From positions 124,001-188,000 of the forward strand of contig NZ_JAKLLH010000006.1 of the NCBI RefSeq assembly GCF_023150235.1: 64,000 nucleotides of DNA, read 5' to 3'. Of this stretch, positions 1-64,000 are shown piece by piece (within the stretch, counting starts at the first letter, position 1; every line of letters begins with the position of its first letter). The notes under the pieces were generated by a model. That model was not told where the DNA came from, did not search any database, and saw only the letters and a list, made by a program, of their open reading frames with translations. The position numbers were made by a program, and so were the translations under genes. The DNA is from Azonexus sp. Lineage in GTDB: Bacteria > Pseudomonadota > Gammaproteobacteria > Burkholderiales > Rhodocyclaceae.

Positions 1-1565
1 TCGCCAACATGAGCCATGAAATCAGGACACCGCTCAACGGCATCCTCGGTGCCGCCCAGGTCGGCGAGCGACAGAGCGAAAACCTGCCGGCGATGCACAA
101 GCAGTTCCGCCGCATCATCGATTCGGGCCGTTTGCTGCTCGGGATCATCAACGACATCCTGGACCTGACCAAGATCGAAGCCGGCAAGATGCAGATCGAG
201 CAGTTGCAGGTCAGCATGCTGCCCCTGGTGCAATCGACAGTGGCGATGATCGCCGAAAGCGCACAGGCCAAGGGGCTGGCACTCACGGTCGACTGCGATC
301 CAGCCCTGGAAACGCCTTTTCTCGGCGACCCGCTGCGCCTGTCGCAGATCATCCTCAATCTGCTCGCCAATGCCGTCAAATTTACCGAACGCGGCGGGGT
401 CAGGCTCGGCCTGCGCCACGACGGCGAGCTGGAAATCCGCATCGCCGATACCGGCATCGGCATGTCGCCCGAGCAGGTCGGGCGGATTTTCACGGCATTC
501 GAGCAGGCCGACGGCAGCACGACACGGCGCTATGGCGGCACCGGCCTGGGCTTGAGCATCACCCGCAGCCTGGTCGATTTGATGGGCGGACGGATTCGGG
601 TCGACAGCCAGGTCGGGCACGGCACCGAGTTCATCGTCCGCCTGCCGGCACCCTTCATCGCCCCCGGCCAGCAGTTGCAGGCCACGCGGCCCTTTGCCGC
701 CAGCGGCAGCGGGCGCCAGCGACTGGCCGGGATGCGGGTGCTGGTCGCCGACGACAACGAGGTGAACCGCCTGGTCATCGAGGAAATGCTGCTCGTGGAA
801 GGCGCCGAAGTCAGCCTGGTCAGCGACGGCCACGAGGCGGTGGCCGCCGTGCGGGCGGCACCAACGGGCTTCGACCTCATTCTGATGGATGTGCAGATGC
901 CGGGGCTCGATGGCTGTGCCGCCACGCGGGCGATTGTCGACATCGCCGAAGCACCGCCGGTGATCGCCCAAACAGCGCATGCCCTGGTCGAAGAACGCCA
1001 GCGCTATCTCGACGCCGGCATGCGCGACCAGATTTCAAAACCGATCGACCAGGAAGAACTGGTCAAGCTGCTGCTGCGCCACGCCCGCCCCCTGGCGCCC
1101 CCGGCAAGAGCGCAAGCCACCGAAACGGCGCATCGACCGGAGAGGGAAGAAGGCAAGGAGGTGGCGGCAGGGGAAAATCGGCACGGCAGCGAGTTGATCG
1201 ACTGGCCGGCCCTGCAGCGGCGCTATGCGAGCAAACCGCATTTCATCCTCCGCCTGCTGCGGGCCGGCCGTGGCACGCAAGCCGAGGCCATCGCCAACCT
1301 GAGCCGGGCGCTGGCCGGTACCGGGGAACGCCAGGCCATCGGCCGGATCGCCCACAGTCTCAAGGGCAGCGCCGGCACCCTGCTGGCGGCAAAAGTGGCG
1401 GAACTGGCCCGCCAAACCGAGCACTGCGCCGAGCAGGACGACCCTGGCCTGCACGCCCAAGCCGAGGCACTGCTTGCCGCCATTACCCAACTGCACGCCG
1501 AAATCGAAGAACGCCTGCAAGACGACAAAAGCCCGGAGCCCCCGGCAGCGACACCCGCTAAGTGA
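1..1565 (+). CDS. Hybrid sensor histidine kinase, C-terminal part (HisKA-HATPase-REC-Hpt), 5' truncated by window
   Basis: The reading frame is open from the first bases, so the sensor part lies outside the window. Counting from the Met at 9, the phospho-acceptor His is in SHEIRTPLNG (about residue 3). The ATPase has an N-box LNLLANAVKF (about 115), G1 DTGIGM (about 147) and G2 GGTGLGLS (about 180). A receiver domain follows (VLVADDNE about 244, acceptor Asp in LMDVQMPG about 294, Lys in ISKP about 343), then an Hpt domain with its His in AHSLKGSAG (about 450). This is the BarA/ArcB-type phosphorelay layout, which passes phosphate His-Asp-His to a separate response regulator. No partner regulator is next to it. 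The input signal cannot be told from this part. Confidence 0.95.
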   Translation, partial: ANMSHEIRTPLNGILGAAQVGERQSENLPAMHKQFRRIIDSGRLLLGIINDILDLTKIEAGKMQIEQLQVSMLPLVQSTVAMIAESAQAKGLALTVDCDPALETPFLGDPLRLSQIILNLLANAVKFTERGGVRLGLRHDGELEIRIADTGIGMSPEQVGRIFTAFEQADGSTTRRYGGTGLGLSITRSLVDLMGGRIRVDSQVGHGTEFIVRLPAPFIAPGQQLQATRPFAASGSGRQRLAGMRVLVADDNEVNRLVIEEMLLVEGAEVSLVSDGHEAVAAVRAAPTGFDLILMDVQMPGLDGCAATRAIVDIAEAPPVIAQTAHALVEERQRYLDAGMRDQISKPIDQEELVKLLLRHARPLAPPARAQATETAHRPEREEGKEVAAGENRHGSELIDWPALQRRYASKPHFILRLLRAGRGTQAEAIANLSRALAGTGERQAIGRIAHSLKGSAGTLLAAKVAELARQTEHCAEQDDPGLHAQAEALLAAITQLHAEIEERLQDDKSPEPPAATPAK

Positions 1566-1583
1566 ACGAAAATCGCGAAAAAA

Positions 1584-1597
1584 CACGGTCGACCGTG
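1584..1597. repeat. Dispersed palindrome CACGGTCGACCGTG, copy after the hybrid kinase
   Basis: Perfect 14-bp palindrome flanked by A-rich sequence, 18 bp after the kinase stop codon. The same core recurs at 22371, 23178 (one change), 33919, 42633 (one change) and 53412. Confidence 0.85.
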
Positions 1598-1703
1598 AAA
1601 ATCGGCAAAAAAGCGGCCAGACAGGGGAAGGAATGGGCAGGGTGTGACGGGCGCGGAAGGGCGGACGACGAAGATGACGGCCGACCTTGCCCGGCAGAAC
1701 GCG

Positions 1704-1739
1704 ATGTAAAAAAAGCACCCGCAGGTGCTTTTTTTACAT
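1704..1739. terminator. Bidirectional intrinsic terminator between kinase and yggX
   Basis: Sixteen-bp inverted repeat with a 4-nt loop (CGCA). The GC core GCACC/GGTGC is flanked by A7 on one side and T7 on the other, so it can stop transcription arriving from both convergent genes. Confidence 0.9.
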
Positions 1740-1750
1740 GAAAACCGGAC

Positions 1751-2023
1751 TCAGGCGGCCGGCGGCACGTAGCCCTGGATCTGGTCGGCGCCCTCGCCGA
1801 AGAAGTGCTTCTCGACCTGTTCGGCGAGGTACTTGCGATGACGGGCGTCGACGAGGTTGAGACGGTTTTCGTTGATGATCATCGTCTGCAGCTTGATCCA
1901 CTGCTGCCAGGCTTCCTTCGAGACATTGTCGAAAATGCGCTGACCAAGTGCGCCGGGATAGGGCAGACGATCGAGACCTTCGGCTTCGCGGCCGAGCTTG
2001 ATGCAATTGACCATGCGGGTCAT
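1751..2023 (-). CDS. yggX: Fe(2+)-trafficking / oxidative damage protection protein YggX
   Basis: A 90-residue protein matching the YggX family over its full length: [17 protein letters not shown] at the start, then the conserved YPG-LG-RI, SKEAW-QW, QTM-INE and HRK segments, and an ending of the GY-PP type. YggX is a small cytosolic protein linked to iron handling and protection of Fe-S clusters. The start at 2023 is set by GGAG on the minus strand just upstream and by alignment of Cys7 with the family Cys. A longer frame open to 2260 is overlap with argA, not coding. It lies 29 bp after argA in the same direction and may be co-transcribed. Confidence 0.95.
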
Positions 2024-2052
2024 GGAACACTCCTTCAGGTTGAGGCGGTGGA

Positions 2053-3372
2053 TTATAAGGTCTTGAACAGGACCTTGGAGCGCCGCTGATAGTTGTACAT
2101 GTCGCGTTTTTTCGCCGGCAGGTCGTCGACCGTGCCGAGCTTGAAGCCGCGCTCGACGAACCAGTGTTCGGTGCGCGTGGTCAGCACGCACAGCCGCTTG
2201 ACGCCGAGCCGCCGGGCGCGGCGTTCGATGCGCTTCATCAACTGATCGCCGTAACCCCATTCGCGGTGATCGTGGCTGACCGCCAGGCAGGCCAGTTCGG
2301 CCTCGTCCTCGGAGTGCGGGTAGAGCGCGGCGCAGCCGACGATGATCCCGTCGTGCAACATGATCGAGAAATGGTCGATTTCGCGTTCGAGCAGTTCGCG
2401 CGGCCGATGCACCAGGATGCCCTCCTCTTCCATCGGCTCGATCAGCGCGATCAGCGCCGCGATGTCGTCGGGCTTGGCCTCGCGGATGTTTTCCAGCGAC
2501 TCGCGGGTGATCACGGTGCCGACGCCGTCGTGGGTGAACAACTCACGGAGCAGGGCGCCGTCCTGCTCGTAACCGATCAGATGCACCCGGCCGACGCCGG
2601 CCTGGGTTGCGCGCACGCTGCACGGCAGGTAGCGGCGCAAGTCGGTGGACAGCCATTCGCCGTCCTTGATCAGGTCGTCGGCTTCGTCGGCAGTGATCGC
2701 GTCGAGCAGTTCGCCGGCCTGGTCGGTGACACCACGGCTGTCGGTCAGGTACACCAGCTTGTCGGCCTTGATCGCCACCGCCACCGCTTCCGCCGCCTCT
2801 TCCATCTGCAGGTTGAAGATTTCGCCGGTCGGCGAAGCGCCCTCGCAGTTGAGCAGCACGATGTTGCCGAGGCCGAGCTGGGCGTTGATCCCCTCGGCGT
2901 CGACCTTGCGCACCTTGCCGGCGTACTGCATGTCGATCCCGTCGAGCACGCCGATCGGCTGGCCGGTAATGAAGTTGCCGCCGATGACGCGAATCCGGCT
3001 GTTGGCCATCGGCGTATTGGGCAGGCCCTGCGAGAGCATCGCCTCGATTTCCAGGTACACGCTGCCGACCGCGTCGAGGACGCAATCGAGCGCCTCGGCG
3101 TCGGTCACGCGGTAGCCACGATGATATTTCGACTCCAGGTTCTTTTCGCGCAACTCCTCCTCGATCTGCGGTCGGGCGCCATGGACCAGCACCAGGCGGA
3201 TGCCGAGCGCGACCAGCAGATTGACGTCGTAGGCCAGCGTCTTGGCAAACTCGCTCTGCACCGCCTTGCCACCGAAGGCGATGACAAAGGTGCGGCCGCG
3301 AAAGGCGTTGATGTACGGGGTGACGGCCCGGAACCAGGCGACGAAGTTCTCGTCGTAGGCGGTATCGCTCAT
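2053..3372 (-). CDS. argA: Amino-acid N-acetyltransferase (N-acetylglutamate synthase)
   Basis: 439 residues, the usual length of the classical E. coli-type ArgA (about 443). The N-terminal amino-acid-kinase fold (about 1-285) shows [10 protein letters not shown] and [15 protein letters not shown]. The C-terminal GNAT domain (about 290-439) shows [18 protein letters not shown], the acetyl-CoA loop, and WFVERGF. It transfers acetyl from acetyl-CoA to glutamate, the first step of arginine synthesis, and is normally inhibited by arginine through the kinase-like domain. Its ATG overlaps the stop of the upstream pap gene by 4 bp (ATGA), so the two are translationally coupled. The metabolic reason for that pairing is not obvious. 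Confidence 0.96.
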
Positions 3373-4877
3373 GATTTGTTGCTTTTCCCTTCTTCCAGCT
3401 TGAGTGCGGCTTCGATCCTGTCACAAATGGTTTTCAGGACTTTGACACGGGCAAAATTCTTGTCGTTGGCTTCAACCAGGGTCCACGGCGCCTGCCCGGT
3501 CGAGGTGCGGTCGACCATGTCGCAGACCGCAACCACGTAATCGTTCCACTTTTCGCGGTTGCGCCAGTCTTCGTCGGTGATCTTGAAACGCTTGAACTCG
3601 GTGTCCTGGCGCTCCTTGAAACGACGCAACTGCTCATCATCGCTGATCTGCAGCCAGAATTTGACGACAATCGCGCCGGCATCGTCGAGTTGATGCTCGA
3701 AATCGTTGATCTCGGCGTAGGCGCGCAGCCAGTCGGCGTCGGAACAGAAACCCTCGACCCGCTCGACCAGCACCCGACCGTACCACGAACGATCAAAAAT
3801 CGTCGCCCGGCCGGTGCGCGGCATGTGCCGCCAGAAGCGCCAGAGGTAGGGCTGGGCGCGCTCTTCCTCGGTCGGCGCGGCAATCGGCACGATCTGGTAC
3901 TGGCGCGCATCGAGCGCGGCGCCGACGCGGCGGATGCCACCGCCCTTGCCGGCCGCATCCGAGCCCTCGAACACCAGCACCAGCGAGTGTTTCTCGACAA
4001 ACTCCGGGCGCCGCACCAGTTCGGACAATTTGGCCTGATAGTGCGCGAGTTGCTGTGCATATTCTTTTTTGGCCAGCTTCTGCGTCAGGTCGAGTTCGGA
4101 GAGCACGTTTTTCTGGTCGATGGCATGCACGATCGGCGGCGCCACCGGCACCTGCTGCCGCCCTTCCTGCTGCAGGCGACGCTTCATCGCGTCGAGCACG
4201 ATGCGGCCGACGGTCAGCGAGCGGTATTCGTCATTGGTCCCTTCGACGATGATCCACGGTGCGTGCGCGGTATTGGTCACGCGCAGCACGTGCCCGGCGA
4301 CATCCTGAAGCTTGTCGTAGGTCTTCAGCCGGTCGTAACTTTCCTTGGTCACCCGCCAGGCAGTACGCGGATTTTTCTCCAGCGCCTTGAGCCGTTTTTT
4401 CTGGCCGTCGTGCGACAGGTGGAACCAGAACTTGAGGACCAGCGCGCCTTCGTTGACCAGCATTGCCTCGAACCGGTTGATGTCGTCGAGCCGCTGGTCG
4501 AGGTCGGAGCGCCGCATTTCGCCGCGAATCCGGTCGGTGATCGGCTGCGAGTACCACGAGCCGGCAAAGATGCCGACCTTGCCCTTGGGCGGCAGCGCGC
4601 GCCAGTAGCGCCACATGTAGGGGCGCGAGCGCTCCTCGTCGCTGGGCGACGAGAAGGCCAGGGTGGAAATGTGGCGGGGATCCATCCACGAGTACAGCAA
4701 GTTGATGGTTTCGCCCTTGCCCGAGCCGTCGACCCCGGAAATCAGGATGACGACCGGAAACTCCTTTTTCTGCAGCATGTCGTATTGCACATCGAGCAAT
4801 TCGGCGCGCAGCTTCGGCACTTCGCGCTTGAACGTTTCCTTGTCGATGGTGTGGCCCAGCTCTGCTGATTCGAACAT
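3369..4877 (-). CDS. pap: Polyphosphate:AMP phosphotransferase (two fused PPK2 domains)
   Basis: 502 residues made of two PPK2 domains (about 10-240 and 270-490). PAP moves phosphate from polyphosphate to AMP, making ADP. Each domain has a Walker-A-like loop: ISGVDGSGKGE in the first, VFEGSDAAGKGG in the second. The second also carries the FDRSWYGR motif expected of an active PPK2, whereas the first reads FAGSWYSQ, losing the Asp and Arg. I infer that the C-terminal domain is the catalytic one and the N-terminal domain is structural. Two-domain PPK2 proteins are typical of polyphosphate-accumulating bacteria. The gene starts 3 bp after rsmE ends and overlaps argA by 4 bp, so it sits in the middle of an rsmE-pap-argA-yggX transcription unit. 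Confidence 0.93.
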   Translation of the reverse strand: MFESAELGHTIDKETFKREVPKLRAELLDVQYDMLQKKEFPVVILISGVDGSGKGETINLLYSWMDPRHISTLAFSSPSDEERSRPYMWRYWRALPPKGKVGIFAGSWYSQPITDRIRGEMRRSDLDQRLDDINRFEAMLVNEGALVLKFWFHLSHDGQKKRLKALEKNPRTAWRVTKESYDRLKTYDKLQDVAGHVLRVTNTAHAPWIIVEGTNDEYRSLTVGRIVLDAMKRRLQQEGRQQVPVAPPIVHAIDQKNVLSELDLTQKLAKKEYAQQLAHYQAKLSELVRRPEFVEKHSLVLVFEGSDAAGKGGGIRRVGAALDARQYQIVPIAAPTEEERAQPYLWRFWRHMPRTGRATIFDRSWYGRVLVERVEGFCSDADWLRAYAEINDFEHQLDDAGAIVVKFWLQISDDEQLRRFKERQDTEFKRFKITDEDWRNREKWNDYVVAVCDMVDRTSTGQAPWTLVEANDKNFARVKVLKTICDRIEAALKLEEGKSNKS

Positions 4878-4880
4878 TTC

Positions 4881-5621
4881 CTACCCCTCCCTGAAGTCTC
4901 CCCAAAGGACCTGCAACGCCGCGAGCGCCGCCAGTCCCGCCGTTTCGGTGCGCAACACGCGCGGCCCCAGGCGCACCGCCTGGAAGCCGGCCTGTTCCGC
5001 CGCGAGCATTTCCTGCGGATCGAGCCCCCCTTCGGCACCGATCAGCAGTTCAATCCGATTCGCCGGCGCCAGATCGGCCAGCGTCTGCGTCGCCGTCGGC
5101 GACAGCATCAGGCGCAGGGTCCCGGCGGCCGCCGGCCGGGTCAGCCACTGCTCCAGCTTCTCGATCTGGGTCACCGGCGGCACCTGGTTGCGCCCGCATT
5201 GTTCGCAAGCCGATACGGCCACGCCCTGCCAGTGCGCCGCCCGCTTGGCGGCGCGCTCGCCGGTCAGGCGCACGACGCTGCGCCGGCTATCGACCGGAAC
5301 CACACCGCTGACGCCCAGCTCGACGGCTTTCTGAATAGTGAAATCCATCTTGTCGCCGGCCTGCACCGCTTGCACCAGCGTCACCGCCAGCGGCGACTCG
5401 CATTCGCGCGCGCGCCGCTCGCCGAGCGTGGCATGGACGCGATCCTTCTCGATCCGGCTCAGTTGCGCCGGATATTCGCCACCGCGACCGTCGAACAGGG
5501 TGATTTCGGCCCCCGGCGGCAGACGCAGGACGCGCACCGCGTGCCGCGCCACCGCTTCCGGCAGTTCGATGTGGACAGCCGGCGCCAAGGGCTCGCGGCA
5601 ATAAAAACGTGGCTGATTCAT
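4881..5621 (-). CDS. rsmE: 16S rRNA (uracil-1498-N3)-methyltransferase RsmE
   Basis: 246 residues of the RsmE family (SPOUT fold). The N-terminal PUA-like part begins MNQPRFYC and contains HAVRVLRLPPG. The C-terminal knotted SAM-binding part has LLIGAEGGLDPQE and LGPRVLRTETA, the two signature segments. KMDFTIQKAVELGV and ACEQCGRNQVPPV are also characteristic. The enzyme methylates U1498 of 16S rRNA in assembled 30S subunits. It is the first gene of the leftward set rsmE-pap-argA-yggX. Confidence 0.96.
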   Translation of the reverse strand: MNQPRFYCREPLAPAVHIELPEAVARHAVRVLRLPPGAEITLFDGRGGEYPAQLSRIEKDRVHATLGERRARECESPLAVTLVQAVQAGDKMDFTIQKAVELGVSGVVPVDSRRSVVRLTGERAAKRAAHWQGVAVSACEQCGRNQVPPVTQIEKLEQWLTRPAAAGTLRLMLSPTATQTLADLAPANRIELLIGAEGGLDPQEMLAAEQAGFQAVRLGPRVLRTETAGLAALAALQVLWGDFREG

Positions 5622-5783
5622 CCGCCGTATTATGCGGTGAAAAAGGCTGGCCGCGACAGCAAAAAAATGCCTTTCCGCTATTCACCGGAACCCTGGGGCG
5701 TCCCGGCGCATGGTCGCCGCCACACGCATCGGCTATCATTGCCGGCAGGCAACGATAAAACAAGGCAGATCAAACTCGTGACC

Positions 5784-8261
5784 ATGCCAGACAACACCCC
5801 CCTGCCCGACGACGACAACCGGCGCCGCCAGGCCTATCTGCGCGCCATCCTGGCCAACATGCCGCAGGGAATCAGTGTTTTCGACGAAAATCTCCATCTG
5901 AGGGTCTGGAATCAGGGTTTCGTCGAAGTTCTGAACCTGCCGGCGGAACGCATTCGCGAAGGCGCGCATTTTTCCGAGTTGATCCGCATTCCGGCCGAAC
6001 GCGGCGAATACGGACCGGGTGACCCCGCCGAGCACGTCGCCCAGATCACCGAGCTGGCGCGCAAGTTCGAGGCCCATCGCTTCGAGCGGACGCGGCCCAA
6101 TGGCCGCACTCACTTGGTCCAGGGCGAGCCGCTGTTCATCGACGGCAACCTGGCCGGCTTCATCACCACCTACACCGACATTACCGAGCGCAAGGCCGCC
6201 GAAGAGAAACTGCGCGCCCACCACAGCCTGTTGAACACGGTCATCGAAAGCATTCCCAGCGCAGTCAGCCTTTTCGATCCCGGGCAAACGCTGGCCTTGC
6301 ACAACCGCGAATTCGAGCGCCTGCTCGACCTGCCGGAACATCTGCTCGCCGACAAACCGGTGACGATGGAAAAACTGTTCCGTTTCAATGCCTCTCGCGG
6401 CGAATACGGCCCCGGCGACACCGAGGCCATCGTGCGCTCGCTCCTGGCGCGCGCCAGCCGGCATGAGGCGCATCATTTCGAGCGTACCCGCCCCAATGGC
6501 AAGACCCTGGACGTGCGCGGCGTGCCGCTGCCGGACGGCAGTTTCGTCACCATCTACACCGACATCAGCGAACGGCGAGCCAGTGCGGAACGGGAGCAAC
6601 TGGCGCAAAAAGTATTCACTCACACCCCCGCCGGCATCGTCGTCACCGACGACGCCCACCGCATCGTTTCGATCAACCCGGCAATGATGCAAATGGCGGG
6701 CTACGAAACCTACGAACTGGTCGGGCAGGCGATCTTCGGCCTGATCACGCTGCAGGAGTCCGAGTCGGTTGAACATCTCCGCGAACAGGTTGCCTTGCGC
6801 GGCCTGTGGAGCGGGGAGGCCGACGTGGCGCGCAAGGGGGGCGAGAACTTTCCGGCCGGGGTACGCATCAGCCGGGTGGACGATCCGCATACCGGCGCGC
6901 CGACCCATCACATCTGGATCATCGCCGACATCACCGAACGCAAGGCGGCGGAGGAGCGGATGCGCCACATCGCGCAGCACGATCCGCTGACCGGCCTGCC
7001 CAACCGCATGGCGCTCGCCATCCGCCTCGCCCAGTTGCTCCCCGAAGCACGCCGCTACGAGCGGCGGCTGGCGATGATGTTTCTCGATCTCGACCGTTTC
7101 AAGATCATCAACGACACCCTCGGGCACCAGGTCGGCGACGAGTTGCTGCGTGAAGTCGCCTGCCGCCTTTCCAGCATCGTCCGCGAAACCGATTTCGTTG
7201 CCCGCCTGGGCGGCGACGAGTTCGTGCTGCTGCTCCCCGAAATCACCTCGCCGGCCGATTCGGCGCTGGTCGCCAGCAAGATCATCGCGGCACTGGCGAC
7301 ACCGGTGCAGGTCGACACCCACGAACTGCACACCAGCCCGTCGATCGGGATCAGTATTTTTCCCGATGACGGACCGGATGGAGATTCGCTGCTGAAGAAT
7401 GCCGACACGGCGATGTATCACGCCAAGGCTGCAGGGCGGAACAACTACCAGTTCTACGCCGCCGAGATGAACCAGGCGGCGAGCGAACGGATGGACCTCG
7501 AACGCAAGCTGCGCCATGCGATTGCCCGCAACGAGTTTGCCATCGCCTACCAGCCGCAGTTCGCCGCCGACCGCAGCCGGCCAACAGGTGTCGAAGCCCT
7601 GCTGCGCTGGCACCACCCGAGCGACGGCATGATTTCGCCGGCCCGCTTCATTCCGGTAGCCGAAGAAATGGGGCTGATCGTCGAAATTGGCGAGTGGGTG
7701 ATGCAGAACGCCTGCCGCGAGATGCGGCACTGGCTCGACGCCGGTTTGCCGCCAATGCGCCTGGCCGTCAACGTTTCCGCACGCCAACTGCGGCGCCGCG
7801 ATTTCTGCGAGAGCGTTGCCGGCGCACTGGCCGAATCCGGCCTGCCGGCGGAACTGCTCGAACTCGAAATCACCGAAAGCTCGGTGATGGAAGACCCCGA
7901 GGAAGCCATCGAAATCCTGCAGCGCCTGCGCCGCATGGGTGTCACGCTGGCGGTCGATGACTTCGGCACCGGTTATTCCTCACTCGCCTACCTCAAGCGC
8001 TTCCCGATCGACCACCTGAAGATCGACCGCTCCTTCGTCGCCGATATCGAACACGACCTCAACGACCGCGCCATCGCCTTCGGCACCATCGCCCTGGCAC
8101 ATTCGCTCGGTCTCAATGTCATCGCCGAAGGGGTCGAGACCGAAGATCAGCTTGAACTCCTCGGCTGCAATGGCTGCGACGAAGTCCAGGGCTACCTGCT
8201 CAGCAAGCCACTGACCAGCGCAGCGGCATTTGCCTTTCTGCACGCCCGAACCGCGGCCTGA
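5784..8261 (+). CDS. PAS-PAS-PAS-GGDEF-EAL c-di-GMP turnover protein
   Basis: 825 residues. Three PAS-type segments fill about 15-135, 145-265 and 275-390; the first two share the repeated phrases RGEYGPGD and HRFERTRPNG / HHFERTRPNG, so they look like a duplicated PAS_7-type domain. GGDEF is intact at 476-480 (LGGDEFVLL) and EAL is intact at 604-606 (EALLRW), with DDFGTGYSSLAYLK and EGVETEDQ downstream. It could therefore make and break cyclic di-GMP. No transmembrane segment is visible, so the sensing is cytosolic. ATG 5784 is chosen because it begins a family-like N-terminus; the frame stays open upstream to 5199 only by overlap with rsmE. A GTG two codons earlier is possible. A TATCAT -10-like box lies near 5735. 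Confidence 0.95.
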   Translation: MPDNTPLPDDDNRRRQAYLRAILANMPQGISVFDENLHLRVWNQGFVEVLNLPAERIREGAHFSELIRIPAERGEYGPGDPAEHVAQITELARKFEAHRFERTRPNGRTHLVQGEPLFIDGNLAGFITTYTDITERKAAEEKLRAHHSLLNTVIESIPSAVSLFDPGQTLALHNREFERLLDLPEHLLADKPVTMEKLFRFNASRGEYGPGDTEAIVRSLLARASRHEAHHFERTRPNGKTLDVRGVPLPDGSFVTIYTDISERRASAEREQLAQKVFTHTPAGIVVTDDAHRIVSINPAMMQMAGYETYELVGQAIFGLITLQESESVEHLREQVALRGLWSGEADVARKGGENFPAGVRISRVDDPHTGAPTHHIWIIADITERKAAEERMRHIAQHDPLTGLPNRMALAIRLAQLLPEARRYERRLAMMFLDLDRFKIINDTLGHQVGDELLREVACRLSSIVRETDFVARLGGDEFVLLLPEITSPADSALVASKIIAALATPVQVDTHELHTSPSIGISIFPDDGPDGDSLLKNADTAMYHAKAAGRNNYQFYAAEMNQAASERMDLERKLRHAIARNEFAIAYQPQFAADRSRPTGVEALLRWHHPSDGMISPARFIPVAEEMGLIVEIGEWVMQNACREMRHWLDAGLPPMRLAVNVSARQLRRRDFCESVAGALAESGLPAELLELEITESSVMEDPEEAIEILQRLRRMGVTLAVDDFGTGYSSLAYLKRFPIDHLKIDRSFVADIEHDLNDRAIAFGTIALAHSLGLNVIAEGVETEDQLELLGCNGCDEVQGYLLSKPLTSAAAFAFLHARTAA

Positions 8262-8458
8262 GTGCGCCGCCTTGGCGGATTCGTTAGAATTCGCCACTTT
8301 CGGGCCGTAGCCGGGAGCGATCGTGACCTGGCTGGCGTCCGTCCACTACCGATTCACAGACCATCCGTGGCCCATTTCGCCATTTCTGCCGCATTTTCAC
8401 GGTCAACCCGGCGTAAAGGCAAAAATGCCGCAATGGCGCCACGCCTCAAGGAGTTCCC

Positions 8459-9517
8459 ATGGCACAGCGCACGCTGGCACGTTACCTCACCGACGCCCAA
8501 CGCGAATCCGGACGCGAATCCGGCTGCGATTCGGCCCTCGAATCGCCCCTGATTCCCTCCGATCTCAAGTTCCTGATCGAAGTCGTTTCCCGCGCCTGCA
8601 AGGCGATCTCGATCGCCATCGGCAAGGGCGCCCTCGGCGGTGAGGGTGGCGTGCTCGGCGAAGCCGGCAGCGACAACGTCCAGGGCGAAGCCCAGAAGAA
8701 ACTCGACGTGCTGTCCAACGAAATCCTGCTCGAAGCCAACGAATGGGGCGGCCACCTCGCCGCGATGGCCTCCGAGGAAATGGACCTGCCGCACCTGGTC
8801 CCCAACCGCTTCCCCAAAGGCGAATACCTGCTCACCTTCGACCCGCTCGACGGTTCGTCGAACATCGACGTCAATGTCTCGATCGGCACCATCTTCTCGG
8901 TCCTGCGCTGCCCCGAGGGGGCCGACCTGTCGAGCGAAGCCGCCGCCGAACAAGCCTTCCTGCAACCGGGCACGGCGCAGGTCGCCGCCGGTTACGCGGT
9001 CTACGGACCGACCACGCTGCTGGTCCTGACCTTTGGCGCCGGCGTCGCGGTGTTCACCCTCGACCGCGAACTGGGCGAGTTCGTGCTGACCCAGGAAAAT
9101 GTGCAGATTCCGGCCGAAACCAAGGAATTCGCGATCAACATGTCGAACCAGCGTTTCTGGGAAGCCCCGGTCAAGCGCTACGTCGACGAGATGGTCGCCG
9201 GCAAGACCGGGCCGCTGGGCAAGGATTACAACATGCGCTGGGTGGCCTCGATGGTCGCCGACGTGCACCGGATCATGACCCGAGGCGGCATCTTCATGTA
9301 CCCGCTCGATGAAAAAGTCCGCGACAAAGGCGGCAAGTTGCGCCTGATGTACGAAGCCAACCCGATGGCCCTGCTCGTCGAGCAGGCCGGCGGCGCCGCC
9401 ACCACCGGCCGCCAGCGGATTCTCGATATTGCACCGCAGCACCTGCACCAGCGGGTGCCGGTAATCCTCGGCTCGAAGAGCGAAGTCGAGCGCGTCACCG
9501 GCTATCACCAAGCCTGA
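8459..9517 (+). CDS. fbp: Fructose-1,6-bisphosphatase class I
   Basis: 352 residues, class I FBPase. Metal-binding and substrate motifs are present: ASEEMD, the [11 protein letters not shown] signature near residue 127 and [17 protein letters not shown] near the C-terminus. It converts fructose 1,6-bisphosphate to fructose 6-phosphate in gluconeogenesis or a Calvin-type cycle. A good ribosome site AAGGAG lies 6 bp before ATG. It is followed by a terminator and then transketolase, so it is probably its own unit at the head of a sugar-phosphate cluster. Confidence 0.97.
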
Positions 9518-9536
9518 TCCACGCCCCCCGGCAAAC

Positions 9537-9564
9537 GCCCCGCCCTACACAAAGCGGGGCTTTT
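9537..9564 (+). terminator. Intrinsic terminator after fbp
   Basis: Seven-bp GC stem GCCCCGC/GCGGGGC with a 10-nt loop followed by TTTT, 19 bp after the fbp stop codon. Confidence 0.75.
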
Positions 9565-9604
9565 GCCGGATAATTCGCTTTTTTTGCAGCCCGGATTCAG
9601 TCCC

Positions 9605-11608
9605 ATGAGCGTCAGCAATCCTCCCAAGTTCAATCCTTTGACGGGGGCGATTCGCGCCCTGGCCATGGATGCAGTGCAACAAGCCAACTCCGGCCATCCG
9701 GGTGCCCCGATGGGCATGGCGGAAATCGCCGAAGTCCTCTGGCGGCGCAACCTCAAGCACAATCCGGCCAACCCGCAGTGGCCCGACCGCGACCGCTTCG
9801 TGCTCTCGAACGGCCACGGCTCGATGCTGATCTACTCGCTGCTGCACCTGACCGGCTACGAGGTCTCGATCGCCGACATCAAGAACTTCCGCCAGCTGCA
9901 CGCCCGCACCCCGGGCCACCCGGAATACGGCTACACCCCCGGCGTCGAAACCACCACCGGCCCGCTCGGCCAGGGCATCACCAATGCCGTCGGTTTCGCC
10001 CTCGCTGAAAAGGTGCTGGCGGCTGAATTCAACCAGCCCGGCCACACCATCGTCGACCACCACACCTACGCCTTCCTTGGCGACGGCTGCCTGATGGAAG
10101 GCGTCTCGCACGAAGCCTGTTCGCTCGCCGGCACCCTCGGCCTGGGCAAGCTGATCGCCTTCTGGGACGACAACGGCATCTCCATCGACGGCCACGTCGA
10201 AGGCTGGTTCACCGAAGACATCCCCAAGCGTTTCGAATCCTACGGCTGGCACGTGGTGCCGGGTGTTGACGGCCACGACGCCGCCGCCATCGAAGCCGCA
10301 CTCAAGGCCGCGCAGGCCGTCGGCGACCAGCCCAGCCTGATCTGCTGCAAGACCACCATCGGTCTCGGCTCGCCGAACAAGCAGGGTTCGCACGACTGCC
10401 ACGGTGCACCGCTGGGCAAGGACGAAATCGCCGCCGCCCGCGAATACATCGGCTGGCCGCATCCGGCTTTCGAAATCCCGGCTGAAATCTACGCCGAATG
10501 GGATCGCAAGGAAGCCGGTGCCGCCGCCGAAGCTGCCTGGAGCGAACGCTTTGCCGCCTACCGCGCTGCCTTCCCGGCGCTGGCTGCCGAATTCGAGCGC
10601 CGCGTGATCAAGGGCGAACTGCCGGCCACCTGGGCTGCGACCAAGGCCGAATACATCGCCACCTGCCGCACCAAGGCCGAGAACATCGCCACCCGCAAGG
10701 CTTCGCAAAACGCCATCGCCGCGCTGGTCCCGGCGGTGCCGGAAATTTTCGGCGGCTCGGCCGACCTCGCTGGCTCCAACCTGACCTTCGTCAAGGGCAG
10801 CAAGGGCGTCACCCGTACCGAGGGCGGCAACTACTGCTACTACGGCGTGCGCGAATTCGGCATGACCGCCATCGCCAACGGTATCGCGCTGCACGGCGGC
10901 CTGATTCCCTACACCGCGACCTTCCTGGTCTTCTCCGACTACGCCCGCAACGCGATCCGCATGGCGGCGCTGATGAAGCAGCGCCAGATCATGGTCTATA
11001 CCCATGACTCCATCGGCCTCGGCGAAGACGGCCCGACCCACCAGCCGGTCGAGCACATCCCGTCGATGCGCATCATCCCCAACCTGGACGTGTGGCGTCC
11101 GGCCGATGCGACCGAAACCGCAATTGCCTGGATTTCTGCGGTCGACCGTGAAGATGGCCCGGCCATCCTCGCGCTGTCGCGCCAGAACCTGCCGACCGTC
11201 ACCCAGAACGTCGCTGACGCCGAGATCGCCAAGGGTGGCTACATCCTGTCCGACGCCGCCGAGGCCAAGGCGGTGCTGATCGCCACCGGCTCCGAAATCA
11301 AGCTGGCGCTTGATGCCCAGGCCGCGCTCGCCGCCGAAGGCATCGCCGTGCGCGTGGTTTCGATGCCCTGCACCAACGTCTTCGACCGCCAGGACAAGGC
11401 TTACCGCCTGTCGGTGCTAGGCAGCCACCTGCCACGCGTCGCCATCGAAGCCGCTCACTCCGACTTCTGGCGCAAGTACGTCGGCCTGCATGGCGCGGTG
11501 ATCGGCATCGACCGCTTCGGCGAATCCGCCCCGGCCGGCCAGTTGTTCGAGATGTTCGGTTTCACCGTCGCCAACGTCGTTGCCACGACCAAGGCGCTGC
11601 TGTCCTGA
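9605..11608 (+). CDS. tkt: Transketolase
   Basis: 667 residues, full-length transketolase. The thiamine-diphosphate region shows [17 protein letters not shown] at the N-terminus, [12 protein letters not shown] and GDGCLMEG (GDG...N type). The pyrimidine domain has [13 protein letters not shown], and the C-terminal domain ends with a normal [15 protein letters not shown]. It moves two-carbon units between sugar phosphates. ATG 9605 is chosen because [11 protein letters not shown] aligns with known starts; an upstream ATG at 9563 would add 14 residues that overlap the terminator region. A GATAAT box lies close upstream of the gene. It probably leads the tkt-gap unit (33-bp gap). Confidence 0.97.
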
Positions 11609-11641
11609 TTTCAGACTTCACCCGCAGAGAGGAATACATTC

Positions 11642-12670
11642 ATGGCTATCAAGGTTGCAATCAACGGTTTCGGTCGCATCGGTCGCTGCACGCTGCGCGC
11701 GATTTACGAACAAGGCCTGCAGAACGAGTTTGAAGTCGTCGCGATCAACGCTTCCGGCGATCTGGCGACCAACGCCCACCTGCTCAAGTACGACACCACC
11801 CACGGTCGCTTCACCACCTCGGTCGAGACCGAAGGCGAAAACTGCATCATCATCGACGGCAAGAAGATCGCCTTCTACTCGACCAAGGACCCGAAGGGCG
11901 TCAATTGGGCCGACCACGGCGTCGATGTCCTGCTCGAATGTACCGGTGCCTACACCACCAAGGCCAAGGCCCAGGCCCTGCTTGAGCAAGGCGCCAAGCG
12001 CGTGCTGATCTCCGCCCCCGGCGGCGACGACGTCGACACCACCATCGTCATGGGCGTTAACGAAAACGCGCTGACCGCCGGCATGACCGTCGTTTCCAAT
12101 GCTTCCTGCACCACCAACTGCCTGGCCCCGGTCGCCAAGATCCTGTCCGACAACATCGGCATCAAGTCCGGCCTGATGACCACTGTGCACGCCTACACCA
12201 ACGACCAGGTCACCGTCGACGTCCGCCACAAGGACCTGCGCCGTGCCCGTGCTGCCGCCGCCAACATCATCCCGACCAAGACCGGCGCCGCCAAGGCCGT
12301 CGGCCTGGTCCTGCCGCAGCTGGTCGGCAAGTTCGACGGCTTCGCACTGCGCGTCCCGACCATCAACGTCTCGCTGGTCGACCTGACCTTCACCGCCGAG
12401 CGTGAAACCACCAAGGACGAAATCAACGCGCTGATGACCGCTGCCGCCAACGGCCCGCTCAAGGGCGTGATGGCGGTCAACACCGAGCCGCTGGTCTCCT
12501 CCGACTTCAACCACACCACCGTGTCCTCGACCTTCGACGCGACGCAAACCCGCGTGCTGAAGGCCGAAGACGGCTCGACCCTGGTCAAGGTCCTGGCCTG
12601 GTACGACAACGAGTGGGGTTACTCCTGCCGCATGCTCGACGCTGCCCGCGCCTGGATGCAGGCCAAGTAA
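11642..12670 (+). CDS. gap: Glyceraldehyde-3-phosphate dehydrogenase, GapB-like cofactor loop
   Basis: 342 residues, type I GAPDH. The Rossmann start is INGFGRIGR, the catalytic Cys lies in [12 protein letters not shown] with His in [10 protein letters not shown], and the end is [13 protein letters not shown]. After strand beta-2 the sequence reads AINASGD: the Asp that binds the adenosine ribose in NAD-specific enzymes (INDL) is replaced by Ala-Ser. The same INAS pattern is known from Bacillus GapB, which prefers NADP and works in the gluconeogenic direction. I infer an NADP-capable enzyme here. It directly follows tkt. A second, Epd-like paralogue lies 1.4 kb downstream. Confidence 0.96.
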
Positions 12671-12748
12671 GGCAAGCGGAAAACACCCGGTAGACGCCGC
12701 CGCCCTGCCCTGACCGGCAGCTCGGCGATGGCGTCACGGGCCTTTCGT

Positions 12749-12918
12749 CCTGAAAACTGCAGCTCAGACGCGGATTCCGCCGATAGACGCCCTTTTTTTC
12801 ATGACTTACCTGAGCGTTTCCGTTTCTCAAGCGCCTGCCGGATGAGCACCCGCCTGCGGCGAAGAATCGGCACTATCGGCGATTTATCCGCGTCGTCCGC
12901 GCCAAACCGCTTTTCCCC
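12749..12918. repeat. Diverged intergenic module, copy A
   Basis: Shares ordered blocks with 35099-35300: CCTGAAAAC, ACGCGGATT, TTACC(T/C)GAGCGTTTC, CTGCCGGATG and ATCCGCGT-type words near the end. I see no gene in 12671-13115. This module and the multi-hairpin element that follows occupy most of it. Confidence 0.6.
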
Positions 12919-12947
12919 CACTCGTTTTTCCGCACTTTCTCCCGCTT

Positions 12948-13080
12948 CATCGTAAGACTAACTCCGGTTTGAAACCCCGGCCTGAAGGCCGGGGTTTCAG
13001 GCGACCGTTTTGGGAGGGGATGCAAACCCCTTCCAAAATATGTTTGACCGACAGGCATGAATGCCTGTCGCTAATTTCTT
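12948..13080 (+). repeat. Multi-hairpin intergenic element, copy 1 (133 nt, internal deletion)
   Basis: Begins CATCGTAAGACTAACTCCGG and ends CTAATTTCTT, as do copies 2 and 3. It holds a perfect 12-bp stem GAAACCCCGGCC/GGCCGGGGTTTC, a stem of TTGGGAGGGG with CCCCTTCCAA, and a stem GACAGGCAT/ATGCCTGTC. Relative to the others it lacks 28 nt lying between two CCCCG words. It sits between convergent gap and the SUMF1 gene. Confidence 0.9.
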
Positions 13081-13115
13081 CCTTGGCTTTTTTCCGGCAG
13101 CGGAAGAGCCGCCGC

Positions 13116-13925
13116 TCATTTCCCCTCTTCCGCCCGGCGATTGCCGCTTGGCGCCTGCCAGACCAGACGGAAGCCGATGGCATCGTAACGAGCGCTTGGA
13201 CGGCAGTGCATGTGCCGTTTGCTGCAACGGGCGAATCCATCGGGGTGCATCCAGCTCCCCCCTCGCACCACCCGGCTCGGGCCGTTGCCAAGATAGAGCG
13301 GATTGTTGCGCCCCGTCTGCCGATAGGCATCGGCGGCATACACATCGGCCACCCACTCCCAAACATTGCCGCTCATGTCGAACAAGCCGAGCGCGTTGGC
13401 TGGATAACTGGCGACCGGCTGCGTGCCGTCGGCCGCATTGCCACCCCGCCCACCGGTATTGGCCAGCTGCGACGTCAGTGGCGCCATGCCATTGCCGGCG
13501 CCATGGCGTCGCTTCTCGCCCGCCGCGCGGCAGGCATACTCCCATTCGGCCTCGGTCGGCAGGCGGTACACACCGCTGCCGGTCTCGTTCAGGCGGGCGA
13601 TGAATTGCTCGATCTCGGCCAGCAGGACACTCTCGACCGGATGCCGGTCACCGGGAAAAGCCGAAGGATTGCTACCCATGACGCTGACCCATTCTGCCTG
13701 GCTCACCTCGGTCCGGCCGATATGAAAATCGCCGACGCAGGTTTCGCGTACCGGCGTTTCGTTATGCTCGCCCTCGCCAAAGACATCGCCCATCTGGAAG
13801 CATCCACCCGGTACCCGCACAAAACTCATGCCCGTCCGGAGCTCGACATGGTCCGTGCTTTCGGCGGCCTGTACCGAAGCGGACAGGGCATGCAGGATGA
13901 AGAAAAGGCAGGTCAATCGGCGCAT
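13116..13925 (-). CDS. Exported SUMF1/FGE-sulfatase-domain protein, catalytic Cys pair absent
   Basis: 269 residues. A signal peptide (MRRLTCLFFILHALSASVQA) is followed by one formylglycine-generating-enzyme domain: VPGGCFQMGD, TEVSQAEW, RLPTEAEWEYACR, GLFDMSGNVWEW, RVVRGGSW and a final GFRLV. In true FGEs two Cys follow the GGSxM segment. Here the segment reads GGSWMHPDGFARC, so neither Cys is in place. It is therefore more likely a binding or scaffold member of the family than a sulfatase activator, and no sulfatase gene is nearby. It is convergent with gap and transcribed alone. Function unknown. Confidence 0.85.
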   Translation of the reverse strand: MRRLTCLFFILHALSASVQAAESTDHVELRTGMSFVRVPGGCFQMGDVFGEGEHNETPVRETCVGDFHIGRTEVSQAEWVSVMGSNPSAFPGDRHPVESVLLAEIEQFIARLNETGSGVYRLPTEAEWEYACRAAGEKRRHGAGNGMAPLTSQLANTGGRGGNAADGTQPVASYPANALGLFDMSGNVWEWVADVYAADAYRQTGRNNPLYLGNGPSRVVRGGSWMHPDGFARCSKRHMHCRPSARYDAIGFRLVWQAPSGNRRAEEGK

Positions 13926-14071
13926 CGTGGCAATCTCCGGTCTGGGGGAAAAATTGTAGCGGCTGGAATGCGGGAAAGCATCTCTCCGAGCAGGAAAAAT
14001 GCCGTCTGGCGATAAGCCGATGCACTGCCGCCGCTGTAGAATTCCGCGTTGAACCTTTTTCCCTGACTTCA

Positions 14072-15163
14072 GTGTTTTCTTCTGCTTCCGTGTCCTCGTT
14101 CGCCCCTCGCCTGGCCATCAACGGCTATGGCCGGATCGGGCGCTGTTTCTTGCGAGCCCTGCTGGAAAGTCCCGTACCACACCCTTTGCAGGTGGTGGCG
14201 ATCAACGAGCCGGCCAATCTCGACAGCATGGCCTACCTGACCCGCTACGACTCGACCCACGGCCGCTTTCCCGCCAGTGTCGAAGTCGTCGACCGGCAGT
14301 TGCAGGTCGCCGGGCACAGCATCCAGGTCAGCCACGGCCGCCGTCCCGAAGAAGTCGACTGGTCAGGCATCGACCTGGTCGTCGAATGCTCGGGCATCTA
14401 CGGTCGACGCGCCGAACTCGAAAATTTCATCGCCGCCGGCTGCCCGCGCCTGCTCCTGTCGCACCCCGGTGCCAGCGCCGAGGACATCGACGCCACGATC
14501 ATTGCCGGCTTCAATCAGCACGCTCTGGACGGCAGCGAAACCCTGGTCTCCGCCGCTTCCTGCACGACCAACGCGATCGTTCCCATCCTCGACCTGCTCG
14601 ACCGCGAGATCGGCATCGAGCAGGCGCTGCTCAGCACCCTGCATTCGGTGATGAACGACCAGCCGCTGATCGACGGCTACCACCACGACGACCTCCGTCG
14701 CACCCGCTCTGCGATGCAGTCGATCATCCCGGTATCGACCGGACTGGCGCGCGGCGTCGAGCGTTTCCTGCCGCAACTCGCCGGCCGCGTCCAGGCCAAG
14801 GCGATCCGCGTGCCGACGACCAACGTCTCGGCCATCGACCTGACCCTGACCACCCGTCGCCCGGTCGCTGCCGCAGCGATCAACGACCTGCTGGCGAGCG
14901 CCAGCCACGGCCCGCTGAAACGGCTGGTCGCCTATTCCGAGGCAGCGCACGCCTCGATCGATTTCAACCACGACCCCCATTCGGCGATTGTCGATGGCAG
15001 CCAGACCCGCACCTCGGGCGAGCACCTGCTCAACCTGTTCGTGTGGTTCGACAACGAATGGGGATTCGCCAACCGGATGCTGGAACTGGTCGACCACTGG
15101 TCGCGCCTCTGGCCCGGAACCCACACCAAGCACACCGATCAACCGCACAGGAGTTTTCCATGA
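14072..15163 (+). CDS. epd: Erythrose-4-phosphate dehydrogenase-like GAPDH paralogue
   Basis: 363 residues with INGYGRIGR and the catalytic Cys in SAASCTTNA. It follows E. coli Epd rather than GapA at diagnostic places: [70 protein letters not shown] and [11 protein letters not shown]. Epd oxidises erythrose 4-phosphate to 4-phosphoerythronate for pyridoxal phosphate synthesis. pdxA, a later step of the same route, lies elsewhere in this window. No ATG is available; GTG 14072 is taken and GTG 14090 is an alternative. A TAGAAT -10-like box lies at 14037. The stop overlaps pgk by 4 bp, the same epd-pgk coupling as in E. coli. Confidence 0.88.
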
Positions 15164-16344
15164 ACGTCATCAAACTGACCGACCTCGACGTCGCCGGCAA
15201 GCGCGTCTTCATTCGCGCCGACCTCAACGTGCCGCAGGACGAAGCCGGCAACATCACCGAAGACACCCGCATCCGCGCTTCGCTGGCCTCGATCAAGTAC
15301 TGCCTGGAAAAGGGCGCGGCAGTGATGGTCACCTCGCACCTCGGCCGTCCGACCGAAGGCGAACTGAACCACGAAGACACCCTGATGCCGGTCGCCGTGC
15401 GCCTCGGCCAGTTGCTGCACGTACCGGTGCGCCTGATCCAGGACTGGGTCGACGGCGGCTTCGAAGTCAAGCCGGGCGAAGTCGTGTTGCTCGAAAACTG
15501 CCGCGTGAACAAGGGCGAGAAAAAAAACAACGAAGAACTGGCACAGAAGATGGCCAAGCTCTGCGACGTCTACGTCAATGACGCCTTCGGCACCGCCCAC
15601 CGCGCCGAAGCCACTACCCACGGCATCGCCAAGCACGCCCCGGTCGCCTGCGCCGGCATCCTGATGGGCGCCGAGATCGACGCCCTGGGCAAGGCCCTGC
15701 ACGAGCCGAAGCGGCCGCTGGTCGCCATCGTCGGCGGCTCCAAGGTGTCGTCCAAGCTGACCATCCTCAAGTCGCTGGCAAGCAAGGTCGACCAGCTGAT
15801 CGTCGGCGGCGGCATCGCCAACACCTTCCTGCTCGCCTCCGGCAAGCGCATCGGCGATTCGCTGGCCGAAGCCGATCTGGTCAAGGAAGCGCACGCGATC
15901 ATCGACATCATGAAGGAACGCGGCGCCGAAGTGCCGCTGCCGACCGACGTTGTCGTCGCCGACGAAGTCTCGGCCCTGGCCCGCGCCAACAAGATTTCGG
16001 TCGATGACGTCGCCGCCCACGACCGCATCCTCGACGTCGGCCCCAAGACTGCCGCCAAGCTCGCCGAAATCATCGCCAACGCCGGCACCGTGGTCTGGAA
16101 CGGCCCGGTCGGCGTCTTCGAACTGCCGCAGTTCTCCGGCGGCACCAAGATGCTGGCCTCGGCCATCGCCCACTCCGAAGCCTTCTCGATTGCCGGCGGC
16201 GGCGACACCCTGGCGGCGATTGCCAAGTTCCACATCGCCGACGACATCGGCTACATCTCCACCGGCGGCGGCGCCTTCCTCGAATTCCTCGAAGGCAAGG
16301 TTCTGCCCGCGATTGCCGTGCTCGAAGAGCGCGCCCAGGGCTAA
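15160..16344 (+). CDS. pgk: Phosphoglycerate kinase
   Basis: 394 residues with [56 protein letters not shown] and the C-terminal nucleotide site GGGDTLAAI and [13 protein letters not shown]. It interconverts 1,3-bisphosphoglycerate and 3-phosphoglycerate. The start ATG 15160 has GGAG 7-10 bp upstream and overlaps the epd stop (ATGA). The reading frame stays open far upstream only as a shadow of epd. Confidence 0.97.
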
Positions 16345-16376
16345 GATCAAGGATCGGGTTGCCTAGGATCAAGTGA
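16345..16376. repeat. GATC-word repeat, left flank of the four-helix-bundle gene
   Basis: The words GATCAAGGATC and TAGGATCAAG lie between the pgk stop and the small gene. They are the same word type as at 16741-16765, 18204-18268 and 57361-57470. Confidence 0.55.
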
Positions 16377-16388
16377 CCCGCAGCCGCC

Positions 16389-16742
16389 ATGCGCTACCGC
16401 GATCTGATTGTCTGGCAAAAGGCGATGGACCTGGTTATTGCCACCTATCGCCTGAGCCAGACTTTTCCGGCCTCGGAAAAATTCGGTTTGGCAGCACAAA
16501 TGCAGCGTGCTGCTGTTTCCATCCCGAGCAATATTGCCGAAGGCCACGCCCGCAAAAGCACAGGCGCTTTCACAAACCACCTATCGATTGCAGCCGGCTC
16601 GCTTGCAGAACTGGAAACCCAGATCACGCTGGCGCATCGGCTCGATCTCTGCCCACAAGAACTTGCTGAATCACTGCTGACCCGTACTGACGAAATCGGC
16701 CGTATGCTCAACGGCCTGAAAGCCTCGCTCACTAACTCCTGA
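16389..16742 (+). CDS. Four-helix-bundle protein (23S rRNA intervening-sequence protein family)
   Basis: 117 residues with the family signature: RYRDLIVWQKAMDLV, FPASEKFGLAAQMQRAAVSIPSNIAEGHAR, then SLAELETQI. Predicted all-helical. The family is named for proteins encoded in rRNA intervening sequences and is related to the Avd accessory protein of diversity-generating retroelements. No reverse transcriptase or template repeat is visible here. It is inserted between pgk and pyk, flanked on both sides by GATC/GATCCT words, and is likely a mobile cargo gene. Function unknown. Confidence 0.9.
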   Translation: MRYRDLIVWQKAMDLVIATYRLSQTFPASEKFGLAAQMQRAAVSIPSNIAEGHARKSTGAFTNHLSIAAGSLAELETQITLAHRLDLCPQELAESLLTRTDEIGRMLNGLKASLTNS

Positions 16743-16765
16743 TATCTAACTCCTGGATCCTAGCC
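16741..16765. repeat. GATCCT repeat, right flank of the four-helix-bundle gene
   Basis: TAACTCCT and GGATCCTAG between the stop of the small gene and the pyk ATG; matches the TAACTCCTAA and GATCCTAA words at 57447-57470. Confidence 0.5.
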
Positions 16766-18196
16766 ATGTCACGCCACACCAAGATCGTTGCCACCCTCGG
16801 CCCCGCTTCGTCATCGCCGGAAGTTCTCGCACGCCTGGTCGACGCCGGCATTGATGTGGTGCGCATGAATTTCTCGCACGGCACCGCTGCCGACCATAAG
16901 GCGCGGGCCGAAGGCATCCGTGCCGCCGCCGCCAAGCGCGGTCGTACCGTCGGCATCCTCGGCGACCTGCAGGGGCCGAAGATTCGCGTCGGCAAGTTCG
17001 AGGAAGGCAAGATCACGCTGGCCATCGACGACAAGTTCATCCTCGACGCCGCCTGCACGATGGGCAGCCAGGAGCGGGTCGGCCTCGACTACAAGGACCT
17101 GCCGAAGGACGTCAGCTTTGGCGACATCCTGCTGCTCGACGACGGCCGGCTGAAGCTGGAAGTGCTCGGCGTGCGCGGCCATGAAATCCACACCCGGGTG
17201 CTGGTTGGCGGCGAGCTGTCGAACAACAAGGGGATCAACCGCCAGGGCGGCGGCCTGACCGCGCCGGCGCTGACCGCCAAGGACATGGACGACATCAAGA
17301 CCGCCGCCGAGATCGGCGTCGATTTCGTCGCCGTCTCCTTCCCCAAGAGCGCCGCCGACATGTACATGGCGCGCCAGCTGCTGCGCGCCGCCGGCAGCCA
17401 GGCGGTGCTGATCGCCAAGATCGAACGCGTCGAGGCAGTCGAAAACCTCGAAGAAATCCTCGATTCCTCGGACGGGATCATGGTCGCCCGTGGCGACCTG
17501 GCGGTCGAAGTCGGCGATGCCTCGGTTCCCGCCTTGCAGAAGAAGATGATCCGCATGGCGCGCGACCGCAACAAGCTGACCATCACCGCGACGCAGATGA
17601 TGGAATCGATGATCCACTCGCCGGTGCCGACCCGCGCCGAAGTTTCGGACGTCGCCAACGCCGTGCTCGACGGCACCGACGCGGTGATGCTCTCGGCCGA
17701 AACCGCCAGCGGCAAGTACCCGGTCGATACCGTCGAATCGATGGCGCGGATCTGTATCGAAGCCGAGCGCTCGCACGAAGTGACGCTCGACCGCGAATTC
17801 CTCGACCGGGTGTTCACCCGCATCGACCAGTCGATTGCAATGGCCGCGATCTGGACCGCGCACCACCTCAAGGTCAAGGCGATTGCCGCACTGACCGAGT
17901 CCGGCTCGACCGCGCTGTGGATGAGCCGGCTCAACTGCGGCGTGCCGATCTACGCGCTGACCCCGGATGCCGAATCAGTCGCCCGCATGGCGCTCTACCG
18001 CGAGGTCTATCCGCTCTTGATGACGCAGCAGCACACCGACCGCGACCGCCTGCTCGCCGAAGCCGAAGCCCTGCTCATCGCGCGCGGCGTGGTTGAACAC
18101 GGCGACCTGATCGTGCTCACCATCGGCGAACCGATCGGCACCGTCGGCGGCACCAACACGCTGAAGATCGTCCGCGTCGGCGAGCACTCCTGCTAG
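16766..18196 (+). CDS. pyk: Pyruvate kinase
   Basis: 476 residues. Substrate and metal motifs: TKIVATLGPASSS, RMNFSHGT, GDLQGPKIRVG, the active-site segment AKIERVEAVENLEEIL, GIMVARGDLAVEVG, TATQMMESMI and SAETASGKYP. The C-terminal regulatory domain is complete (GSTALWMSR, GEPIGTVGGTNTLKI). It makes pyruvate and ATP from phosphoenolpyruvate. The GATCCT-type sequence lies directly before its ATG, so the leader may have been altered by the insertion that brought the four-helix-bundle gene. Confidence 0.97.
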   Translation: MSRHTKIVATLGPASSSPEVLARLVDAGIDVVRMNFSHGTAADHKARAEGIRAAAAKRGRTVGILGDLQGPKIRVGKFEEGKITLAIDDKFILDAACTMGSQERVGLDYKDLPKDVSFGDILLLDDGRLKLEVLGVRGHEIHTRVLVGGELSNNKGINRQGGGLTAPALTAKDMDDIKTAAEIGVDFVAVSFPKSAADMYMARQLLRAAGSQAVLIAKIERVEAVENLEEILDSSDGIMVARGDLAVEVGDASVPALQKKMIRMARDRNKLTITATQMMESMIHSPVPTRAEVSDVANAVLDGTDAVMLSAETASGKYPVDTVESMARICIEAERSHEVTLDREFLDRVFTRIDQSIAMAAIWTAHHLKVKAIAALTESGSTALWMSRLNCGVPIYALTPDAESVARMALYREVYPLLMTQQHTDRDRLLAEAEALLIARGVVEHGDLIVLTIGEPIGTVGGTNTLKIVRVGEHSC

Positions 18197-18203
18197 TTAC
18201 CCA

Positions 18204-18268
18204 GGATTCAGGATCAAGGATCCAGCAAGCCAGCCCCCTTGATCCTGAATCCTGAATCCTCGATCCTA
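18204..18268. repeat. Large inverted repeat plus GATCCT direct repeats between pyk and fba
   Basis: A perfect 16-bp stem GGATTCAGGATCAAGG (18204-18219) pairs with CCTTGATCCTGAATCC (18237-18252) across a 17-nt loop, then 7-bp direct repeats of the form (G/A)ATCCT(G/C/A). It begins 8 bp after the pyk stop and could act as a transcript-end hairpin. It lacks a T-run. Confidence 0.8.
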
Positions 18269-18311
18269 TAGAATTACGCCTTTCCCAAGAATCATTCATC
18301 AGGAGTCTCCC

Positions 18312-19376
18312 ATGCCGCTCGTCTCGATGCGCCAACTGCTCGACCACGCCGCCGAATACGGCTACGGTCTGCCGGCATTCAACGTCAACAACATGGAACA
18401 GGTCTGGGCGATCATGGAAGCGGCCAACCAGGTCGACGCGCCGGTGATCATGCAGGCCTCGGCCGGCGCCCGCAAATACGCCGGCGAGCCCTTCCTGCGC
18501 CACCAGATCCTGGCCGCGCTCGAAGCCTACCCGCACATCCCCATCGTCATGCACCAGGACCACGGCCAGAACCCGGCCGTCTGCATGGCCGCGATCAAGT
18601 CCGGCTTCTCGTCGGTGATGATGGACGGTTCGCTGCAAGCCGACGGCAAGACCGTCGCCAGCTATGAATACAACGTCGAAGTAACCCGCAAGGTGGTCGA
18701 GTTCTCGCACGCCATCGGCGTTTCGGTCGAAGGCGAACTCGGCGTGCTCGGCTCGCTGGAAACGATGAAGGCCGACAAGGAAGACGGCCACGGCGCCGAG
18801 GGCCACATGACCCGCGAAGACCTGCTCACCGACGTCGAGCAGGCCGCCGACTTCGTCAAGCAGACCAACTGCGACGCGCTGGCGATTGCCATCGGCACCA
18901 GCCACGGCGCCTACAAGTTCACCAAGAAGCCGACCGGCGACATCCTGGCCATCGACCGCATCGCCGAGATCCACGCCCGCATCCCCAACACCCACCTGGT
19001 GATGCACGGCTCCTCTTCCGTGCCGCAGGAGCTGCTGGCCGAAATCCGCGAATTCGGCGGCGATATGAAGGAAACCTACGGCGTGCCGGTTGAGGAAATC
19101 GTCAAGGGCATCCAGCACGGCGTGCGCAAGGTCAATATCGACACCGACATCCGCCTGGCGATGACCGGCGCCATCCGCCGCTACCTGGCCGAGCACCCGG
19201 ACAAGTTCGACCCGCGCGACTTCCTCAAGCCGGCCCGCGAAGCCGCCAAGAAGATTTGCGTCGCCCGCTTCGAAGCCTTCGGCGCCGCCGGCAACGCCAG
19301 CAAGATCAAGGCGCTGTCGCTGGACAAGATGGCCGAACGCTACGCCAAGGGCGAGCTGAACCAGATCGTCAAGTAA
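18312..19376 (+). CDS. fba: Fructose-bisphosphate aldolase, class II, Calvin-cycle subtype
   Basis: 354 residues, class II (zinc) aldolase of the CbbA/FbaA type. It shows [18 protein letters not shown] with the zinc His residues, [29 protein letters not shown] and [11 protein letters not shown]. It condenses dihydroxyacetone phosphate with glyceraldehyde 3-phosphate or erythrose 4-phosphate. GGAG lies 7-10 bp before ATG and a TATAGAAT -10-like box at 18267-18274, just at the end of the GATCCT repeat, suggesting its own promoter. It closes the sugar-phosphate cluster. No RuBisCO or phosphoribulokinase is in the window, so glycolysis/gluconeogenesis is the safe reading. Confidence 0.97.
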
Positions 19377-19449
19377 GCCTTCGCATCAGTCGATCAAATC
19401 GGCTGCTCAACGCTGCCGCTAAAATCTGCTGTTTTGCGGCGTCGACCGT

Positions 19450-19487
19450 AAAAATGCCGCTCCCGTGATGGTGGGCGGCATTTTTTG
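19450..19487 (+). terminator. Intrinsic terminator after fba
   Basis: AAAAATGCCGC pairs with GCGGCATTTTTT around a CCC/GGG inner stem, 73 bp past the fba stop. The half-palindrome GTCGACCGTAAAAA overlaps its left arm. Confidence 0.85.
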
Positions 19488-19589
19488 TTTACTGCAGCCG
19501 ATTCGAGGCTTGCAGCAGCCTCCCCTGTGCTGATTTGCGCCAAACCGACCGCTCAAGAGTGGCTTCCACGGTCAACCAGCCCCACAGAC

Positions 19590-19626
19590 AAAAAGCCCCG
19601 CAACTGTTGCCAGTGCGGGGCTTTTT
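19590..19626. terminator. Bidirectional terminator between fba and the small membrane protein gene
   Basis: Perfect 13-bp stem AAAAAGCCCCGCA/TGCGGGGCTTTTT with an 11-nt loop. It serves the leftward 33-residue gene and backs up the fba terminator. A CACGGTCAACC half-palindrome lies just before it (19567). Confidence 0.9.
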
Positions 19627-19678
19627 CCTGCTGCCGCCGGAGCGACCGGCACAGCAAGTCGGTACGGCAAGCGGCGGC

Positions 19679-19780
19679 TTAGTGGTAAGCCTTGCGCGAC
19701 GCCAGCTTGACCGCCATGGTCACGGCCAGCACCAGGATCATGCCGGTGAAGACCATGCCGAGGGTGGACAGTTGGTCCAT
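19679..19780 (-). CDS. 33-residue single-span membrane protein, unknown function
   Basis: On the minus strand, ATG 19780 to TAA 19679 encodes MDQLSTLGMVFTGM followed by the hydrophobic run ILVLAVTMAV and a basic tail KLASRKAYH. GGAG sits 8-11 bp upstream of ATG. A strong terminator follows (19590-19626). The gene is too short for usual gene calling, but ribosome site, one transmembrane helix, positive-inside tail and terminator fit a real small protein. It does not match a small protein I can name; an accessory subunit of a membrane complex is possible. Confidence 0.7.
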   Translation of the reverse strand: MDQLSTLGMVFTGMILVLAVTMAVKLASRKAYH

Positions 19781-19957
19781 GTTTTTCTCCGTCGGGTTTA
19801 TTGTTGGGGCGCGTTCGGCAAGCCTCGCACTGAAAAGTTCCCGTCACACGCCGACTGGCGTAGACCGTGCCTTCGGCTACAATCTGCTGCAGCGCAACAA
19901 TCAAAGCCATAGCGCGCCCTGCAGACTGTCACCATCCACTCTGAGAATCGCCACACC

Positions 19958-21271
19958 ATGCATCCGCGCCTGCTCCTTGCCGATCTGGAAGAACACCCGC
20001 TGCGCCAGCGCCTCAACAACGAATTCCACGCCCGGCCGCCGATTCCGCTGCTCGGCGCGATGTTGGTCTCGCACCTGGTGTTCAAGCACAGCGCGACCGC
20101 CGCCCAGGCCGAGAAGGAAAACCTCTCCAAGCTCTGCCAGGGTCACGTGTGCACCGCCATCGACAGCTCGGAATCGCATGTACTGATCGAAACCGGCGCC
20201 TTCCGCATGCGCTGGGAACTGCACACCGAGTTTTCCAGCTACACCTTCTTCCAGCCGCTGACGCCGGGCCAGGAACTCGACCCGGAAGCGACCGCCTTCG
20301 ACGCGGTTAACCCGGAATGGCTGAAGGGCATCCCCGGCAAGCTGATCGTCGCCACCCACGTCGAGGTTCGCGCGGCCGACGAAATGCCGCCCGAAAGCAT
20401 CATCGCCGGCCTCAGCCCGGACGGGCGGACGATGGTCGCCTCGCAGGTCGCCGACAACGCCGCGTGGATCTTCACCGATTTCAAGATCAACAACGGCTTC
20501 TCGCGCTTTCTGGTCCTCAACGCCAGCATGACCCAGCGCCAGGCCGGGCGCACCGTGCAGCGCCTGGTCGAGATCGAAACTTACCGGATGATGGCCCTGC
20601 TCGGCCTGCCGGTGGCCAAGGAGGTCAGCAAGTGGCTGTACACCGGCGAGAAGGAACTCGCCGCGCTGATGGACCGGATCGGCCAGGCCAAGGGCGGCGA
20701 CGACGAACGCGACATTCTCGCCAACATGTCGCGCCTGGCCGCCGAAGTCGAGCATTCGGTGGCGCGCACCACCTTCCGCTTCGGCGCCGCGCGAGCCTAC
20801 CACGGGCTGGTCATGCAGCGCATCGAGGAACTGCGCGAACAGCGGATTTCCGGCCTGCCGACCTTTGCCGAATTCATGCAGCGCCGCCTGCTGCCGGCGA
20901 TGAACACCTGCGAGGCGATCAGCCGCCGCCAGGAAGAACTCTCCGCCCGCGTTGCCCGCAACTCGCAACTCTTGCGCACCCGCGTCGATATCGAACTGGA
21001 GCGCCAGAACCAGGAACTGCTCGCCCAGATGAACCGCCGCGCCAAGCTGCAACTGCACCTGCAGGAAGCGGTCGAGGGCCTGTCGGTGGTCGTCCTCACC
21101 TACTACGGCTCGCAGCTGGTGCAATACCTGGCCAAGGGAAGCAAGGACCTGCACCACCTCAACACCGACCTGATCACCGCCGCGTCGATCCCGATCATCG
21201 CCGGACTGGTCGCCTGGGGCACCCGCCGCATGCGCAACAAGCTCGCCGCCGAAGACGCGGGCGCGCACTGA
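19958..21271 (+). CDS. DUF3422 family protein with C-terminal membrane segment
   Basis: 437 residues. It starts MHPRLLLADLEEHPLRQRLNNEFHARP, typical of DUF3422. A long helical and probably coiled-coil stretch covers about 240-390 (ARVARNSQLL, LERQNQELLAQMNRR), and hydrophobic segments lie near the C-terminus (SVVVLTYYGSQLVQYL and IPIIAGLVAWG), the layout of an inner-membrane-anchored cytosolic protein. A TACAAT -10-like box is at 19878. It lies directly before purC but purC has its own TATAAT. Function unknown. Confidence 0.88.
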   Translation: MHPRLLLADLEEHPLRQRLNNEFHARPPIPLLGAMLVSHLVFKHSATAAQAEKENLSKLCQGHVCTAIDSSESHVLIETGAFRMRWELHTEFSSYTFFQPLTPGQELDPEATAFDAVNPEWLKGIPGKLIVATHVEVRAADEMPPESIIAGLSPDGRTMVASQVADNAAWIFTDFKINNGFSRFLVLNASMTQRQAGRTVQRLVEIETYRMMALLGLPVAKEVSKWLYTGEKELAALMDRIGQAKGGDDERDILANMSRLAAEVEHSVARTTFRFGAARAYHGLVMQRIEELREQRISGLPTFAEFMQRRLLPAMNTCEAISRRQEELSARVARNSQLLRTRVDIELERQNQELLAQMNRRAKLQLHLQEAVEGLSVVVLTYYGSQLVQYLAKGSKDLHHLNTDLITAASIPIIAGLVAWGTRRMRNKLAAEDAGAH

Positions 21272-21308
21272 TTTATAATTTCGTTTTTGCCTTTTCGGGA
21301 CCACGACC

Positions 21309-22241
21309 GTGACCGCACCGCTCTTCGAATCCACCATCACCAGCCTGCCGCTCCTCTCCAAGGGCAAGGTCCGCGACATCTACGCCGTTGACGCCGACAA
21401 GCTGCTAATCGTCACCACCGACCGCCTCTCCGCCTTCGACGTGATCCTGCCGGACCCGATCCCGCGTAAAGGCGAAGTCCTGCAAGCCGTCGCCAACTTC
21501 TGGTTCGAAAAGCTCGGCCACATCGTCCCCAACCAGCTCACCGGCGTCGATCCCGAATCGGTCGTCGCCGAAAACGAGCGTGAACAGGTGCGCGGTCGCG
21601 CCGTCGTCGTCAAGCGCCTCAAGCCGCTGCCGATCGAAGCCGTGGTCCGTGGCTACGTGATCGGCTCCGGCTGGAAGGATTACCAAGAAACCGGCGCCAT
21701 CTGCGGCATCGCCCTGCCCGCCGGCCTCAAGATGGCGGCCAAGCTGCCGGCCCCGATCTTCACCCCGGCGACCAAGGCCGCCGTTGGCGACCACGACGAA
21801 AACGTCTCCTTCGCCGTCGCCCAGGCCAACTGCGCCGCCGAACTCGCCGACGCACTCGCCGGCACCGGCAAGAACGGCGCCCAGCTCGCCGACGAAGCCC
21901 GCATCGCCGCCCTGCGCCTCTACGAAGAAGCCTCGGCCTACGCCAAGGGCCGTGGCATCCTGATCGCCGACACCAAGTTCGAATTCGGCATCGACGCCGC
22001 CGGCACCCTGCACCTGATCGACGAAGCCCTGACCCCCGACTCCTCGCGCTTCTGGCCCGCCGACCAGTACGAAGAAGGCAAGAACCCGCCCTCCTACGAC
22101 AAGCAATACGTCCGCGACTACCTGGAAACCCTGGACTGGGGCAAAGTCGCCCCCGGCCCCAAACTCCCCGCCGAAGTCATCGCCCGCACCAGCGCCAAGT
22201 ACATCGAAGCCTACGAAAAGCTCACCGGCCAGACGCTGTAA
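21309..22241 (+). CDS. purC: Phosphoribosylaminoimidazole-succinocarboxamide synthase (SAICAR synthetase)
   Basis: 310 residues with KGKVRDIY, the SAICAR signature [19 protein letters not shown] and IADTKFEFG, and [13 protein letters not shown]. It joins aspartate to CAIR in de novo purine synthesis. This longer form, with an inserted segment around [14 protein letters not shown], is common in Betaproteobacteria. The start is GTG 21309. A perfect TATAAT at 21274-21279 gives it a private promoter directly after the DUF3422 stop. Other purine genes (purH, purD) are 36 kb away. Confidence 0.97.
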
Positions 22242-22256
22242 GCGACCACCGCTGCA

Positions 22257-22291
22257 ATGAAAAACGCCCGCTTGCTGCGGGCGTTTTTCAT
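22257..22291. terminator. Intrinsic terminator after purC
   Basis: Fifteen-bp stem ATGAAAAACGCCCGC/GCGGGCGTTTTTCAT with a 5-nt loop TTGCT, 15 bp after the stop codon. Confidence 0.92.
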
Positions 22292-22340
22292 TCTGCGGGC
22301 GAGCCAACGGTTTGCGCTGGAGGCCGCAAGAGGTCGTTTT

Positions 22341-22384
22341 CCACGGTCAACCGGAAAAAACGCCCATTTTCACGGTCGACCGTG
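22341..22384. repeat. Two palindromes of the CACGGTCGACCGTG family in tandem
   Basis: A variant CCACGGTCAACCGG flanked by TTTT and AAAAAA (22341-22354), then a perfect core at 22371-22384. The start-to-start distance is 29-30 bp. Confidence 0.85.
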
Positions 22385-22526
22385 ATTTCGAGGCATTTTT
22401 CCTTGCCCTGCTCGGTTGGGGCGACAAATCAACCTGCCTCTTTTCTCGCCCGGGTGGTCTGTCATACGGCGTCGGAAAGCTTGGCGGCCTGGCAGGCGCC
22501 GGCTTCCGCCGTTGACCGGCGGGCGT

Positions 22527-22554
22527 ACTTTCTTTTGCTTCGCCAAAAGAAAGT
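22527..22554. repeat. Hairpin ACTTTCTTTTG / CAAAAGAAAGT
   Basis: Perfect 11-bp inverted repeat with a 6-nt loop CTTCGC; left boundary of the 22.5-23.1 kb repeat block. Confidence 0.85.
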
Positions 22555-22825
22555 AGCCAAAGGCTATTGCTAGCGCAGCTAATAGGCGACCCAGGCTACG
22601 CGGTCGGCTGCGCCGACTCCCCTGCGCTACTCAGCGAGCCGGGCACCCCAAGAGTACTTCCTCGCGATGCGCAGCATCGCTCAGGGCGCGGCTGGCTAAA
22701 CTCGCCCCTGCGGGGCTCAAACACCGCCAGCCGAAATCCCCCGGCACGCCTGCGTTGCTCGACGCTCCACATGGGGCCAAAGGCGTCGCGGCGGATAGGT
22801 TCGTTAAACAAAACACCAACTTTTA

Positions 22826-22866
22826 CGGTCGACCTGCAAAAACCCCGATTTCTACGGTCTACCGTA
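22826..22866. repeat. Two further degenerate CGGTCGACC palindromes
   Basis: ACGGTCGACC followed by GCAAAA, then TACGGTCTACCGTA about 27 bp later; the second is a palindrome with a single central mismatch. Confidence 0.7.
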
Positions 22867-23041
22867 ACTTTGAGACGCTTTTCCCCCTGCCCTCTGCGGC
22901 GTCGAGCAGCGCAGGGCGGGCGGGGGCTGTCGGTTCGCATTGTTCGAGCCGCAGGCGAGTTCATGCGAACCACCCGCTCGTCCGAGCAGCGCAGAGCACC
23001 CGGCGCAGCCGGGCGCCGCAGCGGGCGCGCCTTCTTTTGGC

Positions 23042-23069
23042 TACTTTTCTTGGCAAGACAAGAAAAGTA
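23042..23069. repeat. Hairpin TACTTTTCTTG / CAAGAAAAGTA
   Basis: Perfect 11-bp inverted repeat with a 6-nt loop GCAAGA; right boundary of the repeat block. Confidence 0.85.
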
Positions 23070-23177
23070 CGCCCGCCGGCCAACGGCGGAAAAGGGCTTC
23101 TGTCAGTGCAAGAACCGAAGCTTACCAATGCACGCCCCAGACCTTGCGCTACGGTCACCTGGGGAAAGCGCAAATTC

Positions 23178-23191
23178 CACGGTCGACCGTA
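23178..23191. repeat. Palindrome CACGGTCGACCGTA before fic
   Basis: Thirteen of 14 core bases match the dispersed palindrome; 127 bp beyond the end of the fic gene. Confidence 0.8.
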
Positions 23192-23317
23192 ACTTCGAGG
23201 TATTTTTCCCAGAGGTTCTCAATAGGCGGTATCAGAAAATCCAGACACTCCCGGCGGGAATAATTGAGCCCCCCTTTGTCCCACCCGTCACTTTGGCATA
23301 AAATTCCAGAAGATTAT

Positions 23318-24661
23318 TTATCCTGCAATTTTTGCAATATTTTCGCGAAGATCGCGGGGCACCAGAAACAAAAAGCTTTTGCCAATTTTCTGTTTCTCAA
23401 GCAGGCCAAGATCACTCAAGCCTAGCAGATCCGAACGAGCCGTTTGGTATACCACCGCGTGGCTACGTTGATGCCCTTCAATTTTATAAGCCTCACCCGG
23501 GTGCTTAAGGGCATGGGTCAATAGTGCCAGTTGGCGATGATTAAGCCGGCTTCTTAGCTTTCCAGAACCAGCCAACAGGCGCTCCGTCGACTTCTGCTCG
23601 GCAACCTTGCGGGCCAGATATTCATGCAGCCCCTGGATTGCATTGCGGATGACTTCTAGCTGATGAATCAGAAAATACGTCGTATCGTTACTGTCCGTTT
23701 CCGTATGTAAATAGGCGCGCACGTACTTACTGGGTGCTTTACGCAAATAGTGCGAAATCGAAACAAACTCCATCAGCCAATAGCCACTACGCGCGATGGA
23801 CCAGTAGAACAAAGCCCGTGCCGTTCGCCCATTGCCGTCAATAAACGGGTGGTCGTAGCCGATCATGAAGTGCAACAAGATTGCCCGGAGGACAGGATGG
23901 ACAAAAGGCTTGCTGCTTTCATCCGCATTAGCGAAGGCACAGAGCTTTTCCAGGCGACCCGCAAGCTCCGTATAGCCAGGTGGCTGATGAATGATTGTGC
24001 CATCACGGTTATCCACGACATGAACATCGTCCGTCATCCGCAGGCGTCCAGCATCAGCAGGATCATCCAAGGTACCTTCAGTCAGAATCCGATGTAGTTC
24101 AAGAATACGATTTGGCGTAATTGGCTCATTTCTGATTTTTCTTATGAGCTCCATTGCTTGAAAATTATTGAAGATCATCGACTCGCTGTGATCTCGAGGT
24201 CTCCTTCCCTCACGCAACATGTCTTCAGCCACCCGGCGTGTTGTTGCAGCGCCTTCAAGCTGACTGGATGCAATCGCTTCTTCAACAGTGGACTGAAAAA
24301 GATAACGATCCCGATTCTCTGGTGTCGTAACCTCTGCTGCAGCCTCCATTCGCCCCCCTGCACCCTTATCAATGTGATGCAAATGAATAAGGACATCCTC
24401 GGGAGTTGCGATCATGAATGGCTTGTCGGCTTTGTCTAGTAGCGGGAGAGCTTGGAGCAAGCCGCCACGCGCCAACTTGACAGCAGCCCACCACAATTCC
24501 GGTGTGACTCCATCAGGAGGGGCTCGATGCCGCAGTTGGTCCCAATGCAGATACGCCCCATCTATGGTGGGAGTGCTGCCAGCGTAGATGTATCTGAATA
24601 ACTCAGGCTTTAAATTGGCAAGAACCGCATCAAGACTGGGGGGGGTCAGAGGAATCTTCAT
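23318..24661 (-). CDS. Fic family protein with inhibitory helix and C-terminal winged-helix-like domain
   Basis: 447 residues. The Fic core motif is HPFIDGNGRTAR (HPFxxGNGRxxR complete), so the enzyme should be able to transfer AMP or another nucleotide part onto target proteins. An N-terminal inhibitory motif SSQLEGA (SxxxEG) is present upstream of the core, as in class II Fic proteins that hold themselves inactive. The C-terminal 80 residues (LNHRQLALLTHALKHP ... SDLLGLSDLGLLEKQ) resemble a winged helix, and two matching inverted repeats lie at its own start, so autoregulation is plausible. Base composition is clearly lower in GC than the neighbours. No separate antitoxin gene is adjacent. 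The gene lies between a repeat block and a truncated DUF2189 gene, consistent with horizontal acquisition. Confidence 0.93.
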   Translation of the reverse strand: MKIPLTPPSLDAVLANLKPELFRYIYAGSTPTIDGAYLHWDQLRHRAPPDGVTPELWWAAVKLARGGLLQALPLLDKADKPFMIATPEDVLIHLHHIDKGAGGRMEAAAEVTTPENRDRYLFQSTVEEAIASSQLEGAATTRRVAEDMLREGRRPRDHSESMIFNNFQAMELIRKIRNEPITPNRILELHRILTEGTLDDPADAGRLRMTDDVHVVDNRDGTIIHQPPGYTELAGRLEKLCAFANADESSKPFVHPVLRAILLHFMIGYDHPFIDGNGRTARALFYWSIARSGYWLMEFVSISHYLRKAPSKYVRAYLHTETDSNDTTYFLIHQLEVIRNAIQGLHEYLARKVAEQKSTERLLAGSGKLRSRLNHRQLALLTHALKHPGEAYKIEGHQRSHAVVYQTARSDLLGLSDLGLLEKQKIGKSFLFLVPRDLRENIAKIAG

Positions 24662-24662
24662 T

Positions 24663-24692
24663 TTCTACTAAAGCAGAAGTAAATTAGTAGAA
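24663..24692. promoter_or_regulatory. Inverted repeat operator 1 upstream of fic
   Basis: TTCTACTAA and TTAGTAGAA separated by 12 nt, starting 2 bp before the fic start codon; the arms are perfect complements. Confidence 0.75.
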
Positions 24693-24721
24693 CAAAGTTT
24701 AGAGCCTCTTGCATACAAACG

Positions 24722-24749
24722 TCTACTAAACATCGGTCAAATTAGTAGA
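24722..24749. promoter_or_regulatory. Inverted repeat operator 2 upstream of fic
   Basis: TCTACTAA and TTAGTAGA, again with exactly 12 nt between them, centred 58 bp from operator 1. A lone half-site CTAGTAGA follows at 24753. Likely binding sites for the winged helix of Fic or an unlinked repressor. Confidence 0.75.
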
Positions 24750-24870
24750 ACACTAGTAGATAGTACATTCTGTGCAGTACCGGCCTCGGAGTCAGCTGCT
24801 ACCTAGATGCCATCCACTGCCACCCCCTCTCCCCGGCCCAAATCCCAGCACCCCGACCGAGAAGACCGCC

Positions 24871-25377
24871 ATGCATCCCCGTTTCGACTTAGCCGCCCAC
24901 GGGCTGCTGTTGCCGGCGATCCGGCGGATCGCCATCAGCCAGTCGCTGGCCTTTTTCGGGCTGATCCTGAGCCTGCTGATGCTGTTCTGGGAACGGGTGT
25001 CGGCTGTGGCCTTTGCGCTGGTTGCGATTGATACCCCCGGACAAGCCAGCGCCTACCTCAGCGACATCCTGCTCAGCGGCGAGCACCTGACGTTTACGCT
25101 GGCCTGGCTGGCGGCAGGCGGGATGCTGGCCTTGTTCGTCTTCGCGCTGAGCGTGGTGGCGGTGCCGATGATGCTCGACCACGATACCGATGTGGCGACG
25201 GCGATGCTGACCAGCCTCCGTGTGTGCGCCCTGAACGCCGGGCCGCTGGCGCTGTGGGCCTTCCTGCTCGTCGACCTGACCCTGTTCGGCTTCGCCACGC
25301 TGCTCTTCGGGCTGGTGCTGATCATGCCGATTCTCGGCCATGCCTCATGGCATGCCTATCGCGACCTAGTAGAATAA
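24871..25377 (+). CDS. DUF2189 membrane protein, apparently 5'-truncated
   Basis: 168 residues with three to four hydrophobic spans and the DUF2189 hallmarks ALSVVAVPMMLDHD, TAMLTSLRVCALN and the terminal LGHASWHAYRDLV. Family members I know are about 250-270 residues and carry roughly 80-110 more N-terminal residues with two further spans. Here the homologous part begins abruptly about 10 residues after the ATG, and composition shifts to AT-rich fic sequence about 100 bp upstream. I infer that acquisition of the fic region removed the 5' end, and that this ATG (no clear ribosome site) may be a makeshift start. Possibly a pseudogene. The family function is unknown. Confidence 0.75.
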   Translation: MHPRFDLAAHGLLLPAIRRIAISQSLAFFGLILSLLMLFWERVSAVAFALVAIDTPGQASAYLSDILLSGEHLTFTLAWLAAGGMLALFVFALSVVAVPMMLDHDTDVATAMLTSLRVCALNAGPLALWAFLLVDLTLFGFATLLFGLVLIMPILGHASWHAYRDLVE

Positions 25378-25435
25378 GCCGCCATACGTCACTCCACGGG
25401 CGGCGGCGACCGCCCGTTTTCATTGCTCCGAGACC

Positions 25436-27505
25436 ATGACCCAAGACCACAATCCGCTGCTCGATTTTTCCGACCTGCCCCGTTTTGACCTGATTCAGCC
25501 GGCGCACGTCAAACCAGCCATCGAACAACTGCTGGCCGACGGCCGGGCGCTGATCGAAAGCCTGACCGGCGACGCGACGCCGGTGACCTGGGGCGACTTT
25601 GCCGCGCCGCTGTCCGACGGGCTGGAAGGCCTGGGCCGCGCCTGGGGCGTGGTCGGGCACCTGCATTCGGTCAATGACATTCCCGCCTGGCGCGAGGCTT
25701 ACAACGAAATGCTGCCGGAGATTTCGCGCTTTTACAGCGAACTCGGGCAGAACCTGGCCTTGTTCGACAAATACCGGGCGCTGCGCAAAAACGCCGATTT
25801 TGCGGCGTTGACCGTGGCGCAGCAGAAAATCGTCAATAACGAGACCCGCGACTTCCGCCTCTCCGGCGCCGAACTACCGGAAGACCAGAAGCCCCGCTTC
25901 CAGGCGATCATGGAAGAGTTGTCGCAGTTGTCGGCCAAGTTCTCGGAGAACCTGCTCGACGCGACCAACGCCCACGCTGAGATCGTGACCGACGAGGCCG
26001 AACTCGCCGGCCTGCCCGACTACGCCAAGGACGCTGCGCGTGAAGTCGCAGAAAAGGCGGGCGCAGGTACTGAAAATTCAGGCTGGAAATTCACGCTGCA
26101 CGCCCCCTCCTACGGCCCTGTGCTGCAATACGCCGACAACCGCGACCTGCGCGCCCGGATGTACCGCGCCTACGCGACCCGCGCCGCCGAATTCAGCGAC
26201 GGCAGTTCCAAACCGGAATGGGACAACACGCCGGTGATGCGCCGCCTGCTCGAACTGCGCCAGGAAGAGGCGCAGATGCTCGGCTTTGCCAATTACGCCG
26301 AAGTCTCGCTGCAGCCCAAGATGGCCGACAGCCCGGCGCAGGTGCTGGCTTTCCTGCGCGACATGGCGAAGAAGGCCAAGCCCTTCGCCGAGAAGGACAT
26401 GGCCGAGTTGCTGGCCTTTGCCCGGGATGAACTCGGGATTGCCGATTTCCAGCCGTGGGACGCGGCCTATGTTTCGGAAAAGCTGCTGCAGGCGCGCTAC
26501 GCCTTCTCGGAACAAGAGGTGAAGCAGTATTTCACCGAGCCCAAGGTGATCGCCGGCCTGTTCCAGGTGATCGAAAGCCTGTTCGGGGTCAAGGTCAAGG
26601 CCGACACGGCGCCGGTGTGGCACGAGGATGTCCGCTTCTACCGGCTGGAAACCCCCGCCGGCGAACTGGTCGGCCAGTTCTACGTCGACCTCTACGCCCG
26701 CGAGACCAAACGCGGCGGCGCCTGGATGGACGAGGCGCGTTCGCGCAAGCGCACGCCCGGCGGCATCCAGAAGCCGATTGCCTACCTCAACTGCAATTTC
26801 GCCCGCCCGGTCGGCGGCAAACCGGCGACCTTCACCCACGACGAAGTGATCACCCTGTTCCACGAAGCCGGCCACGGCCTGCACCACCTGCTGGCACGCG
26901 GCGAAGAGTCGGGGGTTTCCGGCATCCACGGCGTCGAATGGGACGCGGTCGAACTGCCGTCGCAGTTCATGGAAAACTATTGCTGGGAGTGGGAAGTTCT
27001 GCAGGGCATGACCGCCCACGTCGAGAGCGGCGAGCCGCTGCCGCGCTCGCTGTACGACAAGATGCTGGCGGCGAAGAACTTCCAGAGCGGGATGATGACC
27101 GTGCGCCAGCTGGAGTTTTCGCTGTTCGACATGCTGCTGCACAGCGAATTTGAGCCGCAGGGCGCGTCGACCGTGCTCGACCTGCTCAATACCGTCCGTG
27201 CCGAAGTTGCAGTGCTCTTGCCGCCGCCCTGGCAGCGTTTCCCGCACAGCTTCTCGCACATCTTCGGTGGCGGCTACGCGGCCGGCTATTACAGCTACAA
27301 GTGGGCAGAAGTGCTGTCGGCCGACTGCTACGCGGCCTTCGAGGAAGCCGGCAACCCGTTCGACCCGGTGGTCGGCCGGCGCTTCCTCGACGAAATCCTG
27401 TCGCGCGGCGGCGAGCGCCCGGCGCTGGAAAACTTCCGCGCCTTCCGTGGCCGCGAGCCGAGCCCGGACGCGCTGCTCCGCCACAGCGGCATGGCCCTCG
27501 CATGA
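25436..27505 (+). CDS. prlC: Oligopeptidase A (M3 metallopeptidase)
   Basis: 689 residues, the usual length of PrlC. The zinc site is HEAGHGLHH (HExxH) with the downstream Glu region ELPSQFMENYCWEW. Other M3 segments are GQFYVDLYARETKRGGAWMD, FSHIFGGGYAAGYYSYKWAEV and RFLDEILSRGG. It degrades cytosolic oligopeptides, including cleaved signal peptides. It ends in a 4-bp ATGA overlap with the exported glutaredoxin gene. Confidence 0.96.
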   Translation: MTQDHNPLLDFSDLPRFDLIQPAHVKPAIEQLLADGRALIESLTGDATPVTWGDFAAPLSDGLEGLGRAWGVVGHLHSVNDIPAWREAYNEMLPEISRFYSELGQNLALFDKYRALRKNADFAALTVAQQKIVNNETRDFRLSGAELPEDQKPRFQAIMEELSQLSAKFSENLLDATNAHAEIVTDEAELAGLPDYAKDAAREVAEKAGAGTENSGWKFTLHAPSYGPVLQYADNRDLRARMYRAYATRAAEFSDGSSKPEWDNTPVMRRLLELRQEEAQMLGFANYAEVSLQPKMADSPAQVLAFLRDMAKKAKPFAEKDMAELLAFARDELGIADFQPWDAAYVSEKLLQARYAFSEQEVKQYFTEPKVIAGLFQVIESLFGVKVKADTAPVWHEDVRFYRLETPAGELVGQFYVDLYARETKRGGAWMDEARSRKRTPGGIQKPIAYLNCNFARPVGGKPATFTHDEVITLFHEAGHGLHHLLARGEESGVSGIHGVEWDAVELPSQFMENYCWEWEVLQGMTAHVESGEPLPRSLYDKMLAAKNFQSGMMTVRQLEFSLFDMLLHSEFEPQGASTVLDLLNTVRAEVAVLLPPPWQRFPHSFSHIFGGGYAAGYYSYKWAEVLSADCYAAFEEAGNPFDPVVGRRFLDEILSRGGERPALENFRAFRGREPSPDALLRHSGMALA

Positions 27506-27978
27506 ACGCCGCCCGCTGGCTGCTCTGGGCGCTGCTCGGCCTGGCCGGCAGCGTCGCCGCGCAAAGCTACCGGTGGACCGACAGCCAGGGGCGGACCATC
27601 GTTTCCGACACGCCACCGCCAGCAGGTGTCGGCGAGGTCAGCATCCGGGGCAAGGCGGCCCCGGTGGCTGCCGAACTGCCCTATGCCACCCGCCAGGCAG
27701 CGGCCAGGCACCCGGTGACGCTGTACACCAGCGCCAGCTGCCTGGAAGAATGCCGGCAGGCACGCGAACTGCTGAAGGCACGCGGCACGCCGTTCAGCGA
27801 AAAGGCCGTCGCCACCCAGGAAGAGATCGACGCGCTGAAAAAACTGGCCGGCGAAGCCGCCGTCCCGACGCTGCAGGTCGGCAAGCAAGTGCAGCGCGGC
27901 TTCAGCAGCGAGCTGTATCACAAGCTGCTCGACTTCGCCGGCTACCCGGGACGCCGACCGCCGGCGCGGGAAGAGTAA
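27502..27978 (+). CDS. Exported DUF4124-glutaredoxin fusion protein
   Basis: 158 residues. A signal peptide (MNAARWLLWALLGLAGSVAA) is followed by a DUF4124 segment (YRWTDSQGRTIVSDTPPP, about 22-50) and a glutaredoxin-like domain (about 70-150) with VTLYTSASCLEECRQARELL, a cis-Pro segment AAVPTLQVG and GFSSELYHKLL. The redox Cys pair is spaced C-x3-C (CLEEC) rather than CxxC. DUF4124-glutaredoxin fusions with such a spaced pair occur widely in Betaproteobacteria. It probably acts in the periplasm. Translationally coupled to prlC. Confidence 0.88.
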   Translation: MNAARWLLWALLGLAGSVAAQSYRWTDSQGRTIVSDTPPPAGVGEVSIRGKAAPVAAELPYATRQAAARHPVTLYTSASCLEECRQARELLKARGTPFSEKAVATQEEIDALKKLAGEAAVPTLQVGKQVQRGFSSELYHKLLDFAGYPGRRPPAREE

Positions 27979-27992
27979 GCCAGCAGGAAGTA

Positions 27993-28019
27993 GAAAAAGG
28001 CCGGGAACCCGACCTTTTT
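27993..28019 (+). terminator. Intrinsic terminator after the glutaredoxin gene
   Basis: AAAAAGGCCGGG and CCCGACCTTTTT form a stem with one unpaired base; the multi-hairpin element begins on the next base. Confidence 0.85.
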
Positions 28020-28180
28020 CATCGTAAGACTAACTCCGGTTTGAAACCCCGCTCTTCAGGGCGGTGGGAGCCGACCCCGGCCTGAAGGCCGGGGTTTCAG
28101 GCGACCGTTTTGGGAGGGGATGCAAACCCCTTCCAATACATGCTTGACCGACAGGCATGAATGCCTGCCGCTAATTTCTT
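28020..28180 (+). repeat. Multi-hairpin intergenic element, copy 2 (161 nt)
   Basis: Full-length copy, nearly identical to copy 3. Between outer arms GAAACCCC and GGGGTTTC it holds two inner hairpins (CGCTCTTCAGGGCG type and CCCCGGCCTGAAGGCCGGGG), then two further hairpins. It lies between the convergent glutaredoxin and glycine-zipper genes. Confidence 0.92.
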
Positions 28181-28220
28181 GCTGGGCGCCCCCACTTGCC
28201 GGGGGGCATGGCCCTGCCGC

Positions 28221-28949
28221 TCAGTACAGCGTGGCAAACTGCATCTGCCCGTCGAGCAGGCTGACTTTGTAGGCATTTTCCTTGTAGGTCTTGCCGTTGC
28301 TGACCAACGCCGTCTTCACCGTGTAGTTCTTGCCCTTGGCGTCGGCCGGCAGCTTGAACTTGGAATTGGTCTCGTAACGCCCGGCACCATCGACGGCGGT
28401 CAGCTTCTCGCTCTTTTCCTCGACCAGCTTGTTGTTCTCGTCGTAAATCGCGTATTTCTGGTGGACTTCCGGCACCTTGTCGCCGTAGCCGACCAGGTCG
28501 GTGTTGGCGGTGATCTGCACTTCCTTCTGCCCTGAGGCATCCGGCGCCGCGGTCTGCACCTTGCTTTCGAACTTGGCCGGGATCACGTCATTTTTGGGAA
28601 CGACCGCCTCGATCTGCGCCTCCTTGCCCTTGCTCTTGCCTTTGGTCTTGGCCTGCGCCTTGACCTGGTTTTCATACTCCGAGTTCACCTGCCCGGCGTC
28701 GGCGATTTTCTTCGACTCGAAATACCAGGCGATCAGGAAGCCGGCGGTAGCGCCAATCACCGCACCGGCCAGGCAGCCCTGCGAACCTTTCGCTGCCGCT
28801 CCGATAGCGCAGCCGGCGGCGGCACCGATCAAGGCGCCGGTGGCACGTTCATCGAGCTTGAAACTGCCATCCGGATTGGTGGCACAAGCCGACAGCAGAA
28901 ACACGCCAGCTACAGCCAGCGCAATCGGTCGCTTAACGGAATTGAACAT
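28221..28949 (-). CDS. Glycine-zipper lipoprotein
   Basis: 242 residues. A type II signal peptide with lipobox LLSAC (Cys at about 22) is followed by Gly/Ala-rich zipper segments (GALIGAAAGCAIGAAAKG, GAVIGATAGFLIAW) at about 38-75 that can insert in membranes. A Lys/Ala-rich linker (KAQAKTKGKSKGKE) comes next and then a beta-rich C-terminal half (YAIYDENNKLVEEKSEKL, YTVKTALVSNGKTYKENAY). It is the last gene of the FecR-OmpA-caspase set, 47 bp after the caspase gene. It is probably an outer-membrane lipoprotein that anchors or partners the caspase protein. No named family member recognised. Confidence 0.82.
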   Translation of the reverse strand: MFNSVKRPIALAVAGVFLLSACATNPDGSFKLDERATGALIGAAAGCAIGAAAKGSQGCLAGAVIGATAGFLIAWYFESKKIADAGQVNSEYENQVKAQAKTKGKSKGKEAQIEAVVPKNDVIPAKFESKVQTAAPDASGQKEVQITANTDLVGYGDKVPEVHQKYAIYDENNKLVEEKSEKLTAVDGAGRYETNSKFKLPADAKGKNYTVKTALVSNGKTYKENAYKVSLLDGQMQFATLY

Positions 28950-28996
28950 TGCATCCCCCTTTTGCTCTCGGGCACAGGCCCTTGTTCATGGAAAAA

Positions 28997-31879
28997 TCAT
29001 TTGACGACAATGGCAATCGGATCGTCGATCCCGTGGTCGCTGACGTACGGCCGCTGCTGGTTGTCGGTCAGATCGCGCACGCGGCGGGTAATGTAGCGTT
29101 TGAGCGTGGTCGGATAGATCAGCTTGTCGCGCGGATCCTCGGCCTCGCCGCGCAGGCCTTCGATCAAGGCCTTGGTGAAGGCGCCGTTGCCCCATTCGTC
29201 GGTTTCCTGCGCCAGTTCCTTGGCGGTGGCCGAGGCAAAGACGATCACGCCTTTTTCCTCGTCCACCTGGTTGACCGTGCCCGCCATCTTGGCCTGGTTG
29301 GCCAGCGCCCCGGAATGGCAGGTATCGAGGAAGAACATCGCCCGCCCCGGCAGGTTCTGCAAGGTATCGACGATTTCCTTGCCCGGCAGCCAGTTGTCCT
29401 TGTTGCCGACGCTGCCGGCACGATAGGGCACGTAGTAGTAGGAGTGATCCTGGGTCATCCCGTGACCGGCGAGGAAAACGACGCCGGCGTCCTTTTCCTT
29501 GACGTTGTCGCGCAGCCATTTGAGGCCTTCGCGGATGTTGTCCTGCGTCGCTTCCTCGTCGACCAGCACGCGCACCGCCGGCTTGTCGTAGAGCTTGGGC
29601 TTGCCCGGCGGCGGCTGGGCGATCCGCGTCATCTGCCGGCGGAAGTCGGAAGCATCCTTGACCGGCAGGGCCAGCGCGTTGTCGCCCGGATACTTGTTGA
29701 CCGCGACGATCAGCATGTACAGCGTGTCGTATTTCTCGATGAACGGGGCCTTGCCCGGCGCTGCAGTCGGGCGGCGTACCTGGATGCTGACCGGCTCGGA
29801 CTTGGCGTACTTGTTTTCAGCAATCAGCAGGATTTCGGCATCCTTCGGCGGCACCGGCACCAGCGCCTCGAAGACCGATCCTTCGGCCGAACGGGTCGAG
29901 CGCGTCTTGATATTGCGTTCCAGCTTGCCGTTCACCCGCACCTTGATTTCCTTGACCGGCGCCCCGGTCGCCGAACGCAGCGCGTAACGGATCGGCACCT
30001 GCGCCTCGCCGCTCTCGATGCTGCGGTCGCTCTGCAATTCGATTACCGGTGGCAGGGCTTCGACGATCTGTGCGGCGGGCTTGGCCGGCGGCGCCTTGGC
30101 GGCCGCATCGGCCTCGGCGTTCATCTGCGCCAGCAAGGCCAATTCGGCCTTGAAGCTGCGTACCGCCTCGCCCTCGTCGGCCAGCTGCATGACTTTCTGG
30201 ATCACGCTCGGCTGGTAGAAGCGGTCGCGGAAACGCCCGACCGAGAAGAAATCGGCCGCCTGGTTGAAGGCACGATTGACGTGCCAGCCGACCAGATTTT
30301 CGCCGCCCATCGAGGTGTCGTAATAGCCGGTCGGCGTCCACACGATCCAGCGTTCGCGGTCGCCATGGACGAACAGCGTCAATTGCAATTCGCCGTCGCT
30401 GCTGCGGAACCAGCGGATGCTGCCGTCGCCGAGCGCGGCAACGATCCAACGCCCGTCGCCGCTGACATTGACCACCCAGGCCGCGCCCGGCAGGCGGCGC
30501 TCCCAGAGCTGGCCGCCATTGCTGGCATAGAAACGGAGGAACCATTCGCTGCCAAGGGCGATTTTTTGTCCGTCGGGCGTCGCGGCCGCACTGCGCACCA
30601 CTTCGCCCGGACGCAGCAACAGCGCCCGGCCGTTGAGCGTCGGCGCGGTGGCGTTGCGCCAGTTGTCCAGGCCGGACGGGATCAGTGGCGGACGCAGTGC
30701 ACTACCGGCAGCGGCTGGCCGCAACTCGCCTTTACCCAGATCGAAAGCCAGGACATCCTTGCCGGCCGGAGCCATCGGAAAATCGATTTGCTGGCCGTCG
30801 GGCGAAACCCGGAAGCTGTCGCCGGCATCGCGGAAATCGCCGTTTCGGGCCAGCGACAGGAAGCGTTGGCTGCCGCTGGCATCGAGCGCCACCCAGGCCG
30901 GCTCGGCCGAACTGGCGAGCAAGCCGCCGGCGTGAGCCGCCAGCGAGGTCACGATATTGCCGAAGCTGGCGACCGGCACCCCGGGCGCGCGTCCCCGGTC
31001 GGCAAACGCCAGCACCGCGAAGCGGCCGTCACGGACGACATTGCCGGCGGCATAGAGGGTGCGCCCGTCGGCCGACCAGGCAACCCGCCCGAGATTGTTG
31101 CCGCCGGCGCTTTCGACGACATGCACGATGTCCAGCGTCGAGTTGAGGATCACCACCCGGGCGCTGTCCTGCAAACCGACCGCGAGTTGCGAACCGTCCG
31201 GCGACCAGGCCAGCGCATACGGCTTGCCCGGCATCTGCTTGCGCGCCAGGCGCTCCATGCCGTTCTTGCCGAAGCCATAGACCCGCAGGTAGCCATCAAG
31301 CGACACTACCGCCAGCCGACCCTCGCGCGAGAACGCCGCGCCATAGATCGCATCGTTGAATTCGGGGTCGGCGCCGACGAAAGCGAGATTGCGGCGGAAG
31401 ACCCGCAGCCCTTCCTGGCGCAGGCCGATGGCCAGCAACTGGCTGTCGCCCGACCAGGCCAGCTGGGTGATCGGCGCTTCCAAGCCGGAGAGGGTGCTTT
31501 TCGGCGGCAGGTTGCCGGTGGCGCGGTCGAACAGGTAGACCGCGTGCGTCTTGCCGTCAAAACCGGCATTGCCGCCAAGCGCCACCTGCCGGGCATCGGG
31601 CGACATCGCCGCAGCGTACAGGGCACCGATGCTTTCGGCGCCGAGCGGCGGCCGCAGCACGGCAACCGCTCGGCCGCTGCGCAGATCCCACAGGCGCGCG
31701 GTCTTGTCCTCCGAAGCGGTCACCGCCCATTGCCCGGCGGTATCGGCGGAAATCCGCGCAATCGGCGACAGGTGCGCCTCGGTCTCGATCCGCAGGACTG
31801 GCTCGCGCGGCAACTCCGGCGCGGCAGCGGCCACGGCAATATTCAGCGCGGCCCACAGGCCGACCAGCAATGCACGCAC
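28997..31879 (-). CDS. Exported WD40-repeat caspase-family (C14) protease
   Basis: 960 residues from GTG 31879. AAGGAG lies 12 bp upstream of that GTG, and the frame open to 31909 has no better start. A signal peptide MRALLVGLWAALNIAVAAAAP comes first. WD40-type beta-propeller repeats span about 30-530 (ASEDKTARLWDLRSG, AWSPDGSQLAVGL, AWSADGRTLYAAGN, GDGSIRWFRSSDGELQ). A linker with an Ig-like segment follows (VPIRYALRSATGAPVKEIKVRVNGK). The C-terminal caspase domain (about 710-940) has its catalytic His in VVFLAGHGM and Cys in MFFLDTCHSG, so the dyad is intact. It should cleave after basic residues like other bacterial C14 peptidases, but in the periplasm. Third gene of an operon with fecR-like and ompA-like genes. 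Confidence 0.92.
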   Translation of the reverse strand: MRALLVGLWAALNIAVAAAAPELPREPVLRIETEAHLSPIARISADTAGQWAVTASEDKTARLWDLRSGRAVAVLRPPLGAESIGALYAAAMSPDARQVALGGNAGFDGKTHAVYLFDRATGNLPPKSTLSGLEAPITQLAWSGDSQLLAIGLRQEGLRVFRRNLAFVGADPEFNDAIYGAAFSREGRLAVVSLDGYLRVYGFGKNGMERLARKQMPGKPYALAWSPDGSQLAVGLQDSARVVILNSTLDIVHVVESAGGNNLGRVAWSADGRTLYAAGNVVRDGRFAVLAFADRGRAPGVPVASFGNIVTSLAAHAGGLLASSAEPAWVALDASGSQRFLSLARNGDFRDAGDSFRVSPDGQQIDFPMAPAGKDVLAFDLGKGELRPAAAGSALRPPLIPSGLDNWRNATAPTLNGRALLLRPGEVVRSAAATPDGQKIALGSEWFLRFYASNGGQLWERRLPGAAWVVNVSGDGRWIVAALGDGSIRWFRSSDGELQLTLFVHGDRERWIVWTPTGYYDTSMGGENLVGWHVNRAFNQAADFFSVGRFRDRFYQPSVIQKVMQLADEGEAVRSFKAELALLAQMNAEADAAAKAPPAKPAAQIVEALPPVIELQSDRSIESGEAQVPIRYALRSATGAPVKEIKVRVNGKLERNIKTRSTRSAEGSVFEALVPVPPKDAEILLIAENKYAKSEPVSIQVRRPTAAPGKAPFIEKYDTLYMLIVAVNKYPGDNALALPVKDASDFRRQMTRIAQPPPGKPKLYDKPAVRVLVDEEATQDNIREGLKWLRDNVKEKDAGVVFLAGHGMTQDHSYYYVPYRAGSVGNKDNWLPGKEIVDTLQNLPGRAMFFLDTCHSGALANQAKMAGTVNQVDEEKGVIVFASATAKELAQETDEWGNGAFTKALIEGLRGEAEDPRDKLIYPTTLKRYITRRVRDLTDNQQRPYVSDHGIDDPIAIVVK

Positions 31880-31920
31880 GATTTTCCCCGTCTCCTTCCC
31901 CTGGCCCACGTCGCGACGAC

Positions 31921-32538
31921 TTAGCGGACCAGCATTTCAACCCGGCGATTGCGCGGCTCGGCGACCTCGTCGGTGGTCGCCACCAGCGGTTCGCGCTCGC
32001 CGCGCCCTGCGGCCTGCACGCTGTCACCCGGCAAGCCCTGCTTGAGCAGCTCGCTGCGCAGTCGTTCAGCGCGGCGCAAGGCCAGGCGGTCGTTGTCGGC
32101 AAGCGAACCGACGCGATCGGTATGGCCGACCACGATCACGTCCGGCGCCGGTCGCCGGCGCACCTCGGCCAGGACCTTGTCCATTTCCTTCTTCGAGTCG
32201 ACGGTCAGTTCGTCGCGCCCTTCCAGGAAATACAGCGTGAACCGTTGCGGCGATTCGGGCCGGGCCGACATCGCCTCGGCAAAGGCAGCCTTGATTTCCT
32301 GCTCGCTGAGCTTGCCCGTCTGCGCCCCGTCGGCGCCCCCCTGGGCATTGGCGTAGGCGCCGCTGAGTTGCAGCGGCTTGCCGGCTTTCGGCGTCACCGT
32401 CAGCGCTCCGGCCTGACCGCCGGCATCCGGCAGCACGACATAGGTTTCGCGCGGGCCGGCGCAAGCGGCCAGTCCCAGCGCCAGAAACAGCGACGCCAGC
32501 GTCTTCAATTGCTTGGCAGCATGCCGATCCAACATCAT
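31921..32538 (-). CDS. OmpA-family peptidoglycan-binding lipoprotein
   Basis: 205 residues. Lipoprotein signal with lipobox LAAC near residue 26, then a short beta-rich segment and an OmpA-like C-terminal domain: LTVDSKKEMDKVLAEVRRRP, VVGHTDRVGS (peptidoglycan-contacting Asp), ALRRAERLRSELLKQG and NRRVEMLV. Expected to be an outer-membrane lipoprotein gripping peptidoglycan. Its ATG overlaps the fecR-like stop by 4 bp, and the caspase gene follows after 41 bp, so the three are one unit. Confidence 0.92.
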   Translation of the reverse strand: MMLDRHAAKQLKTLASLFLALGLAACAGPRETYVVLPDAGGQAGALTVTPKAGKPLQLSGAYANAQGGADGAQTGKLSEQEIKAAFAEAMSARPESPQRFTLYFLEGRDELTVDSKKEMDKVLAEVRRRPAPDVIVVGHTDRVGSLADNDRLALRRAERLRSELLKQGLPGDSVQAAGRGEREPLVATTDEVAEPRNRRVEMLVR

Positions 32539-32999
32539 TTCCCCTCCACGTTGACGGCAAAGCTGCGTGCCTGGCCCTTGAGTTCCGCTTGCGGCGTCTT
32601 GACCCGGACCGCCTCGGGCTGGGCATTCGCCAGGTTGCCAGCCTCGATCGAGACGGCGCCGCGCTTGACGAAGGCGTCGAAGGCGCCGAGATAGGTGGTC
32701 GAGTCGTAGGCATAACGTTCGAGCACGACTTCGGCGTTGGGGCCGAGCGACAGGGTCGAGTTGTCGTTAAACATCAGGCCGGCCGAACCGTTGGCCTCGG
32801 TCAGGATCACGTCGTTTTCCTTGAGCCGGACGCCGACCATGCCGGGCAGCTTCTGGCCACCGCGTTCGAGCACGACGATGCCACGCGAAACCTTGATCTG
32901 GCCGACCCAAACGGCAGCCTGTGCGAACGCCGAAGCGGCCGCGCACAGGAGGACAGCGCCCCCCAGCCCTGCCGCCAGTCTGAAATAGCTTTTATTCAA
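32535..32999 (-). CDS. Exported FecR-domain protein
   Basis: 154 residues from TTG 32999, chosen because a strong ribosome site GGGGGAG precedes it by 5 bp; a longer frame to 33032 would overlap that site. A signal peptide (NKSYFRLAAGLGGAVLLCAAASAFAQ) is followed by a FecR domain: VGQIKVSRGIVVLERGG, VRLKENDVILTEANGSAGLMF and NSTLSLGPNAEVVLERY. It lacks the sigma-factor-regulating N-terminus of true FecR, so it is a stand-alone periplasmic FecR-domain protein. First gene of the caspase operon. Confidence 0.88.
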   Translation of the reverse strand: MNKSYFRLAAGLGGAVLLCAAASAFAQAAVWVGQIKVSRGIVVLERGGQKLPGMVGVRLKENDVILTEANGSAGLMFNDNSTLSLGPNAEVVLERYAYDSTTYLGAFDAFVKRGAVSIEAGNLANAQPEAVRVKTPQAELKGQARSFAVNVEGK

Positions 33000-33117
33000 G
33001 GTGATCTCCCCCTCTGGCTTGCCATCTTGCATGGCTTTTCAACATTACCAAGGCCGATGGGAGAAGGCAATCACTGTTGTGGCAGAATCGCCGCCTGCGC
33101 CACCTTCCCCCGCCCCC

Positions 33118-33888
33118 ATGAAAATCGCCTCCTGGAACGTCAATTCCCTGAAAGTCCGCCTCCCGCACCTGCTCGACTGGCTGGCGGCACAACAACCCGA
33201 TGTGCTGTGCCTGCAGGAACTCAAGCTGGAGGATGCCAAGTTTCCGCTGGCCGAGATCGAAGCTGCCGGCTATCGCGCCGCCTTTGCCGGCCAGAAGACC
33301 TACAACGGCGTCGCGCTGCTCGCCCGCCAGGAAATCGCCGATGTCCAGATCAATCTCCCGAACTTCCCCGACGAACAGAAGCGGCTGATTGCCGGCACCG
33401 TCGGCGATGTCCGCGTGGTGTGCGCCTACATGCCCAATGGTCAGGAGGTCGGCAGCGACAAGTACGCCTACAAGCTGGCCTGGCTGGCGGCGCTCGCCGA
33501 ATGGCTGCAGGCGGAACGGGTCCGCTACCCGAAACTGGCGCTGTGCGGTGACTACAACATCGCCCCGGACGACCGCGACGTACACAACCCGGCCGCCTGG
33601 GAAGGCAAGATTCTCTGCTCGGCGCCCGAACGAGCCGCGTTCCGGCGCTTTCTCGAACTCGGCCTGAGCGACAGTTTCCGGCTCTTCGATCAGCCGGAGA
33701 AAACCTTCTCGTGGTGGGATTACCGGATGCTCGGTTTCCAGAAGAACCTCGGCCTGCGCATCGACCACATCTTGCTTTCGGCACCGCTCGCCGCCGTCTG
33801 CAGCGCGGCCGGGATCGACCGCGCCCCGCGCAAGCTGGAGCGCCCGTCCGATCACGCGCCGGCCTGGGCCACCCTCAACCTCGCCTGA
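33118..33888 (+). CDS. xth: Exodeoxyribonuclease III
   Basis: 256 residues of the ExoIII/APE family: MKIASWNVNSLKVRLPHLL, CLQELKLEDAKFP (metal Glu), YNGVALLAR, CGDYNIAPDDRDVHNP, FSWWDYR, GLRIDHILLS and the terminal SDHAP with the catalytic His. It cuts at abasic sites and degrades DNA 3' to 5'. ATG 33118 matches known starts. Divergent from the fecR-like gene. Confidence 0.96.
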   Translation: MKIASWNVNSLKVRLPHLLDWLAAQQPDVLCLQELKLEDAKFPLAEIEAAGYRAAFAGQKTYNGVALLARQEIADVQINLPNFPDEQKRLIAGTVGDVRVVCAYMPNGQEVGSDKYAYKLAWLAALAEWLQAERVRYPKLALCGDYNIAPDDRDVHNPAAWEGKILCSAPERAAFRRFLELGLSDSFRLFDQPEKTFSWWDYRMLGFQKNLGLRIDHILLSAPLAAVCSAAGIDRAPRKLERPSDHAPAWATLNLA

Positions 33889-33907
33889 GTCGGCCAAGGA
33901 ACAAAAA

Positions 33908-34579
33908 ATGAGCATTTCCACGGTCGACCGTGAAAAACTGCAAAAACTCTATCCGGCCTTGCCGGATCTGGGCGCCGAGCGCTTTGCCGCCCTGCTCCGC
34001 GACAGCCGCTTGCTGCAGCTCCCGGCCGGCACCGAGGTGTTTGCCGAGCGCCAGGCCTGCCAGGGCTTTCCGCTCCTGCTCGAAGGCAGCATCAAGGTCG
34101 TCAAGCAGGCCGGCAACGGCCGCGAAATGACGCTTTATCGGGTCGCCCCCGGCGGCTCGTGCATCATCACCTCGAGCTGCCTGCTCGGCCACGCCGCCTA
34201 TAACGCGCGTGGTCTGGCCGAAAGCCCACTGACCCTGCTGGCCTTGCCGGCCGACAGTTTTGCCAGCCTGCTGGTCGAGCATCCGCCGTTCCGCGATTTC
34301 GTTTTCCACCTGTTCTCGGAGCGGATCGCCGAACTGATGCAACTGGTCGAGGAAGTCGCCTTTGCCCGCCTCGACCAGCGCCTCGCCAAACTGTTGCTGA
34401 ACGCACCGCAGGACCAGTTGAACGTGACCCACCAGCAACTCGCCGACGAACTCGGCAGCGTCCGCGAAATCGTCAGCCGCCTGCTCAAGGGCTTTGCCGC
34501 CCAGGGACTGGTCGGTCTCGGCCGCGAGCAGCTCACCTTGCTCGACCGCGACGGCTTGCGTCGTCTCGCGGCGCAGTAG
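33908..34579 (+). CDS. Crp/Fnr-family transcription regulator
   Basis: 223 residues. The N-terminal cyclic-nucleotide-binding-type beta roll covers about 25-140 (GTEVFAERQACQGFPLLLEGSIKVVKQ, GREMTLYRVAPGGSC). A dimer helix and a C-terminal winged helix follow (about 150-215: VTHQQLADELGSVREIVSRLLKGF). No N-terminal FNR Cys cluster is present, and the Cys positions (SCIITSSC) sit in the effector domain. The first codons carry the dispersed palindrome (33919-33932), which encodes STVDRE. A CRP/FNR-type dyad lies between this gene and the following DUF2892 gene, the likely target. Confidence 0.92.
   Translation: MSISTVDREKLQKLYPALPDLGAERFAALLRDSRLLQLPAGTEVFAERQACQGFPLLLEGSIKVVKQAGNGREMTLYRVAPGGSCIITSSCLLGHAAYNARGLAESPLTLLALPADSFASLLVEHPPFRDFVFHLFSERIAELMQLVEEVAFARLDQRLAKLLLNAPQDQLNVTHQQLADELGSVREIVSRLLKGFAAQGLVGLGREQLTLLDRDGLRRLAAQ
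33919..33932. repeat. Dispersed palindrome inside the 5' end of the Crp/Fnr gene
   Basis: Perfect CACGGTCGACCGTG followed by AAAA, from codon 4 to 9; translated in frame as part of the peptide STVDREK. Confidence 0.88.
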
Positions 34580-34594
34580 GCCGAACCGGTGCTG

Positions 34595-34610
34595 TGTGAC
34601 TCAAGTTACA
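34595..34610 (+). promoter_or_regulatory. CRP/FNR-type dyad before the DUF2892 gene
   Basis: TGTGAC-N4-GTTACA, one mismatch from perfect symmetry. A TTAAAG -10-like box follows at 34631-34636, placing the dyad centre about 41 bp before the expected transcript start, the class II activator position. Confidence 0.7.
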
Positions 34611-34671
34611 TACAAGCCGGCGAGCACGGCTTAAAGTGGCTCCATCACCCAACTCTGATGGAGAACGCAAC

Positions 34672-34869
34672 ATGAAAAACAACGTTGGCGGTATCGACAA
34701 AATCCTCCGCATCGTCGTCGGCCTCGGCCTGGTAGGCGCCACTGCAGCCGGCATGCTGCCGGTCTGGGGTTGGATCGGTGTCGTGCCCCTGGCCACCGGT
34801 TTGATGGGCTGGTGCCCGGCCTACGGGCTGCTGGGCATGAATACCTGCCCGCTGAAAAAACCCGAGTAA
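34672..34869 (+). CDS. DUF2892 (YgaP-type) small membrane protein
   Basis: 65 residues: MKNNVGGIDKILRIVVGLGL, two hydrophobic spans (RIVVGLGLVGATAAGMLPVWG, GVVPLATGLMGWCPAYGLLG) and the family ending CPAYGLLGMNTC. The same module forms the membrane part of the rhodanese YgaP, where it is linked to sulfur chemistry. A stand-alone version next to a Crp/Fnr regulator suggests control by redox or sulfur state. GGAG ribosome site 8-11 bp upstream. Followed by a terminator. Confidence 0.92.
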   Translation: MKNNVGGIDKILRIVVGLGLVGATAAGMLPVWGWIGVVPLATGLMGWCPAYGLLGMNTCPLKKPE

Positions 34870-34896
34870 GCCGCTCAGCGACCGGCAAGCTCTCCG

Positions 34897-34935
34897 AAAA
34901 AAGCGCCCCCGTTCCGGCGGAGGCGCTTTCTTTTC
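34897..34935 (+). terminator. Intrinsic terminator after the DUF2892 gene
   Basis: Stem AAAGCGCC/GGCGCTTT with a small inner stem, ending in TTTCTTTT; the multi-hairpin element starts at its end. Confidence 0.85.
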
Positions 34936-35095
34936 ATCGTAAGACTAACTCCGGTTTGAAACCCCGCCCTTCAGGGCGGTGGGAGCCGACCCCGGCCTGA
35001 AGGCCGGGGTTTCAGGCGACCGTTTTGGGAGGGGATGCAAACCCCTTCCAATACATGTTTGACCGACAGGCATGAATGCCTGTCGCTAATTTCTT
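34935..35095 (+). repeat. Multi-hairpin intergenic element, copy 3 (161 nt)
   Basis: Full-length copy in the same orientation as copies 1 and 2, between convergent DUF2892 and rsmA genes. It has the perfect inner hairpin CGCCCTTCAGGGCG and the palindromic GACAGGCATGAATGCCTGTC near its end. Confidence 0.92.
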
Positions 35096-35098
35096 GCG

Positions 35099-35300
35099 CC
35101 TGAAAACCGGGACGCAGTCTGAAACCTCGGTTCAAACGCGGATTTAGCTGGCAAATGCGAACTTTCCAATGACCGATGGCTTACCCGAGCGTTTCGCGAA
35201 GTGTCTGCCGGATGGTTACCCCCGGAAACGCCGAGAAAGCCAAACCATCCGCGCCATCAACGACTGATCCGCGTTATCTGCGTAAAAACTGTTTTTTTCC
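35099..35300. repeat. Diverged intergenic module, copy B
   Basis: Partner of 12749-12918 with the same ordered blocks, here after rather than before the multi-hairpin element. Contains ATCCGCGTTATCTGCGT. I see no gene in 34870-35304. Confidence 0.6.
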
Positions 35301-35304
35301 AGGT

Positions 35305-36096
35305 TCACCCGGCTTGGAGATAGTTGGCAATGGCGATGTAATCGGCGAGTTGCAGATTTTCGGCGCGTTCGGTCGGCTCGATCCCGAGCGCGGCGAACCC
35401 GGCGTCGTCAAGCACGCCCTTGAGCGTGTTGCGCAGCATCTTGCGCCGTTGCGAGAAGGCCGCCAGCACCACCTGTTCCAGCTTCTGCTCGCTTTTCGCG
35501 GTCAGCTCGCTTTTTGGCTTGGGAATCAGCCGGACCACCGCCGAGTCGACCTTGGGGGCCGGATCGAAGCTTTCCGGCGGCACGTCGAGCAGCCATTCCA
35601 GCCAGAAGCGATACTGCAGCATCACCGACAGGCGGCCGAAATCGGCCGTACCGGGCTCGGCGACCATGCGCTCGACGACTTCCTTCTGCAGCATGAAATG
35701 CATGTCGGTCACCTGCTCGGCGTAGTTGGCCAGGTGAAAGAGCAGCGGCGTCGAGATGTTGTACGGCAGGTTGCCGACCAGCTTCAGGCGCGTGCCGATG
35801 GTCGCAAAGTCAAAGGCCAGCGCGTCGCCCTCGTGGATCGCCAGGCGTTCCGGCGGGTGCTTGTGGCGCAGGCGGGCGATCAGGTCGCGGTCGATCTCGA
35901 CCACGTGCAACTGCGTCACCCGCTGCAGCAGCGGCTCGGTCAGTGCGCCGAGGCCGGGACCGATCTCGACCACGGTCTCGCCGGCCTGCGGATTCACCGC
36001 GCTGACGATGCCGTCGATAATTCCACGGTCAACCAGGAAATTCTGCCCAAAACGCTTGCGGGCGACGTGCGAGGTACCGGCTACCGGTTTTTTCAT
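35305..36096 (-). CDS. rsmA: 16S rRNA (adenine-1518/1519-N6)-dimethyltransferase
   Basis: 263 residues of the KsgA/RsmA family: [10 protein letters not shown], the SAM-binding [24 protein letters not shown] and the catalytic NLPYNIS, then [12 protein letters not shown] and [15 protein letters not shown]. It dimethylates two adjacent adenines near the 3' end of 16S rRNA late in 30S assembly. Last gene of the lptD-surA-pdxA-rsmA set, a conserved order in gamma- and betaproteobacteria. A gap of 143 bp separates it from pdxA, in which I see no gene. Confidence 0.97.
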
Positions 36097-36239
36097 CTGC
36101 GACTCACTTCGGTTTGCCGCCGTTCCCTGCGGAGCAGCGGCGTGCCGGCCAGCGGCGTCAGCGCTGCCCGGCGGTTGCGCCCAAGTCCGGGCGGAGATTC
36201 AAACATGTGGCCAGCCAAGCGCCGGAATGCCGCCCCGGT

Positions 36240-37253
36240 TCAGGCAGCAACAGCGGCACAGGCCGCCATCCGTGCCGCCTCGGCGACCGCCTCGAACAGG
36301 CTGCCGGGGTCGGCGCGACCACTGCCAGCGAGTTCGAGCGCCGTGCCATGATCGACCGAGGTCCGGATGATCGGCAAGCCGAGCGTGACATTGATGCCCT
36401 GGCCGAAGGTCGCGTACTTGAGCGCGGTCAGCCCCTGGTCGTGGTACATCGCCAGCACCGCGTCGCCGCCGGCGAGCACCGGCGGGGTGAACATGGTGTC
36501 GGCCGGGTGCGGCCCGGAGAGCAACAAGCCGCGCGCGCGCAAGCGCTCCAGCGCCGGCCCGATGACCTCGATTTCCTCGCGGCCGAGATAGCCGCCCTCG
36601 CCGGCGTGCGGATTGAGGCCGGCGACCAGGATGCGCGGTGCAGTCAGGCCGTACTTGCTGCGCAGGTCATGGGCGACGATTGTCAGCGTCTGCTCCAGCA
36701 GTTCGCCGGTAATCGCCTCGGGCACCGCGCGCAGCGGCAGATGCGTGGTTGCCAGCGCCACCCGCAGCGGCCCGCGCTCGGTGTTGCCGGCGAGCATCAT
36801 CACCACCAGCGGCGTATCGGTTTTTTCGGCGAGATATTCGGTATGGCCGGTGAACGGTACGCCAGCGGCGTTGATCACGCCCTTATGCACCGGCGCCGTC
36901 GCCATCGCGGCAAATTCGCCGGCAACGCAGCCAGCCAAGGCCCGGTCGAGCAGTTCCAGGACATAGGCGCCGTTGGTCGGGTCGAGCTGACCGGCGACGC
37001 TCGCTGCGCGCAGCGGCTGGTGCAGCACCCACAAGGTCTTGGGACCAGATTCACGGTCGACCGGCTGGCTAGGCAAATATTCGCGCAGTTCGACCGCAAT
37101 GCCGAGGTCGCGCGCCCGCTGCTGCAACAGCTCGCGGTCGCACAGCACCACTGGCAAGGCTGCACCGAACCGCCGTCCGGCCAGTTGCAGGCAAAGTTCA
37201 GGGCCGATCCCGGCGGGTTCGCCGCTGGTGACGGCGATCAACGGCGGGGTCAT
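36240..37253 (-). CDS. pdxA: 4-hydroxythreonine-4-phosphate dehydrogenase
   Basis: 337 residues: VTSGEPAGIGPEL, ATAPVHKGVI, GHTEYLAE, LNPHAGEGG (metal His), YHDQGLTALKYATFGQGINVTLGLP and TSVDHGTA. It oxidises 4-phosphohydroxy-L-threonine in pyridoxal phosphate synthesis, downstream of Epd. The ATG overlaps the surA stop by 4 bp. The bases at 37052-37064 (CACGGTCGACCGG) resemble the dispersed palindrome inside coding sequence, but may be chance codon use. Confidence 0.96.
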   Translation of the reverse strand: MTPPLIAVTSGEPAGIGPELCLQLAGRRFGAALPVVLCDRELLQQRARDLGIAVELREYLPSQPVDRESGPKTLWVLHQPLRAASVAGQLDPTNGAYVLELLDRALAGCVAGEFAAMATAPVHKGVINAAGVPFTGHTEYLAEKTDTPLVVMMLAGNTERGPLRVALATTHLPLRAVPEAITGELLEQTLTIVAHDLRSKYGLTAPRILVAGLNPHAGEGGYLGREEIEVIGPALERLRARGLLLSGPHPADTMFTPPVLAGGDAVLAMYHDQGLTALKYATFGQGINVTLGLPIIRTSVDHGTALELAGSGRADPGSLFEAVAEAARMAACAAVAA

Positions 37254-38560
37254 TGCTCGTCGAGACGATATTCGACGTAGGTCCGGTCGCGCAGCTGGCG
37301 CAACCAGTCCTGATAAGCCTCGTCGAGCTTGCGTTCGCGCAGGGCCTGGCGGGCGATGGCTCGCTGCCGCTCTTCCGACATGTCGCGTTCCCGGCGTTCG
37401 AGGACCTGGATCAGGTGCATGCCGAACGGCGACTGGACCACGGTGCTGAGTTCGCCCGGCTTCAAGGCGTCCATCGCACGCTCGAACTCGGGCACGGTAT
37501 CGCCCGGATTCAGCCAGCCCAGCTCGCCGCCATTGGCGGCCGAACCGTCGTGCGAATACAGGCGGGCCTGCTCGGCAAAGTCGGCGCCGTGCTGGATGCG
37601 TTCGCGGACGATTTCCAGCTTGCGCTTGGCCTCGCTCTCCGACACCACTTCGCTGCTGCGGATCAGGATGTGCCGGGCCTTGGTCTGGCGCACCGCGACA
37701 TTGACCTTGCCGCCGCGCTTGGCGACCAGCTTGAGAATATGGAAACCGGCCGACGAACGCAGGACTTCGCCCACCTCGCCCGGCTGCAGCCGGGCCAGGG
37801 TATCGGCATACAGCGCCGGCAGGCGATCCGGCGAGCGCCAGCCAAGATCGCCGCCGCTCAGGGCGTCCGGTGCATCGGAAAAGGCCGCCGCCAGTTGCGC
37901 GAAGTTTTCCCCGGAACGGGCGCGCTTGAGGGCCTGCTCGGCGCGCAGCCGCAGCTTCTGCAACTGCTCCGGACTGGCGCCTTCGGGCGCCCGCAGCAGG
38001 ATGTGCGCCAATTGATATTCCTCGCCGGTGGTCGCTTCCTGACCAGCCAGGAAATTGTCGATTTCGCCATCGGAAATGGTCAGGCGGCTATCGACTTCGC
38101 GCTCGCGCAAGCGGGCAATCACCATTTCGCCGCGGATTTCCTCGCGGAAGCGAGCGTATTCGAGCCCGTCCTTCTCCAGCGCCTGGCGGAACTGCTGCAG
38201 GTTCATCTTGTTGCCGGCGGCGATCCGGCCGATCGCCTGATCGAGCTGCAGATCGTCGATGCGGATCCCCGACTGCTTGGCGTGCTGCATCTGCGCCCGA
38301 TCCATGATCAGGCGTTCGAGCATCTGCTTTTCCAGTTCGCCCTGCGGCGGCAGCGGCGTTCCCTGCCGTTGCAATTGCTGCAGGGCCGACTGCAGGCGGG
38401 CGCGCAGTTCGACCTGGGTAATCACTTCGTCGCCAACCACGGCAACGATGCGATCGACTTCGACAGGATCGGCCGCCGCCTGCAACAAGGAAGGCAGCAG
38501 CATGGCCAGGCAGGCAACAGTCGCGCTCAGGCGACGCAGGGTAGGGATCATGGTCATCAA
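37250..38560 (-). CDS. surA: Periplasmic peptidyl-prolyl isomerase / outer-membrane protein chaperone
   Basis: 436 residues. A signal peptide ([23 protein letters not shown]) precedes the SurA N-terminal chaperone domain ([17 protein letters not shown], about 32-170) and two parvulin domains (about 180-285 and 295-390) with [35 protein letters not shown] and [17 protein letters not shown]. It escorts unfolded outer-membrane proteins, including LptD, across the periplasm. Overlaps both lptD and pdxA by 4 bp, so the three are translationally coupled. Confidence 0.97.
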
Positions 38561-41073
38561 TAGTTATTCAAGAGGTTGCTCTTGGCCGGCAATTCATTGA
38601 CTTTGCCGAAGCCGGGAATACTGCGGTGCAACAGGCCGATCGGATTGGAACCGATGCTGGCGAAGTCCTTCAACTCCAGTTGCAGGAAAACGGTGGTATT
38701 GGCCGAGCCGGCCAGCGCCTCCAGGCGCTGTACGACCAGCCGGGTCGACCAGCAGCCCTCGTTGTACTCGATGCCGCCGATGGCCTCCAGCAACTGGCTG
38801 TCACGCAAGGAATAGTTGTAGCGGCCGACGGCGTACCAACGACCGGAGATCGGCCATTGACCGGCCAGGTCGACCTGCTTGACCATCGACTGCCCGCTCA
38901 GGGGGTCGCGGATATAGCGGTAGCTGGCCGACAGCACGCGGCCGTAGTCCGGCTGGTAGCGCATCCCGGCGGAAAAACGGTCGCTGCTGCTTTCGCGGTG
39001 ATTGTATTCCCAGGCGAGATCGACATAGGTCCGGTCGGCAACCAGACCGTTGGCGGCGACGACGATATTGGAAAAATCGGCTTTGCGCTGCGTTTCGCCA
39101 TTAAGCATTACCCGCTGCGGCTGGAAGTAATAGCGCTGGCCGATCATCCCCTTGAAATACTCGGCGCCGGTATCGGCCCCCAGGAAACGGGTGGCCACCG
39201 CGGCCGTCAGCTGGTTGGCGTCGTTGATCCGGTCCTGGCCGCTGTAGCGGTTCTCGGCAAAAATCTGGGCAAAATTGAAATCGGTCAGGCCGCTGTCGAA
39301 ATTGGGAAACAGCGACTGATCGCGGTAAGGAATCCGCACATAGTAGAGGCGCGGCTCCAGGGTCTGGATGTAATCCTTGCCCAGCCACTGGCTGTCGCGC
39401 TCAAAAACCACCGTCGAATCGAGCGAAAAGGTCGGCAGGCCACGCGTCAGCGAGGTCTTCTGCCCGAGCAGACGATCCTCCTGCGACTGCTGGCTCAGTG
39501 CATAGCTGGTCAGATGCACGCCGACCTTGGGCACGATCTGGAAGGATGGGTGAATGATCGGCAGCGAGACCTGCGGATAGAAGACCATCCGCTCGCCATT
39601 GGTTTTATCCGGATGTGAGAAGCGGGAATACTGTCCGAAAACGCTGAGATCGGTCTTCAGCACATTGGCCTTGAAACCGAAGACGTTGATCTGCGGCTCG
39701 ACGAAGTACGGTCGGGCGATGGTCGAATTGGGGTCGATCTGCAGCGTCTGGTAGCGCAGGAACTGGGTGCTGGTATGCAACCAGGAGGCCGGGGAATAAT
39801 TGAATACCAGCTGCTGCGGCAGTTGCACCAGCGAAGTATTCAGGAGGCGCGACGACATGTCCTGCCAGTACATGTTGTCGGACACACGTTGCCAGTTGAT
39901 CACCCCGGACATGTTGTTGCCGAGGTGGTGCGTGTGCTGGATATTGAAGGCGTAACGCTGGCGGTCGAGCACCTCGTCCTGCGGCATGAATTCGGCGCGT
40001 ACCGTGCCACGATGGTAATGCCCGAACAACTGCGCCTCCGCCCCGAGCTGAAATCCGCGCTTGGCCATGTAACGCGGAAACAGCGTCGCATCGTAATTGG
40101 GCGCGATATTCCAGTAATAAGGCAGGGTGAGATCGAAGCCGTTCTTGGTCGAGGCCGAGTAATAGGGATGCAGAAAACCGGAGCGGCGCTGATGATTCAA
40201 GGCAAAGCTGGCTTCCGGCAGATAAAAGATCGGGGTGTCCTTGAAATACACCGTCGCCGCATTCGCCTCGCCTTTATCCTCGTCGAAATCAAGACGGACC
40301 TCCTCGGCCTGCAGATACCAGTCGGTCGCCCCGGGCTTGCAGGTCGAAAAAGTGCTGTTGCTGAGCAGGAAGCGGTTTTCCCCCTGGAATTCAATGCGCT
40401 CGGCGTGACCACTGGCCTCCGACGGCCGCGTTGGCGGCGCGACGGTGGGTAGACCGTAGTTGTTGGGGACGTTGCTCATCATCGGCGCGCCGGAGGTATT
40501 CAAGGCGTTGGTGCCGGAATACGTCATCACCAGTTGCTGCGGCCGATAGAGCCGGCTGCGCACTTCCTGCACCATGTGGTAATCGGCCGATTCGGCAAAA
40601 CCGGTCTGCTCGGCGATCCTGAAGTGCAGATGCGGCGTATTGACTTCAGCCCCCTCCTGCAACAGGCGCACATTGCCCTGAGCATCGACCCGGTCTTCGA
40701 GCGGGCGATACTGCAGGCGGTCGGCATAAACCAGGGTTCCCGCCTTGCGCAGCTCGACATTGCCCTCGGCATCGGTGAGTTCCTCGCTGCGCCCGTCCAT
40801 CCGGTCGGCAACGATGAACATCGGGTAAACATCGTCCTTGTTCAGATCGACCGGATGCTCGATCCCGACGCGCGAACGTGCCGTCTTCTTCTTTTTGCCA
40901 AGTACGTTGAAACGTCGCTCGCTACGCAGGCGCAAGGGCGCATCCTCCGCCGCCGCGAGCAGCACTGGCTCGCTACGGACCACCGGTTCTCCGGCCTCGC
41001 TCGCGAGCACCCGCGTGCCGACAGGCAAGCAGCAAAGCAGGAGGGCAAGCGGACGGAGAGAAAAAACGGCCAT
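38557..41073 (-). CDS. lptD: LPS-assembly protein LptD
   Basis: 838 residues. A signal peptide is followed by the periplasmic OstA/LptA-like domain (about 85-200: [34 protein letters not shown]) and the beta-barrel domain ending at ...LNNY. It inserts lipopolysaccharide into the outer leaflet with LptE. E. coli LptD has two non-consecutive disulfides. Outside the signal peptide I see only two Cys: STCKPG (about 270) and EGCWS (about 778). A single disulfide between the early barrel and the C-terminal region is therefore the only one possible. Head of the lptD-surA-pdxA-rsmA operon, divergent from amgK. Confidence 0.95.
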
Positions 41074-41169
41074 GGACGAATCGGGGAAGAAGAAGGGGCG
41101 ACGGGCGACACTTGCCCCGGATGCTAAAATCCTGCGATTCTACAACGAACCTCGATTCCCCACCGTCTT

Positions 41170-42201
41170 ATGAACACCCAGCCTGCCGTCAACCGCGACG
41201 AACTGGTCGCACAATGGGTCGCCGAACGCTACCCCAACCAGTCCGTCGAGATCACCCCGGCCTCGGCCGATGCCAGTTTCCGCCGCTATTTTCGCCTCGG
41301 CTGGCCGGACGGCTCGACCCGCATCCTGATGGACGCGCCGCCGGACAAGGAAAACTGCCGCCCCTTCATCCACGTCGCCGGGCTGCTCGCCAAGGCCAAG
41401 CTGGCGGCACCGCGCATTCTCGACCAGGACCTGGAAAACGGTTTCCTGGTCCTCACCGACCTCGGCCGCATCGGCTATCTCGATGCGCTCAACGCCGACC
41501 TGTCGCTGGCCGACACCCTGATCCGCCCGGTGCTCGACGTGCTGGTGCAGTGGCAGAAGTCGACCACCGCCGCGACCCTGCCGCCCTACGACGCGACGCT
41601 GCTGCGCCGCGAACTCGACCTGTTCCCGGAATGGTTCGTCGGCCGCCACCTCGGCGTTGAACTCAGCGCCGAAGAAAAATCCCTGCTTGACCGCACTTTC
41701 AAATTCCTGATCAACAGCGCACTGGCCCAGCCCAAGGTCTTCGTGCACCGCGACTTCATGCCGCGCAACCTGATGGTGGTCGAGAGCGAAGCGACGCTGA
41801 CGCCGGGGATCATCGACTTCCAGGACGCAGTGATGGGGCCGCTCAGCTACGACGTGGTCTCGCTGTTCCGCGACGCCTTCATCTCCTGGGACGAGGAGCA
41901 AGAAATCGACTGGGTCGTCCGCTACTGGGAAAAGGCCCGCGCTGCCGGCCTGCCGGTGCGCGAGGACTTCGGCCATTTCTGGCGCGAATACGAACTGATG
42001 GGCCTGCAGCGCCACCTCAAGGTGCTCGGTATCTTCTGCCGCCTCAAGTACCGTGACGGCAAGGACAAGTACATTGAAGACCTGCCGCGCTTCATGACCT
42101 ACGCCAAGAAGACCGCCGGCCGCTACGTGCAACTCAAGCCGCTGCTCAACCTGCTCGACCGCCTCGACGGCCAGACCGAGCAGATCGGCTACCGGCGCTA
42201 A
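41170..42201 (+). CDS. amgK: N-acetylmuramate/N-acetylglucosamine kinase AmgK
   Basis: 343 residues of the aminoglycoside-phosphotransferase fold. Catalytic loop HRDFMPRNLMV, metal-binding IIDFQDAVMGPLSYDVVSLFRD, and an N-terminal SADASFRRYFR glycine-poor loop typical of AmgK. It phosphorylates the anomeric position of MurNAc in the cell-wall recycling shunt that bypasses de novo UDP-MurNAc synthesis. The pairing with murU, 76 bp downstream, and the divergent position next to lptD match known AmgK loci. A TAAAAT -10-like box lies at 41125. Confidence 0.94.
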   Translation: MNTQPAVNRDELVAQWVAERYPNQSVEITPASADASFRRYFRLGWPDGSTRILMDAPPDKENCRPFIHVAGLLAKAKLAAPRILDQDLENGFLVLTDLGRIGYLDALNADLSLADTLIRPVLDVLVQWQKSTTAATLPPYDATLLRRELDLFPEWFVGRHLGVELSAEEKSLLDRTFKFLINSALAQPKVFVHRDFMPRNLMVVESEATLTPGIIDFQDAVMGPLSYDVVSLFRDAFISWDEEQEIDWVVRYWEKARAAGLPVREDFGHFWREYELMGLQRHLKVLGIFCRLKYRDGKDKYIEDLPRFMTYAKKTAGRYVQLKPLLNLLDRLDGQTEQIGYRR

Positions 42202-42277
42202 CCGCAGCCGCCGCGAGCACGGAACGAGTACACGCCGCTCCGCGCTCCCGGTGCCCAACCACCCGAGCCTAGCCCCG

Positions 42278-43003
42278 ATGAAAGCAATGATCCTCGCCGC
42301 CGGTCGCGGCGAACGCATGCGCCCACTGACCGACCACACGCCCAAGCCGCTGTTGCCGGTCGGCGACAAACCGCTGATCGTCTGGCACCTGGAAAAGCTG
42401 GCCGCCGCCGGCATCCGCGAGGTGGTGATCAACCACGCCCACCTCGGCGAACAGATTGAGCAGACGCTCGGCGACGGCGCCCGCTGGGGCCTGCGCATCG
42501 CCTATTCGGCCGAACCGCCGGGCGCACTGGAAACCGCCGGCGGCATCGCGCAGGCGCTGCCGCTGCTCGGCGAGCAGCCCTTTCTGGTGGTCAATGGCGA
42601 CGTCTACTGCGACCTCGATTTTTCGGCTTTTCTACGGTCGACCGTGGAAATGACGAAAAACCAAGGCGCCAACCCTACTCTGCCCAGCCTCGCCGCCAGC
42701 GCCCACCTGCTCTTCGTCGCCAACCCCGAGCACCACCGTGGCGGCGACTTCAGCCTGGCTGGCAGCCGCGTCGTTGCCGCCAGCGCCGGCAGCCCGACCT
42801 ACACCTACGCCGGGATCGGGGTGTACTCGCCGGCAATGTTCGCCGACGTCCCGCCCGGCCAGGCGATGAAACTGCGCCCGCTGCTCGATGCCGCCATCGC
42901 CGCCGGCACCCTCAGCGCCAGCCTGCACACGGGCCGCTGGGTCGACGTCGGCACCCCGCAACGACTGGCCGAACTCGATGCTGCACTAAGCCAGGGCCAG
43001 TAA
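42278..43003 (+). CDS. murU: N-acetylmuramate-1-phosphate uridylyltransferase MurU, with inserted palindrome
   Basis: 241 residues. Sugar nucleotidyltransferase start [33 protein letters not shown], then [24 protein letters not shown] and [16 protein letters not shown]. It makes UDP-MurNAc from MurNAc-1-phosphate and UTP after AmgK. Compared with MurU of Pseudomonas from memory, about 15-18 residues ([18 protein letters not shown]) are inserted after CDLDFSAF. The insertion contains the dispersed palindrome at 42633-42646. The frame is kept, so the enzyme may still work with an extra surface loop. ATG 42278 matches the family start. Confidence 0.93.
   Translation: [241 protein letters not shown]
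42633..42646. repeat. Dispersed palindrome inside murU
   Basis: TACGGTCGACCGTG (one change from the core) flanked by TTTTC and GAAA, within an apparent in-frame insertion. Confidence 0.85.
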
Positions 43004-43014
43004 GGCTGATTTGC

Positions 43015-44007
43015 ATGTCCTACCCCAAACGCTGGAAGAGCTACGCTGAGCAACTCGACCAACTGATCGAACATGGTATGCAAATCAGTGATCGCTCCTT
43101 GGCGCTCGACTATCTGGAGCGGATCGGCTACTACCGCTTGAGCGGCTATTGGTTTGCCTTTCGGGAACGCAGCGGCCAGCTGATCTTGCTCAACGAACAA
43201 GGGCGTAAACCGAAAAAACTCAAGGTCGAAACGCTTCCGCTGGAAAGCTTCAAGCCGGGAACAACCTTCCAGCACGCGGTCGACCTCTATGTTTTTGACA
43301 AGCAACTACGGCTACTCACCCTCGACGCCCTGGAACGCATTGAAGTTGCCTTGCGCGTTGATATTGCACACACACTGGGCCGGCGCGATCCGTTTGCTTA
43401 CCTGAACCCAACCCTGTTCCACCACAACTTCGCCAGCAAGCTGGATCGTGATAGCGGCCTTTCCCGGCATCACGAATGGCTGAGCAAGCATGCGCAATTG
43501 ATCAGCCGCTCAAAAGAAGATTTCGTCCGCCACAACAAAAGCAAATACGGTTTACCGCTGGCAATCTGGGTGGCCTGCGAAGTATGGGATTTCGGCACAC
43601 TGTCCACACTCTTCAACGGCATGCTGGAAGCCGATCAGGACAGCATCGCCCGCCAGTACGGCCTGAGCAATGGCCGCATCTTTGCGACCTGGTTGCGCAG
43701 CCTGAACTATCTGCGCAACGTTTGTGCTCACCATAGCCGCTTGTGGAATCGCAACATCGTTGACCAACCCCTCCTGCCACCGGCAACTGAAATCCCCTGG
43801 GTGGCCGCTTTCGAAGCCAACGAGCATGCACGCGCCCGCTGCTTCATGTTACTGCGCCTGACTTGCCACCTGCTACGGGCGATCAACCCCAAGTCCAGTT
43901 GGCCGGCCCGAATGCAGGCTCATTTGCTTGCCTTCCCGGCACTGAAAACACAGGGCATTGACCTAAACAGCCTGGGCGCACCGTCCGACTGGGAGGCTCA
44001 GTGGTAA
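43015..44007 (+). CDS. Abi_2 (AbiD/AbiF-type) HEPN protein, probable abortive-infection factor
   Basis: 330 residues. The Abi_2 signature begins KSYAEQLDQLIEHGMQI and YLERIGYYRLSGYWFAF, followed by FQHAVDLYVFDKQLRLLTLDALERIEVALR. A HEPN RNase motif R-x4-H is present as RNVCAHH (Arg234, His239), so an RNA-cutting activity is expected. Proteins of this group stop growth on phage infection and are considered relatives of the HEPN nuclease of Cas13. The gene lies 12 bp after murU with lower GC than its neighbours. A small structured RNA candidate sits just downstream on the other strand. Confidence 0.88.
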   Translation: MSYPKRWKSYAEQLDQLIEHGMQISDRSLALDYLERIGYYRLSGYWFAFRERSGQLILLNEQGRKPKKLKVETLPLESFKPGTTFQHAVDLYVFDKQLRLLTLDALERIEVALRVDIAHTLGRRDPFAYLNPTLFHHNFASKLDRDSGLSRHHEWLSKHAQLISRSKEDFVRHNKSKYGLPLAIWVACEVWDFGTLSTLFNGMLEADQDSIARQYGLSNGRIFATWLRSLNYLRNVCAHHSRLWNRNIVDQPLLPPATEIPWVAAFEANEHARARCFMLLRLTCHLLRAINPKSSWPARMQAHLLAFPALKTQGIDLNSLGAPSDWEAQW

Positions 44008-44030
44008 ATTGCGGAAAACCGTTGCGCAAT

Positions 44031-44086
44031 AAAAAACCCCTCAGCAGCTTCCCCGCCGAAGCGAGGTTACCGAGAGGGGCCGTGTT
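44031..44086 (-). ncRNA. Candidate small structured RNA adjacent to the HEPN gene
   Basis: On the minus strand a perfect TATAAT (44098-44093) is followed by about 56 nt that fold into an outer stem CCCCTC/GAGGGG around an inner stem CCTCGC-TTCG-GCGGGG with a UUCG tetraloop. The outer stem is directly followed by TTTTTT, an intrinsic terminator. No open frame fits. The -35 match is weak (TGGTGC at about 19 bp). The RNA would end 24 bp from the convergent Abi_2 stop codon. It could be an RNA antitoxin, an unrelated sRNA, or only a terminator. Confidence 0.5.
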
Positions 44087-44164
44087 GAGCAGATTATATA
44101 CGTACAAATAGCCGGGCACCACCCTTGGCAATGCCACCAGAAAATTATTGAAGCCATTCCGCAC

Positions 44165-45472
44165 ATGACCCACGCCCACTTTTCCGCCCGCCGCAAGCGC
44201 CTGCTCCAGACCATCGGCGACGGCGTCGCCATCATCTCGACTGCGCCGGAAGTCGTACGCAATCGCGATGCGCATTTTCCCTACCGTTTCGACAGCTACT
44301 TTTGGTACTTGAGCGGCTTTCCCGAACCGGAGGCGGTGGTGGTGCTGGTTGGCGCCCAGGGCAAGCAGAAAGCCAAATCCATCCTCTTCTGCCGCGAAAA
44401 GCACGAGGAACGCGAAATCTGGGACGGCTACCGTTACGGTCCGAAGGCGGCCAAGGCGGCCTTCGGTTTCGATGCCGCCTATTCGATTGAGGACTTCGAC
44501 CGGAAATTGCCCGAATTGCTGGTCGACCGTGACAGCCTGTGGCATAGCGTCGGCCACGATGCTGCCTGGGATGCGCGTATCGCCCAGGCCTTGAACGCGG
44601 TACGCGCGCAGACCCGCGCCGGCAAACGGGCGCCGCGCGCGATCCACGACCTGCGCGCCGAACTCGACGCGATGCGCCTGGTCAAGGACGCCGCCGAACT
44701 CGACCTGATGCAGCGCGCCGCCGACATCGCCAGCGCCGGCCACGCGCGGGCGATGCGCGCCTGCCGCCCGGAACTGGCCGAATACGAACTCGAAGCCGAA
44801 CTGACTTACGAATTCAGGAAGCGCGGCGCCGACGCCCACGCTTACACGCCCATCGTTGCCGGCGGCGCCAACGCCTGCGTGCTGCACTACGTCGACAACA
44901 ACAAGCTGCTCAACGACCACAGCCTGGTGCTGATCGACGCCGGCTGCGAGGTCCAGGGCTACGCCGCCGACATCACCCGTACCTTCCCTGTCAATGGCCG
45001 CTTCAGCCCGGCACAGAAGGCCGTGTATGAAATCGTTCTCGCCGCGCAGCAGGCCGCCTTTGCCGCCACCGCGCCCGGCCGCCACTTCATGGAAGCGCAC
45101 GACGCGGCGGTACGCGTGCTGACCCAAGGCCTGGTCGACCTCAAGCTGCTCACCGGCGACGTCGACGGACTGATCGAAAAGGGCGACTTCCGCCGCTTTT
45201 ACATGCACCGCACCGGCCACTGGCTCGGGCTCGACGTGCACGACGCCGGCGAATACAAGGTCGGCGACGAATGGACGGTTTTGCATCCGGGAATGACGTT
45301 GACCGTGGAACCCGGCCTCTACATCCGCCCCGGCGCCGACATTCCGCCGGAGTTCGCCGGCATCGGCATCCGCATCGAGGACGACGTGCGCGTCAGCGAA
45401 AGCGGTTGCCAGGTCTACACCACGGCACCGAAAACGGTGGCCGAGATTGAAGAGGTGATGCGCCATGACTGA
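44165..45472 (+). CDS. pepP: Xaa-Pro aminopeptidase
   Basis: 435 residues of the AMPP type. The N-terminal creatinase-like domain (about 1-165) includes RFDSYFWYLSGFPEPEAVVVL. The C-terminal pita-bread metallopeptidase has VLIDAGCEVQGYAADITRTFP (two Asp ligands), FYMHRTGHWLGLDVHD (His), LTVEPGLYI (Glu) and GIGIRIEDDV (Glu). It removes an N-terminal residue in front of proline using two Mn ions. Ends in an 8-bp overlap with ubiH, the same pepP-ubiH pairing as in E. coli. Confidence 0.96.
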   Translation: MTHAHFSARRKRLLQTIGDGVAIISTAPEVVRNRDAHFPYRFDSYFWYLSGFPEPEAVVVLVGAQGKQKAKSILFCREKHEEREIWDGYRYGPKAAKAAFGFDAAYSIEDFDRKLPELLVDRDSLWHSVGHDAAWDARIAQALNAVRAQTRAGKRAPRAIHDLRAELDAMRLVKDAAELDLMQRAADIASAGHARAMRACRPELAEYELEAELTYEFRKRGADAHAYTPIVAGGANACVLHYVDNNKLLNDHSLVLIDAGCEVQGYAADITRTFPVNGRFSPAQKAVYEIVLAAQQAAFAATAPGRHFMEAHDAAVRVLTQGLVDLKLLTGDVDGLIEKGDFRRFYMHRTGHWLGLDVHDAGEYKVGDEWTVLHPGMTLTVEPGLYIRPGADIPPEFAGIGIRIEDDVRVSESGCQVYTTAPKTVAEIEEVMRHD

Positions 45473-46649
45473 AACCGCCGTTGAAAACGTCGACATCCTG
45501 ATCGTCGGTGCCGGCCCGGTCGGGATGACCCTGCACCTGGCGCTGGCTGCCGGCGGCCAGTCGTCGCTGCTGCTCGACCGCCGACCGCGCCCCGAAGGAA
45601 GTCCCCTTGGGGGGCAGAGCGCGCTACAGGCCGACCCGCGCGCGCTGGCCTTGTCGCACGGTGCGCGCGAACTGCTCGAACAGATCCACAGCTGGCCGAC
45701 CCGCGCCGCGACACCGATTGAAACCATCCACATTTCGCAGAAGGACGGCTTCGGCCGCACCCTGCTCGACCGCGCCGATTACCAGCTGCCGGCGCTCGGC
45801 TACGTCGTCCGCTACCGCGACCTCGCCGCCGCGCTGGCTGTCCGGCTGACCAGCGAGCAGCTGCTCGCCGAGGCCGAAATTCTCGACATCACCAGCGATG
45901 CCGACGGCGCCACGGTCGCGCTGCGCCACGCCGGCCAGTTGCGCCGCCTGCACTGCAAGCTGCTGGTGCACGCCGAAGGCACGCCCGGCGACGAAGCCGG
46001 GGTCAAGGTCACGGCTTACGGCCAGCATGCGGTGATTTGCGAGGTGACACCCGTTTCTGCCAATGGGACCGGACACCAGCGCCGCGCCTGGGAACGCTTC
46101 ACCCCGGACGGCCCGCTGGCCTTGCTGCCGCTCGGCGACGAATACTCGATCGTGTTCACCCTGCCGCCGGAGAAAGCCGACGCGGTGATGGCACTCGACG
46201 ACACCGCCTTCATCGCCGCGCTCGAACGCCAGTTCGGCCGCAACATGAAGTTCGCCGCCCCCGGCCCGCGCAGCCGCTTTCCGCTGGCACTGCGGATGCG
46301 CCAGGCGCTGCACCGGCAGCGCGAAGTGTGGATCGGCAACAGCGCGCAAACCCTGCACCCGGTCTCGGGCCAAGGCTTCAACCTCGGCCTGCGCGACGCC
46401 TGGCAGCTGGCTGAATTTTTACTGCGCGACGGCGTCGACCGTGTCGACCTCGCCGCCTACGCGCGCAGCCGCCGCCTCGACCGCGAAGGCGGCGCTTTCT
46501 TTACCGACCAGGTGGTCAAGGCCTTCTCCAACGACTGCGCCCCGCTCAAGCTGGCGCGCGGCCTCGGCCTGTGGGCGCTCGACATCTTCCCGCCCGCCCG
46601 CCATTTCGTCGCCAAGCGGATGATCTGGGGCGCCCGCGCCTGGCCCTGA
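45465..46649 (+). CDS. ubiH: UbiH/UbiF/VisC-family FAD hydroxylase of ubiquinone synthesis
   Basis: 394 residues. FAD-binding GxGxxG is DILIVGAGPVGMTLHLAL, the middle motif is DPRALALSHGARELL, and the second FAD motif is IGNSAQTLHPVSGQGFNLGLRDAWQLAEFL (GD-type region with N in place of D). It hydroxylates the ubiquinone ring. Which carbon cannot be told, since betaproteobacterial members vary in regiospecificity; the symbol rests on the pepP-ubiH neighbourhood. Confidence 0.88.
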   Translation: MTETAVENVDILIVGAGPVGMTLHLALAAGGQSSLLLDRRPRPEGSPLGGQSALQADPRALALSHGARELLEQIHSWPTRAATPIETIHISQKDGFGRTLLDRADYQLPALGYVVRYRDLAAALAVRLTSEQLLAEAEILDITSDADGATVALRHAGQLRRLHCKLLVHAEGTPGDEAGVKVTAYGQHAVICEVTPVSANGTGHQRRAWERFTPDGPLALLPLGDEYSIVFTLPPEKADAVMALDDTAFIAALERQFGRNMKFAAPGPRSRFPLALRMRQALHRQREVWIGNSAQTLHPVSGQGFNLGLRDAWQLAEFLLRDGVDRVDLAAYARSRRLDREGGAFFTDQVVKAFSNDCAPLKLARGLGLWALDIFPPARHFVAKRMIWGARAWP

Positions 46650-46703
46650 GCGATAAGCCGCCGGTCTGGCGACAGGCCGCACCGGCGCCCTCGGCCGAGT
46701 CGC

Positions 46704-47069
46704 TCAGGCCGCGAGTTTCTTGAAGGTCTCGAGCACCGCCGCACCGTTGAAGGGCTTGACGATCCAGCCCTTGATGCCCGCCGCCTTGCCGCGCTCCTTC
46801 ATTGCCGGGCTGCTTTCGGTGGTGAGCATGATCACGTTGATGCTTTTATTGCCCAGCTCGGCCCGGACTTTTTCGACCATGGTCAGACCATCCATGTTCG
46901 GCATATTCACATCGCAGACCACCAGCTTGAGGCCGGGGTCGGCCTTGATCTTGGCCAGCCCGTCCTTGCCATCGATTGCGGTCGCCACCTCCAGGCCCGC
47001 GGCCTTGAGGAAACCGGCCACTTCGTCGCGGACGGTACTCGAGTCATCGACAATCAGAATTTTCGCCAT
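46704..47069 (-). CDS. Single-domain CheY-like response regulator
   Basis: 121 residues, receiver domain only. Acid pocket ILIVDDSSTVRDEV, phospho-acceptor Asp in VVCDVNMPNMDG (about 53), Thr in VIMLTTESSP and Lys in GWIVKPFN. Probably the phosphate acceptor of the CheA-like kinase encoded at the other end of this operon. Last gene of the five-gene set, 24 bp after the CheX-like receiver protein. Confidence 0.94.
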   Translation of the reverse strand: MAKILIVDDSSTVRDEVAGFLKAAGLEVATAIDGKDGLAKIKADPGLKLVVCDVNMPNMDGLTMVEKVRAELGNKSINVIMLTTESSPAMKERGKAAGIKGWIVKPFNGAAVLETFKKLAA

Positions 47070-47093
47070 TGCTCATTTCTCCCAGTCAAATAT

Positions 47094-48044
47094 TCAGAAC
47101 AGTTCCAGTTCGCCGGCGGCAACCAGGCTATCTCCGGCATGGAGAACGACCTTGAAGTCTTCGGGCGACCAGTTGAGGTTGAAAACGAAGCGCTGGAAGA
47201 TGCGGATTTCCTGTCCGCACTCCTCGTCGCGCAAGGTGTAGAGGAAACACAGTTGCGGGTTGTCGCTGCCAAAGGAGATGTACTTATGGCGGTGATTGAC
47301 CACCAGGGGTACTTGCACCTGGCGCAGTGCCGCACCGCCATCGCCGATGTAGCGGTTCTTGAAACCACCCCAGATCAAGTTGGTGATTTCGGCCAGCAGG
47401 TTATTGACATCGCGAAAACCCGCCTCGGTTCGCCCGGCATGGCGGAGCAGATAGTCGAGCAGCCCCTGTTCTTCCGTCTGCAACATCATGTAGCCGCGAC
47501 ACCAATTGCTTTCGAGCGGAATCAAGCTGAAGACTTCGCCGAAAATCACCCGGTCGCGAACGACACACGGCGTTTCCCAATTCACCGCCAGGGTCGGAAA
47601 CTGCGCCGCGAGAACGCTTTCCGTCAATTCGGAAATACCGCGCACCAGTTCGCAGGGGTAGTACAGGCTGAAGATGTGGTGATCGACGATTTCCTTCAGG
47701 CGCGTCCAGTCGCCGGCACGATAGACGGCACAAGTCGCACGACGCAGGCTGTCCGGCACGCCGGCAAAATCGGCGGCCGTCTCCCGTCGCAGGATGATCG
47801 GCAATTCCGGGCGCACGCTATGAATTCGCACGGCCAGTTCGGCACTCTCCTCCGGGGTCAGCGCATAATTTTCCGAAAAAAAGATCGCACCCAGATCGAT
47901 ATTGGTCCGCAACACCGACATCAGGCGGCTTTTTCGCACCTTGAGGCCGACCAGATGGTTGGCATCGCAAAACTCGCGCAAGGCATCGCGGTGTTGAGCG
48001 CTGTCGTCGAGAATCAGCACCTTGCTGACCAGTTGTTCATCCAT
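47094..48044 (-). CDS. Receiver-like domain fused to a CheX-like phosphatase domain
   Basis: 316 residues. The N-terminal 120 residues have a receiver-like start VSKVLILDDSAQHRDAL, but the usual acceptor strand reads LGAIFFSENYAL, so no clear phospho-Asp is seen: a pseudo-receiver. The C-terminal part (about 145-316) resembles CheX/CheC-type CheY-P phosphatases, with an E-x2-N motif in NNLLAEITNLIWGGFKN. It and the next gene share the C-terminal ending ELELF/EIELF. Likely removes phosphate from the CheY-like partner. Confidence 0.75.
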   Translation of the reverse strand: MDEQLVSKVLILDDSAQHRDALREFCDANHLVGLKVRKSRLMSVLRTNIDLGAIFFSENYALTPEESAELAVRIHSVRPELPIILRRETAADFAGVPDSLRRATCAVYRAGDWTRLKEIVDHHIFSLYYPCELVRGISELTESVLAAQFPTLAVNWETPCVVRDRVIFGEVFSLIPLESNWCRGYMMLQTEEQGLLDYLLRHAGRTEAGFRDVNNLLAEITNLIWGGFKNRYIGDGGAALRQVQVPLVVNHRHKYISFGSDNPQLCFLYTLRDEECGQEIRIFQRFVFNLNWSPEDFKVVLHAGDSLVAAGELELF

Positions 48045-48090
48045 GCACGGCTCCTCCGGGTGGGGTTCAAGCTCGAACCTCGGTCAAGGT

Positions 48091-48624
48091 TCAAAACAGT
48101 TCGATCTCGCCCGACTCGACCACCGGCGCGACATGAACATACTGAAAATCGATGGGCGCGTAGGCACAAAGGCAAAGCGTGGCATCGAGGTGGATGTCGC
48201 CATTGATGGCGATCCGGTGATGCGCGACATGTGCCGGCCTGACACTGGCCAGGTAATCGAAGCAGCGGCCGTCGAGGCGGAAGGGCGTTGACATGCCGAG
48301 ATGGGGAAAATAGCGGGCGAGATCGCGGTTGATTGCTCCGCAACACAGGTTGCCGAGTTCGGGAAAGACCTCGTCGAACACCCGTCCGCAATCCGGCTGG
48401 CTGAAATACGCCTGCAACGCCCTGGCATCGAGGTGAAACATCACCAGCAACTTGAAGGAAAAACCGGCAATCGTCAGCAGCAGGAGTTGCTGCTCCCCGT
48501 TCGGCGATTGCCCGGCCGGCGTCGGCTGCACGGAGACTTGATCGCTCTCGTCCAGCCGCAGGTGGCTGCTCACCGCACGGATGAAGATTTCGTTCAGGCT
48601 GCGCTTGGTACTTTCGCTGATCAT
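48091..48624 (-). CDS. CheX-like protein
   Basis: 177 residues. Similar to the CheX fold: an E-x2-N motif in FPELGNLCCGAINRDLARYF near residue 92, followed by TPFRLDGRCFDYLA and a C-terminal strand pattern ending VVESGEIELF. It is a stand-alone relative of the C-terminal half of the neighbouring receiver-CheX fusion. Possible CheY-P phosphatase, or a non-catalytic partner. 46 bp upstream of the fusion gene and 19 bp after the MCP-like gene. Confidence 0.72.
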   Translation of the reverse strand: MISESTKRSLNEIFIRAVSSHLRLDESDQVSVQPTPAGQSPNGEQQLLLLTIAGFSFKLLVMFHLDARALQAYFSQPDCGRVFDEVFPELGNLCCGAINRDLARYFPHLGMSTPFRLDGRCFDYLASVRPAHVAHHRIAINGDIHLDATLCLCAYAPIDFQYVHVAPVVESGEIELF

Positions 48625-48643
48625 TGCCGCTTCCTTTCCCGGT

Positions 48644-49411
48644 TCAGGACAGCGCGGACTGCAACTGGCCGATTTGTGCTTCCAGCTGGCTGATCGCGGC
48701 CGAAATCATCTTGCCCTCGGCCTGTATCTGCTGAAAGGTGGCCGTCGTCGTCAAATCGTTCTGGTGCAGACTGCGGGAATAATCGAGCGACAAGCGCTCG
48801 CAACGCACCGCCAGGGTTCTCACCTCATCGGCGACGACGGCAAAGCCGCGCCCGGACTCGCCCGCCCGCGCCGCCTCGATGGCGGCATTCAGGGAGAGGA
48901 TGACCACGCCCTTGACGATGGAACCGAACTCGGTATTTTGCCGGTGCATCACCTGGTTCTGCGTCAGCAAACTGCTCATCTGCTGATGCCATTGTTCAAA
49001 AAGCAGGGCCACGTTGCGCAGTTGCGCCGCTTCCTCGGCAATCGGCTGCAGGCGCTTTTGCGTTTCTTCCTTGAGGGCGGGCAGGGTTTCGCGATGCCAG
49101 GCCAGGTCGGCCAGATCGGCCTCGGAAAACCGCTCGGCGCGCGCCTCGGCATCGGCGAGGGCAGACTGTGCCTCGGCCAATTGCTGTTGCCGGCGTTCTC
49201 CAGCCCCTTCGGCCTCGCTCAGGCTGGCCTGCAGGACGAGCAAGCGCGCCTGCGCCGCTTCCAGCTCGGCCCGCAAGGCTTGCGACGCCCCTTCGGCGGC
49301 ACGCCGGCCGAATTCGCTGCCCTGCCAGCGACGCTTGAGGACAAGACCCCAGCCCAGGCTGAGCAACAAGGACAGGGCTAGCGGAAGCAGCCACCAGATT
49401 GCGCCATTCAT
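48644..49411 (-). CDS. Short methyl-accepting-chemotaxis-type protein without sensor domain
   Basis: 255 residues. One N-terminal membrane span ([20 protein letters not shown]), a coiled coil (about 40-110, Glu/Ala-rich) and the conserved MCP hairpin tip: [33 protein letters not shown]. There is no periplasmic ligand domain, no HAMP and only a short C-terminal arm. The tip normally contacts CheA and CheW. Here the neighbouring kinase has a CheA-type ATPase but no CheW-like domain. ATG overlaps the kinase stop by 4 bp. Confidence 0.88.
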
Positions 49412-52251
49412 CCGCCGACCGCTCCCAGATTACCGGCCAGATCCGCCCCCAGGCCCGGTACCAGCCACGTCGTTGCCGCAACCGAAGCCGGTGCCGGTGC
49501 CGGTGCGGGCGAGCGGGCGGCATGCTTGAGATGCTGCGAAGGCGCCGCCTGTACGGCGAGCTGGGCGGGTAGTTGGATCAGGGTTTCAAAGGGGCGATAG
49601 GCATCGCCCTCACTGCCGCCGGTCAGGCGCAGGTGGATTTCTCCCTGTTCGCGCTTGATGAAGCTCAGTACCGCATCCATGCCCACCCCGCGCCCGGAGA
49701 CCTCGGTCAGCTGTTCCGCCGTTGAAAAACCCGGGGCGAAAATCAGGTTGGCGACATGAGCATCGTCGCCGCCGGCCTGCTCCGACCAGCCCTTTTCCCC
49801 GGCGCGTGCGCGAATCTTGGCCAGGGCAAGACCACGGCCGTCATCCCGCAATCGCAGGTGGAAACGATCGCCATCGCACGCCAGGTGCAATTCGATGCGC
49901 CCCGCCGCCGGCTTGCCAGCCGCCAGGCGTTCGGCAGGCGTTTCGATACCATGGTCGAGCGCATTGCGGTAAAGGTGCATGCAGACATTGCGCAACAAGT
50001 CGGCAAGCTGGTTGCGCACATGCCAGCCATGATCCGCGAGCAGCAATTGCGGCGGCGCCTTACCCAGCTCTTCCGCCAGTGAAGGCAGGGAAGCGAATAC
50101 GCTGTCGAGCACGTTCCGGATCGATTCGCAACCCACCAGGGCCAGCTCCTGCCGCAATTCAGCGAGCAGGGCAACCACGGTTTCGCGAGAACAGGCAAGC
50201 AGGTCGTAGGCGTCGAGGCTATAGCGCAAGCTGTCGAAATGTTCGCGCTCGACCATCAGGTACTTCTCGGCGCCTGCCCGCCGCCCCGGACCTTTACGCC
50301 CGAGGGTCACTTCGTTCAGCTGCGCGTATTCATCCACCCGTGCGGCCACTTCGTCCAGTTGGGCGAGCAGGGATTTTTGATCGAAACTGGCCGCGCCCCC
50401 CGGCTGCCGCAAGCTGTCGTAGGCCTGCTCGGCGACATGGACGATGTGCGTCAGCTGCAGAAGGCCGAAAGTCCGGGCATTGCCCTTGATGGTGTGCATG
50501 TTGCGGAACAGGGTCGCGACCAGTTCGCCATCGGCGTGACGGGCGGCATGCAGCAGTTCCCGGTTTTCCGCCAGAAAAGCCCTGGAACCTTCGATGAAGG
50601 CATGGAATTTTTCCTGGCTGACCTTGAGGATCTGGCCGATCATCAGCAATTCCCGCTTCTGGTGCTCGGCCTCGGCGGCCAGCTTGCGCATTTCGCTCAC
50701 ATCGCGGATGCACAGCAACAGACGCTCGACCACCGTCTCATCGGCATCGCAGATCGGCGCCCAAAGTAATTCGAGTACTTTCTCGCGGCCATCGGCGAGG
50801 CGGTAGACCAACTCGGTCGGCAGTTGGTGGGCATTGAATTCGAAGTTCATCGGATCCTCGCCCACGCAGGCGGCAATCGTGGCCTCGACCCTGGCCCGCA
50901 GGTCGGCATCCAGCGCCCGGTGCGCCCCCAGCAGGTCGAGCACGGCACTTCCGGCCAGCGCCTGCTGCTCGAGGATGCCCTCAAGGTGGCGAGAGTATTC
51001 ACCCTCGATCCGGGCCGAGTTTCCCATGGTCAGAATACCCTGCGGCAGATTCTGCAACATCCCGTTGATTTCGCTGGTCTTTTCCCGCAGCTCGCCAGTC
51101 TGCTCGGCAAGCCGGCTGGCCATTTCGTTGAAGCGCAGTCCGACCTCGCCCAATTCGTCACGACTTCTGACCTCGACCCGTGCGTCGAGATTGCCCGCAG
51201 CCATTGTCTCGACCGCATCGGAGAGACCATTCAGGCCGCGCATGATCGAAATGTAGGCGGCAATGAAACCGGCAAGCACCAGGAGCAAGGTCAACACGAT
51301 GGCAGCAAGCACGATATCCCGTTGCAAGGTCAGTACATCGAGGCGCTGGGCCAGCATCTGCTGCCCGACCTCGCTCAGACCGCCCCCCACCGCCAGCGTC
51401 TCGGCAAACGAGCGATCCGTCAGCGCCAGAAATTCCCCGGGCTCCATCGCGAAATCGGTGGTGTCGAGCATCTTGATGGTGATCGCTTCCTGCAGGGGAG
51501 AGAAGGCCGTATTCAAGCGACCGGCGGCCAAGTCGAGCGCCGCTGCCAGTTCCGGGCGGACCTGACCGACCTTGCGCAAGCTTTCCATGCTCCAGAGCAC
51601 CAGTGCATCGAAGTTGCCTCGATGCAGGGTAAGGTCGCTGCGGCGACTGCCGCGCACGCTTTTCTTGGTCAGCACCACGGCGCCGATTTGTGCCACCTGC
51701 CCGGTTGAGGCCAGCAAACCCGGCAAATGCCCGGTCAGGACGTCGAGCAGGCGGCTACTCGCCGCATCGCCGTCGCTCAAAAGGCCCGCACGCTCGTTGA
51801 GCACGTCGAGATCGGCATGCAAGGTTTGCAGCAGTGCGCTCGAATCCAGCACCTGGCCCCGTGCCAGCTCTTCGCCCAGGCTTTGCCAGTAAGCGCGCCG
51901 TTCGGCGGGAGCGGACTCGAAGGCGGCGAGGCCACGATTGAAGGCCTGCAAGTCGTCGCTCACACGCTGACGCCGGGCGGCAAGCAGGCCTTCCAGGGAG
52001 GTGCCGCCTTCCTCGACAGCCGCGATCAGCGCCGCGTGCTGGCTCAGCGAAGCAAACAAGGTGGCCGCCGGTAACTGGAGGCCCAGCGCGGCATTTTCCT
52101 GTTGCAAACCCGAGACCCGCGCATTGATCGCCAATAGCAGTGCCGTTGTTGCCGCCAGAAGCGGCAGGCCGAAGACCAAGGCGGTCACCCGCAACTTGTT
52201 GCGGAAGGACAGTTGGCCAATCAGGTGGACCACCGGCTCTAAAATTCTCAT
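49408..52251 (-). CDS. Transmembrane CheA-like kinase (HAMP-PAS-Hpt-HATPase)
   Basis: 947 residues. Two membrane spans (about 22-42 and 314-337) enclose a helical periplasmic sensor. A HAMP domain follows (about 338-390), a PAS-like segment (about 400-520, [13 protein letters not shown]), an Hpt/P1-like domain with its His in [14 protein letters not shown] (about 586) and a CheA-type ATPase: N-box [13 protein letters not shown] (about 762), G1 [10 protein letters not shown]2 [13 protein letters not shown]. No CheW-like P5 domain follows; the C-terminus is a Pro/Ala-rich tail. So receptor and kinase are fused in one chain. ATG 52251 is used; a TTG start at 52293 is less likely. First gene of the five-gene set, divergent from menA. 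Confidence 0.9.
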
Positions 52252-52506
52252 TTTCGTCAGCTTTGGCTTTTTTGGAGACGACGGACTGTACAAAGTCTGC
52301 GTTACAGATTTTTGGCGGTGCGCCAGAAATTCCGGCCGAACGCATCGGCCGCTACCCGCCCCGGCAAGGGAAAAGCCCGCGAAAAGGAGGAATCCCTACT
52401 GGCCGGCCGGAAAAAGCCGGCAGCAAAAAAAGCGGCCAGCCGACTGTGCCGGCGCCGATTCACCGCTATCATTGCCGGTTTTTCCGCGCCACCTTCCCCC
52501 TGCCGC

Positions 52507-53391
52507 ATGACCCCTCTGCACGCCTGGCTGCTTGCCTGCCGCCCGAAAACCCTGCCGGTCTCGCTGTCGCCGGTGCTCGTCGGCAGCGCTCTGGCCTGGC
52601 AACAACACGGCACGCTGCTGTGGCTGCCGCTGCTGGCGGCGGCGCTCGGCGCGGCGTTCATCCAGATCGGCACCAATCTGTTCAACGACGTCGGTGACTT
52701 CCTGCGCGGCACCGACACGCCGGAACGGATCGGCCCCCGCCGCGCCACCGCCGAGGGCTGGCTGAGCCCGCGCGCGGTAGCCGCCGGTGCCTGGCTGTGC
52801 TTCGTGCTGGCCTTTGCCTGCGGCATCTACCTGGTCTGGCATGGCGGCTGGCCCATCGTCGCCATCGGCCTGGCCTCGCTGACCGCCGGCTGGGCCTACA
52901 CTGGTGGCCCAAGGCCGATTGCCTACGGTCCACTCGGTGAAATCTTCGTTTTTGTCTTTTTCGGCCTGGTTGCCGTCGGCGGTAGTTTCTACCTGCAAAC
53001 CCTGACCCTGACAGCGCAGGCGCTATTGCTGGCAAGCCCGGTCGGTTTGCTGGCGGCGGCGGTGATCAGCGTCAATAACTATCGCGACCGCGACGGCGAT
53101 GCCAGGAGTGGGAAGAACACGCTGGCAGTTCGCGTCGGCCGGCCGGCGATGCGCCGTATCTATGCACTGCAATTACTCGCCGCCTACCTCTGTCTGCCGC
53201 TGCTGGCCTTGCAACTTGGACCGGTGCTCTTGCTGCCGCTGCTCTCGGCCCCACTGGCGCTGCGCCTCGGCCGTCGCTTCGCCCGCGAAACACCAGGGCC
53301 GGTCTTCAACACCCTCCTGGCACAAACCGCTGCCCTGCAACTACTCTTTTCCCTGCTGCTGACCGGCGCGCTGCTCCTTTCCGGTCACTGA
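52507..53391 (+). CDS. menA: 1,4-dihydroxy-2-naphthoate polyprenyltransferase-type prenyltransferase
   Basis: 294 residues, UbiA superfamily with about eight membrane spans. First Asp-rich motif in IGTNLFNDVGDFLRGTDT, then GGPRPIAYGPLGEIFVFVFFG, which is MenA-like, and the second Asp-rich motif NNYRDRDGDARSGKNTLAVRVG. MenA attaches the isoprenoid tail to the naphthoquinone ring. Its presence beside ubiquinone genes suggests either dual quinones or a changed substrate; other men genes are not in the window. A TATCAT -10-like box lies at about 52467. Confidence 0.88.
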   Translation: MTPLHAWLLACRPKTLPVSLSPVLVGSALAWQQHGTLLWLPLLAAALGAAFIQIGTNLFNDVGDFLRGTDTPERIGPRRATAEGWLSPRAVAAGAWLCFVLAFACGIYLVWHGGWPIVAIGLASLTAGWAYTGGPRPIAYGPLGEIFVFVFFGLVAVGGSFYLQTLTLTAQALLLASPVGLLAAAVISVNNYRDRDGDARSGKNTLAVRVGRPAMRRIYALQLLAAYLCLPLLALQLGPVLLLPLLSAPLALRLGRRFARETPGPVFNTLLAQTAALQLLFSLLLTGALLLSGH

Positions 53392-53395
53392 ACGC

Positions 53396-53441
53396 GGTTT
53401 TTGCCTTTTTTCACGGTCGACCGTGAAAAAAGGCAAAAACC
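53396..53441. repeat. Perfect 46-bp palindrome containing the dispersed core
   Basis: Two 23-bp arms meet without a loop at 53418/53419. From the centre outward: the core CACGGTCGACCGTG, T6/A6, GCC/GGC, T5/A5 and GG/CC. It begins 4 bp after the menA stop and could double as a terminator. It is the longest and most symmetrical member of the family in the window. Confidence 0.92.
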
Positions 53442-53518
53442 CCCTCTCCGTGTTTACCACAATAGCCAACCCTCTCGCCGATCGACTAGGATGCGCCGCT
53501 TTTTTCCGGGAGCGGCGC

Positions 53519-54808
53519 ATGCTCGAACGGTTGTTCCAGTTGCAAGCCCACGGCACCACGGTGCGCACCGAAGTCCTCGCCGGCCTGACCACTTTCCTGA
53601 CGATGGCCTACATCGTCTTCGTCAACCCGGACATCCTCTCGGCCGCCGGCATGCCGCGCGATGCGGTATTCGTCGCCACCTGCCTCGCCGCCGCCATCGG
53701 CACCGCGATCATGGGGCTCTACGCCAACTACCCGGTGGCGCTGGCGCCGGCGATGGGACTCAATGCCTATTTCGCCTTCACCGTCGTTCAGGGCATGGGC
53801 TACACCTGGCAGGCGGCGCTCGGTGCGGTGCTGATTTCCGGCATCCTGTTCATCCTGCTCAGCCTGTTCAAGGTCCGCGAATGGATCGTCAATGCCATCC
53901 CGACCTCGCTCAAATATTCGATTTCGGCCGGCATCGGCCTCTTCCTGGCGATCATCGGCCTCAAGAACGCTGGCCTGATCACCGCCCACCCGGCGACCCT
54001 GCTCACCCTCGGCGACCTCCACAGCCCCGGCCCACTGCTCGCCGCCGCCGGCTTCATGCTGATCGCGGCGCTGGAGTACCGCAAGGTGCCGGGTGCGATC
54101 ATCATCGCCATCCTCTCGGTCACCGGCGCCTCGGTGGCACTTGGCCTGGTTGAATTCAAGGGCATCGTCGCCGCTCCGCCGTCGCTGGCCCCGACCTTCA
54201 TGCAGCTCGACCTGGCCGGCGCGCTCAACGCCGGGCTGCTCGCCGTGGTGCTGACCTTCTTCATGGTCGAGCTGTTCGACGCCTCCGGCACCCTGGTCGG
54301 CGTCTGCCACCGCGCCGGCCTGCTCGACAAAGACGGCAAGCTGCCGCGCCTGAAAAAAGCCCTGCTCGCCGACTCGGTGGCGATCAGCGCCGGTGCCGTG
54401 CTCGGTACCTCGTCGACCACTGCCTACATCGAATCGGCCGCTGGCACCGCTGCCGGCGGTCGCACCGGGCTGACCGCCGTGGTCGTCGCCCTGCTCTTCC
54501 TCTGCTGCATCGTCTTCGCCCCGCTCGCTGGCACCGTCCCGGCCTACGCCACGGCGCCGGCGCTGTGCTACGTCGCGATCCTGATGTCGCGCGGCCTCGC
54601 CGAGATCGAATGGGACGACCTGACCGAAGCCACCCCGGCGGTGGTCACCGCGATCACCATCCCGTTCACTTTCTCGATTGCGCACGGGATTTCCTTCGGC
54701 TTCATTTCCTATGTCGCGATCAAGGTGCTGGCTGGCCGCGCCCGCGACGTCTCGCCGACGGTGGCGATCATCGCCGCCGCCTTCGTCGCCAAATTTGCCC
54801 TGCTCTGA
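53519..54808 (+). CDS. NCS2/AzgA-type purine permease
   Basis: 429 residues with 12-14 hydrophobic spans. AzgA/PbuG-type signatures: [74 protein letters not shown] and [23 protein letters not shown]. It imports adenine, guanine or hypoxanthine with protons. It precedes apt and hpt-type phosphoribosyltransferases, forming a purine uptake-and-salvage set. ATG 53519 has GGGAG upstream. Confidence 0.94.
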
Positions 54809-54816
54809 GGTTGACC

Positions 54817-55371
54817 GTGAATAAGGCCCCCTTGCCCGATACCGGCTATCTCAAAGCCCGCATCCGCACCGTCCACGACTGGCCGGAGGCCGGTGTGCAG
54901 TTCCGCGACATCACGCCGGTCCTGCAGGATCCGCGCGCCTTCCGCGTCCTGGTCGATGCCTTCGTGCTGCGCTACATGGAAGAACGGATCGACGTCGTTG
55001 CCGGCATCGACGCGCGCGGCTTCATCCTTGGCGCCGTCGTCGCCCACCAGCTGAACAAGGGCTTCGTGCCGGTGCGCAAAAAGGGCAAACTGCCGTTCAC
55101 CACCGTCAGCGAGGAGTACGAACTCGAATACGGCAACGCCACCGTCGAAATCCACACCGACGCGATCCAGCCCGGCAACCGCGTGCTACTGATCGACGAT
55201 CTGATCGCTACCGGCGGTACGATGCTGGCTGGTGCCCGCCTGATCCAGCGCCTCGGCGGCGAGATCGTCGAAGCCGCGGCGATCGTCGACCTGCCCGAAC
55301 TCGGCGGTTCGGCCTTGATCAAGGCCGCCGGACTGCCCGTTTTTACCGTTTGCGAATTTGAAGGACATTGA
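54817..55371 (+). CDS. apt: Adenine phosphoribosyltransferase
   Basis: 184 residues, APRT family: [42 protein letters not shown] and the PRPP motif [17 protein letters not shown]. It converts adenine plus PRPP to AMP. GTG 54817 is used with GAGG 6-9 bp upstream; the start lies in the sequence GGTTGACCGTGAATAA, a half of the dispersed palindrome. Eight bp after the permease gene and 1 bp before the next transferase gene. Confidence 0.94.
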
Positions 55372-55372
55372 A

Positions 55373-55933
55373 ATGACCGTCGACATGAATGAAATCAAGC
55401 GCGCGATGGCCGAGGCCGATTGCCTGGCCAGCCCGGAACAGGTCAATGCCGCACTCGACCGAATGGCCAGCGAGATCACCGCCCGCCTCGCCGACAGCAA
55501 CCCGCTGGTGTACACCGTGATGAACGGCGGCCTGATCGTTGCCGGTCGCCTGCTCGCCCGCCTCGACTTTCCGCTCGAAACCGCCTACCTGCACGCCAGC
55601 CGCTACGGCCACCAGCTCTCCGGCAACAGCCTGCTCGACTGGCGCGTGCGCCCGACCCAGGAGATCAAGGACCGTACCGTGCTGGTCATCGACGACATCC
55701 TCGACGAAGGCCACACCCTCAAGGCCATCTGCCAGCATTTGCGCGACGAAGGCGCCGCCAGCGTCCAAAGCGCCGTACTCGTTCACAAACTGCATGCGCG
55801 CAAGGCCGAGCCCGGCATGCGTGCCGACTTCACCGGCCTCGACATCCCCGACCGTTTCCTGTTCGGCTGCGGCATGGATTACAAGGGTTACTGGCGCAAC
55901 GCCCCCGGCATTTATGCCCTCAAGGGGCATTGA
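55373..55933 (+). CDS. hpt: Hypoxanthine-guanine phosphoribosyltransferase-type protein
   Basis: 186 residues: VMNGGLIVAGRLLARL, the PRPP motif VLVIDDILDEGHTLKAI and FGCGMDYKGYWRN near the C-terminus, which fits the HGPRT-like group in Betaproteobacteria. It should salvage hypoxanthine and/or guanine. The loop is DEGHT rather than the common DTGHT. Coupled to apt with 1 bp between stop and start. Confidence 0.88.
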   Translation: MTVDMNEIKRAMAEADCLASPEQVNAALDRMASEITARLADSNPLVYTVMNGGLIVAGRLLARLDFPLETAYLHASRYGHQLSGNSLLDWRVRPTQEIKDRTVLVIDDILDEGHTLKAICQHLRDEGAASVQSAVLVHKLHARKAEPGMRADFTGLDIPDRFLFGCGMDYKGYWRNAPGIYALKGH

Positions 55934-56104
55934 CCGGCCCGGCCACCACGGCGGAAAAAGCGACGGTCAGCCCCACGCCAGCCGTCGCTTGACTATTTTT
56001 TAAGCGGCTTTTGCGGTAGAATCCGCGCCTTGCCCGCACCACCCTCCGCACGCCCCCCGACAGCTTCGCCGCTGTCTTTTCTTTTTTCATCTCTCTGCTT
56101 TTAC

Positions 56105-57136
56105 ATGGAATTTGCCGGTTTTCAGCTCCGCAACAATCTCTTTGTCGCTCCGATGGCCGGGGTGACCGACCGTCCTTTCCGGCAACTCTGCAAGAAACTC
56201 GGCGCGGGCCTCGCCGTGTCCGAAATGGTGACCTCGAACTCGCTGCTTTACGGCAGCGCCAAAACCCTGCGCCGCGCCAATCACGACGGCGAAGTCGAGC
56301 CGATTTCGGTGCAGATCGCCGGCGCCGATCCGAAGATGATGGCCGAAGCGGCCAAGCACAACGTCGATAACGGCGCCCAGATCATCGACATCAACATGGG
56401 TTGCCCGGCCAAGAAGGTCTGCAACGTGATGGCCGGCTCGGCGCTGATGCAGAACGAGCTGCTGGTCGGCGAAATTCTCGATGCCGTGGTCGCCGCCGTC
56501 CCGGATACCCCGGTGACGCTGAAATTCCGTACCGGCTGGAACCTGGCCAACCGCAACGCGCCGAACATCGCCCGCATCGCCGAGAACGCCGGCATCCGCG
56601 CCGTCGCCATCCACGGCCGGACGCGCTGCCAGCAATACACCGGCGACGCCGAGTACGAGACCATTGCCTACGTCAAGACGCTGGTCAACATCCCGGTGAT
56701 CGCCAACGGCGACATCACCACGCCCGAGAAGGCCAGGCTGGTGCTGGAAAAAACCGGCGCCGACGGCCTGATGATCGGCCGCGCCGCGCAAGGCCGGCCG
56801 TGGCTGTTCCGCGAGATCGAGCATTACCTGAAGACCGGCGAGAAGTTGCCGCCGGCACCGGTGGCTGAAATCCACGCCATCCTGCTCGCTCACCTCGAAG
56901 ACCTCTACGCCTTTTACGGGCTGGAGACCGGGGTGAAGGTCGCGCGCAAGCACATCAGCTGGTATACCAAGGGCCTGATCGGCTCGGCAGCCTTCCGCAA
57001 AATCATGAACACACTACCGACGGTCGAGTTGCAACGCGGCGCGGTCGACGACTTCTTCCTGCGTTATGCTGAAGCGCACGAGCACCTGCAGTACGAAGAA
57101 CACAAACAAAATCCAGAGAAGGAGTTGGCAGCATGA
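56105..57136 (+). CDS. dusB: tRNA-dihydrouridine synthase B
   Basis: 343 residues: LFVAPMAGVTDRPFRQLC, INMGCPAKKVCNVMAGSALM with the catalytic Cys, KFRTGW, AIHGRTRCQQYTG, VIANGDITTPEKA and GLMIGRAAQGRPWLF. It reduces specific uridines in tRNA D-loops using FMN. ATG 56105 fits family starts; the frame open upstream to 56030 is Pro/Ser-rich leader. A TAGAAT -10-like box is at 56017. The stop overlaps fis by 4 bp, the classic dusB-fis operon. Confidence 0.96.
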   Translation: MEFAGFQLRNNLFVAPMAGVTDRPFRQLCKKLGAGLAVSEMVTSNSLLYGSAKTLRRANHDGEVEPISVQIAGADPKMMAEAAKHNVDNGAQIIDINMGCPAKKVCNVMAGSALMQNELLVGEILDAVVAAVPDTPVTLKFRTGWNLANRNAPNIARIAENAGIRAVAIHGRTRCQQYTGDAEYETIAYVKTLVNIPVIANGDITTPEKARLVLEKTGADGLMIGRAAQGRPWLFREIEHYLKTGEKLPPAPVAEIHAILLAHLEDLYAFYGLETGVKVARKHISWYTKGLIGSAAFRKIMNTLPTVELQRGAVDDFFLRYAEAHEHLQYEEHKQNPEKELAA

Positions 57137-57366
57137 GCCAACAGGACATTTCCGCCTGCGTCCAGGGGGCGCTGGAACAGTATTTTCGCGATCTGGACGG
57201 TGAAAAGCCGTGCGCGATCTATGAAATGGTGCTCAAGAGCATCGAACGCCCGATGCTCGAAATCGTGCTCGAAAAAGCCGGCAACAACCAGACGCTGGCC
57301 GCCGAGATGCTCGGCATCAACCGCAACACCCTGCGCAAGAAGCTGACCGAACATCAACTGCTTTGA
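57133..57366 (+). CDS. fis: DNA-binding protein Fis
   Basis: 77 residues, the short betaproteobacterial Fis. N-terminal LEQYFRDLDGEKPCAIYEMVLKSIERPML; C-terminal helix-turn-helix GNNQTLAAEMLGINRNTLRKKL. A nucleoid protein that bends DNA and activates rRNA and growth genes. Translationally coupled to dusB. Confidence 0.96.
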   Translation: MSQQDISACVQGALEQYFRDLDGEKPCAIYEMVLKSIERPMLEIVLEKAGNNQTLAAEMLGINRNTLRKKLTEHQLL

Positions 57367-57470
57367 GGATCGAGGATCCAGCCATTAGCTGCTAGTAAGC
57401 CTCTAGCTCCCAGGCAACGCGATCCTGAATCCTCACTGCTCGATCCTAACTCCTAATCACTCGATCCTAA
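57363..57470. repeat. GATCCT-type repeats between fis and purH
   Basis: Repeated words GGATCGAGGATCC, GATCCTGAATCCT, CTCGATCCTAA, CTCCTAATCA and CTCGATCCTAAT. The same words occur at 16741-16765 and 18204-18268. They fill the whole fis-purH gap up to the purH ATG; no gene inside. Confidence 0.75.
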
Positions 57471-57471
57471 T

Positions 57472-59088
57472 ATGTCCATCAAACAAGCGCTGATTTCCGT
57501 CTCCGACAAGACGGGTGTTCTCGAATTCGCCCAAGGCCTCGCCGCTCAAGGCGTCAAGCTGCTGTCCACCGGCGGCACCGCCAAAATGCTGCGCGACGCC
57601 GGGTTGACCGTGACCGAGATCGGCGACTACACCGGTTTCCCGGAAATGCTCGACGGCCGCGTCAAGACCCTGCACCCGAAGGTGCACGGCGGCATCCTGG
57701 CCCGCCGCGACCTGGCCGAGCACATGGCGACCATCGAACAGCACGGCATTCCGATGATCGACCTGGTCTGCGTGAACCTCTACCCGTTCGCCGCCACCAT
57801 CGCCAAGGCCGGCGTCACGCTCGAAGACGCGATTGAAAACATCGACATCGGCGGTCCGGCGATGGTCCGTTCCTCGGCCAAGAACTACAACGGCGTCGCC
57901 ATCGTCACCGACCCGGCCGACTACCAGCCGCTGCTCGACGAGATGAAAGCCAACGGCGGCGCACTGGCCCTGGCGACCCGCTTCGGCCTGGCCAAGAAGG
58001 CCTTCACCCACACCGCCCGTTACGACAGCATGATCGCCAACTGGCTGACCGGCCTCGACGAAGGCGCCGAAGCCAAGCCGGCGGAAGCCGCCCCGACCCC
58101 GTCGGTGTTCCCGGCCAAGCTGCAACTGGCCTTCGACCGCAGCGAAATCCTGCGCTACGGCGAAAACTCACACCAGCAAGCCGCCTTCTACCGCGACACC
58201 GTTGCCCTGCCGGGCAGCATCGCCGCCTACACCCAGCTGCAGGGCAAGGAACTGTCCTACAACAACATCGCCGACTCCGATGCGGCCTGGGAATGCGTCA
58301 AGAGCTTCGACGCGAGTGTTGGCCAACTCGCCTGCGTCATCGTCAAGCACGCCAACCCGTGCGGCGTCGCCATCGACGCCAAGCTGCTCGGCGCCTACGA
58401 AAAGGCCTTCCAGACCGACTCCACCTCCGCTTTCGGCGGCATCATCGCCTTCAACGGCGAAGTCGGCATCGACGTCGTCGAGGCAATGAACGCCCGCAAG
58501 CACTTCGTCGAAGTGCTGATCGCCCCCTCCTTCACCGCCGAAGCCCGGACCGCGCTCGCCGCCAAGGCCAACCTGCGCGTGCTGGTCGTACCACTGGGTG
58601 AAAACAAGGGCCGCAATCTCAACAAGCTGGAATTGAAGCGCGTCGGCGGCGGCCTGCTGGTGCAGACGGCCGACGACTTCACCGCGCAAGCCAGCGGCCT
58701 GAAGGTGGTGACCAAGGTGCAGCCGACCGCCCGGCAGATCGAAGACCTGCTCTTCGCCGAGCGCGTCGCCAAGTTCGTCAAGTCCAACGCCATCGTCTTC
58801 TGCGGCGGCGGCATGACGCTCGGTGTCGGTGCCGGCCAGATGAGCCGCGTCGATTCGACCAAGATCGCCTGCATCAAGGCGCAGAACGCCGGCCTCGGCC
58901 TCAAGGGCTCGGTGGTCGCCTCCGACGCCTTCTTCCCGTTCCGCGACGGCGTCGATGTGCTGGCCGAAGCCGGTGCCGTTGCCGTCATTCAGCCAGGTGG
59001 CTCGATGCGCGACGAAGAAGTGATCGCAGCAGCGGATGAACACGGGATTGCGATGGTTTTCACGGGTGCGCGTCACTTCCGTCACTAA
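57472..59088 (+). CDS. purH: Bifunctional AICAR formyltransferase / IMP cyclohydrolase
   Basis: 538 residues. The N-terminal cyclohydrolase (about 1-195) shows [38 protein letters not shown] and [17 protein letters not shown]. The C-terminal formyltransferase (about 200-538) shows [55 protein letters not shown] and [18 protein letters not shown]. Together they perform the last two steps to IMP. No conventional ribosome site is visible, because the GATCCT repeats abut the ATG. Confidence 0.97.
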
Positions 59089-59108
59089 TTTTCACGAAAG
59101 GGATAGCC

Positions 59109-60275
59109 ATGATCGATAGTCTGACTATTCGAAATTTTCGATTATTTGACGAGTTGGAAATCCCTAAGCTTGGGCAAGTGAACCTTATTGTCGGCAAAAA
59201 CAATAGTGGCAAAAGCTCCCTCTTAGAGGCCCTTAGCATCTTTGCCAGCCAAGGCAATCCTGCAACACTTAGTACACTACTTGGGCAGCACGATGAGAAC
59301 CTGCGTTTTGACAATCCGTTAGCCAATTCCGACATTGGTGCCTTGGAGTCCTCTTTCCGCCACTTTTTCCCCAAGCGAACATTCCCTGAGCGCGACGGCG
59401 CCCCCATTTACATTGGCGACAAGAACAAAGACTACTTTGTTCAGATTGAACACCGCCTTTTTCAAGAAGCATTTGAAGAAATACAAGACGAAGATGGTGA
59501 CATTGTCCGACGGTTAAAACGAATACCAGTTGAAAAAGACAGTCCAGATTTGTTTTCAGATCAGATTTCTCCAAACCAAGCGCTTCATATCTCCACTAAA
59601 CATCGCTCGTTTTGGCTTGATATTGATGACAGTTCACATATCCGTCGACGTAGTCGATTCGGCGGCGGGGAGCCTGGTGCCATACCTTACGTTTATGTTC
59701 CAACTGATTTTGTCACTCCTGAGCAACTCGCTGGAATGTGGGACAAGGCCGCGCTCACAGAAGCAGAAAACTATCTGCTACAGGCGCTACAGATAATTGA
59801 AGAGGACGTCACGGGCCTTGCTTTTGTATCAAAGGACGAAGGAGCGCTCTCAAGAGAAGCAAAACGCGTTGCTATCGTAAAGCTAAAAGACGAACCGTCG
59901 CCCATTCCATTAGCCGGCATGGGTGACGGAATGACTCGCGTATTACAAATTGTACTGTCGCTTTTCTCTGCCAAAGGCGGGATTCTCTTATTAGATGAGT
60001 TTGAAAACGGCCTGCATTACTCTGTACAAAAACAGGCGTGGGATCTAGTTCTCTTCCTTGCAAAGGAATTAAGTGTCCAGGTTTTCGCCACAACTCACAG
60101 CAGGGATTGCATAGAGGCGTTCTCTGCTGCTTCGATAGAAGACACCAAGATCGATGGCATGCTTTTCAGATTTGGGAAAAGCGTCGCGGCAAATGACAGA
60201 GGCCGCGTTTTTGCTACTGTCTTTACTGAGGAACGCTTAGGTCGCCTAACCGAAGCGAACATTGAGGTTCGGTAA
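59109..60275 (+). CDS. OLD/ABC-type ATPase, probable defence protein
   Basis: 388 residues. Start MIDSLTIRNFRLFDELEIPKL is typical of AAA15/AAA21 ATPases. Walker A GKNNSGKS (29-36), a signature-like LAGMGDGMTRVLQI (about 265), Walker B GILLLDEFENGLHYS (about 290-304) and an H-loop-like ATTHSRD (about 330). No nuclease domain is attached. It overlaps by 1 bp (TAATG) a second gene with TOPRIM residues, so ATPase and nuclease are split. This is the general plan of OLD-like and PARIS-like phage defence pairs. AT-rich compared with purH and purD. AAAGGG ribosome site 7-12 bp before ATG. Confidence 0.88.
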   Translation: MIDSLTIRNFRLFDELEIPKLGQVNLIVGKNNSGKSSLLEALSIFASQGNPATLSTLLGQHDENLRFDNPLANSDIGALESSFRHFFPKRTFPERDGAPIYIGDKNKDYFVQIEHRLFQEAFEEIQDEDGDIVRRLKRIPVEKDSPDLFSDQISPNQALHISTKHRSFWLDIDDSSHIRRRSRFGGGEPGAIPYVYVPTDFVTPEQLAGMWDKAALTEAENYLLQALQIIEEDVTGLAFVSKDEGALSREAKRVAIVKLKDEPSPIPLAGMGDGMTRVLQIVLSLFSAKGGILLLDEFENGLHYSVQKQAWDLVLFLAKELSVQVFATTHSRDCIEAFSAASIEDTKIDGMLFRFGKSVAANDRGRVFATVFTEERLGRLTEANIEVR

Positions 60276-60943
60276 TGACCCAAAAAACGCTGCTTGTAGA
60301 AGGCGAGGCTGACCAAATTTTCTTTGAGGCGCTATTGCGTACTATTGGTTACAAAAAACAAGAAATAACCGTAGGCCCCCCTAGGGAATATGGTGCGTCA
60401 GGCAACGGAAAGGGAAACGCAATTTTCATATTTGAAGATTTGCTGGATAGCTTAAACGATGGAAGAGTGACTAGACTTGGCTTGGTCGTGGATGCCGACT
60501 CCAAGAGTTCAGGTGGACTGGGCTTCCTTGCAACTTACCAGCGTATAGAAAAACTTCTTTCCCCTAGAGGATACGACGTCCAAACCCCTCCCTCAAATGT
60601 TGGTTTCGATGGTTTTATTTTTGATAATAGAAACGGATTGCCAAAAATTGGCATCTGGATAATGCCAACAAATAAGGCTGACGGCTATATAGAGGATTGG
60701 TGCCTTGCATCTGCGGCAGCGGCAGAAAATCAACTTGTCGCACAGGCGAGACAAGCGGTTAACAGTATCAACAACAAAAAATTTCCTGAGCACTTTTTTT
60801 CAAAGGCATGCACAAGTACATGGCTTGCTTGGCAGCGAACTCCAGGAGGAGGTTTGGGTAGCCTTATTGGAAACAAATTGTTAAATGAGAACAGTGAGTC
60901 TTACAAAGGTCTGAGCAATTGGCTGAGAAAGGTTTTTTATTAA
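60275..60943 (+). CDS. TOPRIM-like (DUF3226-type) protein partnered with the ATPase
   Basis: 222 residues. TOPRIM acidic residues: LLVEGEADQIFFEALL with Glu9 and Glu11, and LGLVVDADSKSSGG with Asp73 and Asp75. The rest (FDGFIFDNRNGLPKIGIWIMP, DGYIEDWCLASA) fits the DUF3226 group, which I know as TOPRIM-related. Probably a metal-dependent nuclease or its regulator, activated by the upstream ATPase. AT-rich. Its stop is 1 bp before the purD ATG. I cannot match the pair to a named system with certainty. Confidence 0.8.
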   Translation: MTQKTLLVEGEADQIFFEALLRTIGYKKQEITVGPPREYGASGNGKGNAIFIFEDLLDSLNDGRVTRLGLVVDADSKSSGGLGFLATYQRIEKLLSPRGYDVQTPPSNVGFDGFIFDNRNGLPKIGIWIMPTNKADGYIEDWCLASAAAAENQLVAQARQAVNSINNKKFPEHFFSKACTSTWLAWQRTPGGGLGSLIGNKLLNENSESYKGLSNWLRKVFY

Positions 60944-60944
60944 A

Positions 60945-62222
60945 ATGAAACTACTGGTAATCGGTTCCGGCGGCCGCGAGCACGCCATGGCCTGGAAGCT
61001 GGCCCAAACCCCCGGTCTGCAGAAGGTGTACGTCGCCCCGGGTAACGCCGGCACGGCGCGCGAGCACGAGCTGGAAAACATCGACATCACCGATCCAGCA
61101 GCTCTGGCCGATTTCGTCGAGCAGAACAAGATTCACCTCACCCTGGTCGGCCCGGAAGCCCCGCTGGCGGCCGGTGTGGTTGACGTGTTCCGCGCCCGTG
61201 GCCTGAAGATTTTTGGCCCGACCAAGGCTGCCGCACAGCTTGAATCCTCGAAGGATTTCGCCAAGCGCTTCATGGCCCGCCACAACATTCCGACGGCCGG
61301 TTTCGAGACTTTTTCCGAGTCGACCGCGGCGCACGCTTACATCGACAAGAAGGGCGCTCCCATCGTGATCAAGGCCGACGGCCTGGCCGCCGGCAAGGGC
61401 GTCGTCGTGGCGATGAGTCTTGAAGAGGCTCACGCCGCCATCGACGACATGCTCTCCGGCAACAAGCTCGGCGATGCCGGCGCCCGCGTCGTGATCGAGG
61501 ATTTCCTCGACGGCGAGGAGGCGAGCTTCATCGTCATGGTCGACGGCAAGAACGTGCTGCCGCTGGCTTCCAGCCAGGATCACAAGCGTATCTTCGACGG
61601 CGACCAGGGGCCGAACACCGGCGGCATGGGCGCTTATTCCCCGGCCCCGTGCGTAACGCCGGAAGTGCACGCCAAGGCGATGCGCGAAATCATCCTGCCG
61701 ACGGTGCGGGGCATGGCTGCCGACGGCATTCCCTTCACCGGCTTCCTCTACGCTGGCCTGATGATCGGCAAGGACGGTTCGGTCAAGACGCTGGAATTCA
61801 ACTGCCGCATGGGCGACCCGGAAACGCAGCCGATCCTGATGCGGATGAAATCCGATTTTGCCCATCTGCTCGAACACGGCATTGCCGGCACGCTCGACCA
61901 GGTCGAGGCTGAGTGGGACCGTCGCATTGCCCTCGGGGTGGTGCTCGCCGCCGCACACTACCCGGACACGCCGAAGAAAGGCGATGTCATCGGTGGCCTG
62001 CCCAAAGGCAATCGTTTCGGCGAGGACTGCCACGTCTTCCATGCCGGCACGGTGGAAAGGGACGGCCAGGTACTGACCAATGGCGGGCGGGTACTGTGCG
62101 TGACCGCACTCGGCGAAAACATCAAACTGGCCCAGAAAGCAGCTTACGAGGCTGCCGCGCAGATCGCCTGGGAAGGGATGCAATATCGCAAGGATATCGG
62201 GCATCGGGCCGTCAGCCGATGA
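60945..62222 (+). CDS. purD: Phosphoribosylamine-glycine ligase (GARS)
   Basis: 425 residues: MKLLVIGSGGREHAMAWKL, VGPEAPLAAGVVD, SKDFAKRFMARHNIPTA, VIKADGLAAGKGVVVA, the ATP-grasp FLDGEEASFI, NTGGMGAYSPAP and EFNCRMGDPETQP. It joins glycine to phosphoribosylamine. The start follows the TOPRIM gene by 1 bp; the nearest ribosome-like word GAAAGG lies 14-19 bp upstream, inside that gene, so translation probably depends on coupling. Confidence 0.97.
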   Translation: MKLLVIGSGGREHAMAWKLAQTPGLQKVYVAPGNAGTAREHELENIDITDPAALADFVEQNKIHLTLVGPEAPLAAGVVDVFRARGLKIFGPTKAAAQLESSKDFAKRFMARHNIPTAGFETFSESTAAHAYIDKKGAPIVIKADGLAAGKGVVVAMSLEEAHAAIDDMLSGNKLGDAGARVVIEDFLDGEEASFIVMVDGKNVLPLASSQDHKRIFDGDQGPNTGGMGAYSPAPCVTPEVHAKAMREIILPTVRGMAADGIPFTGFLYAGLMIGKDGSVKTLEFNCRMGDPETQPILMRMKSDFAHLLEHGIAGTLDQVEAEWDRRIALGVVLAAAHYPDTPKKGDVIGGLPKGNRFGEDCHVFHAGTVERDGQVLTNGGRVLCVTALGENIKLAQKAAYEAAAQIAWEGMQYRKDIGHRAVSR

Positions 62223-62293
62223 TCGAGCCGCCGCGACAAGCAAGGCATGGCAGGTCCGTTGCCTTCTGCACCACTCACTGATGATTGAAGAGC

Positions 62294-64000
62294 ATGTTTG
62301 CCCAACCCCTGCCCGCCGATGCCGGGAAACTTCCTGAAGCGGTTCTGCAACGCATTTTCGAGCAGAGCCAGGAGGCTGTGCTGATCACCGATACCAGCAA
62401 TCGTATCGTTGCCGTCAACACCGCCTTCACGCGCCTGACCGGCTATGCGGCGGACGAGGTGCTGGGCCAGAACCCCGGCGTCCTCGCTTCCGGGCGCAAT
62501 ACGCCCGAGTTCTATGCGGAGATGTGGCAGACGCTGCAACGCTGCGGTGGCTGGCAGGGTGAAATCTGGGACAAGCGCAAGGATGGCAGCATGTATCCGA
62601 AGTGGCTGTCGATTTCTTCCATCGCCGACGAGTCCGGAACGGTCACCCACTACGTCGCCAACTTCACCGACATTACCGCCAGCAAGGAGGCGACCGCCCG
62701 CCTGACGCACCTGGCCTACCACGATCCGCTGACCGGGCTGCCCAACCGCCTGGCTTTCGAGACGCAGCTGTCGCAGGCGATTGCCACCTGTGACCGCCAG
62801 GGCAAGCAGATGGCGCTGATGCTGATCGATCTCGATAATTTCAAGAACATCAACGATTCGCTCGGGCACCACGTCGGCGACGAGTTGTTGCAGAAAGTTG
62901 CCGTCCGCCTGCGGCAGAGCCTGCGTTCCAGCGACTTGGTCGCTCGCCTCGGCGGCGACGAGTTCGTGGTCCTGCTGCCCGATCTCGACGACCCGCTGAT
63001 CGCCGCCCGAATCGCCGCCAAGCTGCAAGGGAGTCTTGCCGACAGCTACCAGGTGGCCGAACACATCCTCTACGCCACGCCCAGCATCGGTATCGGACTC
63101 TACCCCGACGACGGGCCGGACCCCGGCACCCTGCTGCGCAATGCCGACACGGCGATGTACTACGCCAAGAAGGCCGGGCGCAACAACCACCAGTTCTACG
63201 CACCGAAGATGAACGCCAGTGCCGGCGAGCGCCTGCAACTGGAAAACACCCTGCGCCATGCCATTGCCTCGATGGCTCCCGGCATTTCCGAGTTTGCCCT
63301 GCACTTTCAGCCACAGATCGACGCTGGCAGCAGCCGGGTGACCGCCGTCGAAGCCCTGTTGCGCTGGACCAGCCCGAAGCTGGGCAGTATTTCGCCGGCC
63401 CGCTTCATCCCGGTGGCCGAAGAATCCGGCCTGATGCAGCCGCTGGGCGACTGGGTGATCTGGGAAGCCTGCCACCACGCCCGCGCCTTCCGCGATGCCG
63501 GCCTCGACATCCGGGTTTCGATCAACGTTTCGGCACAGCAACTGCGGCACGAAAACCTGTTGCTCCTGATTCAGGGGGCGATGACCTGCTACGACCTGGT
63601 ACCGGGCGATATCGAGCTCGAAATCACCGAAAGCGCGGTGATGCAGAACCCGGACAAGACCCTGGCCCTGCTGCACCAGATCGCCGCCACCGGCATCACC
63701 CTGGCAATCGACGACTTCGGCACCGGCTATTCGTCGCTGGCTTACCTGAAACACATGCCGATCCGCCGGCTCAAGCTCGACCGTTCCTTCGTCAAGGACC
63801 TGGAAAGCAATCACAGCGATGCAGCGATCTGCTCGGCGACCATCGCCCTCGGCCACAAACTGGGGCTGGAGCTGGTGGCCGAAGGAATAGAGACTCCTGG
63901 CCAGCAGGCTTATCTGCGGCAACAAGAATGCGATCTGCTGCAAGGCTTCCTGTTCAGCAAGCCGCTACCGGCGGAGCAGTTGATCGCCTTCGTCAAGGCC
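62294..64000 (+). CDS. PAS-GGDEF-EAL c-di-GMP protein, 3' end cut by window
   Basis: 569 codons, open to the last base. PAS domain about 20-135 (ILQRIFEQSQEAVLITDTSN type, with WDKRKDGSMYPKWLSI), GGDEF intact at 220-224 (RLGGDEFVVLLP), EAL intact at 353-355 (VEALLRW) with DDFGTGYSSLAYLK and AEGIETPGQ. No membrane span. It is a second dual-domain protein of the type encoded at 5784, but with one PAS. ATG 62294 is used; no strong ribosome site is visible. The end of the EAL domain is almost reached (LLQGFLFSKPLP), so only a short tail is missing. Confidence 0.94.
   Translation, partial: MFAQPLPADAGKLPEAVLQRIFEQSQEAVLITDTSNRIVAVNTAFTRLTGYAADEVLGQNPGVLASGRNTPEFYAEMWQTLQRCGGWQGEIWDKRKDGSMYPKWLSISSIADESGTVTHYVANFTDITASKEATARLTHLAYHDPLTGLPNRLAFETQLSQAIATCDRQGKQMALMLIDLDNFKNINDSLGHHVGDELLQKVAVRLRQSLRSSDLVARLGGDEFVVLLPDLDDPLIAARIAAKLQGSLADSYQVAEHILYATPSIGIGLYPDDGPDPGTLLRNADTAMYYAKKAGRNNHQFYAPKMNASAGERLQLENTLRHAIASMAPGISEFALHFQPQIDAGSSRVTAVEALLRWTSPKLGSISPARFIPVAEESGLMQPLGDWVIWEACHHARAFRDAGLDIRVSINVSAQQLRHENLLLLIQGAMTCYDLVPGDIELEITESAVMQNPDKTLALLHQIAATGITLAIDDFGTGYSSLAYLKHMPIRRLKLDRSFVKDLESNHSDAAICSATIALGHKLGLELVAEGIETPGQQAYLRQQECDLLQGFLFSKPLPAEQLIAFVKA

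Follow-up and report, generated by a model that had tools for sequence, protein, structure and literature searches.

A candidate phage-defence gene pair of the PDC-M38 type inserted between purH and purD in Azonexus sp.

The window analysed in this study, a stretch of 64,000 nucleotides from Azonexus sp. (assembly GCF_023150235.1, contig NZ_JAKLLH010000006.1), contains a string of genes that are all located on the plus strand in the order dusB-like, fis-like, purH, ORF A, ORF B and purD (Table 1). Gene calls throughout are longest-ORF calls. A sequence-only reading of this DNA had described ORF A and ORF B as two overlapping, AT-rich genes that interrupt a purine operon, and each part of this description was confirmed. 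ORF A starts after a gap of 20 nt behind the purH stop codon, its own stop codon has one base in common with the start codon of ORF B (TAATG), and the ATG of purD is found 1 nt past the stop codon of ORF B. The composition of the pair is foreign to its surroundings, with a GC content of about 0.45-0.48 across both ORFs versus about 0.64 in the flanks and a GC3 of 0.452 (ORF A) and 0.399 (ORF B) versus 0.865 in purH and 0.798 in purD. In a pattern scan no terminator-like site was detected at the purH-ORF A or the ORF B-purD junction, and a promoter-like match (9 of 12) was present at the latter (60919-60946); the pattern counts of the region resembled those of shuffled sequences (terminators 7 versus 7.8, promoters 3 versus 1.6). 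Because the gap behind purH is too short for a promoter, the pair probably shares a transcript with purH and is translationally coupled to purD. A promoter for the pair within purH is possible.

Table 1. Position of the genes and motifs at the purH-purD locus (numbering of the window).
Feature	Position	Strand	Basis
dusB-like gene, 5' end of host gene string	56030..57136	+	ORF; named by eye
fis-like gene, overlapping the dusB-like end	57133..57366	+	ORF; named by eye
purH, 5' flank of insertion	57472..59088	+	ORF; homologues in 146/150 family genomes
ORF A, OLD-type ABC ATPase, 388 aa, presumed sensor/holder	59109..60275	+	AAA_15, PDC-M38A, PDB profile
Walker A GKNNSGKS, residues 29-36	59193..59216	+	Gly29, Asn31, Gly34, Lys35 in 60/60
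Walker B LLLDEF, with Asp296 and Glu297	59985..60002	+	60/60
Glu-Val-Arg tripeptide, C-terminal end of ORF A	60264..60272	+	Tail comparison, 83 proteins
ORF B, DUF3226 TOPRIM-like protein, 222 aa, presumed nuclease effector	60275..60943	+	DUF3226, PDC-M38B, PDB profile
TOPRIM motif 1 LLVEGEAD (Glu9, Gly10, Asp13)	60290..60313	+	Glu9 77/77; Gly10, Asp13 76/77
TOPRIM motif 2 DAD (Asp73, Asp75)	60491..60499	+	Asp73 77/77; Asp75 76/77
C-terminal motif of ORF B, Lys177-Pro190	60803..60844	+	Lys177, Gln187, Pro190 77/77; beyond AriB-aligned stretch
purD, 3' flank	60945..62222	+	ORF; 99% identity to genus-mate G438 over the first 100 nt

ORF A matched Pfam AAA_15 (2.5e-28) and, over its full length, the PDC-M38A model of PADLOC-DB 2.0 (2.1e-134, 447 bits, residues 1-388 on profile positions 1-383 of 383). 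The AbiLi model was also matched from residue 1 to 388 (4e-51). Matches to the AriA models (2.9e-28 and 5.9e-25) were far weaker than these two, and the GajA model gave 1.9e-15. Sixty A proteins, one from the window and the others from 59 of 82 loci, were aligned, and their profile retrieved OLD (6p74, 3.4e-11) and AriA (5.2e-4) from the PDB, together with PtuA, Rad50, RecF, GajA and the Retron-Eco8 OLD nuclease. The Walker A and Walker B motifs that had been noted before are indeed present and intact, and Lys35, Asp296 and Glu297 are invariant in all 60 aligned ATPases.

The supposition that the second gene encodes a small TOPRIM-like protein of the DUF3226 family was upheld as well. ORF B matched Pfam DUF3226 (1.1e-42), with in addition a sub-threshold match to an OLD-like TOPRIM, and the PDC-M38B model (3.7e-66, 221 bits, residues 1-221 on profile positions 1-218 of 219). 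In an alignment of 77 B proteins (one from the window and the others from 76 of 85 loci) the Glu motif and the DxD motif of the TOPRIM superfamily are kept, and Trp128 and Gly137 (77/77) and Glu140 (76/77) are conserved besides. Comparison of the profile of these 77 proteins with 177,635 PDB sequences yielded AriB of PARIS as the best match (8ux9, 7.1e-4; 8v46, 8e-4), whereas the next match other than AriB reached only 0.41. The alignment with AriB is weak and about 60 residues long; it spans TOPRIM motif 1 (LLVEGxxD), and Glu9 of ORF B falls within this aligned motif. AriB is a TOPRIM tRNase that is freed by AriA on a phage trigger, and its E26A form is without cleavage (PMC12409363, available in part). 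When B was compared with small sets by profile-profile alignment, the scores were marginal (AriB-type E 0.0027, probability 11%; RloB 0.0045, 8%; GajA 0.16, 0.4%). No match of ORF B to the AriB or the AbiLii model of PADLOC was obtained up to an E value of 1. Taken together, ORF B is predicted to have a TOPRIM fold.

Since both proteins match full-length models, the pair is, as judged by its sequence, a member of the catalogued PADLOC candidate PDC-M38. The idea that it could be an undescribed system therefore did not hold, the more so because OLD-ATPase/TOPRIM pairs are known in BREX (PMC12839542, available in part). PDC-M38 is a computational candidate, for which neither a mechanism nor a test was found in the literature searched; neither the name PDC-M38 nor DUF3226 was found in this literature (preprints and most subscription papers lay outside its scope). 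The plan of the pair, an OLD-type ABC ATPase gene followed by a gene for a TOPRIM protein, recalls PARIS, as had been proposed, with AriB as the PDB sequence closest to the B profile. In contrast to PARIS, ORF B is a DUF3226 protein without a match to the AriB (DUF4435) model and with a C-terminal motif of its own. The two-gene plan and the full-length AbiLi match of ORF A are shared with AbiL/RloAB, but ORF B lacks the AbiLii match that two scanned RloB proteins do show (6e-30 and 2.9e-28). Gabija and the OLD nucleases have the OLD-type ATPase and the TOPRIM chemistry in common with the pair; however, GajA is one chain followed by the UvrD-like helicase GajB, whereas here two ORFs are followed by purD. 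On the strength of these partner comparisons, the pair appears PARIS-like in plan and yet distinct from PARIS, AbiL and Gabija.

DUF3226 was detected at an E value of 1e-3 in 13 of 300 sampled genomes of the order, and a homologue of ORF B at 1e-5 in 6 of 395 genomes of the family. A scan of GTDB contigs with a single sequence gave no relatives, whereas a profile scan gave at least 516, of which the best 80 were kept. The best 80 of these at least 516 relatives range from Pseudomonadota to Cyanobacteriota, Bacteroidota, Chloroflexota and ANME/Methanosarcinales archaea. Viral contigs added five further loci, which brought the number to 85, and a B homologue was found in none of 50,697 phage records. 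The tree was made from the window and 78 loci. The pairing of A and B, which had been put forward as something to be counted, is nearly constant: in 82 of the 85 loci (a few are cut by the contig start) B is immediately preceded by an A homologue, the exceptions being L115 and L142, which both start at the end of a contig, and L124. The A/B junction is an overlap of 1 or 4 nt in 61 of 83 cases. The genome of the window pair carries a second, divergent DUF3226 gene (G000:C22:68619-69383; L016; L077:8071-10416), a 271-aa ORF with directly upstream an ATPase ORF that ends in DLR and downstream a gene that is CoA-transferase-like by eye.

Plasmids also carry the pair. Ten of 72,556 plasmid records were positive, among them mobilizable plasmids of 6.4 and 14 kb, and in two of the four plasmids that were read the pair is adjoined by toxin-antitoxin genes (RelE/NadS or BrnT/BrnA). 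Such plasmid residence bears on the question whether A and B might jointly attack invading phage or plasmid DNA, as OLD and Gabija do, without harm to their own cell. Nucleases of the OLD family cleave DNA (PMC10568477, available in part) and the A profile matches OLD and GajA, which agrees with such a role. However, it is improbable given that copies of the pair reside on plasmids themselves, that A and B are separate proteins and that, among TOPRIM proteins, B is matched best by the tRNase AriB (PMC12409363, available in part) rather than by GajA.

Comparison of the C-terminal ends of 83 A proteins (the window and 82 loci) revealed that 82 of them end in Arg. The last three residues are EVR in 63, EIR in 14 and DVR in 2 proteins, and ELR, EPR, VRR and NNY occur once each, so that Glu-x-Arg ends 79 and EVR or EIR ends 77 of the 83; all four plasmid copies that were read end in EVR. 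The sole A protein without the terminal Arg (L128) has an unusual A/B overlap of 52 nt. The terminal Arg is encoded by several codons and in several overlap frames. This implies that the constraint acts on the protein. A terminal Arg was seen in none of 19 RloA tails (two of which are identical) and in none of four ORFs upstream of DUF4435/AriB-type genes (two of the four AriB-type proteins behind these AriA controls were confirmed with PADLOC), which sets ORF A apart from the RloA and AriA-type ORFs compared. A Glu-x-Arg ending of the ATPase is possibly a feature that has not been described before; no report on a C-terminal tail in OLD ATPases was found in the literature searched. The tail of ORF A is proposed to dock into ORF B.

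Within the genus, purD was matched in 71 of 76 genomes, and 30 purD loci, including that of the window, were read. Neither A nor B is present in the stretch that was read upstream of purD in any of the other 29, in 24 of which the purH-purD gap measures 15-136 nt. ORF A and ORF B are thus an insertion between purH and purD. Of 150 genomes of the family, 147 gave a match for purD and 146 for purH, and 23 family loci with a purH-purD gap of about 300 nt or more were picked by eye and read. Two of these gaps hold the pair (G322 and G435); as judged by eye, 15 hold a PagP-like gene (L024, L033, L038, L040-L042, L044, L061, L063-L067, L069 and L070), four an ORF6N-like gene (L026, L031, L062 and L068) and two something else. 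The purH-purD slot is a small variable locus within the purine operon of this family.

The three closest copies of the pair are all located at purH-purD; they belong to three genera and form one clade (support 100) with 67-73% identity in A and 47-50% in B. B homologues occur in three further family genomes; these are 31-33% identical, and the one in G317 is far from the purD of that genome. A constant purH-purD site without defence neighbours had been named beforehand as an argument against defence; it is what the three closest copies show, but it does not apply to the wider family (see below). The GC3 of the three pairs (0.40-0.45, 0.49-0.50 and 0.61-0.70) is AT-rich for their hosts, whose purH and purD have a GC3 of 0.80-0.92. 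Because this low GC3 is kept in all three copies and the pair is absent from the genus mates, repeated arrival at purH-purD is favoured over a single old insertion followed by many losses. Transfer of the pair together with the purH and purD flanks of a donor was not favoured: in steps of 100 nt, three genus mates mostly matched the flanks more closely than the other two carriers did, and no clear donor tract was seen. At the purH end beside the insertion the identity is 75-80% to the genus mates versus 80% to the carriers, and a short donor tract is possible there. In a Thiomargarita contig (L085:6877-8148) the pair and purD are arranged tail to tail at a distance of 414 nt, unlike the nesting between purH and purD.

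Nesting in conserved operons is also observed among more distant relatives. Neighbours identified with HMMs on both sides gave the orders CinA-pair-RecA (L086) and HisZ-type-pair-PurA (L089). The pair is found between a GATase (TrpG by eye) and a glycosyltransferase of family 3 (TrpD by eye) in L091, between an amidohydrolase (FhcA by eye) and FTR in L152, and, with one ORF intervening after HisG, between HisG and HisD in L106 (HMM). DapD follows the pair in L087 and L138 (HMM), and in L138 an aminotransferase (dapC?, by eye) precedes it. On the upstream side only, GuaA, PyrD, ProC, LeuS, AspS and HisG were matched by HMM, with MmdA-like and MoeA-like proteins below the cut-off. Recognised by eye only were recC-x-pair-recB (L107) and hisG and hisD in L109, L116 and L118; an EmrA-like gene (below the cut-off) and an MFS gene surround the pair of L122. 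Altogether the pair is inside a conserved operon in 13 of 80 genome loci, which represent nine sites; sites rather than loci were taken as the unit, because several loci are related copies. The operon genes are direct neighbours on both sides in eight loci at seven sites (L079, L080, L086, L089, L091, L109, L138 and L152), while extra sequence or an extra ORF separates them from the pair in L106, L107, L116, L118 and L122. The distance between hisG and hisD in E. coli K-12 is 5 nt and that between pncC and recA 79 nt; for the other interrupted operons the usual gene order is general knowledge. The spot before dapD is used by pairs of two separate, distant clades (L087 versus L127 and L138, the dapD of L127 being named without HMM), so the dapD operon was probably entered at least twice.

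The geometry by itself did not discriminate: 28 of 69 readable pairs versus 4 of 17 RloAB controls had, at each side, a gene on the same strand no more than 250 nt away, which is no clear difference. The nesting claim consequently rests on the named conserved operons. Two-sided housekeeping nesting was recognised in none of the four RloAB controls that have such neighbours at each side and in none of 10 Gabija loci. These control sets are small (19 RloAB loci, of which 17 were readable on both sides and the neighbours of 16 were inspected; the Gabija loci had flanks of 1.5 kb). One RloAB (AbiL-type) pair, L234, is located after gatB-like and purB-like genes on the same strand (by eye), which could be a parallel in another ATPase-TOPRIM family. 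Selection for nesting in operons is at present a lead. The literature searched, with the scope given above, yielded no report of a defence system within a housekeeping operon, and nothing relevant by title in which purH and purD were combined with defence.

Given these sites, the pair could be thought to serve host physiology in purine or amino-acid metabolism without any role in defence, as in several lineages the neighbours of relatives are histidine genes or purine genes (purH-purD, guaA, purA). This is very improbable, since a B homologue is present so sporadically in the family (the 6 of 395 genomes mentioned above), the GC content of the pair is foreign and relatives are also found beside many unrelated genes, in BREX and on plasmids.

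The proximity to defence genes that had been looked for was encountered in BREX loci. In L096 PglZ and BrxL are located downstream of the pair, and ten loci are nested in BREX as judged by eye (L088, L093, L095, L096, L103, L104, L110, L112, L114 and L133). From the 387 neighbour proteins 24 of more than 900 aa were dropped and 142 of the rest, from 31 loci, were scanned; up to 6 of these 142 matched PglZ models. In the BREX-like locus L095:5790-12706 a PDC-S02-type ORF and a PDC-M25A-type ATPase surround the DUF3226 pair, so that defence candidates are stacked. In a 2026 survey of BREX, OLD-ABC/TOPRIM pairs nested in BREX are described as prominent backup effectors that are similar to PARIS (PMC12839542, available in part). 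The relatives of the pair that stand between BREX genes resemble these effectors; the window copy, in contrast, is outside BREX, and DUF3226 is not named in the available part of that survey. No defence genes were found beside the window pair and no PglZ match in its genome. In addition, an archaeal OLD-family ATPase is reported to be apparently not antiviral (PMC12796447, available in part), so OLD homology alone is no proof of defence. No phage experiment on the pair or its family was found in the literature searched.

Considering the above, the pair is probably a horizontally acquired two-gene module for phage defence by abortive infection that resembles PARIS, in which A restrains the TOPRIM nuclease B until a phage trigger appears. 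By analogy, ORF A would be both scaffold and sensor and would keep ORF B, a putative metal-dependent TOPRIM nuclease, silent as long as it is restrained. A phage product or a phage-caused change would act on the ATPase, upon which ORF B would be released or switched on and would cut a nucleic acid needed for growth. If AriB is a guide, tRNA or another RNA would be a likelier substrate than DNA. The infected cell would then stop growing. The Glu-x-Arg tail may serve as the latch in this restraint.

The same two proteins could also constitute a toxin-antitoxin or locus-stabilising module, with B as toxin and A as antitoxin, that benefits by its own persistence through coupling to essential genes, phage defence being secondary or absent. 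This is in line with the carriage of the pair by small mobilizable plasmids, the nesting of relatives within essential operons and the ORF B stop codon 1 nt before the purD ATG. It seems rather unlikely nevertheless, as the BREX nesting and the PADLOC candidacy favour defence and an ABC ATPase of 388 aa would be an expensive choice of antitoxin. One module may well combine toxin-antitoxin logic with abortive infection. A more specific form of the abortive-infection reading can be offered only tentatively: the module may be a mobile one that is specialised in clean nesting in essential operons, ending at the start codon of the downstream essential gene, by which it would borrow the expression of the operon, link its own integrity to an essential function and so be protected from loss, while the ATPase would hold its TOPRIM effector by the C-terminal Glu-x-Arg latch that is absent from the RloA-type and AriA-type tails checked.

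With these results the candidate PDC-M38 gains an anatomy that can be tested: its TOPRIM-like partner belongs to neither the AriB nor the RloB family, and the conserved tripeptide at the end of the ATPase lends itself to an assembly experiment. The locus in Azonexus sp. is a naturally occurring, clean insertion, and close relatives show the corresponding site empty. Two features are added here to the catalogued candidate, namely the Glu-x-Arg signature at the C-terminus of the ATPase and the repeated occurrence of the pair within essential operons. If this repeated nesting is real and selected, defence genes would persist outside defence islands, where they would be missed by island-based searches.
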